Part shown: piece by piece, positions 1-64,000 of the stretch
Position numbering within the stretch: position 1 is the stretch's first letter
How the letters are laid out: the number at the start of each line of letters is the position of its first letter
Source of the DNA: Candidatus Endolissoclinum faulkneri L5
GTDB lineage: Bacteria; Pseudomonadota; Alphaproteobacteria; Thalassobaculales; Thalassobaculaceae
Direction of reading: 5' to 3'
NCBI RefSeq assembly: GCF_000510265.1
Contig: NZ_CP006745.1
Location: 765,654 to 829,653 of the forward strand
DNA: 64,000 bases
The notes under the pieces: model-generated
Databases searched by the model: none
Told to the model about the DNA's origin: nothing
What the model saw: the letters and a program-made list of their open reading frames with translations, nothing else
Position numbers and translations under genes: made by a program

Positions 1-761
1 TATCCAAAGCCATAGCAGATTCAATTGGCTTGACAACATCTGTCGCTATCGATCACTTTAGCGAGCATATTGGTAAAGGCTTAGAAGGTATGATAGACAG
101 CCAGATATGGCGTCTTGGAAAACCTAATTGGGCCCTTTCTGATAAGGCTTTTTTTAAATACTTTTCAATTGATCGTCGAAATGCTTCGGTGCTATCTTGT
201 AACGGTAATTTGATGGGCGTATTCAACATGGTTGACCTGCCTCGTCCAGGAGCCGACATTGCAATAGCAAAAATGATTTCTTTGGGACTATCTCCAACTT
301 TGCTTTCTGGAGATAGTGAAGATAGAGTAGCAAACGTTGCACGTCGTATTGGAATTACAACTTGGAGTTCAAAAGCTACTCCAGATAACAAAGTTAATGT
401 TATAAAAATGCTACAAAACAAAGGACATCACGTGCTAATGATCGGTGACGGGTTAAATGATGCTCCAGCAATGGCCGCGGCTGACGTATCAATCGCGCCT
501 GGTAATGCTTCTGACGTGAGTCGCACAGTCGCTGAAATAATTTTTCTTGGCAAGGATATGAATGCTGTTGTTACTGCTATTATGATTGCCCGCAAAGCTA
601 AACAAATAATGGTACAAAATCTCTTATTCGCTTTCTCCTACAACGCCATTGCTATTCCCTTGGCGATTGCTTGTTACGCAACTCCGCTTGTTGCAGCAAT
701 CGCTATGTCAGCGTCTTCGATTATTGTCATTGCTAACGCACTACGTCTAATCATACGGTGA
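1..761 (+). CDS. fixI: Copper-transporting P-type ATPase, FixI/CcoI-like, C-terminal part (cut by window edge)
   Basis: This is the C-terminal part of a heavy-metal P1B-type ATPase. The frame is open from the first bases of the window, so the gene starts outside it; the first possible start (TTG at 30) lies inside the nucleotide-binding domain. Counting from that TTG, visible motifs are SGDS (about 93-96), TPDNK (117-121), the hinge motif GDGLNDAPA (139-147) and a C-terminal pair of membrane helices ending in MSASSIIVIANALRL. The stretch APGNASDVSRTVAEIIFLG after the hinge resembles FixI/CcoI, which loads copper into cbb3 oxidase, more than CopA, so the FixI call is an inference. The phosphorylation motif DKT and the CPC helix are not in the window. 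No fixS-like ORF follows. Confidence 0.8.
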   Translation, partial: SKAIADSIGLTTSVAIDHFSEHIGKGLEGMIDSQIWRLGKPNWALSDKAFFKYFSIDRRNASVLSCNGNLMGVFNMVDLPRPGADIAIAKMISLGLSPTLLSGDSEDRVANVARRIGITTWSSKATPDNKVNVIKMLQNKGHHVLMIGDGLNDAPAMAAADVSIAPGNASDVSRTVAEIIFLGKDMNAVVTAIMIARKAKQIMVQNLLFAFSYNAIAIPLAIACYATPLVAAIAMSASSIIVIANALRLIIR

Positions 762-2525
762 AATAATATGATGGCTTCATCATCCATTAACATAATCCCA
801 ATTTACGTATCTCAGATATCCGCTAAATATTGTAATGATGGATAGAATGCTTGCCGACTACTTATATTTCCAGTTTTTATTTTCACTTTAATGATAATTT
901 TATTTTCTGTATTTAAATACATAATTTCTTATTGTTGATCTTGATATTGAATTAAGACTTTATACTTTACTAGGCCGAAATAAAGAATTTTTGTTTCCGA
1001 TGCGGAGCTAGGCTTAAACCTTTATATACTTAATATTGAATTTACAATACAGTTATTTATTCTAGGCAATACAATATCCTAAACAGATAACATTTTAACA
1101 ATACACCATGTTTAAAAGCACTTAAATTTCTATTTAATTTTTAATAGAAATTTGCATTATTTTTAATAATATTGGCATCATCCATTTTAACTAAGCTTAT
1201 CAAGCTATATCTTATAGATTTTGTTTAGATTAATTAACAATATTTTGTTGGCAACAAATTAAATAAAAAATAATTTGTGCTTGTTTATTATTATTTAATT
1301 AATTGTTAGTTAATTAATCACAATGCAATGTACTGTATATTGTAGTGTGATGGTAATGCTTGGAAAAATCTTGTATAATGTGTCATATCCCAGCAATTTC
1401 ATAAAATCTTTTTCCTTTATGCCTTTCATAAAGTTATGTCTTTGGCTAGCCTAGAACAATAATAATACATAAAGTTTATAGTTAGTGTGTAATAATCTCC
1501 TCATCAAACCTAATTAAAAATATCTTAACTGCAATACTACTTTTCAAAAGTATTCTAGGAGCTTTCATGCGCCGCCAGTTGTTTATAACATTAAAAGAAT
1601 ATGCACGTCTTAAAGCAAGAAAATATATTCGTACCAGCTACAATATATCCACGAGTCGACTTCTTAACAAAATTTCACTTGTCATCAAGATACAAAATAT
1701 CAACTAATTTAGTTAGTTGAATCAAAAATAATAAACTGTTATTGAATACACACCAAATCTTATTCTTATCGATAATTTACTTTCCCAATATAATCTAGAA
1801 AAATTATCCTAGTTCAAAAAAAACTATTAATAAATTGCCAATGCTTAAGTAATTCGATTATTAATTGATTATAATGGTTATTTTAATAAAAATACCATAT
1901 TAAATATTTTTTATTCTATGCTTTGAAATAGTCGCATACAAAATTTAGTAGTATAATCTACCATATCTCGATTGATTCTTATTACATTCACAAAACTACC
2001 AAATATTTATCAATATAAACATCATAATTTGTATACGATCGCAGTCATTGCATTTATTTCAATAAATAATTTTACTGCACAAACTTATTATAAAACCTAA
2101 AACTTTGATAAAAGTAATTAATGCTCAGTAGACTGTCTTGATTAATTCAAGTAATAACTGTAAAGTCAATTAATCTTATCATATTAGAGAGAAGGATTTT
2201 GTAATGATTTTACATAAGTAAGTTATTAAACTACTAATAATTTTTATTTTTATAGAATACTAGCTGTTCCCAATCGTCATAAAGTATTTTAGTAAACCTC
2301 TAGATTTTGTATAATTAGATGTTTTCAAGAATAAGGCAATTAATTAATAAGGTGGTATTACTTTGCCTAGTGTAAATCGTACTTCAGATTTTATCTTAAA
2401 ACCACAATAACAAGTAAGGCATTATTTTTGATATTTACTACAAATGTAAATTGTAGTAAATAATATCACTGCTCAAAATTTTTGCCTAATTACCATCAAC
2501 CCATTGCATGCATTTTAAAAAGATA
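762..2525. other. A+T-rich spacer, 1.76 kb
   Basis: No supported gene apart from one weak small ORF at 1567-1707. Near its right end lies a perfect 12-bp inverted repeat (2432-2443 with 2451-2462, loop 7). It is about 65 nt beyond the stop of the minus-strand GT39 gene and could end that transcript, although no U-tract follows it on that strand. The rest is A+T-rich sequence with frequent stops on both strands, as expected of eroded DNA. Confidence 0.6.
1567..1707 (+). CDS. Possible 46-aa basic small protein (doubtful)
   Basis: An ATG at 1567 is preceded by AGGAG with a 5-nt spacer, a better ribosome-binding site than several real genes here have. The product would be 46 residues, starting MRRQLFITLKEYARLKAR, with at least eight Arg/Lys in the first 23 residues and no cysteines or membrane helix. 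I recognise no family. It is isolated inside a long A+T-rich spacer, so it could equally be a chance frame or the surviving head of a decayed gene. Confidence 0.2.
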   Translation: MRRQLFITLKEYARLKARKYIRTSYNISTSRLLNKISLVIKIQNIN

Positions 2526-4175
2526 TTATTGATTAACTAATCTATAAACCGTGATATTTACCTTATTACCGTGTGAGTAATTTAGTCCACATACTTTCCC
2601 AATCGGCTTTACTTTCATATAAAGCTCTGCGCTATCAGCAAGAAATTTTTTCTGCTGGCTATGTTCGATCGCAGCTAAGACGCAAGTCGACTGGTTATTA
2701 TTCAATAATTTTGCCGCCTCCTCAGCATTGCTGAATTGGGTATTAGTACCATGAAAAAAAACTACGCTTGGTTCAGAAAATCCAGCGATAACTAATCGCC
2801 TATTCTTGCAATTTTCTTCTTTAGAAACAACCTGATATAAAGATCGTGCGATCCAAAGAGAAGTAAGTGATGGAATTACCTTGGCAAAGATCAAGGTGTA
2901 AAAAATACAAACGCTGACAGCTAAATGGATTAATCGCAGTAAAGATAGCTCAATTGAAAAACGGATCATTAATATGACTAAAATAATGCCAGCACTAAAA
3001 GTGCTGATACTTAAAAAGGTCACTCCGTTTGCAAGATAAATCTCAGCAAAAAACGGAAAAATAGCAAACAAAACGCTTATTAAAATTACAATAACATTAA
3101 GCAGTTTTTGGGCGATCAAACCTTTTCCTAAAGAAACTAAATTAGTACCGGTTGTCAAAAATACACCTGCAAGAATTGCAATAGCTGGATATACAGGAAA
3201 GGTATAGTGCGGTAGTTTAGTTGCTATCAGCTCGAATACTATAAGGGTAGGTACAATCCAACATATTAAAAATCGGATATCCGGAGAAATTCGACGAGTC
3301 CAGGCAAGGATCGCGCCACCTGCTGCTAAGGTGGTACAAGGCCAGAACGCCAAAATGAATAACAGCATGTGATACCCAGGTGGTGCGCCATGATGGTCAT
3401 CCCCTCTCGCAATTTTGCCCATTAGCGCATGACCAATGGATTGCTCTAAAAAGCTAGTTCCAGAATTTATACTAATCGCTATAATCCAAGGAGCTACTAT
3501 AATAATATTTAAGACAATGCCCGATAACCAATAAAGCCGTTGTAGCAACTGGCGATTATTATTCCACAAACACCAAAAAATAATAGTAGTTCCGATTACG
3601 AGGGTAATTATCGGTCCTTTGATTAACAAACCAATCCCATGAAACATCCAAAAAGCCAAAGGTGAGCGTAATCTACCAGTAAAAAATCTTTCAGGTCTTT
3701 TGGGATGAGTAGCAATTCGATGTAGAGCAATCTGTGCAGCTAAAATAGTAGCAACTAGAAGCGCGTCTGTTTTAGCAGTACGTGCTTCTACGGCGGTAAT
3801 CAGTGCTAGAGCTATAACAATACCTGAAGCTACTCCCGATTCCGCTGATCCTAATTGAGCAGACATCCATGTAGTCATTGCAACTATACCAATAGCTGCC
3901 AACAGAGATGGAAGGCGATAAGCCCAAATGCCAGCTTGCGGTCCACCACCAAAAATTTTTGCGCTGGCAGCCTGCAACCAATAAATACCAATCGGTTTCA
4001 CATAGCGGGGTAAGTTCTGGAATCTTATATCTATTAGATCGCCGGTTTCTAACATTTGACGTGATGCTTGAGCATAGCGTGCTTCATCACGATCCATTAC
4101 TGGTATTTGCAAAATACCAGGGATCAAAGCCATTAAGGCGATTGATAGCACTATAATCCAATGTCGAATTAACAA
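2526..4175 (-). CDS. GT39 (PMT/ArnT-like) undecaprenyl-phosphate-sugar glycosyltransferase
   Basis: A 549-residue integral membrane protein, close to the usual ArnT length. It starts with a hydrophobic helix followed by the conserved first-loop acidic motif MDRDEARYAQ (about 27-36) and KPIGIYWLQAASAKIFGG, both typical of the PMT/ArnT superfamily. Ten or more hydrophobic segments follow, then a soluble C-terminal part (about 450-549). Such enzymes move a sugar from a polyprenyl-phosphate donor to lipid A or another periplasmic acceptor; the sugar here cannot be told. The start is TTG with a weak ribosome-binding site. It is the last gene of the GT4-GT2-GT39 minus-strand operon, 32 bp after the GT2 gene, which could supply its lipid-linked donor. 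A perfect 9-bp hairpin lies at 4100-4120. Confidence 0.85.
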   Translation of the reverse strand: MLIRHWIIVLSIALMALIPGILQIPVMDRDEARYAQASRQMLETGDLIDIRFQNLPRYVKPIGIYWLQAASAKIFGGGPQAGIWAYRLPSLLAAIGIVAMTTWMSAQLGSAESGVASGIVIALALITAVEARTAKTDALLVATILAAQIALHRIATHPKRPERFFTGRLRSPLAFWMFHGIGLLIKGPIITLVIGTTIIFWCLWNNNRQLLQRLYWLSGIVLNIIIVAPWIIAISINSGTSFLEQSIGHALMGKIARGDDHHGAPPGYHMLLFILAFWPCTTLAAGGAILAWTRRISPDIRFLICWIVPTLIVFELIATKLPHYTFPVYPAIAILAGVFLTTGTNLVSLGKGLIAQKLLNVIVILISVLFAIFPFFAEIYLANGVTFLSISTFSAGIILVILMIRFSIELSLLRLIHLAVSVCIFYTLIFAKVIPSLTSLWIARSLYQVVSKEENCKNRRLVIAGFSEPSVVFFHGTNTQFSNAEEAAKLLNNNQSTCVLAAIEHSQQKKFLADSAELYMKVKPIGKVCGLNYSHGNKVNITVYRLVNQ

Positions 4176-4207
4176 AATATTTATTGCCTAAAATTTCTGA
4201 GATACAT

Positions 4208-5038
4208 TTATGATTTAATGTATTCGGTCGGCTTCGATGAAGAGTAATACCTAACAGTAGTGCGACGTAACAACCAAAATACACCAAGTAAATCGATAAT
4301 TCCTACTAAAGCACGCTTACTGTTGTTATATTTAGATCTTCCTACTCTACGAGGTCGATCGTCAACTAAAACATGCAGCGTCTCATAACCGTAGCACTTG
4401 GTTAGCGCCGGCATGTAGCGATGTAAGCTATCAAAGTAAGGAAAAGCTAAAAATAATGGCCGCAGGACTACTTTAAGTCCACAAGCTGCGTCAGGGCAGT
4501 CGTCACGCAGTAAAATTTGCCGCACAAAATTGCCAATACGTGATGCAATCAAACGACCTAATCCGGCAGTACGGTGCCGACGAACACCAGCTACAAGACC
4601 AACCTTACCAACTTTTGTCGCATCTATTTGAGCAACCATTGCTAGCACGTCAGTTGGATCATTTTCACCATCACCATCTATAGTTGCCATCCAAAGAGAA
4701 TTTGCTATCATTGCCCCAGTGCGCAACGCTGCGCTTTTATTTGACCGCTTAGCATGGCGAACTAATATAATGCGTGAATCATTAGCGGCTAGTTGCTTCA
4801 CAATTTTGTCAGTTCCATCACAACTGCCGTCATCAACAACTATAACTTGTACACGATAAATTGCTCCAACCTTATCAAGCACTTCCTGCAATAAATTTGC
4901 TATGGCGCCTGCTTCATCCCGCACGGGGATAATCACACTAATCGAAGGCGCATCAATTAACTGATTATTTACCAGCATATTTTCATCATATGCTGGTAAA
5001 TAATCCGGCAATAGAAGCTGTAATCTCAAACACTTCAC
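4208..5038 (-). CDS. GT2 family glycosyltransferase, polyprenyl-phosphate sugar synthase type
   Basis: A 276-residue GT-A enzyme of the dolichol-phosphate-mannose-synthase type. The nucleotide-sugar site is visible as ISVIIPVRDEAGAI (about 33-46), VVDDGSCDGT (about 67-76) and the metal-binding DGDGEND in a typical DxD position. Only one moderately hydrophobic stretch is present near the C-terminus, so it is probably a peripheral enzyme. It would make the polyprenyl-phosphate sugar used by the adjacent GT39 transferase (inference). The start is GTG at 5038, overlapping the upstream GT4 stop by 4 bp (GTGA). An alternative ATG at 4978 lies inside one arm of a perfect 18-bp inverted repeat (4963-5005). 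The residues before the catalytic core look like a variable extension. Confidence 0.82.
   Translation of the reverse strand: MKCLRLQLLLPDYLPAYDENMLVNNQLIDAPSISVIIPVRDEAGAIANLLQEVLDKVGAIYRVQVIVVDDGSCDGTDKIVKQLAANDSRIILVRHAKRSNKSAALRTGAMIANSLWMATIDGDGENDPTDVLAMVAQIDATKVGKVGLVAGVRRHRTAGLGRLIASRIGNFVRQILLRDDCPDAACGLKVVLRPLFLAFPYFDSLHRYMPALTKCYGYETLHVLVDDRPRRVGRSKYNNSKRALVGIIDLLGVFWLLRRTTVRYYSSSKPTEYIKS
4963..5005. repeat. Perfect 18-bp inverted repeat (hairpin) inside GT2 gene
   Basis: The arms GATTATTTACCAGCATAT (4963-4980) and its exact complement (4988-5005) flank a 7-nt loop. The structure lies in codons about 12-26 of the minus-strand GT2 gene, within a non-conserved N-terminal extension. 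Base-by-base comparison shows no mismatch; pairing fails at the next base outward. Confidence 0.95.
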
Positions 5039-6057
5039 CTCAATAGTTTTTGAAAGAGTGTTGTATAATTAGTGACACAAGCAAACTTGCTAAACTCCGC
5101 AGCATGTCGAGCGCTGCCAGCCTTACTTAATCTATTCGCTAGCTCGTTATCCTGTATCATCAGAAGCAAAGCATCTCGCAGTGGGTTTACCTCATCTTTG
5201 GTAACTATCAAACCATCGATCCCATTACATACAAATTCAACAGGTCCATCAGTATCTGTCGAGATCAGCGGTTTACCATAGGCCCATGCCTCCAGCATAA
5301 CTGTACCGAAGGGTTCGTAGCGTGAGGGTAAAGCTACTATATCACAACTTCGAAAGAAAGCGCCAGTATCACTTCGCCATCCGAAAAACGTTACTCTATC
5401 ACTTATACCTAGTTCTATGGATAATTTCTTTAGTAGTTTTTTTTCTGGACCACTACCAGCTATCCATAAATGAATTTGAGTTTGATCTGCTATAGCACGC
5501 ATCAGCACATCTAAACCTTTCACTCTATGGAGACGCGACGGAGTAAAAATCACTTTCGCCCCCTCGGGGACTCCCAGGGCAGCGCGATCAAGTGCTGCGG
5601 TTTTATCACATTCAGCAAAATTATAGATCACACTGCATCGATCATTGGGCCAACCGTGATCGATGACATAGCGACGAATGCCCTCTGTTATACAGATCAG
5701 ATGCTCGCAATTGAGAAAATGATCTAAGTTGTACAACCCGCCTAATCGAGCAACTTTAACATGCGTTCCTTCTGGCATAAAGGCGCTAGCACGACTCATG
5801 TAAGACAGCACAATATCAGGTTGAAACTTTGTTACCATGCGACAAATAGAATTTTTAGTATAACAATCCATAAAAGAGTAGAAAGGAGCTTCTGAAACCC
5901 ACACCCCATTCGCTTCTAAAGTAGCACGACGGTGGTAATTAGGGCGAATTACTGTGCTACAGGTTTCACCTGCGGCGGCAAGCGCACTAGTTAAGTTAAC
6001 AAAAAATGTCTCCGCTCCACCGTTAGCAGCACCGGCGATTATTGAAAGTATTCGCAT
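5035..6057 (-). CDS. GT4 family glycosyltransferase
   Basis: A 340-residue GT-B fold retaining glycosyltransferase, first gene of the minus-strand GT4-GT2-GT39 operon. The N-terminus has the glycine-rich acceptor loop (MRILSIIAGAANGGAETF). The C-terminal domain carries the donor-site run TPSRLHRVKGLDVL (about 192-205), the GSGPE motif and the EPFGTVMLEA E-x7-E motif (about 249-258) typical of GT4. It should add a sugar from a nucleotide donor in the cytoplasm to a glycan, probably lipopolysaccharide core or O-glycan given its neighbours. It starts at ATG 6057 and its TGA overlaps the next gene's GTG. Specificity cannot be told from sequence. Confidence 0.87.
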   Translation of the reverse strand: MRILSIIAGAANGGAETFFVNLTSALAAAGETCSTVIRPNYHRRATLEANGVWVSEAPFYSFMDCYTKNSICRMVTKFQPDIVLSYMSRASAFMPEGTHVKVARLGGLYNLDHFLNCEHLICITEGIRRYVIDHGWPNDRCSVIYNFAECDKTAALDRAALGVPEGAKVIFTPSRLHRVKGLDVLMRAIADQTQIHLWIAGSGPEKKLLKKLSIELGISDRVTFFGWRSDTGAFFRSCDIVALPSRYEPFGTVMLEAWAYGKPLISTDTDGPVEFVCNGIDGLIVTKDEVNPLRDALLLMIQDNELANRLSKAGSARHAAEFSKFACVTNYTTLFQKLLR

Positions 6058-6252
6058 GGTATTTAGATCCGCGTAGATGTCAAAATTAATTGGCTTTTAT
6101 CAAGCTTAAGGAATCAATAAGCTATCATAAATCAGGCAACCGTCATGAAAATAATTTAAAAAATCAGCTCCAAAGAGCTCTTAAAATACATGAAATTTTA
6201 TAAATTTTGCAACGAAACTCTCAGCTATTTTCTACATGCAGTTACTGATTAC

Positions 6253-6272
6253 TAAATGCAGTACTGCATTTA
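6253..6272. repeat. Perfect 20-bp palindrome
   Basis: TAAATGCAGTACTGCATTTA reads the same on both strands, with no spacer. It lies about 195 bp upstream of the GT4 start, in the divergent intergenic region, so it could be an operator for a dimeric regulator or simply one of the many inverted repeats of this genome. Confidence 0.85.
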
Positions 6273-6447
6273 TACTAGAAGATTTTTTCTGGCTATGGAA
6301 AATGAGGGGGATATTCACATTAAAAATAATCTAAGCACAACTTTGGCATCGGTAAGTTCAGAATTAGGGATGTGAAAATTGAAAGCAATTTGCAATATGC
6401 TTTAAAGACTCTAGATTAGTTAAAAGCATTGCGGAAAGTCATTCAAT

Positions 6448-6530
6448 GCATCTAAAATGTTCCTTAATGAAACATTATCTTTGCATCTAAAATGTTCCTT
6501 AATGAAACATTATCTTTGCACCTAAAATGA
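6448..6530. repeat. 35-bp tandem repeat, 2.4 copies
   Basis: Two identical 35-bp units (6448-6482 and 6483-6517) begin GCATCTAAAATGTTCC and are followed by a 13-nt partial third copy with one change. Each unit includes AATGTT...AACATT half-sites. It lies in the spacer before rpsB. Confidence 0.93.
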
Positions 6531-7011
6531 ATATTTTTACGCATCGCAGATAATTTATCGATTAAATTTTATAAATTCAGACCACGTTATATCTGCTACC
6601 GGTACTTAAATTTAAAATTATGTAAGAATTTTTCAAAAAAACAATCAAATAATTATTATGACTTTATATTGGCAATTCTTAACTTTTAGTGCAAGCTTTA
6701 ACTAAACGATCTCCTGTAAAATACGCGATATTAATGAGTAACACAATATTTCGTCTATATGCTTGCATATTCGTCTACAGTGGCGTTATAAACGTCGAAG
6801 ACTTCGTATGGAATAGCTATTGCCTTCTTGCAAGAAATAGGTTTATGGCCTGTTTTATACTGATGCTAGCTTACAATAATCTGCACGCTAACACGCGTTC
6901 CCCGAACCCAGTTTTCCCGGAATTGGATGAATGCCTCCGGTGTTAAAGCCGTGTCTTAGTTATTGCTCGTGAAGGTTAAGCCGGAAAAACAAATCCTTAT
7001 AAGGAAAAAAC

Positions 7012-7788
7012 ATGACTGTCCCTAATTTTACCATTCGCCAATTACTCGAAGCTGGGGTCCATTTTGGCCATCACACTAGGCGGTGGAACCCAAAAATGGA
7101 CCCATATATCTTCGGCGTTCGTAATAATGTCCATATTTTGGATCTTCGTCAAACAGTTCCACTTCTATATCAAGCCCTTGAGGCCGTGCGTGACATTGTC
7201 GCTAACAACGGACGAGTATTATTCGTTGGAACAAAACGCCAAGCTGCTAGCACGATTGCTAAAGCTGCACAGCAGTCTGGTCAATACTACGTCAACCATC
7301 GATGGCTTGGTGGCATGCTAACAAACTGGAAGACTATGTCTAATGCCATTAGACGATTACGAGAACTGGAAGAACGTATGGAAGCAGGCATAGATGGCTT
7401 AACTAAAAAGGAAACACTTGGCTTGTCTCGTGAACGTGATAAGCTTGGTCGCTCACTAGATGGGATCAAAGAGATGGGTGGGCTACCTAATATTATGGTT
7501 GTAATCGATACTAACAAAGAGTCTCTTGCAATTCAGGAAGCAAATACGCTCGGTATACCTGTAGTGGCTATCTTGGATAGTAATTGTGATCCGGATGGCT
7601 TAACTTATCCGATTCCCGGCAATGATGATGCTATGTGTGCTATTGAATTGTATGCCGAGTTAATCGGACAAGCTGTCATTGGCGGGATTAGAGCAGAAGC
7701 AGCTGCTTCCGGTATCGATGTTGGCGAGTTTAAGGATTCTTCAACTGACCAAAAACTCTCCAGTAAGACCTCGTCTTTAATAGCTTAG
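7012..7788 (+). CDS. rpsB: 30S ribosomal protein S2
   Basis: S2 binds the small ribosomal subunit late in assembly and is needed to recruit S1 and mRNA. The protein is 258 residues, full length for alphaproteobacteria. The N-terminal signature [15 protein letters not shown] (about 15-29), [15 protein letters not shown] (about 94-108) and the later [12 protein letters not shown] region are intact. The ATG at 7012 has AAGGA about 7 nt upstream. It opens the rpsB-tsf-pyrH-frr-uppS-cdsA-dxr-rseP-bamA run, and tsf follows after a 116-bp gap that holds alternative hairpins. The leader is unusually G+C-rich for a spacer here, consistent with a strong promoter and structured 5' RNA. Confidence 0.98.
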
Positions 7789-7792
7789 TCGA

Positions 7793-7848
7793 CCAATCAA
7801 TCGGCGCTTACCTAGCCCAGAGCATGGTTGATTGGCTGAGCCAATCAA
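7793..7848 (+). promoter_or_regulatory. Mutually exclusive hairpins between rpsB and tsf
   Basis: CCAATCAA at 7793-7800 can pair with TTGATTGG at 7828-7835. The same right-hand segment also forms a near-continuous palindrome, TTGATTGGCT (7828-7837) with AGCCAATCAA (7839-7848), which has a 1-nt centre and so would need to open a few pairs for a loop. The two pairings exclude each other, as in attenuators. No U-tract follows, so classical termination is not supported; a role in adjusting S2 versus EF-Ts output or as an RNA-processing site is inference. Confidence 0.45.
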
Positions 7849-7904
7849 TTAATATTGATGAAAAAACAGCTTAATAAACATTTATCAGCGCAGAGGATTA
7901 AGTC

Positions 7905-8828
7905 ATGGCTGTTACTGCTTCTTTGGTGAAAGAATTGCGCGAGAAGTCTGGCGCAGGGATGATGGATTGCAAAAAGGCCTTGACCGAGACCGGGGGTTAT
8001 CTTGACGCTGCCGTAGATTGGCTACGCAAAAGAGGATTGGCCGCAGCAGCGAAAAAATCAAGCCGCATAGCCGCAGATGGTTTAGTAGGTGTTGTGGTAA
8101 ATGCCAATAAAGGTGCCATCTTAGAGGTTAACGCTGAAACTGATTTTTTGGCAAGGAACGACGTTTTTAAAAACTTTGTCGCAACCGTAACCAATTTGGT
8201 GCTGCAACATGGAGAAGACATAGAAAATTTAAATAATACAACATATCCAGGGACCACCCATACTGTTGCGGAACAATTGGCTAACAACGTCGCGATCATA
8301 GGGGAAAAAATCTCCTTACGTAGAGCAAAAATATTATCAGTTTCCGGTGGAATTGTAGTTTCTTATGTTCATAACGCTGTACAGCCTGGACTAGGCAAGA
8401 TCGGCGTCTTAGTTGCCCTAGATTCCATAGGTGACAATGCTAGGCTATATGATATCGGAAAACAAATTGCCATGCATGTTGCCGCTACCGCTCCGATGTG
8501 CCTGTCCATCGAGGATCTGGACGGAGAAGTGATTAAGCGAGAGCGCACTATTCTTACAGAGCAGGTTCGTCCTATCCATAATAGAGAAGATATTACTGCC
8601 AAAATAATTGAAGGCCGTATGCAAAAGTTTTATCAAGATGTTGTTCTTTTGGAACAAAAATTTATTATGAACGGAGAAATTCAAATTTCAAAGTTTCTTG
8701 AGAGTGCAACTGAGATTGTCGGCGCAGCAGTTAGATTGACTAGTTTTGCTCGTATTCAGCTTGGTGAAGGAATAGAACGCAAGGAGGCTAGTTTCGCAAC
8801 CCAAGTTGCTGCATCCACGCCTTCTTAA
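7905..8828 (+). CDS. tsf: Translation elongation factor Ts
   Basis: EF-Ts is the guanine-nucleotide exchange factor that regenerates EF-Tu-GTP in the cytoplasm. At 307 residues it is normal for an alphaproteobacterium. The N-terminal UBA-like domain has LREKSGAGMMDCKKAL (about 11-26) and the core has the exchange motif TDFLARNDVF (about 77-86), where TDFVARN is usual. The ATG at 7905 follows AGAGGA at a good distance. It sits between rpsB and pyrH in the standard order. The C-terminal dimerisation part is present, so the gene looks intact. Confidence 0.97.
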   Translation: MAVTASLVKELREKSGAGMMDCKKALTETGGYLDAAVDWLRKRGLAAAAKKSSRIAADGLVGVVVNANKGAILEVNAETDFLARNDVFKNFVATVTNLVLQHGEDIENLNNTTYPGTTHTVAEQLANNVAIIGEKISLRRAKILSVSGGIVVSYVHNAVQPGLGKIGVLVALDSIGDNARLYDIGKQIAMHVAATAPMCLSIEDLDGEVIKRERTILTEQVRPIHNREDITAKIIEGRMQKFYQDVVLLEQKFIMNGEIQISKFLESATEIVGAAVRLTSFARIQLGEGIERKEASFATQVAASTPS

Positions 8829-8874
8829 GCTGCCTAAGAAAATAAAAAGGCCATAGCGACAAGGAGAGAGGCGC

Positions 8875-9636
8875 ATGGCAAAAAACAGCTGCCAAGAAAC
8901 AGCAAAAAAACAAGCTAAAAAATCAACTACATCCTATAGGCGTGTCCTTCTAAAAATCTCTGGCGAATTTATAATGGGTGACTTTACCTATGGAATCGAC
9001 CCGAAGATGGTTGATTGGGTAGCTCGCGAGATTTATTTAGTCTCAAAATCTGGTGCTGAGATTTGTCTAGTGATTGGTGGTGGAAATATTTTCCGTGGAA
9101 TTTCTGCAGAAGTTGCCGGAATAGAGCGAGTAACCGGAGACTATATGGGGATGTTAGCTACAATAATTAATTCACTGGCTATGCAAAGCGCCCTGGAACG
9201 CCACAATATTCAGACTAGAGTTATGTCTGCCCTACCAATCGCAGCAGTTTGCGAGCCGTACATACGTCGACGTGCCATGCGACATATGGATAAGGGTAGG
9301 GTAGTTATCTTCGCTGCTGGTACAGGAAATCCCTTCTTTACTACCGATACTGCTGCTGCTTTGCGCGCTTCGGAGATGGGTTGTCATGCTTTATTAAAAG
9401 CAACTAAGGTTGATGGTGTGTATGACGCTGATCCGATGAAAGTATCAACTGCAAAACGCTATGATCGTTTGAGCTACATGGAAGTACTTACACGTGATTT
9501 AAAAGTGATGGATGCCTCCGCGATCTTACTTGCTCGAGAAAATGATATCCCAATTCTCGTATTTTCCATAAACCATAGCGGAGCATTTGCTGATGTAGTT
9601 CAAGCTAAAGGTCGGTATACGATTATTACGGAGTAG
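8875..9636 (+). CDS. pyrH: UMP kinase
   Basis: PyrH phosphorylates UMP to UDP with ATP, the first committed step from UMP to UTP and CTP. The protein has 253 residues, with a lysine-rich N-terminal extension of about 20 residues before the core. Motifs of the amino-acid-kinase fold are [12 protein letters not shown] (about 24-35), [19 protein letters not shown] and [17 protein letters not shown]. The start ATG has an excellent purine-rich site (AAGGAGAGAGG). It lies 46 bp after tsf and 7 bp before frr, as in other alphaproteobacteria. Confidence 0.97.
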
Positions 9637-9643
9637 CTTAAGT

Positions 9644-10201
9644 ATGACCAAACTAGATCTCGATGACATTCAACGCAGGATGAATGGTGCCGTAGCTAAT
9701 CTAAAAAGCCAGTTCTGTAGTTTGCGGAGCGGACGAGCTTCAGTTAATATGCTAGATTCAGTTATGGTTGACGCATATGGCACGAAAATTCCCGTAAACC
9801 AAGTTAGTACAATTAGCGTTATTGAACATCGAATGCTATCGGTACAAGTGTGGGATGTAGGTATGAGTAAAGTAGTGGAAAAAGCAATTCGCGATAGCGA
9901 TCTAGGTTTAAATCCGCAATCATGCGGCAAACTAATACATATACCTTTGCCAGATTTATCCGAGGAGCGAAGCAAGCGATTGAAAAAAATTGCTGCAAAA
10001 TACGCTGAAAATGCCAAGGTTGCCGTGCGTAATGTACGCCGAGATGGTATGGATATCTTAAAAAAGTTGGAAAAGGATAGTTCTCTAAGTCGAGACGATC
10101 GTCGTTTGTACGAACAAGATATTCAGGAGTTTACCAAAACGCACGTTAAAGAAATTGACGAGGCTTTAGAGGAAAAAGACAAAGACATCATGCAGGTTTG
10201 A
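9644..10201 (+). CDS. frr: Ribosome recycling factor
   Basis: RRF works with EF-G to split the post-termination ribosome. It has 185 residues, the family norm, with the tRNA-like L shape implied by the helical sequence. Recognisable parts are the N-terminal NLKSQFCSLRSGRASVNMLD (about 18-37) and the conserved LPDLSEERSKRLKKIAAKYAE helix region (about 102-122). The ATG is 7 bp after pyrH and uppS begins 1 bp after its stop, so the three genes are almost certainly co-transcribed. Confidence 0.97.
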   Translation: MTKLDLDDIQRRMNGAVANLKSQFCSLRSGRASVNMLDSVMVDAYGTKIPVNQVSTISVIEHRMLSVQVWDVGMSKVVEKAIRDSDLGLNPQSCGKLIHIPLPDLSEERSKRLKKIAAKYAENAKVAVRNVRRDGMDILKKLEKDSSLSRDDRRLYEQDIQEFTKTHVKEIDEALEEKDKDIMQV

Positions 10202-10202
10202 A

Positions 10203-10943
10203 ATGGTGAGTGTAACACCGTTAATTAGTTCTCTGTCTTCAGCTTCCCTCCTTCATGTCGCAGTTATTATGGATGGTAACGGACGTTGGGCTCGTTCTCG
10301 GGGTATGCCGCGCACTTTTGGACATCGAGAAGGGATGAAAGCAGTTAACCGAGTAGTAGATTGCGCATCGCAGCTCGGTATTACCCATTTAACTATGTTT
10401 GGCTTTTCGTCAGAAAATTGGAGCCGGCCTAAAGAAGAAATTTCTGAATTGATGAATATCCTTCGTTACTATTTACAGCGCGAAGTAATTGGGCTCCACA
10501 AAAATAATGTCTGCATTAGAATGCTTGGAGATCGAGATAGAATGACAGCTGATATCGTATCATTGATTAACAAAGCTGAGCAGCTAACTGCTAGAAATAC
10601 TGGTCTTAGTCTAAACATAGCGCTAAGCTACGGTGGTCGCTGCGAAATTACTAAGGCGGTACGCCGCATCGCTAATGCTGTAGCAGATGGCAAGCTCTCG
10701 CCATCTGCTATCGATAATGATATAATCAATTCTAGCTTAGATACTAAAGGCATTCCTGATCCTGATTTATTGATCCGTACCAGTGGTGAACACCGAATTT
10801 CTAATTTCCTACTTTGGCAAATTGCCTATGCTGAGCTTGTTTTTACCGACGTTCTTTGGCCAGATTTCGGTAAAAGACATCTAATAAAAGCGTTAGAAGA
10901 ATTTTCTCGTCGCTGCCGACGTTATGGGCAAACGACTACATAA
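10203..10943 (+). CDS. uppS: Undecaprenyl diphosphate synthase (cis-prenyltransferase)
   Basis: UppS extends farnesyl diphosphate with isopentenyl units in cis to make the C55 lipid carrier for peptidoglycan, LPS and glycan sugars, including the polyprenyl carrier of the GT2/GT39 pair in this window. It has 246 residues. The catalytic aspartate lies in VIMDGNGRWARSRG (Asp24), and DLLIRTSGEHRISNFLLWQ near the C-terminus is the substrate-binding signature. The ATG is 1 bp beyond the frr stop. A perfect 11-bp inverted repeat lies inside the gene at 10681-10710. Confidence 0.97.
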   Translation: MVSVTPLISSLSSASLLHVAVIMDGNGRWARSRGMPRTFGHREGMKAVNRVVDCASQLGITHLTMFGFSSENWSRPKEEISELMNILRYYLQREVIGLHKNNVCIRMLGDRDRMTADIVSLINKAEQLTARNTGLSLNIALSYGGRCEITKAVRRIANAVADGKLSPSAIDNDIINSSLDTKGIPDPDLLIRTSGEHRISNFLLWQIAYAELVFTDVLWPDFGKRHLIKALEEFSRRCRRYGQTTT

Positions 10944-10955
10944 TGAGGTAGAGAT

Positions 10956-11816
10956 ATGAAGAAGATCTTCAAGGATAACAGAATCAATTATGCATCCACA
11001 TTAAATGAACGATTTGACGATCTATGTAAGCGAGTTATTTCTTCTTTGGTATTACTTCCGCCGACTGTATTACTAATCTGGATAGGGGGGCTAGCATTTG
11101 AGCTCGGCATCCTAGTAATCGCTAGCTGCATGTTATGGGAATGGGGAGGCTTGATTGCTATTCCTTCTGATCGTTATCGCACTCGACTAATTCTTGTGGT
11201 AGCAATGCTGGCATGTTTCTTGATGGCTCTTGTTTTTTGTTTTTCAGCAGGAATGGTTTGTGCATTGTTATCTGGCTCAATATTTGTAATATTCGCTAAG
11301 AACCTTCGAATAGTAAAACTATTTTGGCTTGGCGTAGCAATAATCGCGACAATAATCCCAACATTGGGTATAGTTTGGATGCGGTCACATATAGAATTTG
11401 GTTTAGAAACGGTAATCTATGTAATTACTAGTGTGATAGCTACAGATATTGGCGCATATGCTACCGGCAAAATTATTGGCGGCCCGAAGTTATTACCAAA
11501 AGTTAGCCCTTCTAAAACCTGGGCTGGATTGGCTGGAGGTATCGCCGCTTCAATGCTAATCGCAGCTATATTCACTATAGTGCTTAAAGATGCTCGCGGA
11601 CCTGCTTTATTACCGATAGCGATTTGCATTACCTTAGTCGCACAAATTGGTGATTTATTAGAATCTAGCATCAAACGCCACTTTAATGTGAAAGATTCTG
11701 GTACTCTTATTCCAGGTCACGGCGGTGTTCTTGACAGAGTTGATGGTATGATGACTGTCTTGCCAATAATTACGCTTGCGATTTGGATAAGCGGAAGGAG
11801 TGTTCTACAGTGGTAG
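10956..11816 (+). CDS. cdsA: Phosphatidate cytidylyltransferase
   Basis: CdsA makes CDP-diacylglycerol from phosphatidate and CTP in the inner membrane, the entry point to all phospholipids. The 286-residue protein has about seven hydrophobic helices. The C-terminal family signature is clear: SPSKTWAGLAGG, GDLLESSIKRHFNVKDSG and PGHGGVLDRVDGM, the last holding the metal-binding aspartates. It starts 12 bp after uppS. Its TAG overlaps the dxr GTG start by 7 bp, indicating translational coupling. Confidence 0.96.
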   Translation: MKKIFKDNRINYASTLNERFDDLCKRVISSLVLLPPTVLLIWIGGLAFELGILVIASCMLWEWGGLIAIPSDRYRTRLILVVAMLACFLMALVFCFSAGMVCALLSGSIFVIFAKNLRIVKLFWLGVAIIATIIPTLGIVWMRSHIEFGLETVIYVITSVIATDIGAYATGKIIGGPKLLPKVSPSKTWAGLAGGIAASMLIAAIFTIVLKDARGPALLPIAICITLVAQIGDLLESSIKRHFNVKDSGTLIPGHGGVLDRVDGMMTVLPIITLAIWISGRSVLQW

Positions 11817-13063
11817 ATAAACCACGTTTGATCAGCATACTTGGGTCTACTGGATCAATTGGTAGCAATACAATCGATTTGATTGCTCGTACGCCTGAGC
11901 ATTATATCATATCTGCCTTAGCTTGTAAGCAAAATGCTAGGTTGTTAGCACAACAAGCAAAGAAGTTACAAGCTGTATTTGTAGCTATCGAAGACAAAAA
12001 CGCTTGGCCAGTCTTGCGTAATGCTTTAGCAGGAACAGGAATTGAGGCTGCAGCTGGTACTGAAGCAGTATTGGAGGCTGCAAAACGCCCAGCGGAATGG
12101 ACTATGTGCTCTATAGTCGGCGCAGCTGGTTTGGCTCCAACGTTAGAAGCTGTGCGACGTGGCCATACAGTAGCACTAGCCAACAAGGAGGCCTTAGTTT
12201 GTGCTGGTTCGTTATTCATTAGAGAAGCAATGCGTACAGGATGTCAAATATTGCCGGTTGATAGCGAGCATAACGCCATTTTCCAACTGTTTGATAGCCG
12301 AAAACGCGAGGGAATCGAAAAGATAACTCTTACAGCCTCAGGTGGCCCATTTCGTACACTTTCTCGTAAAGAAATGGCTTGCAAAACTCCGAGCCAAGCA
12401 GCAGCACATCCTAATTGGTCTATGGGAACGAAGGTTTCTATCGATAGTGCTACTATTATGAATAAGGGTTTGGAGATCATTGAAGCTCATTATTTATTTG
12501 CTATACCAGAGGTGCAAATAGACGTGTTAATTCATCCTGAATCTGTGGTGCACTCAATGGTTTCCTACATAGATGGATCAGTCATTGCACAACTTAGCTC
12601 TCCAGACATGCGTACACCTATTGCATATTGCTTAGCTTGGCCGAAAAGAATGGATACAATAATAAAAAATTTAGATTTAGTGTCGATTGGTCAACTTAGC
12701 TTCTTCGCCCTCGATAATAATAGATTTCCAGCCATAAGTCTGGCAAGAGAAGCATTACGCGCAAAGGGAGATGCAGCCTGTGTGATGAATGCGGCTAATG
12801 AAGTAGCTGTTGAAGCATTTGTGGCGGGGCGAATTGGTTTTACCGAAATTAGTTCGGTAGTGTATGAAACGATGCAGCGTTGTCCTACAGAAGATATCGA
12901 TAACCTTGAATCAGTTTTTAGATCAAATGCTAAAGGGCGTCGTATTGCCGACGATATAATATCAGATTTTACAGGTGTTTCGATTGCAGATAGGAGAAGA
13001 TATTTACTTTTGCCCAACTTTTCCATGAAAAGTGTAGCTGTAATGCATAACAAAAAGATTTAA
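11810..13063 (+). CDS. dxr: 1-deoxy-D-xylulose-5-phosphate reductoisomerase
   Basis: Dxr converts DXP to MEP with NADPH, the committed step of non-mevalonate isoprenoid synthesis, feeding uppS upstream. I choose GTG 11810, which gives 417 residues and follows AAGGAG at a suitable distance; an in-frame TTG at 11783 lies inside cdsA and would add nine residues with no family match. Motifs are GSTGSIGSNTIDL (Rossmann, about 12-24), the metal-site SEHNAIFQL and MGTKVSIDSATIMNKGLE. The C-terminus is somewhat longer than the usual 390-400 residues. Operon position between cdsA and rseP is standard. Confidence 0.95.
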   Translation: MVDKPRLISILGSTGSIGSNTIDLIARTPEHYIISALACKQNARLLAQQAKKLQAVFVAIEDKNAWPVLRNALAGTGIEAAAGTEAVLEAAKRPAEWTMCSIVGAAGLAPTLEAVRRGHTVALANKEALVCAGSLFIREAMRTGCQILPVDSEHNAIFQLFDSRKREGIEKITLTASGGPFRTLSRKEMACKTPSQAAAHPNWSMGTKVSIDSATIMNKGLEIIEAHYLFAIPEVQIDVLIHPESVVHSMVSYIDGSVIAQLSSPDMRTPIAYCLAWPKRMDTIIKNLDLVSIGQLSFFALDNNRFPAISLAREALRAKGDAACVMNAANEVAVEAFVAGRIGFTEISSVVYETMQRCPTEDIDNLESVFRSNAKGRRIADDIISDFTGVSIADRRRYLLLPNFSMKSVAVMHNKKI

Positions 13064-13078
13064 GGATAAAATATTGTA

Positions 13079-14188
13079 ATGATCGATATTATCGCCGGCT
13101 ATGCATTGCCGTTTCTAGTGATCATGAGTGTATTAGTTTTCGTTCATGAATTAGGTCACTATCTTATAGCTCGACGTAACGGTGTACGAGTTGAGGTTTT
13201 TTCCATCGGCTTTGGCTTAGAATTGTTTGGCTGGACCGCAAAAAATGGCACTCGATGGAAGATATGCGCTATTCCACTTGGTGGATATGTAAAAATGTTC
13301 GGTGATAATAAAATTATTGAGAGTATGTCCTATACTGAGGAAGATCGACGTGAGTCGTTTTGCTATAAAAGTGCAAATGCTCGAGCAGCAATAGTTGTCG
13401 CTGGGCCATTAGCAAACCTCATATTTGCCATCTTAGTGCTATCCTGTCTCTATATGTGGGTTGGTCAATCCTTTGCACCTACCGTCGTTGCAAATGTGAT
13501 TAAAAACTCTCCTGCCGATCATGCGGGTATCACGGCTGGCGATAGAGTGGTTAGTGTGGATGGTACAAAAATCACTAACTTCTCTGATCTTAGAAGGATT
13601 ATCATTGAGCAACCAGGAAAACCTGTTACGCTCTTAATTAAGCGAAATGGAGAAACTTACAATATTTCAGTCACTACAGATAGCATAGTAGATCCAGACC
13701 CATCAGGCAACAAAAAATACTTGGGTCGCTTAGGTATTCAATCTAGTAATATGCTTTTTGATAAGCTTAATCCATTAAAAGCAGTAATGGTAGCCATTAC
13801 AACAACTTTCTCTATAATTGTAGAAACTTTTAAAGCGATTGGAGAAATGCTCATTGGTCTGCGTAGCACCGATGAACTTGGTGGCCCATTGCGCATTGTT
13901 GAACTATCCGGTACAGTAGCACATAACGGATTGATAACAACTATGTGGTTTACAGCTGTGCTTTCAATTAATCTTGGGTTAATCAATATGCTTCCAATAC
14001 CAATTCTTGATGGTAGCCATTTGATATTTTATGCGCTTGAAAGTATCCGTGGAAGACCTTTGAGTGCAAAAGCGTATGAATGGATGTCTATTATTGGCAT
14101 GAGTATTATAGTAATCCTCATGCTATTCGTAACTTGGAAGGATCTCATGAGATTTAATGTAAGCAATTTATTTAAGTTCATTAATTAA
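13079..14188 (+). CDS. rseP: RIP zinc metalloprotease (site-2 protease)
   Basis: RseP is an intramembrane protease that cuts anti-sigma factors and clears signal-peptide remnants. The zinc motif HELGH is at residues 23-27 in the first membrane helix. A single PDZ domain spans about 130-200 (KNSPADHAGITAGDRVVSVDG), and the third zinc ligand lies in NMLPIPILDG (about 305-314). At 369 residues it is a normal short alphaproteobacterial form. It lies 15 bp after dxr and about 140 bp before bamA, the usual order. No sigma-E or anti-sigma gene is visible in the window. Confidence 0.96.
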   Translation: MIDIIAGYALPFLVIMSVLVFVHELGHYLIARRNGVRVEVFSIGFGLELFGWTAKNGTRWKICAIPLGGYVKMFGDNKIIESMSYTEEDRRESFCYKSANARAAIVVAGPLANLIFAILVLSCLYMWVGQSFAPTVVANVIKNSPADHAGITAGDRVVSVDGTKITNFSDLRRIIIEQPGKPVTLLIKRNGETYNISVTTDSIVDPDPSGNKKYLGRLGIQSSNMLFDKLNPLKAVMVAITTTFSIIVETFKAIGEMLIGLRSTDELGGPLRIVELSGTVAHNGLITTMWFTAVLSINLGLINMLPIPILDGSHLIFYALESIRGRPLSAKAYEWMSIIGMSIIVILMLFVTWKDLMRFNVSNLFKFIN

Positions 14189-14327
14189 ATAATTGCTTCG
14201 ACTGTCCGAAACATACAAATGGTTAACCGTCTATGCTTATATTTTTCAGCTATTTGGTAAAACTATTTTTAATGCCGATATAACTGGCGCAGGATGATTG
14301 CTTTAGTTTAGACTGAGGGACTGAACC

Positions 14328-16613
14328 TTGCGCATAAAACTAATCCTTTTTTGCCAGGCGGTAGCGCTTGCCTTTGCTGTCGGAATGATTCCGACAGCAA
14401 AGGCAAAATTCGCGGAGATGAATAGGAATATAATTAAAAAAGTTGTGGTTGAGGGGACAAAACGCATCGATCCAGCCACAGTTCGTTCCTACTTGCTAAT
14501 TCAGCCTGGTGATACATTTGATTCAGAGAGACTCGATAGATCGCTCAAAGCTCTATATAGCACCGGCCTGTTCTCAGATATTACGATGTATCGTGATACT
14601 ACTAATCTATTGATTAAGGTGGTAGAAAACTCTATCATTAATCGCATTTCCTTTGAGGGAAACAGACGAATCAACGATGAAGAATTAAAGCGCGAAATTA
14701 AGCTTCGCCCTCGCTTAGTATATTCTCGTAATCAGGTACAACAGGATGTGCAACGCATAATTAAGACCTATCAACGTTCAGGATATTACGCTGTGAATGT
14801 TGAACCAAAAGTCATACAACAAAACCAAAACCGTGTTGATTTGATATTTGAAATTAAGGATGGTGAACTTACTCGAGTACAAACTATCAATTTTTTAGGT
14901 AATCGGGCATTTAGCGATGCTAATTTACGCGGAATCATTAAAACTAAGGAATATGCATTTTACAGATTTTTCACTTCTGATGACAATTATGACGCGGATA
15001 GGTTGAGCTACGATAAAGCGCTACTGCGTCAATTTTACTTAGAAAACGGCTATGCAGATTTTCGTGTACTTTCGGCCGTAGCTGAGCTTGCACCAGACGG
15101 TAAGTCATTCGTTATAACTTTTACCGTAGAAGAGGGGTACTTCTACACTTTTGGATCAAGTGACTTTGATATATCGTTGCCACAAATTGATTCTAAAGCT
15201 TTGCGCCAATTTGTCCTCACTGAGGAAGGAGAAAAATACAATGCTAATTTAATAGACGATACAATCTACGCTATCAATGACTACCTTGGCACTTTAGGAT
15301 ATGCCTTCGTGGACTTAAGCTACACAGTAAACACTGATCTTAAAAAGCGAACAATTGATGTTACATATCAAATTGGTCCAGCACGTAAGGTTTTTATTGA
15401 AAGAATTAATATAAGAGGTAATGTGCGAACACTGGACCGAATAATTCGGCGAGAGATAGGCTTTGTAGAAGGTGATTCATTTAACATCTCCCAAATGCGA
15501 ATATCTGAACAACGCATTCGCAATTTAGGATTTTTTAAAAGCGTTAATGTAAAAAATACTCAGGGTAGTGGGCCAGATCGTACCGTAGTTAATGTTGATG
15601 TCGAGGAGAGATCTACTGGTGAAATTTCTTTCGGTATTGGCTTTTCTACAACAGAATCAATAATCGGTGATATTGGTATTCATGAGAGAAATTTACTTGG
15701 ACGAGGACAAGATTTACTCTTTAACATAACGACATCAAATGTTGCCACCGAATTCGATATAGCCTTTACCGAACCTTATTTATTTAATCGTGATCTAGCT
15801 GCTGGTTTTAACCTCTTTCGTACTGAAAGAGAAAGAAAAGAAAGTTCTTATAATGAGCTCCGTTTTGGCGGAATGCTGCGCTCCTACTACACTCTACAGC
15901 CAAATCTAACGCAACAAATCAAATATCGACTTGAGCAAATAGAGATTAAAGAAGTGGACGAAAACACTGCTCAATACATCAAAGCTCAGGAAGGAACAAG
16001 GATAGTTTCTCAGTTTGGCCAAACTTTAACTTATGATAAACGTGATAACCGCCTAGATCCACGCGATGGATACATCACTCAGCTAACGAATGAAGTAGCA
16101 GGTGCTGGGGGGGACGAAAAATTTTTTCGTACTCGTATAAAGGCTGGTTACTATTATCCACTAGATGATGTTTGGGGATTGTCATTTCTAATTAATAGTG
16201 GATTTATTGTCGGTCTTGGTGAAGAAGTTTCCATCTTAGAACGATTTTTTATTGGTGCTAGTTCTTTCCGAGGCTTTCAGCGTGGTGGTGTTGGTCCACA
16301 CGATAGTGTTAGCAAAGACGCCTTAGGTGCCAACAATTATTATGTAGGATCAGTTGAGCTTGCATTTCCAAATGGCATGTCAAAAGACCTTGGTATGCGT
16401 ACATTTATTTTTACCGATTTTGGTAGCGTATGGGGCATTGACGAAAAAGATAACAAAATAGCGGATGATCCCTCAATGCGTGCAACTGTAGGATTGGGAC
16501 TATCTTTTGCCACTGCATTTGGTACAATTCGATTAGATGTAGCTGAAGTATTAGCAAAAGAAGATTTTGACGTTCCTGAAGTATTCCGCTTAAGCTTTGG
16601 TACACAGTTTTGA
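14328..16613 (+). CDS. bamA: Outer membrane protein assembly factor BamA
   Basis: BamA is the central Omp85 barrel that inserts beta-barrel proteins into the outer membrane. The 761-residue protein has a signal peptide (cleavage near 27), five POTRA domains (about 35-430) and a C-terminal barrel ending in SFGTQF with the expected terminal phenylalanine. The barrel-lumen motif appears as FRGFQRGGVGP, where VRGF is usual. The start is TTG at 14328, since no ATG fits the signal peptide. A perfect 18-bp inverted repeat encodes most of the signal-peptide core, and a G7 run lies at 16107-16113. skp, the usual next gene, is absent. BamE is encoded at 45773. Confidence 0.97.
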   Translation: MRIKLILFCQAVALAFAVGMIPTAKAKFAEMNRNIIKKVVVEGTKRIDPATVRSYLLIQPGDTFDSERLDRSLKALYSTGLFSDITMYRDTTNLLIKVVENSIINRISFEGNRRINDEELKREIKLRPRLVYSRNQVQQDVQRIIKTYQRSGYYAVNVEPKVIQQNQNRVDLIFEIKDGELTRVQTINFLGNRAFSDANLRGIIKTKEYAFYRFFTSDDNYDADRLSYDKALLRQFYLENGYADFRVLSAVAELAPDGKSFVITFTVEEGYFYTFGSSDFDISLPQIDSKALRQFVLTEEGEKYNANLIDDTIYAINDYLGTLGYAFVDLSYTVNTDLKKRTIDVTYQIGPARKVFIERINIRGNVRTLDRIIRREIGFVEGDSFNISQMRISEQRIRNLGFFKSVNVKNTQGSGPDRTVVNVDVEERSTGEISFGIGFSTTESIIGDIGIHERNLLGRGQDLLFNITTSNVATEFDIAFTEPYLFNRDLAAGFNLFRTERERKESSYNELRFGGMLRSYYTLQPNLTQQIKYRLEQIEIKEVDENTAQYIKAQEGTRIVSQFGQTLTYDKRDNRLDPRDGYITQLTNEVAGAGGDEKFFRTRIKAGYYYPLDDVWGLSFLINSGFIVGLGEEVSILERFFIGASSFRGFQRGGVGPHDSVSKDALGANNYYVGSVELAFPNGMSKDLGMRTFIFTDFGSVWGIDEKDNKIADDPSMRATVGLGLSFATAFGTIRLDVAEVLAKEDFDVPEVFRLSFGTQF
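14368..14406. repeat. Perfect 18-bp inverted repeat (3-nt loop) inside bamA signal sequence
   Basis: TTGCCTTTGCTGTCGGAA (14368-14385) and its exact complement (14389-14406) are separated by TGA. The structure covers codons 14-27, so one arm encodes the hydrophobic core and the other the cleavage region of the signal peptide. In mRNA it would be a very stable hairpin about 40 nt downstream of the start codon. Confidence 0.96.
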
Positions 16614-17288
16614 ATATTCTTTGTCCTATAAACTTTTCTTTGAAAAAACCTCTTAAATGGATAATTAGCCCTTAAAGGAGATGATAAAAATTAGATTAAT
16701 AAAAAGTGTATGATGCGCTTATTGTAAAAGCGATGATGAATTGCGAGTTACAGGCTAGTGATGTAATTAGCCTTAGAGCATAATAAATCAATTACGGAAA
16801 TTGCTCTTCGGCCAAGCATTTCAAAATATGAATACTACTGAATAAATACATAACAACATTAACTACTATAGCTAAATTTATTAGCTCCGGATTACTCAAA
16901 GGCTGCAAAATATTGCCTGTGAACGAAAAAGATTTACAACAATAGTCCTTAATCTAGCTTGGAGCTGTTTATTACACACGGTTATTATAACTTTAATAGT
17001 AAAATTATGAAGTTACAAAAATAATGCATAAGCAAAGAAAATCCTTAGTCAAACTTTCATCAGAGTAAAAAAGTTAAATAACATATTAATTTCGGTAACT
17101 AATGAAATTAATATGTTATCGATAATGAAATTAATTCCTGTTAAAGAATCCATTATTTTCTTCCAAAGAAATCAATGGATTGGATCGGGAAATGCTTTAA
17201 GTAGCTTAAATAAATGAATGGTATCAATTAAGATTGAATTGCCAATACTCATATTAACCCACTATATATGTACGGGGGGTGATAAAAC
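16614..17288. other. Spacer where skp (ompH) is expected
   Basis: Most alphaproteobacteria have the periplasmic chaperone gene skp/ompH between bamA and lpxD. Here 675 bp of A+T-rich DNA has no frame with a signal peptide or helical Skp-like pattern. It contains a perfect 16-bp inverted repeat (17078-17093 with 17104-17119, loop 10). A G6 run just before lpxD acts as or overlaps its ribosome-binding site. Confidence 0.6.
17078..17119. repeat. Perfect 16-bp inverted repeat, 10-nt loop
   Basis: ATAACATATTAATTTC (17078-17093) pairs fully with 17104-17119. It is in the bamA-lpxD spacer. No T-run follows on the plus strand, so it is not a clear terminator. Confidence 0.9.
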
Positions 17289-18332
17289 ATGGTCGATAGC
17301 CGGTTCCATAGCGAAGCTGGCCAATTTACTCTCGGGCAAATACTTAAAATGACAGGAGCTAAATTGCATGGTAGTGGGGATCTAGCGCTTCCATTTTATG
17401 GTGTCAGCACACTAAGTAATGGCAGTGGTCAAGAAGTAACATTCCTCGAAAATCGTCGTTACTTGAAAGATTTTCGTAGCTCTAAAGCAGGAGCTTGCTT
17501 AGTTGCTTCAGCTTTTGCTAATCAAGCACCAGATGGTATGGCAGTACTTATTACTGCTGTTCCTCGCCGCAGCTATGCCAAACTGGCTCGACTATTTCAC
17601 CCTGCAGAGATTCCGCCGATAGGTATACATCCCACTGCGGTTATCGATCCTACTGCCAGGTTAGGCAATGAGGTTGCCATCGGACCAGGTGCTATCATTG
17701 GTGCAGAAGTAGTATTAGGTGATTCAGCTTGGATTGAGGCTAATGCGGTAATTGGTCAAGCAGTCAAAATTGGCGAACGAACACGTATTGGTGTTGGCGC
17801 AGTAGTTTCCCATGCTTTGATAGGCGCTAGGTGTTTTATTTATTCCGGAGCGAGAATTGGCCAGCCTGGATTTGGCTTTGAAATGGATGCAGGAACTCCG
17901 TTTCCGCTGCCGCAACTAGGACGAGCAATTATCGAGGATGATGTAGAGGTTGGCGCCAATACTGCAATCGACCGGGGTAGCAATGCAGACACGATTATAG
18001 GCCAAGGCTCGATGATTGATAATCTTGTGCAAATAGGTCATAATGTTGTGCTAGGAAGAGGATGCATAGTAGTGTCACAGGTTGGCATTTCTGGTAGCAC
18101 CAGACTTGGTGATCGTGTAGTACTTGCTGGAAAAGTTGGCATCGCTGGTCATCTGGAAATTGGTAGCGACGTACAGGTTGCAGCTATGTCTGGTGTTAAC
18201 CGCAGCCTACCCGGGGGAGCTTCTTATGGAGGAGTACCGGCTATTCCGGTACGCAAGTGGCGGCGACAAATCTCGACATTAAAGAAATTGGGCCAAAGTA
18301 AGCAGACTGCCAGATCAATGAACGAGAGTTAA
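17289..18332 (+). CDS. lpxD: UDP-3-O-acylglucosamine N-acyltransferase
   Basis: LpxD adds the second hydroxyacyl chain in lipid A synthesis, from acyl-ACP to UDP-3-O-acyl-glucosamine. The 347-residue protein has the N-terminal uridine-binding domain (about 1-100) followed by left-handed beta-helix hexapeptide repeats. The conserved [13 protein letters not shown] and the catalytic-histidine motif [11 protein letters not shown] are present. It opens the lpxD-fabZ-lpxA-lpxI-lpxB operon, with 11 bp to fabZ. The ATG is preceded by a G6 run about 10 nt upstream that serves as ribosome-binding site. Confidence 0.97.
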
Positions 18333-18343
18333 GGCAGAATATT

Positions 18344-18817
18344 ATGAATGATGCGGTGAATGAACCGAGCAGTGGCTATTCCGATATCGATATAATGCGG
18401 ATTATGGATCTAATTCCTCACCGATATCCATTCCTCTTAGTCGATAAAGTCGTTCAGGTAGATCCTAATGTTGGTTGTATTGGTATCAAGAACGTCACCA
18501 TTAACGAGCCATTTTTTGCTGGACATTTTCCACAGCGCCCTGTCATGCCAGGAGTGCTTATCATAGAATCTATGGCCCAAACAGCCGGCTGTTTGGTTGT
18601 AGCAACTTTAGGTCCAGAATCTGAAGGTAAGCTGGTTTATTTCATGACAGTGGACAACGCACGGTTTCGCCGCCCAGTAGTACCCGGTGAATGTATGAAA
18701 GTTCATGTAAAAAAGCTTCGCAACCGAGGAAATGTCTGGAAGTTTGAAGGACAGGCTAAAGTGAATGGACTTCTAGTAGCTGAAGCAACTTATTCAGCAA
18801 TGATTCTGGACCATTGA
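18344..18817 (+). CDS. fabZ: 3-hydroxyacyl-ACP dehydratase FabZ
   Basis: FabZ removes water from 3-hydroxyacyl-ACP in fatty-acid elongation and so competes with LpxA/LpxD for the hydroxyacyl chain. The hot-dog fold protein has 157 residues. The catalytic histidine is in [14 protein letters not shown] and the acidic residue in [19 protein letters not shown] precedes them. It lies between lpxD and lpxA as in most Gram-negative bacteria, and its stop lies within the lpxA ribosome-binding site. Confidence 0.98.
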
Positions 18818-18827
18818 GGAGGTGGCA

Positions 18828-19631
18828 GTGGCCACGCAAATCCATCCCACGGCGATGGTTGAGCCAGGAGCTCAGCTTGATGATGGCGTCCAGATCGGAG
18901 CCTATTGCCTGGTTGGTACGGATGTTTTGCTGTGTAATGGATGCGTCTTACATAGCCATGTAGTCATCGGTGGACATACCAGTGTCGGTCCACGCACTCA
19001 AATTTTTCCCTTTGCCAGCATTGGGTTGCAGCCACAAGATCTTAAATATAACGGTGAATTGTCAACCTTGGAAATTGGTTCTGATAACGTAATCCGTGAG
19101 CACGTAACCATGAATCCCGGAACTGAAGGCGGTGGAATGGTAACCAAAATCGGTAACGGTTGCCTATTTATGGTTGGCGTTCATATAGGACATGATTGCC
19201 AAGTAGGGAATCAGGTAATTATGGCAAACAATGCTACTTTAGCTGGACATGTAACTGTACAAGATTTTGCAGTGCTTGGTGGTCTATCGGCAGTACACCA
19301 GTTTGCACGTATCGGCCGATACGCTATGATAGGTGGCGTTACAGGGGTTGAGCGCGATGTAATACCTTTCGGCTCGGTTATTGGAGATCGAGCGCGCTTA
19401 TCAGGTATTAATATAATTGGTATGAAGCGCCGCGGCTTGTCTCGTGAAGAAATTCATGACGTCCGTAAAGCGTACCGCTTACTATTTACAGGTGAGGGTA
19501 CGTACCACGAGAGATTAGAAGAAGTCGCTATAGAATTTCCCTCATCAGCGCCGGTTATAGAAATTATTAATTTTATTCGAGCTGATTCTGCGCGTAAAAT
19601 TTGTCAACCAGAAGACGTTAACGATCTTTAA
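18828..19631 (+). CDS. lpxA: UDP-N-acetylglucosamine O-acyltransferase
   Basis: LpxA starts lipid A synthesis by moving a 3-hydroxyacyl chain to UDP-GlcNAc. I choose GTG 18828 because GAGGAGG ends 6 nt before it; an upstream GTG at 18822 overlaps that site. This gives 267 residues starting at the ATQIHPTAMVEPGA region, matching the family. Hexapeptide repeats run to about residue 190, the catalytic histidine lies in VGVHIGHDCQVGN, and a helical C-terminal domain follows. Confidence 0.96.
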   Translation: MATQIHPTAMVEPGAQLDDGVQIGAYCLVGTDVLLCNGCVLHSHVVIGGHTSVGPRTQIFPFASIGLQPQDLKYNGELSTLEIGSDNVIREHVTMNPGTEGGGMVTKIGNGCLFMVGVHIGHDCQVGNQVIMANNATLAGHVTVQDFAVLGGLSAVHQFARIGRYAMIGGVTGVERDVIPFGSVIGDRARLSGINIIGMKRRGLSREEIHDVRKAYRLLFTGEGTYHERLEEVAIEFPSSAPVIEIINFIRADSARKICQPEDVNDL

Positions 19632-19638
19632 GGGAGTA

Positions 19639-20484
19639 ATGACTGCTCATCCTAGCGGTAGTCTCGGAATCTTGGCCGGTAGAGGTATACTGCCACGACG
19701 TATTGCTGAGATTGTATTAAGTGAAGGACGTACAATATTTGTAGTAGCCTTTAATGGACAAACCGATCCCGCAACTGTCGATGGCTTACCGCATGCCTGG
19801 CTACCCCTAGGTGCCACAACTAAGACTCTCAAAACTCTTCATAAAGCTAACTGTAGTGAAGTGGTTATGGCCGGATCAATAAACCGCCCGGCCTTATCTT
19901 CTATAAACTTAGATTTACGTTCCACTCTTAGTATTGCTAGAGCAGGAGCGAAAGTATTTGGTGATAATGGGCTGCTATCCTTGATCGTTGAGGAGATAAA
20001 AAGTGATGGAATACAAGTGATTAGTATTGAGGATATATTAGGTGGTTATCTTATACCCGAAGGTACTCATACAAAAATTGAACCAAATACGTTTGCCATG
20101 CAGGATGCTGCTAGAGGAATTGCTGTGCTAAAAAATACAGCCTGCGCAGATATTGGTCAAGCTGTCGTGGTGCAGGAAGGAATTGTACTAGCCGTAGAGG
20201 CGATAGAAGGGACAGATTCAATGATTAACCGTGCTGCTAATTTGCGTCGCAAAGGTACTATTGCCCCGATTCTAATAAAGGGCTGCAAATCAGGGCAAAG
20301 CACCTGCGTTGATAGGGCGACAATTGGTCCAACTACCATCTCCTACGTTGCATCTTCTGGATTTGCTGGCATTGTTGTGGAAACACTGCAAACTTTAATC
20401 ATAGATCGTTATGTAACAATAGCTGCTGCCGACGCTGCAGGTATATTCCTTCATGCTATGTCTTTTGATGGAAATAATCGTTGA
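19639..20484 (+). CDS. lpxI: UDP-2,3-diacylglucosamine pyrophosphatase LpxI
   Basis: LpxI (formerly DUF1009) cleaves UDP-2,3-diacylglucosamine to lipid X and UMP, replacing LpxH in most alphaproteobacteria. The 281-residue protein begins with a GILAGRGILPRRIAE motif and has the C-terminal catalytic domain with VVVQEGIVLAVEAIEGTDSM (about 174-193) and LRRKGTIAPILIKG. It lies between lpxA and lpxB, 7 bp after lpxA, and its TGA overlaps the lpxB TTG start by 4 bp. The context makes the assignment secure. Confidence 0.94.
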   Translation: MTAHPSGSLGILAGRGILPRRIAEIVLSEGRTIFVVAFNGQTDPATVDGLPHAWLPLGATTKTLKTLHKANCSEVVMAGSINRPALSSINLDLRSTLSIARAGAKVFGDNGLLSLIVEEIKSDGIQVISIEDILGGYLIPEGTHTKIEPNTFAMQDAARGIAVLKNTACADIGQAVVVQEGIVLAVEAIEGTDSMINRAANLRRKGTIAPILIKGCKSGQSTCVDRATIGPTTISYVASSGFAGIVVETLQTLIIDRYVTIAAADAAGIFLHAMSFDGNNR

Positions 20485-21674
20485 GCAGCGAATCGAGTGC
20501 TGAGGTAAAAGTACCTTTGATTTATATCATTGCGGGCGAGTCTTCAGGAGATACACTTGGCGCTGGACTGATTCGAGCATTGCGGGCAGAAACCAGAGGT
20601 AATGTGGAAATAGCGGGTATTGGAGGTGATCTCATGAGTGCGGAAGGATTGCAAACAATATTTCCTATCACTGAAATAGCTGTTATGGGTCTCATTGAAA
20701 TCTTGCCTAAAGTACCAAAGATACTAGAACGCATTCGTCAAACTGTAGCTGATGTGCGATCCCGTCAGCCAGCAGCTGTTGTGACCATCGATAGTAAAGC
20801 TTTTGCCATGCGAGTAAATAAACAATTACATGCACTACGTGTTAGGAGTGGTAATGGCCCCAAACTGATTCATTGGGTGCCACCGACTGTCTGGGCATGG
20901 GGTCCCAGGCGGGCAGAGGTTATTGCCAAGTACATTGATCATCTTCTAACACTTTATCCTTTTGAGGCACCTTATTTTGCAGCACACGGCCTGCCAACAA
21001 CTTTTGTTGGTCATCCAGCTGCATTAACCCAGAACAACAACAGTAAATGTTTTAAAAGTATTTATGGTTTGCCATTAGAAGCTCCGGTACTAGGGGTATT
21101 TCCAGGTAGTCGTTTAGGTGAGGTAAAACGTCTATTACCCATTTTTGGCAATGTAGTCGATCGTTTAGCTGTACGTTATCAAGGTCTACGGATCGTATTA
21201 CCAACGGTATCCTTGGTTGTTGATAAAGTTCGCGAAGCGATAACAACTTGGCGCTCGCCAGTCACTATTGTAACCGAACATCGTCATAAAACTGCAGCAT
21301 TTTCCGCATGCACAGCGGCATTAGCAGCTTCGGGTACAGTAACACTTGAGTTAAGTTTAGCAGGTGTGCCAACAGTAGCGGCATATCGTCTTAATGCATT
21401 GACTGCAACTATTGCCCGGCGCTTAATAGATCCAGATTCAGTAGTATTGACCAACAAACTAATGGGCAAACGTGTTATTCCACAATTTCTACAAGAGGAT
21501 TGCACTCCCGAACGACTAACCGTAGCAATTAAGCAGCTATTTGACGATCCTCGAGCTAGGGCAAAACAAGGAATAGTTAGTGAGTCAATTCGCCAAATGC
21601 TCATCGTAGATGGCGAAGACCCCTCTATACGAGCAGCGCGTAAGATATTAACACTACTCTCCGAGTCATGTTAA
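20481..21674 (+). CDS. lpxB: Lipid-A-disaccharide synthase
   Basis: LpxB (GT19) joins lipid X and UDP-2,3-diacylglucosamine to give the lipid A disaccharide at the inner membrane face. The protein has about 397 residues, with the N-terminal IIAGESSGDTLGAGLIRAL and the mid-protein WVPPTVWAWGPRRAEVI, VFPGSRLGEVKRLLP and ASGTVTLELSLAGVP signatures. The start is TTG 20481, coupled to lpxI. A perfect 13-bp inverted repeat surrounds the 3' end and contains the stop codon (21641-21681). Confidence 0.96.
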   Translation: MSSESSAEVKVPLIYIIAGESSGDTLGAGLIRALRAETRGNVEIAGIGGDLMSAEGLQTIFPITEIAVMGLIEILPKVPKILERIRQTVADVRSRQPAAVVTIDSKAFAMRVNKQLHALRVRSGNGPKLIHWVPPTVWAWGPRRAEVIAKYIDHLLTLYPFEAPYFAAHGLPTTFVGHPAALTQNNNSKCFKSIYGLPLEAPVLGVFPGSRLGEVKRLLPIFGNVVDRLAVRYQGLRIVLPTVSLVVDKVREAITTWRSPVTIVTEHRHKTAAFSACTAALAASGTVTLELSLAGVPTVAAYRLNALTATIARRLIDPDSVVLTNKLMGKRVIPQFLQEDCTPERLTVAIKQLFDDPRARAKQGIVSESIRQMLIVDGEDPSIRAARKILTLLSESC

Positions 21675-21681
21675 TATCTTA
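21641..21681. repeat. Perfect 13-bp inverted repeat spanning the lpxB stop codon
   Basis: TAAGATATTAACA (21641-21653) pairs exactly with 21669-21681 around a 15-nt loop. The lpxB TAA lies in the right arm. No T-run follows, so a factor-independent terminator is not supported, but the stem could protect the 3' end of the lpx mRNA. Confidence 0.85.
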
Positions 21682-24280
21682 GCAGCAAGTTAGCACTTTG
21701 CTTAATCCAATTAAATCACCGGTGGATATCTCATCTGATCAGCCTAAGGCATCGCTAGGCTAGTTTCTAATTTGTGTTAATTATAAAAATAAGATTATTC
21801 AAAAATAAATACAGAAAACTACTAATTAAATATGTATTAAATAATACATTAGTCAAGTCAAATCAGTAGCGTTAAAATTAACGTTAGTTAATAAAAACAT
21901 TGAACTTCACTTTTTATCGATTTTTCCAACAAAATGCAACGAACTCTCGTGGAGAATACTCCACCTTTTGAATTTTCGACCATCAAAGCAGTATAATGAG
22001 AAAACACACCGCTCTGTAATTAGAGCAAATATAGCCATGCGAAAGAAAGAAAATTTTCTTCTAAGAGGATTGAATATTTGCGTTTTTATTAGCTTAAATA
22101 TTAGGATATTATCTATAATACAGATTAATCAAATAAAAATTTTTATTTTAGTTATTACAAATAATACAAGAATACCAAGTATTAAAATAACAAATCAATT
22201 TAAAGATAAGCTTTATAAAGAGTCATTGTATATCAGAAATATTGTTTTGCGTAAAATTTTTATGTTATCTTGTGAGGTGATTTATTATTGCAATAATACT
22301 TGGATAACTAAGTAATGATTGTGTCGATCGACTACAAAAATAAAAATAAGCCTTCTGTGCTAATAAAGCTAGTATCTATATATACAAAAAAGCTTGATCA
22401 AATAAATTTCCGCTTATGAAGAATAGTATCTTGTAATAGTTAGATAATTGAATTAGTATATAGACAATGTAATGTAAGCTATATAATACTAAAAATTATT
22501 CAATCATCTAGTAGAAATTAAAGAAAATAGTATACAACACAGGGTAAGTTTGATATATCCTTAAATTCCTAAAAATTGATATTATCTTCTAGCTGTAGTT
22601 GAGGTAAAACAATCTAGAATTACTAATTTTAAATCCTTTTAACAAGTTACCAATGCCTAATTTTACCCCATTAGGTAATAACAGAGACGAGCTGTCAAAT
22701 CAACAATTTTGCAAATTTTATTCTTTGTATAATAACTTTATACTTTAATTTTTGTTTAAGTATAGAAAGATTTTTTCTCATGGAAAATTAATCCTACAAA
22801 GGAAAGTAAAAAAACATATTTTATCTAGAACAATAGATGTTTTACTTTATTCATACCATAAGGTATATATCTTATTTGTATCAATGCTGTTAAACCTGCT
22901 AAGAAATATTATAATCGATTACCTTTATTTCTCTATGTTAACAATCGCTGAGTAATCAACGCTTAATGAGGTGGGGCAATAAGGATTTGAATAGTTGCAA
23001 CTATACGGCTAACAACAAATATTTATTGCATATTAATTATTTTCTTGATGTGATCGGCTTGAACCCAGTCAGTACTATAATATTTAAATATTAATACTTG
23101 ACTGGATTATTTGCAAACCCGTAAAGTTTAGCTGTGATAGTTGTTTAATAACAGTAATCATTGTCCTAAAAGATAAGGCACAAAACAAGAAATTTGTTCA
23201 GATAAATAACTAGCAAAAGCGTAAAACAAAAAATACTACTTCAGCTAAAGTTAGCTATTATTACTAATTATTTTTGCTTATTCGGCGAATAAAAATATTT
23301 ATTAGTAAATAATAGCTTCGGGGGGGGGTGAGCTCGTCAATTGATGAATCAATATTCAGGAATTGATGATACTAAAAATTATTAGCAATATTGATGAAGA
23401 TACATTTTGTTTGATAAATACTGATTGAAATTGGTACACCTAAGTTTACGTTAGTAAAACTACTGCTGCATGATGGCGGATTTTTCTACAATTTATTATA
23501 CTTATTAAGGATCGAATACCTAAACAATTATCTAAAAGTTTTATTGATACTGACAAAAAAAGACTTTTTATATTTTATAAAAATAAAATTATTAAAGTCT
23601 TAGTACCAAGTATTTATATGCTCATTAAACGATATATTTTAATTGATTATAAGGATAATTGTTACTACTTTAATGGATTATATTGGGAAACGATTAAATC
23701 CACTAAGTGAGATAAAGAATTTTGATGATTTACCGTATATACTCAAGATGTACGGTAAATCATGTTAGAAAGGCTTCCTTGGAGGAAATTTGTTAAATTA
23801 ACATGAAGTAAACATTTGGATACAATAATTTATTCTAGATAGTTATTTTTAATAAAAATATTATTTATTAATATGTTTTCCCTTAGAAATATAATCTTTG
23901 CAAAAAAAATTAATTATTTTTTATTTATCTTTGTAAGCTAATAATTAAAAATGCATTATTAATATAGTTAAGTATATAACAGTAATTATATTATTACTTA
24001 ATAGATAAGTATATATTTATTATTGATTTCTAAAAATATTTTTACCGATGTAATTCTATTATAGATAAAAAACTCATAGCTGTTGTTGATTAATGCATTC
24101 ACAATAGCTATACTAGGAAAATTTACGTCGATGTTAATTATTATGTTAATAAACTAAATTATTTAAAACACTAATAGTAAATTTTTATTGATTGTTTAAA
24201 TTTTTATTGATTTTTAGAGATGGTTATCATGAAATCTTATTAGAATATTTGTCTAATATAGTGATAAGCCTTAATTTGGA
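21675..24280. other. Long A+T-rich spacer, 2.6 kb
   Basis: No supported gene. Frames of 115 codons (21968-22315) and 67 codons (22752-22955) are Ile/Lys/Asn-rich, lack ribosome-binding sites and match no family I know. It holds a hyphenated hairpin (23064-23105), a G9 run (23320-23328) and a perfect 13-bp inverted repeat (23725-23737 with 23751-23763). The size would fit one or two lost genes. Confidence 0.6.
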
Positions 24281-25717
24281 ATGTCTTGTATGTCAGTCAT
24301 TACTCGGTTTGCTCCTTCACCTACAGGATCTCTGCATATTGGTGGCGCTCGAACAGCACTATTTAACTTTATGTTCGCTCGCCATCATGGGGGGCGTTAC
24401 TTGTTGCGTATCGAAGATACAGATAAGGAACGTTCTAACATGAGAATGGTAGACGATATTTTAGATGGACTGGCTTGGCTTGGTCTCGAGGGTGATGATG
24501 AACCAATATTTCAACATAAGAAAATCGAGCGTCATATCGAAGTTGCTTATCAATTATTGAAAAACGATAAAGCGTATTATTGTTACTGTTCGCCAAATGA
24601 ACTGCAATTAATGCGCGAAAATGCTCGCGCTGAAGGCCGTCAACCCCGCTATGATGCTACCTGGCGTAATCGCAAAGCGTCATTAAATTCTCCGAAAGGT
24701 GGAATCAACCCAGTAATCCGCATCAAGGCCCCTCTAAGTGGTGAAACTACTATAATTGATGCTGTACGGGGACCGGTAACTGTAATGAATAAGCAACTCG
24801 ACGATATGATTATACTCCGAGCTGATTGCACGCCGACTTACATGCATTCGGTAGTAGTAGATGATCACGATGTCGGTATTACGCACGTAATTCGGGGCGA
24901 AGACCACCTAAACAATACTTTTCGTCAAGCAATTATTTACCAAGCTATGGGATGGGAATTACCTACTTTTGCACATATTCCACTAATTTACGATTCAAAT
25001 GGTTCAAAATTATCTAAGCGCCAAGGAGCAGTTAATATAAATGTTTATCGCGAGATGGGCTATCTTCCCGAAGCGTTAAATAATTATTTACTTCGCTTAG
25101 GTTGGTCTTACGGTAAGGAAGAGATCATTTCGCATGATAGAGCTATTAAACTATTCGACCTTAGCGGGATCGGTCGTTCTGCCTCTCGTTTTGATTTTGC
25201 TAAGTTAGAAAATATAAACAGTCATTATATACGCAAAACGGATAATAATAAACTAACGGATATGGTATTAGCCCGTTTAAGTGCTGGAGCAAATAACTTA
25301 GATCTGACAGATGAAATCAGACTTCGTATTTATTTGGGAATGGATGGATTAAAAACACGTGCTCGCACAATTAATGAATTGTCAAATAATGCGCGATTTT
25401 ACGCTGCTAGTCCGCCACTTAGTTTGGATGAAAAAGCTAGTCAATTACTAGATAATTGTGCACTAAACATATTATCCGGGATTGCGCAAACGCTCAGCGA
25501 GCTGAGCTCTTTTCATGAGAGTAATATTAAGCATACAATCTGTCTTTTTGCTAAGGAAAACAGACTAAAACTTGGCCAAGTAGCACAGCCCCTACGCGCT
25601 GCGGTTACTGGGTCAATTAATTCACCTAGTATTTTCGAAATATTGGCAATTCTTGGCAAAAAAGAAACGCTTAGACGCATAGATAATGCTTGTAGTATTA
25701 ATAAAAAAGGCTACTAA
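24281..25717 (+). CDS. gltX: Glutamyl-tRNA synthetase
   Basis: GluRS charges tRNA(Glu), and in alphaproteobacteria often also tRNA(Gln) for later amidation by GatCAB. The 478-residue protein has TRFAPSPTGSLHIGGARTAL (HIGH motif region), the C-terminal side motif GSKLSKRQG (KMSKS), and the anticodon-binding helices. An ATG at 24290 would give the canonical N-terminus MSVITRFAPSP and may be the real start; GGA lies 9 nt before it. It stands after a 2.6-kb empty spacer and is followed by gltA, a pairing common in relatives. Confidence 0.97.
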   Translation: MSCMSVITRFAPSPTGSLHIGGARTALFNFMFARHHGGRYLLRIEDTDKERSNMRMVDDILDGLAWLGLEGDDEPIFQHKKIERHIEVAYQLLKNDKAYYCYCSPNELQLMRENARAEGRQPRYDATWRNRKASLNSPKGGINPVIRIKAPLSGETTIIDAVRGPVTVMNKQLDDMIILRADCTPTYMHSVVVDDHDVGITHVIRGEDHLNNTFRQAIIYQAMGWELPTFAHIPLIYDSNGSKLSKRQGAVNINVYREMGYLPEALNNYLLRLGWSYGKEEIISHDRAIKLFDLSGIGRSASRFDFAKLENINSHYIRKTDNNKLTDMVLARLSAGANNLDLTDEIRLRIYLGMDGLKTRARTINELSNNARFYAASPPLSLDEKASQLLDNCALNILSGIAQTLSELSSFHESNIKHTICLFAKENRLKLGQVAQPLRAAVTGSINSPSIFEILAILGKKETLRRIDNACSINKKGY

Positions 25718-25793
25718 GATTATTGTCCATGCTTATCGTTAATGATTTATCTTAACTAATTCCAAATGTGGGTTTGAAATAGGATAATCAAAA

Positions 25794-27098
25794 ATGAGCA
25801 AAAAAAATACAGAAACTTTTACCCTCATTGATAATTCAAGCGGCAAAAGCTTTGAACTTCCAGTGATTAAAGGTTCTCTAGGCCCCAGTGTTATAGATGT
25901 GCGCAAACTTTATGCACAAACAGGGTACTTTACCTATGATCCTGGCTTTAATTCTACTGGATCTTGCGAATCTAACTTAACCTATATTGATGGTGATATT
26001 GGCAGACTGTTACACCGTGGATATTCCATAGAAGATCTGGCTGAAAAATCTGATTTTATGGATGTCGCTCATCTTTTGCTAAATGGCGATTTACCAACCC
26101 CTAAACAGAAAAAGAGTTTTGTTCACGATGTAACTTACCATACTATGTTGAACGAACAGCTTGCAAATTTCTATCGTGGTTTCCGTAGAGATGCCCACCC
26201 GATGGCAATTATGTGCGGAGTTGTAGGTGGTCTATCGGCATTCTACCACGATAGTACAGATATCTATGACGCACACCAACGTATGGTAGCATCTTTTCGT
26301 CTTATTGCTAAGATGCCTACTATTGCAGCCATGGCTTACAAATACTCAATAGGGCAACCTTTTAACTACCCACGCAATGACCTTTCATACGCTGAAAACT
26401 TTTTATATATGATGTTCGCAGTTCCAGCAGAAGAATACATTATTAGCTCAGTTATGACTCAAGCTATAGATCGGATCCTAATTTTACACGCCGATCATGA
26501 ACAAAACGCTTCCACATCAACGGTTCGTTTGGCTGGCTCATCCGGTGCTAACCCCTTCGCTTGCATCGCTGCTGGCGTTGCTGCTTTGTGGGGTCCAGCA
26601 CACGGTGGAGCCAATGAAGCTGTACTAAAGATGCTTGAAGAGATTGGTCAGAAAGAAAATATACCAAAATTTATCAAGTACGCTAAAGACAAAAACGATC
26701 CATTCCGACTTATGGGATTTGGTCACCGAGTATATAAGAATTACGACCCGCGTGCTAAGGTTATGCAAAAGACATGCCACGAAGTTCTCAAAGAACTTAA
26801 TCTGAACGATCCTCTGCTTGAACTTGCTATGGAAATGGAGAAGATTGCCTTGTCAGACCCATATTTCGTAGAGAAAAAGCTATTTCCAAATATCGATTTT
26901 TATTCAGGTATTCTACTAAAGGCACTAGGATTCCCTACTTCTATGTTTACTGTGTTGTTTGCCGTTGCTCGTACAGTTGGCTGGGTTGCGCAATGGAAAG
27001 AAATGATTGAAGATCCCGGTCAACGCATTGGACGCCCTCGTCAACTTTATACTGGCCATCCTGAAAGAGACTACATCCCTTTGGAAAAGCGCCGCTAA
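25794..27098 (+). CDS. gltA: Citrate synthase
   Basis: Citrate synthase condenses oxaloacetate and acetyl-CoA at the entry to the TCA cycle. The 434-residue protein is of the hexameric Gram-negative type. Catalytic regions are [36 protein letters not shown] and [16 protein letters not shown], and the C-terminal [11 protein letters not shown] signature is intact. It follows gltX by 76 bp. Together with the FixI-like ATPase it suggests a respiring cell. Confidence 0.98.
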
Positions 27099-29302
27099 TA
27101 ATAAGCTTGATTAACAAGGAGTGAAAATACTAAAAAGTATCCTTAAATTTACTAAAGTTATCATTTACCTTCTTCTAAGCGGTTACGCTTATTAAGTTGT
27201 AATATTATACGAGTAAATTACTAATCAAAAATTGAATTCGACAGCTTGATGATAAATACAAAGATAACTCATTAACCAATGAATTCTGGAACGATTGATA
27301 TATCAGCACTATATATTTACTTTATAATTTGCTACTTATCCTCTCAAACGGTGTATTTTTATTCAATTCACATCTACTATTAAGCGAATGATTGAATCAA
27401 TTTTATTATAGCTATGAGCTAATTATCATATACTATCCTGTATTAATTGAATCATTTAATATAATCATCTTATGATAGCCTAATTATATAGTATTGCTTA
27501 TATTAATAAATTAATAATAAACCTGTTTTAGTTATTGAAATACTAAGCTCTAAGCTATAAAAAATTTTTTGTTTAAAGAATTTGTTGCCTATCTATTAAG
27601 AAAAATTAATTTTTCTTAAATCGCGAAATGTCTTATTGGTTATTAACTCGCTAACCAACTAGCGAGTGAGGAATTAGATTATTTCTAATAATATCACCTT
27701 GGTTTAAATATAGATTGAAATGCTTTTTATAGCAATAGTATACATAACGCTCAAGGAGCGCACATAGAATAATGAGATAACATTTAATTAGTAATAAGAT
27801 AATTACACTTTTCATGCTAGCAAACACAAAAACTTTAGCGTTCGATAATAATTATACTATTAATATTGTACTTAAATTTTTAAATACAATTTTGTTTATA
27901 TATTTTAGAAATAGATAGTTCAAAAACTAACATAGAGAAGTTCTTTATTTTATAAAGAATAACACCTTGTAAAATAAATAGCAGCTATCTATTAATATTA
28001 GATTGATAAATCTAAAAAATTTGCACTAGTAAATCATGCTGCTTGCCTATCTTAGGCGGCGATAAAAATTAAAAAAAGGATAGAATAGACAGAAAAAGGA
28101 TAATTTGTATTTAAAATATTTTAGATTAATAACTTATAAGTAATTTACTTATTCAGTATCAATGAAATTGATTTTTTTTATATTATTGATGATGTTATGT
28201 CCTATATTTATTATATAATATATTTTTAATCTGTACTTTTATCCTCAATTACTTGATCTTAATATTATAATTATATTATATTATATTTACTTGTATAGTA
28301 AGTAATAATAGTTTTAATAAAAACTATACAATTGCTCCTCTACTACGCTAGTAGAGCGTTGATCTTAGGAAAAATAATAAACAAGATCAATGCATTGGTA
28401 AATAAATTTTAATTATAACAATTGATTATTTTAAACATCATAACCAAACAGCGTTCTCTTAATTAACAAGAAGTATAGCAACTAGCTAATTTATCATAGT
28501 CAATTTAGATTTTTGTAGCATAATAAGCGGATGTAAAAAATAAATGACGGTAGTGTAATTCATATTCTTGCTTATTATAATATAATATCAAACATTTATT
28601 AACTAAAATCACAATTATTGTACAAAACATATTATAGTTTTATAGGTTTTAAAGATGCTAGAAATTATAGTAACCTTGGCTTTATAACACAGCTTTTACA
28701 ACGAATAAAATATTATTACGTTGAGGGCAAAATTATCCAGCTAGAATGCTAATCTGTAATCCAGGCAATTATAATTTCTTAAATTAGTATAAAAATTATT
28801 ATCTAATTATTTTATATTATAACTTAATAATCTACTATAGTTAGAAATCGTTGTCACCTATATAAAAATAGTAATTGCCATAAAGACTAACAATTAACTC
28901 AACTCAAATAAACATATAATACAACTATATATTGGTTTATTATATGTTGAGACTATTGTTTTTGTATAGCTACATTCTAAACGTGTTATTGAGTGTTACA
29001 GTAATGCTTCATCCTATTAAAACTTTCGTTTACTATGTAATAAATAAAGTAGAAATTATAAATAATAAAACATAATTTGTATCAAAAATATTCATTGGTT
29101 AATTAAAATTACAATAACTAAGTAAACTCCAATCGATCACTTGCTAGATCATATAATTCTTACAAAGCAAAATATACTCATGATAACTATTTATTACTGA
29201 TTATTCCAATATATAATCCAATTTATTATTGGCATGTTTTACTACTAAGTATAAATAATCGTTAAATTAACAATAATCATCTGAAATGTTAACAACAATA
29301 TA
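27099..29302. other. Long A+T-rich spacer, 2.2 kb
   Basis: I see no gene, RNA or coherent frame. Small hairpins include 27646-27667 (8-bp arms) and 28338-28356 (8-bp arms, 3-nt loop). Gene gltA points in from the left and the RND pump gene from the right, so this is a convergent region with no promoter requirement. Confidence 0.6.
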
Positions 29303-32300
29303 CTATTGACTTGGCGGTACGGGCAAAATAGGCCTATGGCGCCGACTCAAAAATGTATAAGTTACTGGTACTAAGTAAAGTGCTAAAATGGTACCTATGA
29401 TCATACCACCAACAATAACTGCAGCAATATGTTCGCGTCCATGGGCGCCAGAACCAGTAGAATAAAGCATCGGCAATGCACCAGATATCATCGAGATGGA
29501 AGTCATAAGAATCGGGCGAAGACGAGTAACTGCAGCATCTACTATAGCAGTACGAAGATCAAGCCCGCCTTCACGAAGCTGGTTTGCGAACTCAGTAACT
29601 AAAATACCTTGTTTTGCGATTAAGCCGATCAAAGTAACCATCCCAACTCCACTATAAAGATTTATGCTTCCGCCAATAATCGACAAAACGACAGTACCAC
29701 CAAGAACAGAAAAAGGTACCACTAGTAACACTACGAAAGGATCTCGAAAACTTTCAAATTGAGTTGCCAAAAAACCGTAAATAAACAGAAGAGCAAGTAA
29801 AAATACTAAAACCAATGAAGCATTAGCTTGCTTAAGTTGACGTGTCGCTCCAAGCCAGTCGATAGAGGAAGTAGGCGGTAAATTTTCTTGAACTACATCC
29901 TGCAATTCACCAAGCGCTGCGCCAATAGCGGCACCATTTCTTAACCCAGCTTTGATGGTAGCAGAGCGCTGTCCATTAAAATGCTCTAATCTAGTTGCCC
30001 CTACAACAGATTGCAGGCTAACTAAGCTATGCAGTGGGATTAATTTACCTTTGTTGTTAGGCACTTCAAGCAAGCCAATATCTCTAAAAACATCAGAATC
30101 AATATCAAGTTCTAATAGTATATTGTAATTTTTCCCTCCGTAGGTAAAAGTTTTAATCTGAAAACTACTCGTTGCAGTTGCGATCGTGCTAGCAATATCA
30201 ATTACTTTGACACCGTTAATGCCGGCTGTTGAGCGATCAACATCAAATTTCAAGTAAGAGCTATTCATCTCTAAGCTGGACGTTGGATTACTAAGATAAG
30301 TCGTACCACTAGCTTCTTTTAGCAATACATTAATAGTTTTTGCTAACGATTCATAGCCAGCAATTGTACGCACTACCATCTGTACTGGTTGTTGCCCCCC
30401 GCCAGAAAGTGAACCAGGATCAAGTACGCTAGCATCTAGGCCAGGAATTTCCAATAGCTTTGTCTCCAGTATCTTACCTACCTGATGTGCAGAACGCTTA
30501 CGCTCGTTAGAAGGTGTAAGCATAAGTATGCCAATGCCCGAACTAGGCTCCGGAGTGCCTAATAAAACTAAAGAGCTTTTTCTTTCAGGTAATTTGTCCA
30601 TCATGACAGACAAAGTTTGACCCATTTTATGAAGTCGATCGTAGGAGATCGATGACTCAAAAGAAAACTGTACATAGATGTAATCGCGGTCTTCAGATGG
30701 CGCTACCTCGCTCGGCAAAGCTACAGTAAATACTGTACAAACACCACCAGCTAACAAGCTAACGATATAAATAAAACCGCGGTGATGTAGCGCCCAATCC
30801 AGTGATCTTCGGTAGATACTTTCTATATAACCCATTACCTGTTCAATCAAATAAGGACTACCGCGTGGACGCAATAAGTAGGCACACATCATAGGCGATA
30901 AGGTACGTGAGGTAAAACCAGAAATTATAACTGCAGAAACTAAGGTGAAAGCAAATTCAGAAAATAACTTACCCATTATTCCAGGCAAAAAGCCGATCGG
31001 TAAATAGACCGATGCTAAAGTAAGAGTGGTTGCTACAATAGCAAAGCCAATCTCTCGACTGCCAATGAAAGCAGCCCTTAGAGGACTCAAACCTCGCGAA
31101 ATTAATCTTTGAACGTTTTCAACATCAACAATAGCATCGTCTACTACCAAACCGACTGCAAGAACCATAGCTAATAATGAAAAGGTGTTTAAGCTGTAGT
31201 TCATAAAATTCATAAAAGAGAATGTACCAATCAGAGAGATTGGGATAGTAATCAAAATAATAAATGCGGCATTAAGTGAACCAAGAAACAGCAAAACAAC
31301 TATCACCACCAATACCACGGCAATAATTAAACTGTTAAACACCTCTGCGATCGAATCCTGTATAAATACAGTGCTGTCAAACGCTACTTCTATATTGACG
31401 TCTATCGGTAGCATGCTACGAAGCTGAGGAATCAGTGCATTAACACCTTTAGCTACAGACACAGAATTGGCATCGCTTGCCCGCAGCACGCTAATAGCTA
31501 ACCCCTCATGTCCATTTATCAAAACACCTGTTTCAGTGCTATCAGCCGCAACGATCACATCAGCAACATCTTTCAGACGTACAGAGAAGCGATCTTCATT
31601 CAATATTGGAATATTTTCAAACTCTCTAACAGTAGCGAGTGCTGTATCAGCGCTAATATTAATCCGTTGCCCAGATAATTCGACATCACCCATAGGCATA
31701 TTAACTGTGCTGCTTTGCACGGCAGATTTTATATCTAAAGTAGTCAAGCCATAAGCTGCGAGCTTTGATGGATATACATGAACACGGATGGCATATTTAC
31801 GCTCACCCAATAACTTGATTTCACCAACCCCTGATACTGTAGTAAGTGGTGTACGAATTACAGTTTGGATAAGCTCAGTAAGTTCCATCGCTGAGCGTGT
31901 ATTGCTCGATAGGGACAGATATATAACTGGAATTTCATCAGTGTTGTGTTGCTGTAATAAGGGAGTATTAGCATCGATAGGCAATTCTGCGATTGCTAAA
32001 TCAAGCTTAGCGCGAATTTTCTCTAGCGGATTATCAACATTTTCATTATCACGAAACGTGACAACAATCGAACTCATGCCAGGAGTGCTAGTTGATGTAA
32101 TGTAATCGATTCCAGGAACAGATCCAATCCGTTCTTCTATCAGAGTGGTAATTTGAGTTTCGATCTGCTCAGAAGAAGCTCCAGGTAAAGCGGTATTAAT
32201 AGTCACTACAGGCACATTGAAAGAAGGCAGCTCGCCAACAGACAATTTAAATAGCCCATACAAAGAAATAGCTACAATTAGAGCGTTAACAACTATAGCA

Positions 32301-32338
32301 AAAACCGGACGCCGGATAAATATATCAGAGAGAATCAC
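29303..32338 (-). CDS. RND efflux transporter, AcrB/HAE1-like inner-membrane pump
   Basis: A 1011-residue proton-driven efflux pump subunit with the usual two-fold repeat of six-helix bundles and two large periplasmic loops. Proton-relay residues are intact: the Asp pair in AVGLVVDDAIVDVENVQ and the lysine in LIGLIAKQGILVTEFANQL. The N-terminus IRRPVFAIVVNALIVAI is typical. The start is GTG, 23 bp after the adaptor gene, so the two form an operon. No TolC-type outer-membrane channel or TetR regulator is nearby. Its substrates cannot be read from sequence. Full length with all key residues suggests it is under selection. Confidence 0.95.
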   Translation of the reverse strand: MILSDIFIRRPVFAIVVNALIVAISLYGLFKLSVGELPSFNVPVVTINTALPGASSEQIETQITTLIEERIGSVPGIDYITSTSTPGMSSIVVTFRDNENVDNPLEKIRAKLDLAIAELPIDANTPLLQQHNTDEIPVIYLSLSSNTRSAMELTELIQTVIRTPLTTVSGVGEIKLLGERKYAIRVHVYPSKLAAYGLTTLDIKSAVQSSTVNMPMGDVELSGQRINISADTALATVREFENIPILNEDRFSVRLKDVADVIVAADSTETGVLINGHEGLAISVLRASDANSVSVAKGVNALIPQLRSMLPIDVNIEVAFDSTVFIQDSIAEVFNSLIIAVVLVVIVVLLFLGSLNAAFIILITIPISLIGTFSFMNFMNYSLNTFSLLAMVLAVGLVVDDAIVDVENVQRLISRGLSPLRAAFIGSREIGFAIVATTLTLASVYLPIGFLPGIMGKLFSEFAFTLVSAVIISGFTSRTLSPMMCAYLLRPRGSPYLIEQVMGYIESIYRRSLDWALHHRGFIYIVSLLAGGVCTVFTVALPSEVAPSEDRDYIYVQFSFESSISYDRLHKMGQTLSVMMDKLPERKSSLVLLGTPEPSSGIGILMLTPSNERKRSAHQVGKILETKLLEIPGLDASVLDPGSLSGGGQQPVQMVVRTIAGYESLAKTINVLLKEASGTTYLSNPTSSLEMNSSYLKFDVDRSTAGINGVKVIDIASTIATATSSFQIKTFTYGGKNYNILLELDIDSDVFRDIGLLEVPNNKGKLIPLHSLVSLQSVVGATRLEHFNGQRSATIKAGLRNGAAIGAALGELQDVVQENLPPTSSIDWLGATRQLKQANASLVLVFLLALLFIYGFLATQFESFRDPFVVLLVVPFSVLGGTVVLSIIGGSINLYSGVGMVTLIGLIAKQGILVTEFANQLREGGLDLRTAIVDAAVTRLRPILMTSISMISGALPMLYSTGSGAHGREHIAAVIVGGMIIGTILALYLVPVTYTFLSRRHRPILPVPPSQ

Positions 32339-32361
32339 GCCGGTTCCATCGCAATCATGAC

Positions 32362-33465
32362 TTAAACCAACCTAACTGGCACGCCATGAAGAACACGGAA
32401 ACGACCGTCAGTTATTACTAAGTCGTTTGGTGCTAGCCCTTGAATAATCTCGACCATATTACCTTGTTCAATTCCAAGATTAACCCGTACGCGCTGAGCA
32501 TTGCCATTGACTACCTTAAATACAAAAGTACCACCCAAAGCAAAAACTAAAGCATCTCTAGGTATAATAACAGCTTCTGGTTTTTCCTTCACAATTAGTG
32601 ACATAGCTATAAATAGCCCAGTACGTAACGTTTGGTTGTGGTTAGGAATCAGACCACGGACGAGAACACTGCGGGTAATTGGATCTATATCCGAAGATAT
32701 AAACTTAACCACCCCGTGGTTAAGTAGATCATTAGTAATACCGTTCTCTACATCAAACTTCATGCCCTTGCGAATGCGTTTTGCATCACTTTCTGCGATT
32801 CGCACGTCAACATACAAGAAAGAATCATTCCACAATTTGGTAATCACTTCTCCTGAAGTAACAAAAGCACCAACTGAATAGTATAACTGCCCAATGACAC
32901 CATCAAACGGCGCAACAACTTTACGCTCATTTAATAATCGCTCATTGCGAATAACTTCAGCATGCGAAGTAGCTAATTTAGCTTCAGCGATTTGAAGAGA
33001 TTTGCGTGCCCCGTAGCCTTTCTCAACTAAACCCTTAAGCCGATTATAATTTTGCTGATCGAATTGGAGCTGAGCTCTTGATGCTAACAACATAGCGGTA
33101 GCCATGTCTGAGTCGAGTTGCATAAGCACATCACCCATTTTTACATGAGATCCCTCTGAAACAGGTAATGCAACCAAAAAGCCATTGTTAGGAGACCTAA
33201 CGTTAATTTTGCGTTCCGAATACAAATTACCAACTGCCCGCAACCTTTCCGATATATAACCAACCTTAACAGTTGCTGTTCGCACCGGTATTCGTGGTAT
33301 TCCACCACTGACATTAGTAGATACCTTCGAATTGTCAAATCTTACATTCATCTTGGTAATTTTACTTTTAAGCAGATCCCAATTAAGCGCAATTAAAACA
33401 CTACCTGCAGCTAAAACTATAAGGAAACTCCATAAAATAAAATTTATACGAATTTTTCCAATCAT
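32362..33465 (-). CDS. Periplasmic adaptor (membrane fusion) protein of RND pump
   Basis: A 367-residue AcrA-type adaptor with one N-terminal membrane anchor (about 7-27) rather than a lipobox. The biotinyl-lipoyl halves are visible around KINVRSPNNGFLVALPVSEG and RKVVAPFDGVIGQLYYSVG, with a helical hairpin between them (about 115-175), then beta-barrel and membrane-proximal domains. It bridges the RND pump and an outer-membrane channel. It is the promoter-proximal gene of the two-gene operon. A perfect 10-bp hairpin with a 3-nt loop occurs at 32703-32725. Confidence 0.94.
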   Translation of the reverse strand: MIGKIRINFILWSFLIVLAAGSVLIALNWDLLKSKITKMNVRFDNSKVSTNVSGGIPRIPVRTATVKVGYISERLRAVGNLYSERKINVRSPNNGFLVALPVSEGSHVKMGDVLMQLDSDMATAMLLASRAQLQFDQQNYNRLKGLVEKGYGARKSLQIAEAKLATSHAEVIRNERLLNERKVVAPFDGVIGQLYYSVGAFVTSGEVITKLWNDSFLYVDVRIAESDAKRIRKGMKFDVENGITNDLLNHGVVKFISSDIDPITRSVLVRGLIPNHNQTLRTGLFIAMSLIVKEKPEAVIIPRDALVFALGGTFVFKVVNGNAQRVRVNLGIEQGNMVEIIQGLAPNDLVITDGRFRVLHGVPVRLV

Positions 33466-34649
33466 CTGCCCCGATCTACTACGACCCTGCCCTCTAAAAT
33501 AATTTCAGCCAAAACTAGCGGAAAATTGCCATAAACAATAGCCTTGATGCGAAATGGTTAATAATTTTAAAATCTTTCTTAAAATCTATAAAACCTACAA
33601 AAATCTAAGCAAACAAGCAAACTAAATTATCAAATTAAGAGACCAACTAACTAGAACTGCAAATAACTCGCAAGTTTCACCTAAAATTCTATTTAAAATA
33701 TGCCAAAACTTTCGCTCTCTACAAATCGAAAAAACTATACTATTATGCCAAACAAGGTTAAATTTTAGCTATAACTATAACTATATTATGCCAAATAAAG
33801 CTAAATTTTGTGGTAATTTTGTACTATTAAAAATATAGATGTTATACTATAAACTATAAATATATAGATGTTATACTATAAACTATAAATATAGATATTA
33901 CTATATTTAAGACGTTATAAACAATCCTAAATCATACCAGCGCTAAGGGCAACCCCCAGCGTAGAATATCTGCAAAACAAATACAGCACAGGTTGTTATA
34001 TAAAACAAACTAGTCACACAAATCAAGCTTTGTGTTTAGTAAGCAATATAAAAATTGCAAAATCAACACCTAACCAATTAAGCCCTGTCCTAACGATTTA
34101 CAAGCAAACTTAACAATAAACACCCGGCAACAGAAACCGCCTATTTGCTTCAATAAGCCAAAGCAGGCTATATTAACCTTCTAATGAAATTTAGCTAATT
34201 TTATGTGGTCGCTTAAGTATAGATTAAGGCTATTATCAAGTCTAGTGCAGTGTCTTTGATCAAGAACAAGAAATTATAGATTTAAATATTAACATCGATT
34301 TAAATAAATATCATTAAAATAAATATCATTAACTATTAATATATCATTAACTATTAATATAATTTACTTTACACTTTACTTAACCCATGACAATCAAAGC
34401 AATACCATTTTAAGTACAATGACATAAAATATTGAACGAAAGCGCTATGTCTATAGCGAATATCCGCACAAAAATTTGTAATACTAGCAAATTTATATTC
34501 TACCTTCAGAGACAATCGTCTCAATTTAAACAAAGCCCAGGATCATTATAAATCACTATTTATGAACAACAAAAACTGGCAAGAACTTATTAACCTTCTT
34601 CAAAGGTATCAACACAAGTAATAATCGTCTAGAAGAATTAATAAAACAA
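33466..34649. other. Spacer with diverged and tandem repeats
   Basis: No supported gene. It holds two perfect 29-bp tandem units (33833-33861 and 33862-33890), two diverged copies of a TTATGCCAAA...TAAATTTT block near 33744 and 33786, and short tandem copies of ATATCATTAACTATTA near 34325-34360. The adaptor/pump promoter should lie at the left end. Confidence 0.6.
33833..33890. repeat. 29-bp perfect tandem repeat, two copies
   Basis: Units 33833-33861 and 33862-33890 begin ATATAGATGTTATACTATAA and are identical; a fragment of a third follows. They are A+T-only apart from a few G and C, so replication slippage is the simplest origin. Confidence 0.92.
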
Positions 34650-35153
34650 CTAAACACCCTTGCGACGTCCCCCCCGTCGCGAAGTTTGACGCCCTAAGCC
34701 AATTCTCTTTGCAAATTCAGAGCGCTGAGTTGCATAGTTCGGAGCCACCATAGGATAGTAAGCAGGCAAACCCCACTTAGCTCGATAATCTTCGGGAGTC
34801 ATCTCATAATTAGTCCGCAGATGGCGTTTAAGCATTTTTAACTGTTTACCGTCCTCTAGACAGACTATATAATCGGGAGTAACTGACTTTTTCACCGGAA
34901 CCGCAGGCTTCGTTGGCTCAGACTCCGGTTCTATACCGACCTCATTCAAATTGTTAAGTGCATCATGCACCGTATTAATCACTTCAGTAATTTGATTAGG
35001 GGCAACTGAATTATTACTCAGATACGCCGCTACAACTTGCGTTGTCATTTTGATCATTGATTTACCAGTGGCTGCTTCAATTCTAGCCTCATCACTCAAT
35101 CTCATTAAAAAACCATTTCGAATTAAATTTATCAGGATTATATATGGACACAT
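34650..35153 (-). CDS. Ros/MucR family transcriptional regulator
   Basis: A DNA-binding regulator of the MucR/Ros zinc-finger family. The N-terminal oligomerisation region appears as TTQVVAAYLSNNSVAPNQI and the DNA-binding domain as CLEDGKQLKMLKRHLRTNY...MTPEDYRAKWGLPAYYPMVAP, followed by a basic tail ending RRGGRRKGV. The zinc site is a C-x2-D variant, and the usual second histidine position is Tyr, so metal binding may be weakened or lost, as known for some relatives. The N-terminus from 35153 looks too long; ATG 35105 or 35057 is more likely. It is divergent from rpiB across a repeat-filled spacer. MucR proteins often repress exopolysaccharide and motility genes; targets here are unknown. 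Confidence 0.88.
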   Translation of the reverse strand: MCPYIILINLIRNGFLMRLSDEARIEAATGKSMIKMTTQVVAAYLSNNSVAPNQITEVINTVHDALNNLNEVGIEPESEPTKPAVPVKKSVTPDYIVCLEDGKQLKMLKRHLRTNYEMTPEDYRAKWGLPAYYPMVAPNYATQRSEFAKRIGLGRQTSRRGGRRKGV

Positions 35154-35333
35154 AACTGATGCAGACAGAAGAGAAATTCAACATACTACGTTGGAAAAAT
35201 CTTAACATTTTTTTATAGCTTGCTCAGCTTAAATCTGAAATTTTAATTCCCTGTATTACTTGTAATTCGATAATTCTCTGTATTACTTGTGATTTCGAGA
35301 TATCTCAGAACTAAAATTTAAAAACTAAAGAAT

Positions 35334-35610
35334 TCTTTGGGGCGCCTTAAAATATATTCTTAAATCTTTGGGGCGCCTTAAATATATTCTTAAATCTTTG
35401 GTGCGCCTTAAATATATTCTTAAATCTTTGGGGTGCCTTAAATATATCCTAAAATATTTAGGGTGCAGAGTGCTTTTATTTTCTATTATTTATGGTGCCT
35501 TAGTATATTTTTTATTCTTAAATCTTTGGGGTGCCTTAAATATATCCTAAAATATTTAGGGTGCAGAGTGCTTTTATTTTCTATTATTTATGGTGCCTTA
35601 GTATATTTTT
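35334..35610. repeat. Minisatellite: 30-bp unit plus 98-bp direct duplication
   Basis: Three nearly identical units of 30-31 bp begin at 35334, 35365 and 35395 with TCTTTGGGGCGCCTTAAATA-type sequence. A fourth (35425) changes to GGGTGCC and grows into a 98-bp unit (35425-35522), which is repeated from 35523 for at least 86 bp with almost no change. Each long unit contains CCTAAAATATTTAGG, a 6-bp hairpin. The units include GGCGCC or GTGCGCC, unusually G+C-rich for a spacer. Confidence 0.95.
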
Positions 35611-35650
35611 AGGAAAATAATTCTTGATTTAGAAGTTAACGGATTGTGGT

Positions 35651-35695
35651 AATTAAAACAGCAAAATTCATTATCTGAGTTTTGCTGTTTTAATT
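35651..35695. repeat. Perfect 16-bp inverted repeat, 13-nt loop
   Basis: AATTAAAACAGCAAAA (35651-35666) pairs fully with 35680-35695. It lies about 110 bp upstream of rpiB. No T-run follows on the plus strand. Confidence 0.9.
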
Positions 35696-35745
35696 TAGAG
35701 GTTATTGCGCTACTTTTGGTTTAGAGGTTATTGCGCTACTTTTGG
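35694..35745. repeat. 26-bp perfect tandem repeat
   Basis: Units 35694-35719 and 35720-35745 are identical and begin TTTAGAGGTTATTGCGCTAC. The second copy ends about 60 bp before the rpiB start, so promoter elements of rpiB may be duplicated. Confidence 0.94.
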
Positions 35746-35803
35746 TGTTTCAAGCTATTATATTGGGTAATGCTAACTTTTAATTTATTAGGATCTTTAC
35801 ACG

Positions 35804-36274
35804 ATGAGCTCTGCTACGATTGCCATTGCGTCAGATCATGCTGGTTTCCCGTTAAAGTCAGATCTAGCAAACTTTTTGCGCAGAAAAGAATTCGAAGTAC
35901 TCGATCTTGGAATTAACGGTACAACTTCTGTCGATTATCCAGATTTTGCCGTAGCTGTAGCGCAAGCATTGTTGGACGGAAAAGCATCACGTGGGGTCCT
36001 TGTGTGCGGCACGGGGCTAGGAATCAGCATTGCTGCCAATCGATATCCCTGGGTACGAGCTGCTTTGTGTCACGACGTAACAACTGCAAGACTTTGTCGA
36101 GAACATAACGACGCTAACGTGATAGCTCTAGGGGCCAGACTACTTGGCATAGAGGTCGCACGGGATTGTCTTGAAGCTTTTCTTACTACTTATTTTTGTG
36201 ACCACCGCCATACTAAACGGTTAGTAAAAATGACTAACCCGCCAAACCTCAATAACGTTAAAGAACAGCTTTAA
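35804..36274 (+). CDS. rpiB: Ribose-5-phosphate isomerase B
   Basis: RpiB interconverts ribose-5-phosphate and ribulose-5-phosphate in the pentose-phosphate pathway; ribulose-5-phosphate is also the substrate of RibB downstream. The LacAB/RpiB-family protein has 156 residues with IAIASDHAGFPLKSDLANFL near the N-terminus, the VDYPDFA motif and VCGTGLGISIAANR, whose cysteine is the catalytic base in RpiB. It starts at ATG 35804 with TTAGGA upstream and lies 70 bp before glyA, the order found in Rhodospirillales. Confidence 0.96.
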   Translation: MSSATIAIASDHAGFPLKSDLANFLRRKEFEVLDLGINGTTSVDYPDFAVAVAQALLDGKASRGVLVCGTGLGISIAANRYPWVRAALCHDVTTARLCREHNDANVIALGARLLGIEVARDCLEAFLTTYFCDHRHTKRLVKMTNPPNLNNVKEQL

Positions 36275-36344
36275 CTTATAATACGTTCGACTCTTCTTAA
36301 ATCACGTTTAATTATTTTGAGCTCCTAAGGAGGCCGATCTCTTC

Positions 36345-37649
36345 ATGACTCTAACAATAAATCCTCGCACAGAAGCAACGAACTTTTTTGCTGCTAGTTT
36401 AGCCGAAAAAGATATTGAACTCAATAATGCAATCTCTAAGGAATTATTCCGTCAGCAATCTCAAATTGAGCTAATTGCATCGGAAAACATTGTATCTCGC
36501 GCTGTACTGCAGGCGCAGGGATCCGTTCTAACTAACAAATATGCTGAAGGTTATCCTCATCAGCGTTATTACGGCGGATGCGAATTTGTCGACATAGCTG
36601 AACAGCTAGCAATTGATAGAGCTAAAAAACTTTTTAAGTCCTCTTTCGTAAATGTACAGCCTCATTGCGGTGCTGCAGCTAATCAAGCTGTTTTTTTAGC
36701 TTTACTTAAACCTGGAGATACGATCCTAGGAATGTCACTTGATGCTGGCGGTCATTTGACACATGGGGCAAAAGCAAACTTATCAGGTAAATGGTTTAAT
36801 GCTATAGGCTATGGTTTATCTAAAAAAGATGGACTGATCAACTACGATCAGGTAGAGGATTTATCTAAAACCCATAAGCCTGCTATGATAATTGCTGGTG
36901 GTTCGGCATATTCGCGCAAAATCGAATTCGTACGTTTTCGAGAGATTGCAGATAGCATAGGTGCTTATTTTATGGTCGACATGGCTCATTTCGCTGGTTT
37001 AGTTGCTGCTGGAGTTATGCCTAGCCCTGTACCCCATGCAGATGTTGTAACCACAACTACTCACAAAACCTTGCGTGGACCACGTGGTGGGATGATAATA
37101 TCTCGCGACAAAAACATTGGGAAAAAGATCAACTCTGCTGTTTTCCCTGGTTTGCAGGGTGGACCACTTATGCATGTCATCGCTGCCAAAGCTGTAGCTT
37201 TTGGAGAAGCGCTTCAGCCTGAGTTTACAACATATGCTCAAGCTGTGGTTGATAACGCTGAAGCGCTAGCAGAAGTATTAAAAGATCATGGACTAAACCT
37301 TGTGTCAGGAGGAACAGATACTCATTTAATTTTAGTTGATTTGCGATCAAAAAATCTAACCGGTCTTGATGCGGAACATGCCATGGAACGTGTCGGCATT
37401 ACCTGTAACAAAAACGGTGTACCGTTCGATCATCATAAACCAACGGTTACCTCCGGTGTGCGTCTTGGTACTCAAGCAGCTACAACTCGCGGCTTTGGCT
37501 TGGAAGAGTTCCGTCAAGTTGGTAGAATTATCGGTCAAGTAATAAACGGTCTAGCCAACAACGCAAATGGAAATAGCCAAATGGAAGCAGAAGCTCTAAC
37601 TAAAGTCGAAGCCTTATGCAATAGATTTCCAATCTATTCATTTTATTAG
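36345..37649 (+). CDS. glyA: Serine hydroxymethyltransferase
   Basis: GlyA converts serine and tetrahydrofolate to glycine and methylene-THF, the main one-carbon source. The 434-residue PLP enzyme carries the lysine in [18 protein letters not shown], the [10 protein letters not shown] and [16 protein letters not shown] substrate motifs, and the C-terminal [14 protein letters not shown]. The ribosome-binding site is a perfect TAAGGAGG (36326-36333), which lies within a CTCCTAAGGAG palindrome. nrdR, its usual next gene, is missing. Confidence 0.98.
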
Positions 37650-38056
37650 CATGTTTCATGCAAAGAATGCAGTATTGTCATTAATAGAGAACAAAAGTAT
37701 TAAAGATCGCCAATCTTGTTTAAGGTTCGGCACTGAATCAAGCAGTTTTTAAGCTGAATAAAAATTTGTGAAATAACTGCTGAATAAGAAAAAGCACGCT
37801 ATAGATTAATATAGAAACAAGTAAATCAAATTGATAGGAATTGCTCTGCAAGAGCCCCTTAGCAGATTTAGTAAGTATTGAATGCCTTTAAGAATAATTG
37901 ACTAATTTTGTCAATTATTCTTAACTTATTTAAAGTTGTGACTATACAGATTGTACAATACTCCACGATTTACAGAGCTTTAGATACTTCATTGAAAAAT
38001 CAATATCAAAAACGCATTAATCAGCTATTGACTGCCAATCTAATCCGTAGGTTGCT
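37650..38056. other. Spacer at the expected nrdR position
   Basis: In relatives nrdR lies between glyA and ribD. These 407 bp show no frame with the NrdR zinc ribbon (CPFC...C..C) or ATP-cone. A perfect 15-bp inverted repeat (37888-37902 with 37910-37924, loop 7) is present and might end the glyA transcript, although the following sequence is not a clear T-tract. Confidence 0.6.
37888..37924. repeat. Perfect 15-bp inverted repeat, 7-nt loop
   Basis: TTAAGAATAATTGAC (37888-37902) pairs with 37910-37924. It is A+T-rich and lies between glyA and ribD; a terminator function is possible but not clear. Confidence 0.88.
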
Positions 38057-39184
38057 ATGACATTAGATTCCTGCATCAACATAGCTGACAAATGTTTTAT
38101 GAGGATTGCCTTACGTCTTGCTCGGAGGGGATTGGGACGAACAGGGGATAATCCGTCTGTAGGATGCGTATTAGTCCGCGACGGCGAGATACTAGCAATG
38201 GCCCGTACTTCTGATGGCGGTCAACCACATGCAGAAACTAATGCTTTACTAAGAGCAGGGCAGAAAGCTTTAGGGGCAACTGCTTATATAACTTTAGAGC
38301 CATGTATTCATTGGGGTAAAACTCCTCCTTGTTCTGAAGCCTTAATCAAAGCAGGAGTAACTCGTGTTGTTTTAGCCATGAACGATCCAGACTGTCGAGT
38401 TAATGGCGGCGGATTTGCAATGCTCACCTCAGCTGGAATTAAAGTGATAACCGGGGTGTCCTTGGTAGAGGCCCAGAAAGTTATCGCTGGATATATTTAT
38501 CGCAAGAAAATCGGTCGACCGCTTGTAACATTAAAACTTGCCACCAGCTTAGATGGGTGTATTGCTACAGCTGCGGGTTCGTGCCGCTGGATTAGTGGTT
38601 CAACAGCGCGCGCAAGGGGGCATTTACTTCGTGCCAAACACGACGCTATTCTCATCGGTTCAGGGACTGCTACAGCTGATGATCCGGAGCTCACTTGTCG
38701 TTTGCCTGGGCTAGAAGCACAATCACCTGTACGCGTAGTGCTTGACAGTAATTTAAGTATTGCTCATTCGGCTAAGCTTGTTACTACTGCTAAACAAGTT
38801 CCAACTTGGGTGATTTGCGGTACAAAAACGAACCCTAAAAAGCGCGAGAAGCTGGAAGCTTGTGGTGTGACTGTACTACCTGATATAAGCGATAAAAATT
38901 CTCGGCCAGCAGTTGATGTCATTATGTCGCTACTAGCACAACGCGGCATCAATAATCTCCTAGTGGAAGGAGGGGCTACTGTTGCTGGTGAATTTATTCA
39001 GCACAAAGTAGTTGATATCATAGCATTATTTCGATCACCCATAACAATAGGCGACGGGAGGGCATCTTTAAAAGGTCTTTCTGTTATGGATTTGCAAGAA
39101 GCCCCGCGTTTCGTTTCAGAAGGAATAGAAAAGCTTGGGGCAGATACTCTAGAAATTCTACGTCGACCGGAGCGTCTAATCTGA
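38057..39184 (+). CDS. ribD: Riboflavin biosynthesis bifunctional deaminase/reductase RibD
   Basis: RibD carries out deamination and side-chain reduction of the pyrimidine intermediate in riboflavin synthesis. The 375-residue protein has an N-terminal zinc deaminase domain (about 10-150) with HAETNALLRAG and EPCIHWGKTPPC ligands, and a DHFR-like reductase domain (about 155-375) with LVTLKLATSLDGCIAT and NNLLVEGGATVAGEFI. It opens the ribD-ribE-ribB-ribH-nusB-thiL run, with 4 bp to ribE. Both domains look intact. Confidence 0.96.
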   Translation: MTLDSCINIADKCFMRIALRLARRGLGRTGDNPSVGCVLVRDGEILAMARTSDGGQPHAETNALLRAGQKALGATAYITLEPCIHWGKTPPCSEALIKAGVTRVVLAMNDPDCRVNGGGFAMLTSAGIKVITGVSLVEAQKVIAGYIYRKKIGRPLVTLKLATSLDGCIATAAGSCRWISGSTARARGHLLRAKHDAILIGSGTATADDPELTCRLPGLEAQSPVRVVLDSNLSIAHSAKLVTTAKQVPTWVICGTKTNPKKREKLEACGVTVLPDISDKNSRPAVDVIMSLLAQRGINNLLVEGGATVAGEFIQHKVVDIIALFRSPITIGDGRASLKGLSVMDLQEAPRFVSEGIEKLGADTLEILRRPERLI

Positions 39185-39188
39185 TTTT

Positions 39189-39818
39189 ATGTTTACAGGA
39201 ATAATTACAAATGTTGGCTACTTAAGTTCGCTTGAACAGCGGAGGGGTACGCGCCTGGTGATAGAGACTAAGAAGAAGATGGATTGTATGGCTATTAGCG
39301 ATTCCATATCCTGTAGTGGAGTCTGTCTTACAGTGATTGAGAATAATAAAGATAGTTTTACAGTCGATGTATCTACAGAAACTTTATCTAAAACCACAAT
39401 CGGTAGTTGGGTTAAAGGCATGCGAATCAATTTAGAAAGCTCTATGACTTTAACTTCCAGATTAGGGGGGCATTTAGTTACTGGCCATGTAGATGGGCTA
39501 GCAAAAATTCTCGAAATCGAGCGAGAAGATAACAGTTATCGACTATCTGTAGAGGCGCCAGAATACTTGAGTGCTTTTGTCGCTACAAATGGTTCAATAT
39601 GCCTTGATGGCGTTTCTCTAACAGTAAATTCAATTAATGGAAGAAATTTCTGTCTAAACTTGGTTAATTACACTTGGAATAACACAACTTTTTGCGATAG
39701 ATCGGTAGGTGATAATTTGAACATGGAAGTGGATTTGCTTGCGCGATACGTTACTCGTTTAGCTGAAACAGGAACAGTGCTAATGTCTTCGCTAGTCAGT
39801 CCAACAATTAAATCGTGA
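39189..39818 (+). CDS. ribE: Riboflavin synthase, alpha subunit
   Basis: Riboflavin synthase dismutates two lumazine molecules to riboflavin. The 209-residue protein shows the internal repeat of two similar beta-barrels: MFTGIITNVGYL... with SCSGVCLTVIE in the first, and LGGHLVTGHVDGLAKI... with ICLDGVSLTVNSI in the second. The C-terminal helix region is present. Its stop overlaps the next gene's start by one base. Confidence 0.96.
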   Translation: MFTGIITNVGYLSSLEQRRGTRLVIETKKKMDCMAISDSISCSGVCLTVIENNKDSFTVDVSTETLSKTTIGSWVKGMRINLESSMTLTSRLGGHLVTGHVDGLAKILEIEREDNSYRLSVEAPEYLSAFVATNGSICLDGVSLTVNSINGRNFCLNLVNYTWNNTTFCDRSVGDNLNMEVDLLARYVTRLAETGTVLMSSLVSPTIKS

Positions 39819-40972
39819 TGTCCAATCAGCGAATGCTATATCCATTAAAAGTTTATCCAGGCGTGCTATCTACTATAGATGAGGTAGTGGAAGAGGCTCG
39901 TTCCGGGCGGATGTTTATACTGATAGATGACGAAAATCGAGAAAATGAAGGTGACCTTTGCATAATCGCTGAAATGGCTACTCCGGAAACTATCAATTTT
40001 ATGGCAAAGCATGCACGCGGGCTAATTTGTCTTTCTTTAACACGAGAGCGGATAGATAAGCTTGGCTTACCTCTAATGTCCTCACGCAATGAAACAAGGC
40101 ATAAAACTGCCTTTACAGTCTCAATTGAGGCGAGAAACGGAGTTACTACAGGTATTTCAGCTCATGATCGTGCCCATACTATCCAGGTTGCCATCGATGT
40201 ACAGTTAGGACGTGAAGATATAGTCACGCCAGGTCACGTTTTACCACTTATGGCGCGTGAAGGAGGCACTTTGGTACGAGCTGGGCATACTGAAGCTGTA
40301 GTAGATATTGCCCGTATGGCTGGATTAAACCCTTCGGGTGTTATTTGCGAAATTATGAATGATGATGGCACTATGGCTAGGCTGCCAGATCTTATGAAAT
40401 TTGCCCGGTTTCATAAGATGAAGATTGCCACTATTGCCGACCTTATTGCTTATCGCAGACGAACTGAAAGTATTGTTGATCGTGCAGTGGAAACCTCATT
40501 GCATAGCAAGTTTGGAGGCGACTGGCGTATGATAGTTTACACTAATAAGATCAGCTATGCTGAACATGTTGTTCTTGTTAAGGGTGACATAACCACCAAA
40601 ACTCCTGTGTTAGTACGCATGCATGCGCTTAACGTTCTTGAAGATGTACTAGGCAATGATGCTGGTAATCGTGACGGCATATTGGGGTCTGCAATGACAC
40701 TAATCGGTAATGTCGGACGTGGTGTTGTCGTGCTGATCCGCGAACCAAGTGCTACTTCATTGTCAGACCTAGTACATGACAAATTGCGTGCAGAAGCAGA
40801 AGGTCGTACAACCAACGAAGAACTTCGTGACTACGGGGTTGGCGCACAAATACTTCTAGACTTAGGGATAAACTATATGATCCTATTGTCCAATACTAAA
40901 CGCACAATTATCGGTTTAGACGGCTATGGTCTAAAAGTTGTCGAACAACGTTCAATAACTGTAGACAAATAA
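39818..40972 (+). CDS. ribB: DHBP synthase RibB with degenerate GTP cyclohydrolase II domain (RibBX type)
   Basis: The N-terminal half (about 1-215) is an intact 3,4-dihydroxy-2-butanone-4-phosphate synthase with [30 protein letters not shown] and [14 protein letters not shown]; it makes the four-carbon unit from ribulose-5-phosphate. The C-terminal half aligns with GTP cyclohydrolase II but lacks the zinc cysteines expected in the GECLTGD...RCDC region; here it reads [15 protein letters not shown] and there is no later Cys pair. This matches the proteobacterial RibBX variant, whose second domain has no cyclohydrolase activity, so a separate RibA is needed. ATG 39818 is chosen over GTG 39815. 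A perfect 11-bp inverted repeat lies at 40389-40419. Confidence 0.93.
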
Positions 40973-40984
40973 AAGAATGTAAAT

Positions 40985-41431
40985 ATGCATAGAATACTAA
41001 TAGTTAAAGCTGGGTTTTATGAAGAAATAGTCAATGAGCTATTACGTGGCGCAGTTCAGCACCTGCAAATGATAGGCGTTAAATATGATCAAATCACTGT
41101 ACCTGGCGCTTTTGAAATCCCAGGAGCGATTTCTATGGCCTTTCAAAGCTCTTTAAAAGGAGGAGTATCATATGATGGTTATTTACCCTTGGGTTGTGTA
41201 ATCCGTGGTGAAACCAATCATTACGATTATATCTGTAGCGAAAGTGCGCGCGGTATTATGCAGCTGTCTTTACGCAATAACTTAGTGATTGTTTACGGCA
41301 TATTGACTGTAGAAAACGCTCAGCAGGCTTGGGAACGCGCTAAAATAGAAAATGGGAAAAATAAAGGTAAGGAATTTGCAGAAGCTTGTATGAAAATGAT
41401 ATCATTGCGTTGTCGATTCTCAATAACATGA
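40985..41431 (+). CDS. ribH: 6,7-dimethyl-8-ribityllumazine synthase
   Basis: Lumazine synthase condenses the RibB product with the RibD pyrimidine to give lumazine. The 148-residue protein has VPGAFEIPGAISMAF and GCVIRGETNHYDYICSESARG, the phosphate and substrate motifs, and GILTVENAQQAWERA. The histidine in TNHYDYI is the catalytic one. It starts 12 bp after ribB and overlaps nusB by 4 bp (ATGA). Confidence 0.96.
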   Translation: MHRILIVKAGFYEEIVNELLRGAVQHLQMIGVKYDQITVPGAFEIPGAISMAFQSSLKGGVSYDGYLPLGCVIRGETNHYDYICSESARGIMQLSLRNNLVIVYGILTVENAQQAWERAKIENGKNKGKEFAEACMKMISLRCRFSIT

Positions 41432-41919
41432 ACACCGATATCCGATGTTTAAACGATGAACGTAGAGATAGCAGAACTTTAGCTCGTAGATTATCACGTC
41501 TAGCTGCCGCCCAGGCTATGTACGAAATAGAAATTACTCAGTCGTCTCCACATGAAGTAGTGCAAGCTTTCTTTTCTTTCAGTTTTGCTAGCATTAATGA
41601 CTACGATACTTCATCGCAAGTTGATGCTTTGTTTTTTAAAAAGTTAGTAATCAACACGGTTCATGATACGCCAACCCTCGATCCTATTCTAATAACTGCG
41701 CTAGAACCTGATTTTACTCTTCATCGCTTGGAAGTGCTCTTACGCTCTATTCTACGACTAGGTACTTGTGAACTGCTCTCATTTAGCGACATTCCAGCAA
41801 AGGTTATAATCACCCAATATGTAGAAATTGGTCGTGATTTTTTCTTTGCTCGCGAACCAGCGTTAGTGAATGCTGTACTAGACCAAATTGCACGATTAGT
41901 GCGTAAGAGCGAAATATAA
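41428..41919 (+). CDS. nusB: Transcription antitermination factor NusB
   Basis: NusB pairs with S10 (NusE) at boxA of rRNA operons to prevent premature termination. I start it at ATG 41428, which overlaps the ribH stop (ATGA) and gives 163 residues; a longer frame from 41386 would add 14 residues inside ribH. The helical core shows ARRLSRLAAAQAMYEIE near the start and the typical LRSILRLGTCELLSFSDIPAKVIITQYVEI and FVNAVLD-like C-terminal pattern. Confidence 0.93.
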   Translation: MNTDIRCLNDERRDSRTLARRLSRLAAAQAMYEIEITQSSPHEVVQAFFSFSFASINDYDTSSQVDALFFKKLVINTVHDTPTLDPILITALEPDFTLHRLEVLLRSILRLGTCELLSFSDIPAKVIITQYVEIGRDFFFAREPALVNAVLDQIARLVRKSEI

Positions 41920-41951
41920 AATATATCAAATAATAAAGTCGGAGGTCTGAA

Positions 41952-42953
41952 TTGAACACTTTGAGTAAAAAAAATGATTTAATAGATGAATTCGATATAA
42001 TCGCTAAATTCTTTACGCCCCTTGCCAAAGATGCGCCAGGTACATTCGGATTACTCGAAGATGCTGCTATCCTTCCTACGATTGACTCGCACCAAGAATG
42101 GGTGGTTACCGTTGAATCTATAGTATGCAACGTGCATTTTTTGCCAAATGATCCATTTGAACTGATTGCTCGTAAAGCATTACGAGTAACTTTATCAGAT
42201 TTAGCTGCTATGGGAGCTAAACCATATGGGTACACACTTACCATAGCATTGAACAGGGATTTATCAGATTCGTGTTACTTACTAGAAAAAGTATCTCACG
42301 GACTAACGATTGATCAAGCAGAATTCGGGATACACCTTATTGGCGGAGATAGTGTATCTACGGATGGACCTATAACTTTGGCAATCACTGCTTTTGGAAT
42401 CACAAATAAAGCTAAGGCGTTACGTCGCTCTGCAGCTATGCCAGGGCAAGATCTTTGGATCAGTGGCACTATCGGTGACGGTGCGCTTGGCCTACAAGTA
42501 GCCAAGGGAATACTATCTAAACAATACTCTGACCTTGCAGGTCGTTATCGTCTACCTCAACCGCGTATATCGCTTGGTTGCCGATTATCAGAAATTGCAG
42601 CTGCCGCTATTGACGTTTCAGACGGGTTAATACTAGATGCTAGCCATATAGCGAATCAGTCCAAGTGCCGGTTAGTTATTGATGGAGGCGCATTACCAAT
42701 TTCAGAATCGGTTTCTCGCATAATAGCAGATCATTCAGAAATGTTTGAGTTAATTCTAACGGGTGGTGATGATTACGAATTGTTATTCACCGCCGAACCT
42801 GAAGCTATACAAAAAATAAAGCAGGCAGGATACGAATTAGATATACCGATCACTCGTATAGGCCGGGTAGATTCAGGCGAGGGTGTTGATGTTTTGGACC
42901 ATAATGGTATTAAACTTAACTTGTTGATAGAACCAGGATGGACTCATTTTTGA
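41952..42953 (+). CDS. thiL: Thiamine-monophosphate kinase
   Basis: ThiL phosphorylates thiamine monophosphate to the cofactor thiamine diphosphate. The 333-residue protein starts at TTG 41952, which has GGAGG 6 nt upstream. The PurM-like fold motifs are visible: EDAAILP, KALRVTLSDLAAMGAKP, GGDSVSTDGPITLAITAFG, AIDVSDGLILDASHI and TGGDDYELLFTAEPEA. The first motif has Glu in place of the usual Asp. It ends the rib-nusB-thiL run, as in most alphaproteobacteria. Confidence 0.95.
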   Translation: MNTLSKKNDLIDEFDIIAKFFTPLAKDAPGTFGLLEDAAILPTIDSHQEWVVTVESIVCNVHFLPNDPFELIARKALRVTLSDLAAMGAKPYGYTLTIALNRDLSDSCYLLEKVSHGLTIDQAEFGIHLIGGDSVSTDGPITLAITAFGITNKAKALRRSAAMPGQDLWISGTIGDGALGLQVAKGILSKQYSDLAGRYRLPQPRISLGCRLSEIAAAAIDVSDGLILDASHIANQSKCRLVIDGGALPISESVSRIIADHSEMFELILTGGDDYELLFTAEPEAIQKIKQAGYELDIPITRIGRVDSGEGVDVLDHNGIKLNLLIEPGWTHF

Positions 42954-43491
42954 TTAATATTTAATAACTAGAAAATTATAACTATATTAAAGCAATCTCG
43001 ATTTTCTGTCTGAGAAATTAATATTTTACTTTAAAAAAGTAATACTTAATTGTCTTTACCATTACAATTTTTTTTGAGTAAAAGCAAAATACTTACTCTA
43101 TTTTCATCAAGCTAATCTTCAAGTTAAACCTAAGCACACAATACTATCCAACTAACAGCTTATTAATTTTAAAATTAAAAATTAGATCCACAACTATTCT
43201 TGGCTAATTGTCAATATTATGTATTTCTGACAAATAATTTTAAATTATTCAGCATTTTATGAATTAAACTCAGTCATCAATTTATCTACTACATAATTGT
43301 GAAATTGTAAAAAGGGTTATTGTCTAAGTAACATTTTTTATTACTAATAAAATTAGTGCAATTATAACAGTACTAAATTAGTATGCACGAAAGTAATTTT
43401 AGATGGCAAAAATTTATCTTTTCATTGCTATGTATTTTCATTGCTATGTATTAAATACCAACCAAAAATTTTAGCGTCCATAAAATCCTGA
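42954..43491. other. A+T-rich spacer before the MFS gene
   Basis: No gene seen. It contains a 16-bp perfect tandem repeat (TTCATTGCTATGTATT at 43421-43436 and 43437-43452) just upstream of the MFS transporter start. Confidence 0.6.
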
Positions 43492-44670
43492 ATGTTATTC
43501 GCTAATCCACTTATCAAAAATATAGCATTATTAACAATTTGCCAAGCACTGTCGATGTCCTCGATAACTATAACTATTGCTGTAACAGGGTTATGCGGCA
43601 GAAACATAGCATCTGATCCAATGTATGCTACACTTCCACTCACTCTTCAATCTGCTGCAGCAACCCTGACCACTATGCCAGCAGCTTTATATATGCGTTA
43701 TGTTGGCCGACGTTTCGGCTTTATTACTGGTGTTTTTATCGGTATGACCGGGGCATTTATCGGGATTTCAGCGATATTCTCAGTAAATTTTTTATTATTC
43801 TGCATAGCTTCTACCCTAATTGGATCATTTCACGGCTTCACCGTGCTCTACAGATACGCTGCTGCTGATACTACTACTAGTAATTTTCGATCGCAGGCAA
43901 TCTCATTAGTTTTGGCTGGAGGAGTGTTAGCTGCCATAATAGGGCCAGAAATTGCAAAAGCTTCGTACGACTGGTTTGCGCCGATTATGTTTGCCGGAAA
44001 CTTTTTAGCTATCGCGGCTTTACAGGCAATAACTCTTCTCTTTCTTACTTTTTTACGTATACCAAGACCTAATGTAATAATCAAGTCTCAGTCTTGCCGT
44101 CCTTTAATGAAAATTGTCCGTCAACCTGTATTTTTTGTAGCTGTCATTAGTGCTATGGTAGGATATAGCAGTATGACTTTTATTATGACTTCTGCACCAT
44201 TAGTTATGGAAAAATGTGGATTTTCCTTTCGTCAGTCAACATCTGTAATCCAGTGGCACTCAATTGGTATGTTCTTGCCATCATTTTTTACTGGCTCACT
44301 GATAAATAGATTAGGGGTAATTCGCATCATGCTAACTGGAGTAATTACCTATCTTATTTGTATTGCAATTAACTTCTCAGAAGTCAAATTACTCCAATTA
44401 TTTTCCTCAATGATCTTGTTGGGTATCGCTTGGAATTTCTTATTTATAGGTGGTACTACTCTTCTTACTGAATCATATAAGATCAATGAACGTGAAAAAA
44501 TTCAAGGTTTCGCTGATTTTTTGATATTTTCAGCTTCTACATTCGCTACATTCTCATCGGGCTACATCAGCCATACGTTTGGATGGCAGGCAGTTAATAT
44601 TTGTATTCTGCCATTTATAGTTTTTGCAGGAATAGTTGTAATATGGTACAGTAGCTTCTCTAATAGTTAA
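43492..44670 (+). CDS. Major facilitator superfamily transporter
   Basis: A 392-residue membrane protein with about 12 hydrophobic helices and MFS features: a GRRFGFITG loop after helix 2 (about 77-85), a long cytoplasmic loop near residues 195-210 (RIPRPNVIIKSQS), and FTGSLINRLGVIRIMLTG between helices 8 and 9. It resembles the Bcr/CflA-type or sugar-efflux-like group, but the substrate cannot be told. The start ATG 43492 has a poor ribosome-binding site. It stands alone between two spacers. Confidence 0.85.
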   Translation: MLFANPLIKNIALLTICQALSMSSITITIAVTGLCGRNIASDPMYATLPLTLQSAAATLTTMPAALYMRYVGRRFGFITGVFIGMTGAFIGISAIFSVNFLLFCIASTLIGSFHGFTVLYRYAAADTTTSNFRSQAISLVLAGGVLAAIIGPEIAKASYDWFAPIMFAGNFLAIAALQAITLLFLTFLRIPRPNVIIKSQSCRPLMKIVRQPVFFVAVISAMVGYSSMTFIMTSAPLVMEKCGFSFRQSTSVIQWHSIGMFLPSFFTGSLINRLGVIRIMLTGVITYLICIAINFSEVKLLQLFSSMILLGIAWNFLFIGGTTLLTESYKINEREKIQGFADFLIFSASTFATFSSGYISHTFGWQAVNICILPFIVFAGIVVIWYSSFSNS

Positions 44671-45772
44671 ATCAATAAGATAAATATATCTGTTATCGTT
44701 GAATAATATTTTCCTGAGACTTTATGATACATATTTAAATAAGAATTATTTTGCTGTCATATGAATTCTATTTACTAATTAGTAAAATTAAGCTTAACAA
44801 CCTAATGCGAATAACTTACGCAGAATAATTATGAATTGCAAAGTCATGTGTAAAATGCATAAAAAATAAATGCTTTTCTGCGGAATATCTATTTGACTTA
44901 TAGTATCAAATTACTAAAAATTAACCAATTTACGCTAGACATCTTTGTTATCATCTTTCGGAAGAAAGAATACTGTACGCTATCAATTAGTGATTCAAGA
45001 ATTATAAAATGAGAACTAAATTTTAATCTCTGACATAATATGGTATTGCGATATATAAATTAGATATCTCTGATCTTGTTTAAAATAAAACTTAAGAAAA
45101 ATATTGAATTATGTCATTTAATATTAAATTTTTTCTTAGGTAAATATCCTTGACCTGCTATTGGAAAGCCACAGTAAAATATTAAAACAGTGTATTTTAG
45201 ATTTCTAGGAAAAATAGTGTAAAAGTACGCTAATTTCCTATAAAATTTAACATTTTATTGAACGTATTATCATGACCGCACTTTAAATTTAGTTCTTCTC
45301 TGAAGAGAGTAGTACTTGTCAAAAAAAGATACGAAAGCCTTTATAAAGTAACCTGAAATTAGGTTAGTTAATGTTTTTTAATTAAATACTAATATAATCA
45401 TTAGAGAATTATCAAATATTGAGATAAATAGCAAGGCTAATAGCATTCTGAACAAGATTTAATTGTGTTAATTTATAACTAAAATCTAAAATTTATTGTA
45501 GTAATAAAAGTACTTTAATGAAGATAATTTTTAGTTAAATGCTATCTTCTAAAAAGGATTTTTTAATTTCTGCAATCCTTAAAATCAAGCTATGAAATGT
45601 TGAATCTACTTTTACAGTCTAAAAGTATAAATTGTTTACAAGGCATTTGTTACTTTAGATTCAAAATTAGCATAGCACACGCTTTAAGTTCTACGCAGTA
45701 ATTTGCTAAAAACATCTAAAGATAAACCTTAGTTAGATTAAGTTACAGTTTAAAAAGCTATATTGACTTTAT
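44671..45772. other. A+T-rich spacer, 1.1 kb
   Basis: I see no gene, tRNA or strong repeat here. It lies between the MFS gene and the 3' end of bamE, a convergent arrangement. A quasi-palindromic stretch near 45098-45140 (AAGAAAAATATT with AATATTAAATTTTTTCTT) could be a weak bidirectional terminator. Confidence 0.55.
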
Positions 45773-46210
45773 TCATCGGGGGGTAAAGCGTCCTATATTT
45801 CCGATAAGCTGCTTAAGCAAAGTAATGCTTTGTCCAGCAGTTGGAGTCTCGTGCTGCAGACTAATAATTTTTTTGCTATCATTCAAGTCTAGTACTTTAA
45901 CCGACTTCACCAATCCATTAGATTCGAAATTAACACAAACTATTTGTCGTTCGATCGTTTCTGGCTTATAAAAAGCCTGACGTTCGGTACGTTGGCCAAT
46001 GTAATACCACGAATTCTTACCAAAATTAGCATAGCTGGAAGGCGAACCTAATAAGTCAAAAACTTCCGATTGCCGCGTACGACCTAACTTAATGCTAGCT
46101 AGAGCTTTTATGTCTAGCATGTTACCGTGATTTTCAATTTGCGGGCTACATCCAGCAACTATAACAGCTAAAACAGCGCTAACAAGTGCAGCAATACGAT
46201 ACATTCGCAT
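45773..46210 (-). CDS. bamE: Outer membrane assembly lipoprotein BamE (SmpA/OmlA)
   Basis: BamE is a small lipoprotein of the Bam complex and partners BamA (14328). Starting at ATG 46210 gives 145 residues with a signal sequence and lipobox VIVAGCS; the longer frame to 46300 has an unlikely 30-residue preface. The core shows the SmpA pattern: LASIKLGRTRQSEVFDLLGS followed by NSWYYIGQ. It is divergent from plsX, as in Rhodospirillales, but the genes usually in between are lost. Confidence 0.92.
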   Translation of the reverse strand: MRMYRIAALVSAVLAVIVAGCSPQIENHGNMLDIKALASIKLGRTRQSEVFDLLGSPSSYANFGKNSWYYIGQRTERQAFYKPETIERQIVCVNFESNGLVKSVKVLDLNDSKKIISLQHETPTAGQSITLLKQLIGNIGRFTPR

Positions 46211-47689
46211 AATAAACAAATCGATTGAATTATTCAATTTAGTAAATATTACTTCTATAGCTTCAATCGAAATTAATAAGCTGCAAATCCAGTGTAGCAT
46301 GAGGAAACATTAATCATTTTAAAATAAGAATAATCATAAATGCTATTAACAGCAACAATTCTGTATATTATGCTAAAATCTTATTTTGAAAAGACACATA
46401 AACAATCCAAGTAAAAATTGCTAAAGTTAACAATTAGTATTAAATTTTTATGAGTCTAATTCACTAATTTTCTCAAATAATGATTACAAGCTACTCAAAC
46501 CTTGTACCTGATTCTTAACTATCTATCGGCTTATAGCACCTTAATACAAGGGCAGTAAACGCAAGGCTTACAGATAAATAGCCTATTTATAATCTGACTA
46601 TCTAAACATAGATATGATTAAGCGATTAGATTAGCAATAGATGAGACCGTGCAGTTATCATGGAGAGGAGAGAAGTGATTTTAGAATTATAATAATAAAA
46701 TTACTTATGACGTTATGTTCTTATTTAAGAGGTAATATCCATCTAACTATTATTCCGACCAGTAAAAAGAATGCCATGTGGAAAACTTTTTTACAAATAT
46801 AGTTATTAAACAGTAGCTATTCGGAATCAAACATGCTTGCTAAAAGCATGATATATACCTTTCAGTATGCTAAGTACATGTAAATACCATGGCCTGTTTG
46901 TATATAAAAAGATCTGACGATATATCTTCTGTTAATAAACTACTAATGCCAGCTATTCTACTTATTCGAATCAATCAAGAGACTAGAAATATCGCTTTCG
47001 AAGCAAATGAATCAGGAGCTTTTTGTCCTAGCAAAGCATTTCAGATTACTAAAGCTTTTATCATCGATAACCATATCGAAAATATGCCGGCACAAGGATA
47101 CAGGTTGGAAGGATACAGGTTGGATCGAAATGAAAAGCATGTTATTTGTTAACATTGTGCAGTAGTATATGATTATCCTAAAATCAATTGCTAGTGAATT
47201 AACAAATCAAATAAATAAGCTGTTTGATCAAATCAACCTCGATAAGTTATAAGTTGGACTTGAAGGAGTCGCTAAAAATCCAGAAATCTTAGAAGGAGAA
47301 TTTCTCTACGTATGGTAAATTATAGCCGAAATTGTATGTATTTGATTAATTCATATTAACGTACAATTCCTGGTAATTGGAGAATCGAAGTTGAGAATAT
47401 TAGTGCAAAAAATAAAGAAATAAAAATACATATTCTGTAACCTTACTCTGCGCATCTCTAGCTTTGCTAAAAAAACTGTGATATCTAAAACACCATATAC
47501 TTACTTGTTAGCCGCATTTCATGTAACCTAAAAACATGACTGGTTCGCCAATTGCTAAAGTAGAATAGGGAATTATTTGCAAAAAAATATTGATGCACGA
47601 CGCCGACAAAAATATCAAAGTTTATTCGATCGATGTTCATAGATCCGTAATGCTAGGAACTTTTAAAAAATGACAATGAGGATTGCCTA
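46211..47689. other. Spacer at the expected DUF177-rpmF position
   Basis: In relatives this divergent region carries a DUF177 gene and rpmF (L32) before plsX. I find no L32-like frame (basic N-terminus with VPK..TS..RR..RR). The only sizeable frame, 46889-47152, has no recognisable family and includes a 15-bp tandem repeat. Decayed coding DNA is likely. Confidence 0.55.
46889..47152 (+). other. Unrecognised 87-codon frame, probably remnant
   Basis: The frame begins MACLYIKRSDDISSVNKLLM and ends KHVIC. Its composition is less extreme (fewer Ile/Asn/Lys) than most spacer frames, which suggests former coding sequence, but there is no ribosome-binding site and I recognise no family. The 3' part contains a tandem duplication (GGATACAGGTTGGAA then GGATACAGGTTGGAT, 47097-47126) giving the repeated peptide GYRLEGYRLD. 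It lies where DUF177/rpmF would be, but does not look like either. Confidence 0.25.
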
Positions 47690-48751
47690 GTGTCAAACGG
47701 CTTAACAATTGCATTGGACGCTATGGGAGGTGACCAAGCACCTGAAATGATTGTTCAAGGTGTCGATATAGCGTTGGAACGAAGCCCAGATCTTAAGATC
47801 ATTTTAGTAGGAGACGAAGCACTGATATTATCTCTCTTAAAAACCACTAAGCGTCTGAAAAAACATTTTCCAGAGATTATACACACAAAAAAAGTTATTG
47901 CTGATGAAGAAAAACCATCAGTGGCACTCCGCCAGGGACAAGGCTCTAGCATGAGTTTAGCAATTGATTTGGTCGGAAATGGTAAGGCAGATTGCGTTGT
48001 ATCGGCTGGAAATACCGGCGCTTTGATGGCTATTTCCAAAAAAGTGCTAAGGTTAATGCCAGGAATCGATCGACCCGCGATCGCGGGGTTTTTTCCTACT
48101 AAGCACGGCGAAAGTGTAATGTTAGATCTCGGAGCTAATATTAGCTGCGATGCGAAGAACTTAGTTCAATTTTCTATTATGGGACAAATATTTGTACGAA
48201 CCGTTTTAGGACTGAGGCGACCAGTTGTAGGCATTTTAAATGTAGGTATTGAGGGGCAAAAGGGTAACAATTGCGTTCGTGAGGCAGCAGCTACCTTACA
48301 AAGAATGACTAACATGCCATTCGAATTCTATGGATTCGTCGAAGGAGACGACATACCGGCTGGTACAGTAGATGTAATTGTCACTGATGGATTTTCTGGT
48401 AATATTGCCTTAAAAACTGCAGAAGGCACTTCGCAACTAATCAGTCAGTTTTTGCGCGACGCGTTTCATAATTCTTTGCTGTCAAAAATTGGCTACCTAT
48501 TGGTACGTAGCGCTGTCAAGCAACTACGTCAACGTATAGATCCACGACGATACAACGGTGCAATGGTATTAGGCCTTAATGGCATTGCTGTAAAAAGCCA
48601 CGGTAGTACTGATGCTCTTGGGTTCGCTAACGCTATTGGTGTAGCAGCCGATATGAAACGTTATAGATTTCTTGAGAAAGTTTGTGAAGAGTTGATCAAT
48701 AACGATTTTGATTTACCAGAAGAGCAATCAAAATTGGCGACAACAGCATGA
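47690..48751 (+). CDS. plsX: Phosphate acyltransferase PlsX
   Basis: PlsX makes acyl-phosphate from acyl-ACP for the first acylation of glycerol-3-phosphate. The 353-residue protein has [44 protein letters not shown] and [16 protein letters not shown]. The start is GTG 47690 with GAGGA upstream. It overlaps fabH by 4 bp (ATGA). A 14-bp palindrome CCCGCGATCGCGGG followed by GT6 occurs inside the gene at 48074-48094. Confidence 0.96.
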
Positions 48752-49752
48752 TAAAACGGTCCATAATGATCGCGACCGGATCTTATCTTCCAGAGCGCGT
48801 GGTCACTAATGAGGAACTATGCGCATGGGTGAACACTTCTGACAACTGGATTCGTCAACGCACTGGTATTCGACAACGCCATTTTGCTGATGACAAAGAA
48901 CTTACTAGTCACCTAGCTATCAAAGCAGCCAGACATGCTCTTGAGATGGCTAAAATTGATGCTAAGGTTATCGATTTAATAGTTGTAGCTACAACAACCC
49001 CAGACGATACCTTTCCAGCGACAGCAACTAAAGTGCAAAAAGAACTTGGTGCTTTTAATGGTGCTGCTTTTGATATACAGGCAGTATGTGCAGGATTTAT
49101 TTATGCTATTGCGGTAGCAGATAACTTCCTGAAGGCAGGGCAAGGCAGCACAGCCTTAGTAATTGGCGCAGAAACTTTTTCACGTCTGCTTGACTGGAAA
49201 GACCGAACTACCTGCGTACTGTTTGGCGACGGAGCAGGAGCAGTACTACTACGAGTCATAGATGCTAATAGCAAGGATAGCTGGGGTGTGCTTTCTACTC
49301 ACCTACATACTGATGGATGTAAACGCGATATTCTTTATGTCGATGGTGGTCCTTCAGCGACAAAGACCGTTGGTCATGTACGAATGAACGGGAAAGAAGT
49401 CTTTCGCCATGCAGTCTCTAAGCTATCTAGTGTAATAGATGAATCACTGGAAGCTAACGGTTTATCTCCCAACGATATTGATTGGCTGATACCACACCAA
49501 GCCAATCAACGGATCATTGATTCCATAATCAACCGTATGAAAATACCAACTGAAAAAGTACTCGTCTCTATCGCACGTCACGCTAATACCTCAGCAGCCT
49601 CGCTTCCATTAGCATTAGATGAAGCTGTACGTGACGGTCGGGTCTGCGCTGGACATTTGTTGTTGCTAAGTGCTATCGGTGGAGGACTTGCGTGGGGTGC
49701 AGGAGTTGTTCGTTTTGGTATCCCAGTACATTCTTGGTGTTATAGTAAATAA
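48748..49752 (+). CDS. fabH: Beta-ketoacyl-ACP synthase III
   Basis: FabH starts fatty-acid synthesis by condensing acetyl-CoA with malonyl-ACP. The 334-residue thiolase-fold protein has the catalytic triad Cys in [13 protein letters not shown], His in [13 protein letters not shown] and Asn in [13 protein letters not shown]. It is coupled to plsX by a 4-bp overlap and followed 99 bp later by ihfA, the standard plsX-fabH-ihfA order of alphaproteobacteria. Confidence 0.97.
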
Positions 49753-49851
49753 AATAATTCAGAGCTAACTTTCTATCAATCTCTTAAATCACCGAATTAA
49801 TTGAGGCTTTATTTTGTTTGCGTTAAAATTTTTATTAAAATGAGGATATAA

Positions 49852-50154
49852 ATGACAGGCGAAACTATCACTAGAGCTGATCTGAGCGAGGCCGTCTACC
49901 AAGAAGTAGCTCTTTCCAGAAATGAATCTGCAGATCTTGTCGAATCAGTTCTTGAGGCAATTATTGAAGCCTTGCTTCGCGAAGAAATAGTTAAAATATC
50001 TTCTTTTGGCAGCTTTTCAGTTCGCCAAAAAAGAAAAAGAATAGGCAGAAATCCGAAAACAGGTGAGGAAGTTACAATACTCCCTCGCCGCGTTCTAGTA
50101 TTTCGTCCATCTCATGTCTTGAAAAACAAGATCAACCAAGATTCAGAAGAATAA
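49852..50154 (+). CDS. ihfA: Integration host factor subunit alpha
   Basis: IHF-alpha is half of the heterodimer that bends DNA at specific sites in promoters and origins. The 100-residue HU/IHF-fold protein has [19 protein letters not shown], with the intercalating proline in RNPKTGEEV, and the minor-groove arm. The context after fabH favours IHF-alpha over HU. The ATG follows GAGGA. A 9-bp hairpin (50255-50279) lies 100 bp downstream. Confidence 0.95.
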
Positions 50155-50254
50155 ATCCAAATTAATATAAAATATTACCTTAAGTATAAGAATTTATCTA
50201 TAAAACATAGATAATAAATAACCGTTATATTGTTTATAATCGATGCGATTGCGT

Positions 50255-50279
50255 ACAATCTTGCATTTATCAAGATTGT
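50255..50279 (+). terminator. Possible terminator hairpin after ihfA
   Basis: Nine perfect base pairs with a 7-nt loop (CATTTAT). The T-run begins about 10 nt after the stem, farther than in a canonical factor-independent terminator, so the call is weak. Confidence 0.35.
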
Positions 50280-50590
50280 GATATAGATTTTTAAGGTAAA
50301 GTAAAACTTATCTGGTATAATACATGCAAAGCAATAGCTTATTATTTTATTGTATAGCTATTATAGCAGAAATGATTATAAAGCGTGGTTATTTTATATA
50401 ATATTAAAAATCTTATGTACTCATGATTGTGTATTCGTAGTTGATATAACTAAGTATTGAGTTGATTAATAAATTTTTAAACATACAAAAAGTTATGTTA
50501 AAAAGAATAGAATAATATCGCAATATCAAATTAAATATCATTTTTACGGCTAAAGATTACGGTCAATAATAATTGACTACATGGAAAAAT

Positions 50591-50638
50591 AAAAGTTTAA
50601 AAATAACTATTAATAAAAGTTTAAAAATAACTATTAAT
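50591..50638. repeat. 24-bp perfect tandem repeat
   Basis: Two identical copies of AAAAGTTTAAAAATAACTAT plus TAAT, about 40 bp before tRNA-Pro. It is one of many such duplications in the spacers of this window. Confidence 0.93.
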
Positions 50639-50675
50639 GTTCTGGCTATTTTAGATTACCTATATTCCAGTAGCT

Positions 50676-50749
50676 CGGAGCGTAGCGCAGCCAGGTAGCG
50701 CACCACGCTGGGGGTGTGGTGGTCGTGGGTTCGAATCCCACCGCTCCGA
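50676..50749 (+). tRNA. tRNA-Pro (anticodon GGG)
   Basis: A full cloverleaf folds by hand: acceptor CGGAGCG with CGCTCCG (all seven pairs), D-stem GCGC/GCGC, anticodon stem CCACG/TGTGG (one G-T pair), loop CTGGGGG with anticodon GGG at 50710-50712, and T-stem GTGGG/CCCAC around TTCGAAT. The discriminator is A and CCA is not encoded. Anticodon GGG reads CCC and CCU codons. It is the only RNA gene I can recognise in the window. Confidence 0.97.
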
Positions 50750-52510
50750 TTTATTTTTAATTTATTTAAGTTTTATTTTATCATAGTTTTATTCAATTAA
50801 TATTGAGGTTAGCCTGATATTACTCTTATCGAGCTAAATAATTGTATATTAGTATTATTTTCAACAAACTATTTCATTAAAATAGTTGATAAAAGTAAAT
50901 TAAGTTACGCTTATTGGCATAAATGTTAGTATAATAACTTAATTTTTTACGTCACTTCTGTTTTTATTGGCCTAGAATATTTATTAATTAGCATATCTAG
51001 ATTCACAAAGCGCTAATCCTTTAAAAAATTATTTTATCAAAAGCTTTAATTCTTTATTAATTTGCTATGATTTATATTGTAGAGAATCATAATTTTTATA
51101 TCCTAACTGATATTTTATCATGTCTAATTAAAATGCTTTTAGTACACTTTAGGTAGTATCTAGTTTAATTTAAAAAATTAAAAGTTCTGTTATTATGTTA
51201 TTTTCCATATTAAATTTGCTAGTTATTCTAATCTAATGGGTAATTAAACCAGATGATGGGATTTTTACATACTTGTAGTCGATGAGAATGGCAAGAGCAA
51301 AGCTGCTTGCCTGATTCTAAGTGTACCAATTAAAATCGTTTTATTGACTTATTGTTTTTATTAAACTAGTCAAGCATATCCTCATCATATTTACGCATAA
51401 AAAGAAGAGTATGCTCACAAATAGTTGTTTAAGCTAATAAATAATTCAAAAAATTAACTTAACTTAAATTTCCCGATAAGCATTAAACAAAAAATTGTAA
51501 AAAGATAACCTAAGTATCCTCATACCTAAATATTTAATCTATAGATTATGCAACATTTTTGTTGTTTATTGAATAAAATTATTTCAATATACAACTGCTT
51601 TATTCTACTGCTAAATAACCATTAGCAGTTAAGTAATTAACAAAATAATATGAAAAATTAAATTGAGTGATTTAGGTTATTGAAGTGGAGTCAGCAAAAT
51701 TTATATGAGTAATAACTCTGATATTTAGTTTAAATAAAATATTATAATTTTTTTAAAAATATATTTAATTTTAATACTCAATTAATACAATAGCATATTA
51801 CTTTTTTGATCTTATCAATGTAATTTGCTAAAAACTTATTATCTAAATAGGTTTGATTATTGTATTAATTTTTTATACTTAAACAAGTAAAAAGTATTCA
51901 TCGTTGATGTGTGAAAATAAGATTAACTAGTAGTTAATCTTAAATTAATTATTATTAAAAATAAAAATTTTACTGTATTTTCAATATAACACTATGTGGC
52001 TAAGTTGTTAAACTTAGTATTGAACTTATCATACATGTAAATTTACTATTAATATCTGCATAATATCTCTATTTAGTCAGTAAATAAAATTATATCAGTT
52101 CTAATAGAAAAATAGACTTGACAGTACGTGTGTCGAATTTTAACGTGTAGAAAAGTCTAATCAGCAACAGAATTCATCATTTAAAATAAAATTGCTAATA
52201 TAAGTTAATAAGCTTTAAAATATATCAAGCACACAATTACATCGTAATTATTAAATATATAATTTCAGAAGAACAATAATCCAATTCCTTAAGTTATATA
52301 TAAAATCAAAAGCTTCGCTGTATTAATTAAGTATTAAATTATCTATAGTGGTGACCTTATAGTCATTTCAGACATTAGCCGGGCTATATCGAAAGCTCAA
52401 AAATGAAATCAACCATAGCAATAACTAAGAATGCGCTTGTTCATTAAACAATGAAGATATTTATGAAAATTCGACAGCCTACAGACGGGTGTTATTTTAT
52501 CGCTTTAGCT
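50750..52510. other. A+T-rich spacer, 1.76 kb
   Basis: No gene or RNA recognised. T-rich sequence directly after the tRNA could serve for termination. A G+C-richer patch at about 51280-51315 has a short hairpin (GGCAAG with CTTGCC). The right end abuts the 3' end of ppiD. Confidence 0.55.
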
Positions 52511-54379
52511 TTAGTTAATTGATAATAATTGATAAACATTGCTAGAATTTACAACAACGTTGTTGTTTGATTTTAACTCAGCTAGCAAGAGCTCAAACAG
52601 GTCCTGAGCACTTGCGCTAATAAACTCATGCTGGATGTGCTTATTTACAAAAGCAACATCAGATCTATCTTTGATAACCTTTATCAAAGAAATTATCGCA
52701 GTTCCTTCCTTGCTGCTAACTGCTTTAGCTTCTCCAACTTTTTGCTCAAACAAAGCATCTACTATTGCATTAGGCCAAACCGAAGGAAGGCTATCGCCAT
52801 TCCGGTTAATTGCTGGTAATCTCTCCACTTGTAATCCGTGCTTAGCCGTAGAATGCAATAATGACGTACCATTATTCACCTCGGAAACGATAGTATCAGC
52901 AATCTTCTTGCTTGTCTCTAAGCGCTGTTCCGCCATCCAATCTAAAACTATCCGCTCTCGTACATCCTTTAGTTCTGGAATTTGGGAAGGAGTAACTCCA
53001 TTCACCTGCAAAACAAAGAATGCATCGCCGTTATTAGTCTTAGTTACCCCACTATAAGCACCATTTTCAGTTTTTAATGCAACATCTAAAAACGGATCCC
53101 CGGGTAAATCGTTATCCTGCATATTTCCCGATGGTAAACCGGCGCGCGATAAAAATGAAATCTGATGCAAAGGAATCTTCATTAACTGCGAAATTTCTTC
53201 AATGCTTAAGCCACCAGCCAAAGCGTCTTCCATAGCAGAAGAATATTTAAACAATTGTTCATAGGCTCGCTCTAATAAAAGATCGTGCTTTAAATCATCT
53301 CGCATTTCTTCAAAATTGGCTGAAACCCCAACCTCCACATCAAGTATATTAAACAATGTCCAACCCAATTCACTCTTTACCGGCTTACTTACAGTTCCTG
53401 GTTTACTGATATTAAACACAGCCTCAGCGGCAACATCATCAAGAACTTCATTACGAGTGACTTTGATAACATTAATATTACCAGCTTTCTTGCCAGTCAT
53501 TTCCTCAACTACGGCAGAAAAAGATTCACCGGCCTGAATTCGATTATAGGCAATACGAGCATCTTCTTTAGTCTGGAAAATTGCCTGATCAATTGTGCGA
53601 GAATCTTTGGTAGTGAATAAATCTTTGCGTTCTTCAAAAATATCAATAAGTTCATCATTAGATATTTTAATGTTTTTCGCAAGATTGTCTACTGACAAAG
53701 CAATCCAGCTTACCTTACGATACTCTGGAGTTTCGTATTCATTTTTATGTTTCTCGTAATAAGCTGAAATAAGCGAGTAATCCGGCAATTTAGGGTAAGG
53801 TAAGCTAGCAGCGTCAATGCGCACAGCGGCTGCAATCCGGCGTTCGTTTCTATATTCATGCAAGGCTTTCACAAAAACTTCTGGTACAATGCTTGAATTG
53901 CTATTGATTATAGATGTAATTAGTTGATCGCGAAGTATATCATGGTTTATGCGTCGTATAAAATCTACTTCTTCCCAACCATTGCTAGACAAAAAGCTTC
54001 TATAAGCTTCACGATCAAACCGACCCATGCTATCGCAGAATTGTTTATGAATCATACGTACGACTTCTGTATTACTAACCGACAGGCCAAGACTATTGGC
54101 AGCAGTTAAAATCAGACTTTGCTCACTAAGTTTTCGCATAGTCTCTTCCAACAAGCCGATTTGTATTGCATGTTTTACTGTAATCGGATAGCGAAATTGT
54201 TGATATAAGCGCTCAAATTCTTTTTTTGCATCGATGGCAGTAACCAGTACTTCGCCATTAACGCTAATGGCTTCTCGGCGATTATTAAAGCTACTAAAAA
54301 TCGCATCCCCTGTACTCCAGACCAAAAAACTAACAATCAAAACTATAAACAAGATCTTAATGAAGAATGATCTGACCAT
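52511..54379 (-). CDS. ppiD: Peptidyl-prolyl cis-trans isomerase PpiD (SurA-like chaperone)
   Basis: PpiD is an inner-membrane-anchored periplasmic foldase acting on outer-membrane proteins leaving the Sec channel. ATG 54379 (622 residues) is preferred to TTG 54403 because it gives the classical N-terminus VRSFFIKILFIVLIVSFLVW, one membrane anchor. A SurA-N chaperone region follows (about 40-170), then a parvulin-type domain (about 255-350) around KDSRTIDQAIFQ and LGWTLFNIL, and a second degenerate one. It stands alone. A perfect 10-bp hairpin with a 3-nt loop lies at 52668-52690. Confidence 0.9.
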   Translation of the reverse strand: MVRSFFIKILFIVLIVSFLVWSTGDAIFSSFNNRREAISVNGEVLVTAIDAKKEFERLYQQFRYPITVKHAIQIGLLEETMRKLSEQSLILTAANSLGLSVSNTEVVRMIHKQFCDSMGRFDREAYRSFLSSNGWEEVDFIRRINHDILRDQLITSIINSNSSIVPEVFVKALHEYRNERRIAAAVRIDAASLPYPKLPDYSLISAYYEKHKNEYETPEYRKVSWIALSVDNLAKNIKISNDELIDIFEERKDLFTTKDSRTIDQAIFQTKEDARIAYNRIQAGESFSAVVEEMTGKKAGNINVIKVTRNEVLDDVAAEAVFNISKPGTVSKPVKSELGWTLFNILDVEVGVSANFEEMRDDLKHDLLLERAYEQLFKYSSAMEDALAGGLSIEEISQLMKIPLHQISFLSRAGLPSGNMQDNDLPGDPFLDVALKTENGAYSGVTKTNNGDAFFVLQVNGVTPSQIPELKDVRERIVLDWMAEQRLETSKKIADTIVSEVNNGTSLLHSTAKHGLQVERLPAINRNGDSLPSVWPNAIVDALFEQKVGEAKAVSSKEGTAIISLIKVIKDRSDVAFVNKHIQHEFISASAQDLFELLLAELKSNNNVVVNSSNVYQLLSIN

Positions 54380-55140
54380 AGGAGATACGCTGAAAAAAAA
54401 CAATCAGAAATTATAATGTATCAAGTCAGATATGATATTTCAAATCAATATCCCATATAAATTATAGCTTAATTTATAAAAATAAATTCTAGTCTATGTA
54501 GAGAAGAGTAAGTTATTTATTGGCAGTTTAGTGGAAATTAAAAAATTAATCTATAGTTAGATTGTTAATCAATTAATTTTTATTTAGCAAAACATCATTG
54601 CACCATAAAATTTTGCTAAGGCGGCGCTGATTTTAATTAGAGTTAAAGCCAGTATTTTATACTAAATTGTTTATAGTTAATTATTTTATGGTTATTATTA
54701 TAATCAGTTGTGTAAGGATCCGTCGTTGAAATCTATGATAATGCGGAAGTGTTACCTTAGTCCGTAATATCTGTCTATCAACTATACAATTTCTTGTTTT
54801 AGGTAAATTAAAATCGATCCATTATGCCACCATCTAACACGTCGATCTATTAAACTCTTAAACAACGAAATTTGTAGTCATTTGGTAGGATATTTCACAA
54901 AAATATCGATCAAACAGAGACTTCTCGACTAAATAGCTTAGCAGCAATCGCTGTTTTTCTCTTATTTATCAAAATTTGATATTATGTGTCCAAAGTCAAT
55001 AAAACAATACGTAATTAATTCAGATTTTCAATCACATCTCCTCAATAATAGCAAACAAAATATCTTTATAAATTAAATAATAGTGATACTTAAATCCATA
55101 CATTAATATCGATAATTTATAGGTAATATTCCTTTAATCT

Positions 55141-55368
55141 ATGAAAAATTATATTATAATTGAGGGCACGTTTGATGGTTAGTCAGCGTACACCCGGATA
55201 ACATTAGGCAATTTTGATGTAACAACTGTTAACTTTACAGCGGAAAATCCTTTTTTACACAGGGAGTATTTACCTCAACGTAACGAGAATGAGGTATTTA
55301 CAAAATATTTTAAAGTTGACGAGGTATACCGGCTATTGGCTCCTTATGAGATCGCTTTCTCAGACTAA
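55141..55368 (+). pseudogene. Remnant of an unknown gene with in-frame amber codon
   Basis: ATG 55141 opens a frame reading MKNYIIIEGTFDG, then TAG at 55180-55182, then 61 further codons in the same frame, including LGNFDVTTVNFTAENPFLHR and NEVFTKYFKVDEVYRLLAPY, to TAA at 55366. The composition (varied residues, few Ile/Asn/Lys runs, Pro, Arg and charged residues) is protein-like and unlike surrounding spacer frames. I recognise no family. The simplest reading is a decayed gene, of which this is the least damaged part. There is no good ribosome-binding site. Confidence 0.4.
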
Positions 55369-56934
55369 TGGCATAGCTTTTATATAATAAAGGATTTCTT
55401 CTTATTGAAGAGTGCGAAAAATGATAATTTGACAATATTCATTCTACTTTATGGAGTTAAATTCCAACAAATCGATCATAGATCAAGAAATAGTTGTATC
55501 CATAATAACAAACATTCCATAATTTAACTGGCTTCTTTACTATTGATTGCCAACTTAAATGATGAAGAATTAAAAATAGATTATTTTTATTGTTATTGTG
55601 TTGACTTATTGTTATTGTGTTGATCATTAAAAAGCACAATTAAAAGATTCAATCTTTTATGTCTTGTAGCAATTACTATAAAATCGACTTAACGTAGAAA
55701 TCTCGTAATTGTCATGCCGCTGAACTAATCGATAACAACACTCAATAAACTAAATGTCTTTGTTATAATTAAGTTTTATCTGATACTACTCTCACAGATA
55801 GCCATTTTTGATTGCTGGAGATATACCACAAAAACTGGCAATGCTGCAACCATCAACATAGCAATAAATAAGCTACATTTATTACTTAAAATAGGTAGGT
55901 TGCTCTGTATAAATTTTATATTTAAAGTATACTTTGAATAGCTATACGTATCTTTACGCATAATACACATACAAAACTGTATTCGCTGAGGAGTATATTA
56001 TCAAATACTATAAAAGCTATAACTAATTTCTTATTAATTTTTTGATCGATTTAACTGACAAATTATTAAAAGCAATCTGCAAAATTCTTACAGCTAGTAC
56101 CTTAATTAAGTAAAATCCTAATTGTTTGAAATATAATATTTAAGGAAGCAGTAACTGACAATCTAGCTATTTGCATATAGCTCATGAAGCTCTACAACAC
56201 CAGCAAGTAGGCATTTGTAAATATCCTAAATTACTTAATTAAATGAAGATCTCGACGCAAATACGAGCAAATTGAGCATAAAATAATCTTTCTACGTAAT
56301 TTGCTAACGGCATAAATACCACATTTTATACTCACAAGTAACACAGAAAAATTCGTGCATTTAGTGAAAAATTGAATTATTTTTCCGAACCTCCGCATTA
56401 AGACCTAAAATAAATTGCTACTAATTCTAATTTAATCTAATTAACTTAACACTAACCAAAACATGTAATAGTTATTAGTAACTTACTATATTTGTTGTAT
56501 AACATGATTATTTAGGATTTAAGATCTTTAGTTTAGATTTAAAATAATTTAGCTTATCTACGCAATTAAATTTAGCTTTACTTTCTTAGTAAAGCTAAAA
56601 TAGGGTTATAATGACAAATAACTGTAATTTTTATCACAACAGATTGCTAATTAATATAGTAAAATATAACTGTATTATCAGTAATATTAAGTCTTAAGTA
56701 GAGTAAAGACTAAAACCAAATACTAAGTTGACTCAGCTGGCTTACCGAATATGACAGCATTGTCAAAACAAAATAGGAATTTCTATATAAATTAAGAAAA
56801 ATATTTAAATCTTAAATGCATGCTGGAATAATTTAATTCTGTAAAACATATTGTCTCTGCACTATTAGTAGTAGATTACTAATGAACAATTACCAATCTA
56901 ATGCTATTACGATAAATAGTTCTCAGAACCATCT

Positions 56935-56991
56935 CTGCCAACAAATGTATTGTTTTATTTTGTCTTGAAACAATACATTTGTTTCTTGCAG
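56935..56991. repeat. Large perfect inverted repeat upstream of rfb cluster
   Basis: AACAAATGTATTGTTT (56940-56955) pairs exactly with 56968-56983 around a 12-nt loop, and CTGC (56935-56938) pairs with GCAG (56988-56991) after a small internal loop. It lies about 520 bp before rfbB. Confidence 0.9.
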
Positions 56992-57506
56992 AAAAAAACT
57001 ATCTGGTGCATTAGTAATTAAAAACAATTAAATATTAATCGTAATGATGGACATGGATTTTTGATGCTTAATTTTGCTAAAATGCCTGGCTATTTTTCGC
57101 AAATTTATAGCATTACAGCACGAATAAGTAGATTTGAATTTTATTTATTACAATTATTCATGTTCAGTTTTGGCAAGTGTTATTTTGCATACATTTCTAA
57201 ACTTTATTCCTTACCAAAAAAAATCTTAATCCGGATTAAATTATAAAAACCTTCATTCAAATAATAGGGATCAAACCATATCATAAAAAACAAACTTTTA
57301 TATTACGGTTTATCTTACGCGAAAAATATTTCATTCTAAGAGATGAGACTATGATAATGAACTTCTAGAGATGAAACAAGATTTCATATCAAATTTTTCG
57401 CTAAAACAAGCACTATCTAGTGTTTTTCATTCAAACATCTAAAATTTATTACTTCCTAACTCATAAGATTTTTTCTTAAAATTCGAACATAGCGCTAGAG
57501 AAAATC

Positions 57507-58577
57507 ATGCTAAAACCGAAAACGATCTTTGTCACTGGGGGTGATGGGTTCATAGGGTCCGCAGTCATTCGGCTGTTAATCGCAGAAACGGATGCTCGAG
57601 TGATAAATTTAGACAAGCTGACCTACGCGGCTAGTGGCAGCGCTTTACGAGAGGTAGAATCCAGTAATCGTTATATCTTTGAACATGTTGATATTACAGA
57701 CATTGAATCCTTAAAGCAAGCCTTTGATAATTACGATCCAGATGCAGTAATGCATTTAGCAGCGGAATCTCATGTAGACCGTTCTATTAGTATGCCTGAA
57801 TCTTTTATTCAGACTAATGTAATTGGAACATTTCGTTTACTACAAGCAGCATACCGACATTTTTCAATTTTGAAAGAAGATAGAAAGAATAACTTTCGAT
57901 TTCATCATATCTCCACTGATGAAGTATTCGGATCACTTGGAGTGGGTGGCATGTTCTCCGAGGAGAGCTGCTACAATCCAAGATCACCCTATTCCGCTTC
58001 CAAAGCATCGTCTGATCATTTAGTGCGAGCTTGGGGTACAACCTATGGTTTACCTATAGTGGTATCAAACTGCTCTAACAATTACGGGCAATTCCATTTT
58101 CCAGAGAAGCTTATACCGTTAATGATAATCAAAGGACTTCGTGGAGAATCAATGCCAATTTATGGAGACGGTAGCAACATTCGTGATTGGGTATTTGTAG
58201 AAGATCATGCTAGAGCTCTTTGGGTAGTTCTATCCAAGGGAATAGTGGGTAACAGCTATAATATTAGCGGCTATAATGAATTTTCTAATCTAGAGGTAGT
58301 TGAAAAGATCTGTGACTTGTTGGATTTATATGCACCTCCGCTTGCTTGTTGCAAGTCTAGACGTGAACTAATTACATTTGTTAGCAACCGTTTGGGCCAC
58401 GATTTTCGCTACGCCGTTAATGCAAGCAAAATTAAACGCGATCTTGGCTGGAAACCACGCGAAACTTTTTCAACCGGAATCGAGAAAACAGTAAGGTGGT
58501 ATATAAACAATGAAACTTGGTGGAGGCCATTATTAGATCGCAAAATACTAGGAATAAACCAGATTATAAATTGCTAG
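57507..58577 (+). CDS. rfbB: dTDP-glucose 4,6-dehydratase
   Basis: RfbB converts dTDP-glucose to dTDP-4-keto-6-deoxyglucose, the second step of dTDP-rhamnose synthesis. The 356-residue extended SDR has the NAD motif TGGDGFIGSAV (about 10-20), where GGAGFIGS is usual, the TDEVFGSLG catalytic segment and the YSASKASSDHLV Tyr-Lys pair. NRLGHDFRYAVNASKIKRDL confirms the family. It is followed by rfbD after 35 bp. The presumed product is rhamnose for LPS or glycans. Confidence 0.95.
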   Translation: MLKPKTIFVTGGDGFIGSAVIRLLIAETDARVINLDKLTYAASGSALREVESSNRYIFEHVDITDIESLKQAFDNYDPDAVMHLAAESHVDRSISMPESFIQTNVIGTFRLLQAAYRHFSILKEDRKNNFRFHHISTDEVFGSLGVGGMFSEESCYNPRSPYSASKASSDHLVRAWGTTYGLPIVVSNCSNNYGQFHFPEKLIPLMIIKGLRGESMPIYGDGSNIRDWVFVEDHARALWVVLSKGIVGNSYNISGYNEFSNLEVVEKICDLLDLYAPPLACCKSRRELITFVSNRLGHDFRYAVNASKIKRDLGWKPRETFSTGIEKTVRWYINNETWWRPLLDRKILGINQIINC

Positions 58578-58612
58578 TGCTGATAAATCTATCTCTTTAA
58601 AAAGGTTTAAAC

Positions 58613-59515
58613 ATGCGAATTCTGATTACTGGAGCAGCTGGCCAGATTGGCGGAGCGCTAGTTGGTCTAAAAGACCAAAAAGTTTTTAAAGGGATTGAAA
58701 TTGTTGGATTTAAGAAGGACAGTTTGGATATCACTCGAATCGAAATGATTGATAATGCGTTGAACATGATCCACCCCAACCTAATCGTTAATGCTGCTGC
58801 CTATACTTCGGTAGACACCGCCGAACAAGTGCCAGAGCAAGCTTTCCTAATTAACAGGGATGGACCTGCGTATTTAGCAGCCGCATGTGCTAAGCGACAC
58901 ATTTGGCTAGTTCATATCTCAACTAATTACGTTTTTAATGGTAAAGCAACTCAACCTTATTGCCCAAGCAATACAGTATCACCGTTAAGTGTATACGGAG
59001 CTTCCAAGGAGGCCGGTGAGAATGCGGTTCGCAATGCATTGGCTAACCACATAATTCTACGTACCGCATGGGTCTATGATGCTTACGGCGATAATTTTAT
59101 GAATACCATGCTACGTATTGCTAAGGAAAGAACAGAGGTGCGTGTAATAGCAGACCAATACGGCACCCCAACCACAGCAATTGATGTAGCTTTTACTATC
59201 ATGGCTATAGTTCACGCTCAAATAAACCATACTCATTTTGCACCTGGAACCTATCATTACACAAACGAAGGTAAAACCACATGGTACGGGTTTGCTCAGG
59301 CAATTTTTGATCGAGCGGAAAAATTTTGCTGGCGAAGACCAAAGATTCAGCCAATTACTACATTGGATTATCTGACACCAGCAAAACGTCCGCTTTATTC
59401 AGTGCTTAAAACTTCGCCGGAAATAGATGTTTTGCCAAACGTGCCTAATAGGAGCTGGCAGTTAGCTTTGGATGAAGTTTTTACTGAACGTATGGGCAAT
59501 AAAGGAGACTTTTAA
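58613..59515 (+). CDS. rfbD: dTDP-4-dehydrorhamnose reductase
   Basis: RfbD reduces the 4-keto sugar to dTDP-L-rhamnose. The 300-residue SDR has ITGAAGQIGGALVGL at the N-terminus, AAYTSVDTAEQ, and the catalytic Tyr-Lys in YGASKEAGE. The usual STDYVFDG motif reads STNYVFNG, with both aspartates changed to asparagine, which may affect activity but leaves Thr and Tyr. The stop codon directly abuts the rfbA ATG. Confidence 0.94.
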   Translation: MRILITGAAGQIGGALVGLKDQKVFKGIEIVGFKKDSLDITRIEMIDNALNMIHPNLIVNAAAYTSVDTAEQVPEQAFLINRDGPAYLAAACAKRHIWLVHISTNYVFNGKATQPYCPSNTVSPLSVYGASKEAGENAVRNALANHIILRTAWVYDAYGDNFMNTMLRIAKERTEVRVIADQYGTPTTAIDVAFTIMAIVHAQINHTHFAPGTYHYTNEGKTTWYGFAQAIFDRAEKFCWRRPKIQPITTLDYLTPAKRPLYSVLKTSPEIDVLPNVPNRSWQLALDEVFTERMGNKGDF

Positions 59516-60406
59516 ATGAAAGGAATTATTTTAGCTGGAGGATCAGGTACTAGGCTTTATCCTTTAACATTGGCGGCTAGTAAGCAGATTTTACCAGTTT
59601 ATGATAAACCAATGATCTATTATCCATTAACTACTTTGATGTTAGCAGGTATACGCGAAATTATGCTGATTAGCAGACCACAAAACCAGAAAACATTTCA
59701 AAATCTGATTGGCGATGGAACTAAGTGGGGAATCGAAATTACTTACGCTACTCAATCAAAACAGAAAGGTTTAGCTGAAGCATTCATTATTGGACGTGAA
59801 TTTGTATCTAATGATCCAGTTGCACTAGTACTCGGCGATAACATATTCTATGGTCATAGCTTGACTGCTACACTACAATGCGCACGTGAAGAAGCAGTAA
59901 CAAACCCGGGTGCAACAATATTTACCTATTATGTCAACGATCCAAGAGACTACGGTGTTGTTGATTTTGACGCTAATGGTCAAGCCAAATCTCTCGTTGA
60001 GAAACCAACTAGCCCAATGTCTAACTGGGTTGTAACTGGATTGTATTTTTATGACAATAACGTGCTTGATATAGCAAGCATCATCAAGCCTTCGCCACGT
60101 GGAGAATTAGAAATTACTGACCTAAACAAAGTATATCTAAGTAATGGTACACTCAGAGTTAAACAAATGGGACGAGGATATGCTTGGCTTGATACAGGCA
60201 CCCATAGCAGCCTGCTGCAGGCTTCAGAATTTGTACGTACAATAGAAGAACGCCAAGGACTTAAAATCGCCTGCGTCGAAGAAATAGCCTATCGCATGGG
60301 TTATATTGATATCGAGCAGGTTTTAAGACTAGCTGCACCTCTAGCACAATCGGGGTATGGCAAATATCTGCAAGAAATAGTTTCTACAGAGCAATTCAGT
60401 GGCTAA
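59516..60406 (+). CDS. rfbA: Glucose-1-phosphate thymidylyltransferase
   Basis: RfbA makes dTDP-glucose from glucose-1-phosphate and dTTP. The 296-residue nucleotidyltransferase begins [18 protein letters not shown], followed by [28 protein letters not shown] and [23 protein letters not shown] lies just upstream of its ATG. It is the last gene of the rfbB-rfbD-rfbA cluster, in which the 3,5-epimerase gene rfbC is missing. Confidence 0.97.
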
Positions 60407-61089
60407 TTTTAGGATTATCATAAAATATAAGAACTAATTGAACAGACAATCTATTATAGATATAATTATCTAACAATATATTGTACTGTACAAATTGAAC
60501 AAATATATTATCATTTTAGCTAGATACTTACTTTATTTTTCGTCAGATAGCCATTCAACATTTTGCAGTAATATACAAAAAAAAATAATAAAATACTTTC
60601 CGTCGGAATGTTCATAAAGCAAAGAAAGTAATGCACATAAAAGCTATGCAAAAAATTTTTTTAGAGTATAATATCTGTTATTCTTCAATATGAAACTCTT
60701 TATCGTTATGATAATACCATGAAGTACAAAATACTTATCTTCAGAATTATTATTTATTTAACTTCAAATAAAAAAAACTCCACAACAACAATGAATAATA
60801 TAACTAGCTAATCATTTTGATTCTAAAATATACCGGAAATCTTTTTGATTAAATTTAATCTAAAAATTAATAATTTAAGAGTCCTAAAGTCAAGTACTAA
60901 GAAATTAATCAGAACATTACTCACTCTCTAATAGTAAAATTAAGCAACCGAGAAACGATTTTTATTTTAAAACTATCGCTGTATCATATGCCCTAAATTA
61001 ATTTTTAATCGAATATTAATAAAAAATTAATTTATTTCTAGTTTATAGAATAATAACAATCAGCTCGTCTGATAAACAGGAGTTCGTGA
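60407..61089. other. A+T-rich spacer between rfbA and cobS
   Basis: No gene, RNA or strong repeat recognised in these 683 bp. A promoter for cobST should lie near the right end, where AGGAG (61079-61083 region) provides the ribosome-binding site for cobS. Confidence 0.55.
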
Positions 61090-62094
61090 ATGAGCAATGA
61101 TAACGTTATTAAGCATAAGCTTGCCCATCCACTTCTCATTCCCGATATAAAAGTCCAAGCAAGAGATGTTTTTAACATGGATATAGACTTAGAATTGCCA
61201 GCATTTAGCAAGCCTAGCGAATATGTACCAATTAAAAACGACTCTTACATGTTTAATTATGATACTACTCTAGCAATTCTAGCTGGCTTTGCACGTAACC
61301 GAAGAGTCATGATCCAAGGCTATCACGGTACAGGCAAGTCAACCCATATTGAACAAGTAGCTTCGCGTCTTAACTGGCCGTGTATGCGAGTTAACTTAGA
61401 CAGCCATGTCAGTCGTATAGACTTAATTGGTAAATACGCTATAGTTCTACGTGACGGTAAGCAAGTGACAGAGTTTCAAGATGGTATTCTTCCTTGGGCT
61501 TTAAATAATCCCGTAGCTTTAGTGTTTGACGAATATGATGCCGGCCGTGCCGACGTTATGTTTGTTATTCAACGTATATTAGAGATTAATGGTCGTATGA
61601 CTCTACTTGATACTAATGAGGTAATTATTCCTAATCCTTATTTTCGTTTATTTTCAACTACTAATACTATCGGATTTGGTGATACTACGGGATTATATCA
61701 TGGCACTCAGCAAATTAATCAGGGTCAAATGGATAGGTGGAATATAGTAGCTACTCTTAACTATCTACCAAACGATGCGGAAATTAGCATCGTTCTTGCC
61801 AATAATCCAAGTTATGCTAGCGCAAAGGGTAAAAGTTTAATATCTAAAATGGTAGCATGCGCTGATCTGACTCGTGCCGGCTTTCTCGCAGGAGATATAT
61901 CCACGGTTATGTCCCCACGTACAGTCATCACTTGGGCGGAAAACACCGATATCTTTGGTGGTGATATTAATCTTGCTTTTCGCTTGACCTTTCTTAATAA
62001 ATGTGAAGCAATTGAGCGAACAATCGTAGCGGAATACTATCAGCGCTGCTTCAACGATGAGCTAACCGAGCTTGGCGTTGAATTTCCTAATTGA
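61090..62094 (+). CDS. cobS: Aerobic cobaltochelatase subunit CobS (AAA+ ATPase)
   Basis: CobS is the AAA+ motor that, with CobT and CobN, inserts cobalt into hydrogenobyrinic acid diamide in aerobic cobalamin synthesis. The 334-residue protein has Walker A GYHGTGKST (about 77-85), Walker B ALVFDEYDAGRADVM (about 141-155), the sensor region FRLFSTTNTIGFGDTTG, and QGQMDRWNIV. The ATG follows CAGGAG. It lies 12 bp before cobT, the standard pairing in alphaproteobacteria, where the pair is often separate from other cob genes. No other cob gene is in the window. Confidence 0.95.
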   Translation: MSNDNVIKHKLAHPLLIPDIKVQARDVFNMDIDLELPAFSKPSEYVPIKNDSYMFNYDTTLAILAGFARNRRVMIQGYHGTGKSTHIEQVASRLNWPCMRVNLDSHVSRIDLIGKYAIVLRDGKQVTEFQDGILPWALNNPVALVFDEYDAGRADVMFVIQRILEINGRMTLLDTNEVIIPNPYFRLFSTTNTIGFGDTTGLYHGTQQINQGQMDRWNIVATLNYLPNDAEISIVLANNPSYASAKGKSLISKMVACADLTRAGFLAGDISTVMSPRTVITWAENTDIFGGDINLAFRLTFLNKCEAIERTIVAEYYQRCFNDELTELGVEFPN

Positions 62095-62106
62095 CAGCAG
62101 ATAACG

Positions 62107-63978
62107 ATGAATGTGAAAAAAAGCAGCATTCATTCAAATAATCAAGCACTTGAAGACATCAAAACTTCAATAGCAGCTTGCTTGCGAGCAATGTCCGCTA
62201 AGATTAACCTTACGGTTATCTACGGCGTACAACCTGCGCTGATTTCTAGCAGCAGTGCTTATTTACCTTTACCAACAAAGCAATTGAATTCAGATGCTCT
62301 TGCACATCTACGCGGAGAAGCTGATTCAATTGCTTTGCGTCTAAAGCATCATAATAAGGAAATTCATGCACGCTATGTACCTAAAAGACAAATAGAGCGT
62401 AAAATTTTTGAGGCAATGGAGCAAGCAAGAAGTGATGCAATTGGTGCACTTCGCATGGTTGGAGTGGCTCATAATCTATCCATCAAGCTTAATAATAACT
62501 TCAAGTCTAAGGATGGTCTAGATAGAGCTAAAAAAAAAGCATTATCCTTAGTAGATGTAATGTACCTTATGGCATGGGAATCGATTACTGGTGAATTACC
62601 TCCAAAATGCGTTCAAGAATTAATCGATATATGGCGCCCCTGGGTATACAATAAAGTTGGAAACAATTTAAAAAAACTAATTCTTAACATAGAAAATCAA
62701 AATGTTTTTGCCCAGTTGGTTTGTCAAATAATCACAGATCTTGACCTGGAGCCTGATATCTGTAAAGAAAAAACAATCGATGAATATCCAACTACTACCA
62801 GCAGCGAATATTGCAATCGGAGTAGCAAAAGCTATGATATAACAAATATTCAAGCACAAACCGCTGATAGTAACATCATAAAGTATATAGAGATTACTAG
62901 CCATCCTACTGGATATGATGAAATCAAAAAAGAAGAGAATATTAAGTTGCTCCCAGCAGCAAGCTATTCAGCCAGTTATAGCAAACTGAATAAAGCTCAC
63001 ATAGCAAAACATAAAAAACACTATAGCATTTACACCACAGCATATGATCAAGTAGTGCAAGCAAAAAATCTGTCTACCACTGAAGAGTTGACAAACTTGC
63101 GCGTAAGACTTGATCAACAGGTCAACCATTTGCAAAGATTTATCGGTAAGCTAGCTAATCGTCTTCAACGTTATTTGATGGCTCAGCAAAGTTGTTCCTG
63201 GGAAGTTGATTTGGATAATGGCATACTAGATACAAGTCGATTATCCAGAGTGATTGCATCTCCACTGTATCCACAATCTTACAAGAATGAAAAAAAAACA
63301 AGCTTTCGGGATACTGTCATCATTTTATTAATAGATAATTCGGGATCTATGCGTGGTAGGCCCATTACCATCTCAGCGATTACTGCCGATATACTAACTC
63401 GCACGCTAGAGCGATGCTACGTAAAAGTGGAAATTCTAGGCTTCACAACTATAGATTGGAATGGCGGATCGGCACGCAAACGCTGGATAGCCTCAGGCAG
63501 TCCTCAACAACCTGGTAGACTTAATGATCTACGACATATTATTTACAAGTCAGCTAACTTGCCTTGGCGACTATCTCGTAAATCCCTTGGGCTGATGCTC
63601 CGTGAAGATATATTGAAAGAGAACATCGACGGAGAGGCGTTGATATGGGCATATAATCGTATTATTAGTCGTCCAGAAGAGCGACGTATTCTTATAGTAA
63701 TCTCCGACGGCACACCAGTGGATGATAGTACTTCATCGGTAAATCCCCCCAATTACTTGGAGGAGCACTTGCGTAAAATCATCAAATATATCGAGTCAAG
63801 CTCCTTCGTAGAGCTTGTAGCTATCGGAATTGGTTATGATGTTACACAATATTACCGATGTGCGACTACTATCGTCGATGCCGAGCAGCTTGGGGATGCA
63901 ATCATGAAACATCTGATACTACTATTTAATCAAAACAATAAAGCTTATCGTTTAATGGATAGTATGCGAAAGAAATAA
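62107..63978 (+). CDS. cobT: Aerobic cobaltochelatase subunit CobT (VWA domain)
   Basis: CobT is the MIDAS/VWA adaptor that couples CobS to CobN. The 623-residue protein has the conserved N-terminal domain (about 1-210), a middle linker (about 215-310) and a C-terminal VWA domain with the metal site [14 protein letters not shown], followed by [34 protein letters not shown] and [11 protein letters not shown]. In relatives the linker is a long Asp/Glu-rich run; here it is poor in acidic residues and rich in Ser, Thr, Tyr and Lys. The catalytic domains look fully constrained, so the gene is probably functional. Confidence 0.95.
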
Positions 63979-64000
63979 TCGATCTTAGATTTGATTGCTT

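Follow-up and report, generated by a model that had tools for sequence, protein, structure and literature searches.

The 5' end of a glycosyltransferase gene in Candidatus Endolissoclinum faulkneri L5 carries a long inverted repeat, and the question raised by this locus is whether such a structure acts as a regulator, represents a mobile element, or is a by-product of mutation. The window (the whole stretch of DNA that was analysed, 64,000 nucleotides of contig NZ_CP006745.1) had been described in a sequence-only reading as holding an 18-bp perfect hairpin with a 7-nt loop in this gene, and that description is borne out: the arm GATTATTTACCAGCATAT (4963–4980) faces its perfect reverse complement (4988–5005) across the 7-nt spacer TTTCATC (4981–4987), and an imperfect outer extension (4950–5018) lengthens the arms to 31 nt at 84% complementarity. 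The hairpin is real and non-random. It is probably a mutational product, one of many, and neither an element nor a regulator.

The hairpin and the start of the GT2 gene

Perfect arms of at least 18 bp with spacers of 0–20 nt are expected ~8e-5 times in 64 kb at the composition of the window, and first-order Markov simulations of the window (n = 6) yield zero perfect arms of at least 12 bp. The hairpin sequence is single-copy in the closed L5 genome of 1,518,636 bp. The gene concerned is a GT2 glycosyltransferase (Glycos_transf_2; 4208–4978, minus strand), which scores 89 bits against the PF00535 profile (curated cut-off 23.3), and the nearest relatives of its protein come from Thalassobaculum and from another reduced genome, of 1,481,191 bp (G005), which is taken to be that of Ca. 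E. faulkneri strain L2. Upstream lies a GT4-type glycosyltransferase gene (Glycos_transf_1; 5035–6057, minus strand), whose TGA overlaps a GTG at 5038 to read GTGA; the GT2 open frame reaches this GTG, and the product would comprise 276 aa from there or 256 aa from the ATG at 4978.

The position of the start codon decides how the hairpin lies with respect to the gene. Counting from the start to a conserved LSV/ISV motif, there are 14 codons in T. litoreum and 12 from ATG 4978; the DNA upstream of the GT2 start is intergenic in four Thalassobaculum-like genomes; and in the L2 ortholog the frame from the GTG is closed by a TAG, while a further candidate, TTG 5029 (immediately preceded by GAGGTGA in L5), reads TTA. 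Because of this motif spacing, the intergenic upstream DNA, and the TAG in L2, ATG 4978 (minus strand, 4978–4976) is probably the true GT2 start. The hairpin would therefore straddle the start, with the arm that is upstream in gene sense (4988–5005) in the GT4–GT2 spacer and the downstream arm (4963–4980) over the start codon. As a result, the earlier placement of the hairpin inside the GT2 coding region holds for only half of it, and the ATG within one arm, formerly proposed as a hidden internal start, is present but probably is the authentic one. In the L2 ortholog, CTA TAA follows the aligned ATG, and no ATG, GTG, or TTG occurs before the conserved domain; a rare start codon, a frameshift, or a sequence error are options for this oddity.

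Comparison with strain L2 further reveals how the perfect arms may have arisen. The L2 site is an imperfect palindrome in which both arms are recognisable, with identities of 12/18 and 14/18 to the L5 arms and a mutual pairing of 9/18, as opposed to 18/18 in L5 and to 0.26 expected from slid pairing. Since the L2 arms still match L5 and pair with each other at half of their positions, the ancestor very likely already carried both arms as a quasipalindrome, from which L5 would have perfected its own. Where the L2 arms disagree, L5 follows one arm five times, the other three times, and neither once; moreover, a perfect ancestor would place all 10 differences on the L2 branch (p ~0.001 under equal rates), and an ancestral perfect hairpin maintained by selection is thus disfavoured by the L2 sequence. 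The direction of change at this site cannot be polarised, because the Thalassobaculum sequence there is unrelated.

A perfect repeat where the close relative is imperfect is found not only at GT2 but also at bamA, whose signal-peptide region holds a companion hairpin (14368–14406). The two had been presented as identical in architecture, which does not hold, as the bamA hairpin has 19-bp arms and a 1-nt spacer. In its L2 counterpart, a 6-nt bulge interrupts the repeat and the core carries matched changes, whereas L5 pairs perfectly at 19/19; a bulge in one strain that is absent from the other is the textbook form of quasipalindrome correction. The interior of L2 bamA contains a perfect 15-bp repeat (G005:C1:764131) that is absent in L5, and the residues K, K, and Q within it differ from those of L5 and of the four Thalassobaculum-like genomes; comparison with these outgroups points to three derived changes within the repeat. 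A 483-aa gene whose product ends in FWSK has a palindrome over its stop codon (G000:C1:1259282 in L5; G005:C1:1232262 in L2). This palindrome is perfect in L5 as well as in L2, and two of its pairs have changed in both arms; repeated homogenisation or a terminator are options. In addition, a 14-bp palindrome of L5 (G000:C1:519183) lies in a 3553-aa open reading frame, and the changes relative to L2 are clustered in its arms.

A class of perfect inverted repeats in both strains

Perfect inverted repeats, defined by arms of at least 14 bp and spacers of 0–20 nt, were sought in four 100-kb blocks per strain, which cover ~26% of L5 and ~27% of L2. The 800 kb contain 92 such repeats with arms up to 31 bp (17, 9, 11, and 11 per block in L5; 5, 13, 10, and 16 in L2), whereas local shuffles of the eight blocks, five per block, produce 5 altogether. 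In 100-kb samples from eight other alphaproteobacteria, the count lies between 0 and 2 (G003, G055, and G043, 1 each; G052, G044, and G058, 0 each; G040 and G047, 2 each), a comparison that is limited by the greater coding density of these controls (open reading frame cover 0.83–0.98, versus 0.46–0.66 in L5 and L2); two of them, G052 and G043, exceed both strains in AT content. The earlier suspicion of a repeated process rather than chance is accordingly upheld by the contrast between the two strains and the eight genomes. Within the window, intergenic members of the same class as the GT2 repeat are located at 17078–17119, 35651–35695, and 56940–56983 (16-bp arms) and at 37888–37924 (15-bp arms). 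After removal of simple-sequence and overlapping repeats, 91 inverted repeats stand against a single mirror repeat, and the 91 have no sequence likeness to each other except for two orthologous pairs. Perfect close direct repeats number 69 in L5 and 6 in L2 per 400 kb, although the inverted excess occurs in both strains; the L5 direct repeats listed are gap-free tandem duplications of 18–45 bp. In the 628-kb alphaproteobacterial genome G052, positions 100–200 kb hold 21 close direct repeats and zero inverted ones.

The location of the repeats speaks against the proposed link to gene starts. Noncoding DNA harbours 79 of the 92 repeats, although ~60% of the sample is conserved open reading frame (binomial 2e-19), and dozens of similar palindromes are remote from genes. 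With overlapping repeats removed, and with any repeat whose nearest gene boundary is a neighbour's stop assigned to the stop zone, the density per kb is 0.256 in intergenic DNA, ~0.17 within 60 nt of stops, ~0.06 within 60 nt of starts, and 0.014 in gene interiors. By coordinates, the GT2 repeat itself falls in the stop zone, the GT4 stop being ~3 nt nearer; when it and the other start-near coding repeats are recounted as start-zone members, the density there still stays below the intergenic value. Repeats of this length class are thus not enriched near start codons in the sampled blocks, and a process acting specifically at gene starts is ruled out. The density pattern points instead to a blind mutational process filtered by selection. 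Among the 13 coding repeats, 8 lie within ~70 nt of a gene end, and purifying selection appears to have spared the repeats at such ends.

The age structure of the repeats is consistent with birth at perfection followed by decay. Arms of 18 bp with 0, 1, 2, 3, and 4 mismatches are observed 40, 28, 27, 53, and 316 times, in comparison with 0, 1, 1, 31, and 210 times in one shuffle per block, so that the excess is approximately level over 0–3 mismatches, as expected for repeats that are born perfect and then erode. Between the strains, 60 of the 92 repeats are alignable, 23 of them well, and the L5/L2 comparison excludes the 32 that are unalignable. The repeats are mostly specific to one strain: among the 51 rows in which 10 or more columns are paired, 80% or more of the pairs persist in the sister for 5, two of which represent a single locus viewed from either strain. 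Pairing in the sister extends to 213 of 385 positions (55%) across the 23 best-aligned rows, versus 32% for slid pairing, and some palindromes therefore grew from older imperfect ones. At three loci (G005 575744, G000 263281, and G000 293698), one arm was apparently kept and the other inserted or overwritten. Since intergenic L5/L2 alignments are poor, de novo creation and correction are indistinguishable in most cases.

Template switching as the probable origin, and the rival explanations

The best explanation, and one that is held with good confidence, is an origin by template switching (quasipalindrome correction) in a lineage without detectable mutS, recA, and xseA. At the quasipalindrome between GT4 and GT2, the nascent strand would briefly have switched its template during replication, and one arm would have been copied from the other, which would render both perfect. 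Ca. E. faulkneri would produce such palindromes often, perfect at birth; they would subsequently erode by point mutation in degrading intergenic DNA, and selection would clear them from most coding positions, with survival at gene ends, where the sequence is free to vary. Copying of one arm from the other explains at once the perfection of the arms, the lack of a sequence family, the strain-specificity, and the matched changes. Template switching as the molecular act, like any causal part of the gene losses, is an inference. Spacers of 0–1 nt, which occur in 24 of the 92 repeats, do not suit a simple fold-back, for which a loop is needed, and a switch between strands fits better. In E. coli, ExoVII limits quasipalindrome events. 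Mutations at such sites are described in PMC6357072 as universally perfecting the palindrome, with one arm templating the other; RecA is not needed according to the same paper, and loss of recB increases the rate.

The gene losses were examined in L5, L2, and four free-living Thalassobaculum-like genomes. In the latter, mutS, recA, and xseA are all present; none of the three was detected in L5 or L2, apart from a short mutS-like remnant in L2 (G005:C1:1004828–1004968) with four stops, perhaps a decayed mutS. The genome paper (Kwan and Schmidt 2013, PMC3851785) gives 1.51 Mb for L5 and 1.48 Mb for L2 with 55.6–57.2% coding DNA, and it reports the loss of recA and mutSLH in this tunicate symbiont and no evidence of mobile elements. 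All six genomes carry both recJ and addA; AddA may substitute for RecBCD, and its presence counts against the explanation by template switching. An SbcC profile found no good match in the genomes searched, the free-living Thalassobaculum genomes included. Two control genomes mildly argue against the loss of xseA or mutS alone sufficing: G043, in which xseA was not found and mutS is present, has 1 repeat per 100 kb, and G058, which is 71% complete and in which mutS was not found, has 0, each with little noncoding DNA. Neither shows an excess, and a single-gene cause is accordingly disfavoured.

A functional RNA hairpin that hides the start codon at ATG 4978, and that is opened by ribosomes terminating at GT4 (translational coupling) or by read-through from GTG 5038 or TTG 5029, would account for several features of the locus. 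The 101-nt RNA of the region has a predicted folding energy of -33.4 kcal/mol (z -5.3), its pairing includes the start codon, the GTGA overlap and the GAGGTGA before TTG 5029 would suit coupled translation, and the 9 of 18 pairs retained in L2 exceed expectation. The perfect pairing is nonetheless not conserved in L2, where the GTG frame is closed and the TTG replaced; no such stem is seen by eye in the four Thalassobaculum upstream regions; dozens of like palindromes lie far from genes; and no Rfam family matches at gathering score, which rules out a known RNA family. The half-retained stem and the missing Rfam match do not agree with a conserved cis-regulatory RNA, and this explanation is considered improbable; a regulatory role of the GT2 copy is conceivable but lacks support. 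The long stem at a gene junction would likewise suit an intrinsic terminator that separates GT4 from GT2, but the stem lacks a U-tract, straddles the probable start of the next gene, and has many sister palindromes away from gene ends. A terminator scan of 4700–5300 calls no site at the hairpin; together with the missing U-tract, this result rules out a terminator as a candidate and makes it very improbable.

Dispersal as a palindromic mobile element, for example a Rickettsia palindromic element or a MITE, would agree with palindromes that lie partly in coding sequence in an alphaproteobacterial symbiont. The GT2 repeat is single-copy, however, and the 91 repeats are unrelated save for the two orthologous pairs; with no dispersed copies that share sequence, a mobile family is ruled out and this origin is extremely improbable. 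Whole-genome amplification is known to yield inverted artefacts, and an artefact of assembly, amplification, or sequencing could in principle imitate the repeats. Such an origin, which the sequence-only reading had named as a possible refutation, is nevertheless highly unlikely: the excess occurs in both separately assembled strains, one palindrome is identical in the two, and another has matched changes on both arms. The sequencing described in PMC3851785 is direct Illumina sequencing with 101-bp reads, which span the 43 bp of the hairpin, and validation by mapping, in which 96 variant sites were called in the L5 assembly; the description names no amplification step.

Significance and comparison with known systems

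A search of the literature on template switching and inverted repeats in symbiont or bacterial genomes found nothing on this organism, and the main text of the genome paper (PMC3851785) does not mention inverted repeats, hairpins, or any word beginning with palindrom-. As far as the literature was searched, the novelty lies in the scale of a known mutational mechanism in a symbiont, template switching at inverted repeats having previously been known from reporters and scattered cases. A broader proposal, offered tentatively and with a chance somewhat short of even, is that replication in this lineage is permanently defective and keeps generating short perfect palindromes chromosome-wide at a rate similar to that of their decay by point mutation; intergenic DNA would then record template switching, and occasional single multi-base events would rewrite start codons, signal peptides, stop regions, and conserved residues, as in GT2, bamA, and the FWSK gene. 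If true, template switching would count as a genuine driver of how proteins evolve in shrinking genomes. Two diverged, closed, and syntenic genomes with dozens of fresh palindromes each offer a natural place to measure the switch rate, the spacer rules, and the effects on proteins, and a pair without detected mutS, recA, and xseA lets one ask which lost repair gene unleashes template switching. The locus also serves as a warning that a start-codon hairpin in a symbiont genome, however strong and thermodynamically striking, may have no regulatory function.

Rickettsia palindromic elements resemble the repeats described here in that they are able to sit within genes of alphaproteobacterial symbionts, but they form sequence families, and none is found among the symbiont repeats. 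The closest mechanistic parallel is quasipalindrome template-switch mutation in the E. coli thyA and lacZ reporters (PMC6357072, PMC7202029), in which, as these papers describe, imperfect inverted repeats including 18-bp ones are perfected by arm templating with no need for RecA and in which bulges are removed, as at bamA here; those are reporters or single hotspots, whereas the density reached here in two natural genomes is ~11 perfect repeats per 100 kb at an arm length of 14 bp or more. Similarly, the template switches described in yeast coding genes (PMC8604942) involve arm homogenisation and several neighbouring amino-acid changes, comparable to those in L2 bamA, but they concern 39 genes, with examples of 11-bp arms, as compared with arms up to 31 bp and a mostly intergenic location in the symbiont. 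In the mitochondrial coding palindromes of Nematomorpha, as described in PMC6649704, perfect repeats are likewise scattered through a fast-evolving reduced genome, are gained and lost between species, and have template switching as their proposed origin; they reach 284 bp, lie in coding sequence, and come with no imperfect excess, whereas the symbiont repeats are short, mostly intergenic, and about as common in imperfect as in perfect form.

Follow-up and report, generated by a model that had tools for sequence, protein, structure and literature searches.

Quasipalindrome correction by template switching is known from phage T4, E. coli, yeast and humans (PMC8604942, PMC8794818). In the Ripley model of quasipalindrome mutation, as in the lacZ QP reporters and the thyA hotspot of E. 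coli, an imperfect inverted repeat becomes a perfect one, and the same change is seen in the signal-peptide codons of bamA in the tunicate symbiont Candidatus Endolissoclinum faulkneri L5. The accompanying signature, in which bulge bases of one arm are lost and changes are clustered in one arm (PMC6357072, PMC8604942), is likewise found in bamA. Unlike reversion in the E. coli reporters, the bamA change is a fixed difference between wild lineages and affects an essential gene.

Similar rewriting has been described in other coding and RNA genes. In working coding genes of Saccharomyces cerevisiae, arm homogenisation alters several adjacent amino acids (Abraham and Hazkani-Covo 2021), as it does in bamA, where a two-codon loss is added and the bacterium, a symbiont, lacks RecA and MutS. 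RNA hairpins that template switching has formed and maintained show a perfect stem, and changes that look compensatory, with no selection acting on the individual pairs (Monttinen and Loytynoja 2022); bamA shares these properties, although its site is protein-coding DNA rather than an RNA gene. In the coding palindromes of Nematomorpha mitochondria both arms encode working protein, again as in bamA, but those palindromes reach 284 bp, whereas the coding arms in E. faulkneri measure 12-26 bp.

Amongst bacteria, an excess of inverted repeats in prokaryotes was earlier ascribed to quasipalindrome correction (discussed in PMC4060949), and endosymbionts are over-represented among genomes of high inverted-repeat frequency (PMC10434271). 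A parallel is Blochmannia, whose reduced symbiont genomes are rich in palindromes that are mostly intergenic, as in E. faulkneri (PMC3017870). The authors of that study suggested selection, whereas the strain comparison in E. faulkneri points to mutational origin and turnover. No report of E. faulkneri palindromes was found in a literature search. The bamA case is a known mutational mechanism that is unusually abundant in E. faulkneri.

The bamA palindrome and its history

The window, i.e., the 64-kb stretch of the L5 genome that was analysed, includes a gene order that we take, from the translations, to contain rseP, bamA, lpxD, fabZ and lpxA. The bamA product matches Omp85 (PF01103; 227 bits, E 1.9e-67), and because this match is full and the 761-aa frame is open, the gene is considered intact. 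BamA is 84% identical to that of strain L2 (NC_019566), the nearest relative, and 71-73% identical to those of free-living congeners; the TTG start is kept in L2 and the congeners, and the start and N-terminus align. The L5 genome is a single contig of 1,518,636 bp (published as 1.51 Mbp, PMC3851785). Feature coordinates are collected in Table 1.

Table 1. Features of the bamA locus, in window coordinates
Feature	Position	Strand	Basis or remark
bamA, Omp85 family outer-membrane assembly factor	14328..16613	+	open frame, 761 aa
Signal peptide, 26 aa, ending in AKA	14328..14405	+	sequence features and alignment
Left arm, probable rewritten copy, 19 nt	14368..14386	+	exact reverse complement of right arm
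Left arm compared with L2: 5 substitutions and a 6-nt deletion	14368..14386	+	
Site of 6-nt (two-codon) loss relative to L2 (ACGGTA in L2)	14375..14376	+	placement ambiguous by a few nt
1-nt spacer, symmetry axis, same axis in L2	14387..14387	+	
Right arm, probable template, 19 nt	14388..14406	+	gap-free homology to all relatives

The perfect inverted repeat at 14368-14406 (TTGCCTTTGCTGTCGGAAT-G-ATTCCGACAGCAAAGGCAA) consists of 19-nt arms, 100% complementary, around a 1-nt spacer. It spans nt 41-79 of the bamA coding sequence (codons 14-27) and codes for LAFAVGMIPTAKAK, the tail of the BamA signal peptide. An earlier note on this DNA had described the same object as 18-bp arms with a 3-nt loop, which is the shape the repeat would take as an RNA hairpin; the 19-bp form is the fuller one. 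No other perfect inverted repeat in the window is as long as this one, nor is any other within a protein-coding frame in the sampled 400 kb of L5. Being inside the frame and followed by AATTCGCGGAGA, it was rejected as an intrinsic terminator.

On the same axis, L2 carries an imperfect hairpin in which a core of 9 bp is followed by a 6-nt bulge and then by a further 5 pairs (GCTATTGGA-GTTGG-TCCAATAGC; bulge ACGGTA, outer pairs CCTTC/GAAGG). From the TTG start to a conserved F/I there are 30 codons, gap-free, in L2 and the four free-living congeners, and 28 in L5; since L2 and the four congeners have one common length, the L5 form is the derived one. The 6 nt missing in L5 alone are exactly the bulge of L2, and the L5 arms are fully matched. 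That the bamA palindrome arose from a pre-existing quasi-palindrome made perfect, with loss of the 6 nt, is well supported by these alignments. In the congeners the site has weak symmetric complementarity (9-12 of 19).

This polarity also bears on the idea that a mobile element or a palindromic repeat, like the Rickettsia palindromic elements, entered bamA. The repeat is indeed palindromic and in frame within a gene, and the check proposed in the earlier note, an alignment of bamA 5' ends, had implied that an arm might be an insertion. Yet bamA in L5 is 6 nt shorter than the genes of its relatives, not longer, the other palindromes examined have unrelated sequences, and no mobile elements are reported for E. 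faulkneri (PMC3851785). We therefore reject an element insertion, the least probable of all the explanations considered.

We give a probability of about 80% to the bamA palindrome being a mutational scar from quasipalindrome template switching rather than an element. The history that we infer would begin with an ancestor of L2 and L5 that carried an imperfect inverted repeat in the signal-peptide codons of bamA. In the L5 lineage, a nascent strand would have folded back or crossed over so that one arm templated the other, and the mismatches and the 6-nt bulge would have been copied out in one event, leaving a perfect 19-bp palindrome. In the simplest form of this scheme the left arm would be the copy and the right arm the template: the right arm aligns gap-free (5 differences to L2, 6 to congener L009) and the left arm requires a 6-nt gap, so re-synthesis of the left arm on the right is the simplest reading.

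Such a scar should show perfect arms longer than chance in the derived allele, a less than perfect version centred on that axis in a related allele, and differences of the kind left by copying one arm. The L5 allele has 19-bp arms, a length absent from all simulations, L2 has the imperfect repeat, and the differences are as from copying one arm, with loss of the bulge included. A rewrite by template switching, one of two possibilities raised in the earlier note, is thus well supported by a palindrome that is specific to L5, polarised by L2 and the congeners and part of a genome-wide pattern.

The rewritten signal peptide still looks functional from its sequence, with a hydrophobic core and an AKA cleavage motif. 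Its n-region is positive, the A-x-A at -3/-1 is found as in L2 and three of the four congeners, and the 12-aa hydrophobic stretch has a mean Kyte-Doolittle value of 2.51 (1.90-2.59 in the relatives). As the frame is kept and the peptide appears export-competent, selection seems to have tolerated the rewrite.

The comparison of the two strains also contains a feature that could be read differently. Each arm has 5 sites that are different in L2, and 2 stem pairs (3 with another gap placement) differ on both sides. A single L5 event accounts for these changes only where drift in the right arm preceded its copying; failing that, the arms must have been homogenised more than once or been under selection for pairing. 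A single event after drift, two rounds of homogenisation and selection for pairing all fit the two strains.

Selection for pairing would imply an RNA hairpin that slows down translation of the BamA signal peptide, or fine-tunes it, and that is kept in both strains by compensatory changes, the other possibility raised in the earlier note. Besides the pairs changed on both sides, what speaks for it is the predicted fold, at -32.5 kcal/mol in L5 (z -7.8) and -19.5 kcal/mol in L2 (z -2.8). The comparison with codon-shuffled controls that the note had proposed did find both strains more stable (0/300 in L5, 2/300 in L2). The four congeners, however, have no excess structure at the site (z 0.5, 1.6, 0.5 and -0.7); the structure, present in L2 and L5, is not conserved across the relatives as a conserved cis-regulatory RNA hairpin would be. 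The palindrome also runs to a 1-nt spacer, further than an RNA loop can pair, and searches of Rfam gave sub-threshold matches only, mostly to animal microRNA precursors. We regard this explanation as improbable. A hairpin function could possibly have been gained in the symbiont lineage, but nothing requires it.

If the bamA palindrome is a scar of template switching, it offers a clean natural example in which part of an essential gene was rewritten, with the polarity set by a sister strain and congeners. It also cautions against taking every perfect hairpin in a symbiont gene for a regulator, even where its changes look compensatory, since such hairpins can be scars.

Abundance and distribution of palindromes in L5 and L2

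Chance expectation was obtained from two nulls, a first-order Markov model of 400 kb of L5 (20 runs) and shuffling of synonymous codons within L5 genes (40 runs). Under the Markov model, arms of at least 10, 11 and 12 bp are expected 17, 5.3 and 1.65 times per 400 kb, an approximately 3-fold drop per bp, and no arms of at least 18 bp appeared in the 20 simulations of 400 kb. By extrapolation from these runs, a 19-bp arm is expected about 1e-4 times per 64-kb window. Codon-shuffled L5 genes yielded an expectation of 0.33 arms of at least 12 bp, and no arms of at least 16 bp in the 40 sets. Since neither null ever gives such arms, the bamA repeat is not due to chance.

The same controls bear on whether ordinary substitutions and one deletion completed a chance hairpin. 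The partial hairpin of L2 and the weak complementarity in the congeners would have offered a starting point, but arms of this length were never reached in either control and the event repeats across the genome, and we hold this route to be very unlikely. The earlier note had estimated that an 18-bp arm should arise far less than once per thousand windows of this size. This stands against a random null; it is misleading for the L5 genome itself, which has 17 repeats with arms of at least 19 bp per 400 kb, an abundance that the note had missed.

Perfect inverted repeats were counted in 400-kb samples of each strain, taken as stretches. Those with arms of at least 18 bp number 24 in L5 and 22 in L2 (5.5-6 per 100 kb); the arms reach 29 bp and many have zero spacer. 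Elsewhere, arms of this length were found 3 times per 400 kb in a free-living congener, twice in 200 kb of a 1.7-Mb genome, and not at all in 200 kb of an unrelated, AT-rich 0.63-Mb reduced genome of the same class in which recA is present.

An assembly or sequencing artefact would be a further way to obtain such repeats, as fold-back artefacts are known and palindromes cause difficulties in assembly (PMC3017870). Against this, a 39-nt palindrome is well within 101-bp paired reads, and the L5 assembly used k values of 61-67 and was validated by mapping the reads (PMC3851785). Additionally, the bamA frame is intact and the separate L2 assembly shares both the axis and the genome-wide excess. 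An artefact is therefore even less credible than completion by ordinary substitutions.

Most of the palindromes in L5 and L2 sit in decayed intergenic DNA: 22/24 in L5 and 20/22 in L2 (arms of at least 18 bp) lie outside conserved frames, in DNA that makes up only about 45% of the genome. Amongst arms of at least 14 bp, spacers of 0-2 nt, useless as an RNA loop, occur in 15/50 cases in L5 and 22/55 in L2. A T-tract lies beside only 2/50 in L5, and intrinsic terminators were rejected as a genome-wide class on this count. Coding palindromes are spread all along genes rather than near starts, which, like the far greater richness of non-coding DNA in palindromes, argues against the translational hairpin. 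Under template switching, such events would occur genome-wide and would persist best in non-coding DNA.

Coding repeats with arms of at least 12 bp number 13 (8 in L5, 5 in L2), and every one of them is imperfect in the sister strain. In several of them the sister-strain differences are bunched in one arm, i.e., 1 versus 5 changes per arm in a TRAP-transporter-like gene and in an exchanger-like gene of L5, and 3 versus 0 at another place in the TRAP-like gene in L2 (gene names were read from translations). Averages of the more-changed and less-changed arm were left out as a test, being biased by the picking of the larger number.

Intergenic arms have diverged from the sister strain about as much as the DNA that flanks them. 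Pairs in which both bases changed show no excess in these arms: 21 and 30 were observed, about chance level, the expectation being about 27 of 741 where 21 were observed (33% divergence squared, one third complementary). Because both-sided changes are no commoner than expected, intergenic palindromes turn over rather than being conserved, and it is not a general rule that one palindrome is homogenised repeatedly.

Repair genes absent from the symbiont

RecA and MutS were not found in L5 or L2 and are present in all four free-living congeners; the large subunit of ExoVII was not found in L5 or L2 and is present in the two congeners searched. SbcD and ExoI were rejected as lost guardians: they are also missing or below the cut-off in the searched congeners and thus cannot explain the contrast. 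Single-strand exonucleases reportedly suppress quasipalindrome mutation in E. coli, according to work of the Lovett laboratory. The loss of recA and mutSLH has been stated for E. faulkneri (PMC3851785).

Loss of RecA, MutSLH and ExoVII is likely the reason that palindromes accumulate, a relation that is correlative and drawn from one lineage. Induced template-switching in E. coli is largely RecA-independent (PMC6357072), and RecA loss therefore need not be the cause. We see about even odds for the broader proposal that loss of RecA, mismatch repair and ExoVII unleashes a chronic perfection of quasipalindromes in a reduced symbiont; perfect palindromes would build up as a mutational signature across the genome, rewriting coding sequence, signal peptides among it, and mimicking selected RNA structure. 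If general, such chronic perfection would account for symbiont palindromes elsewhere ascribed to selection. With scars this abundant in a repair-depleted genome, it becomes testable whether palindrome load is linked to the loss of repair genes, a question that was raised for Blochmannia and answered differently there.

Other inverted repeats in the window and genome

The perfect inverted repeat that ranks second in length within the window, at 4963-5005, has 18-bp arms and a 7-nt spacer and lies outside conserved frames, without a T-tract. The long gap between bamA and lpxD (16614-17288), which is probably decayed DNA, holds a 16-bp perfect inverted repeat at 17078-17119. The L2 copy of bamA carries a different coding palindrome, perfect over 15 bp, at about codons 295-307; it is imperfect in L5, so that bamA has two separate coding palindromes in two strains.

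A repeat at about 734.04 kb of L5 was dropped from the coding count, as it precedes the mutM start. A long perfect hairpin stands just before this start in both strains, at about 734044-734083 in L5 (18 bp) and about 719118-719151 in L2 (17 bp), and in at least two of its pairs both bases differ between the strains. If any repeat described here is a conserved leader or terminator structure, this hairpin is the best candidate.
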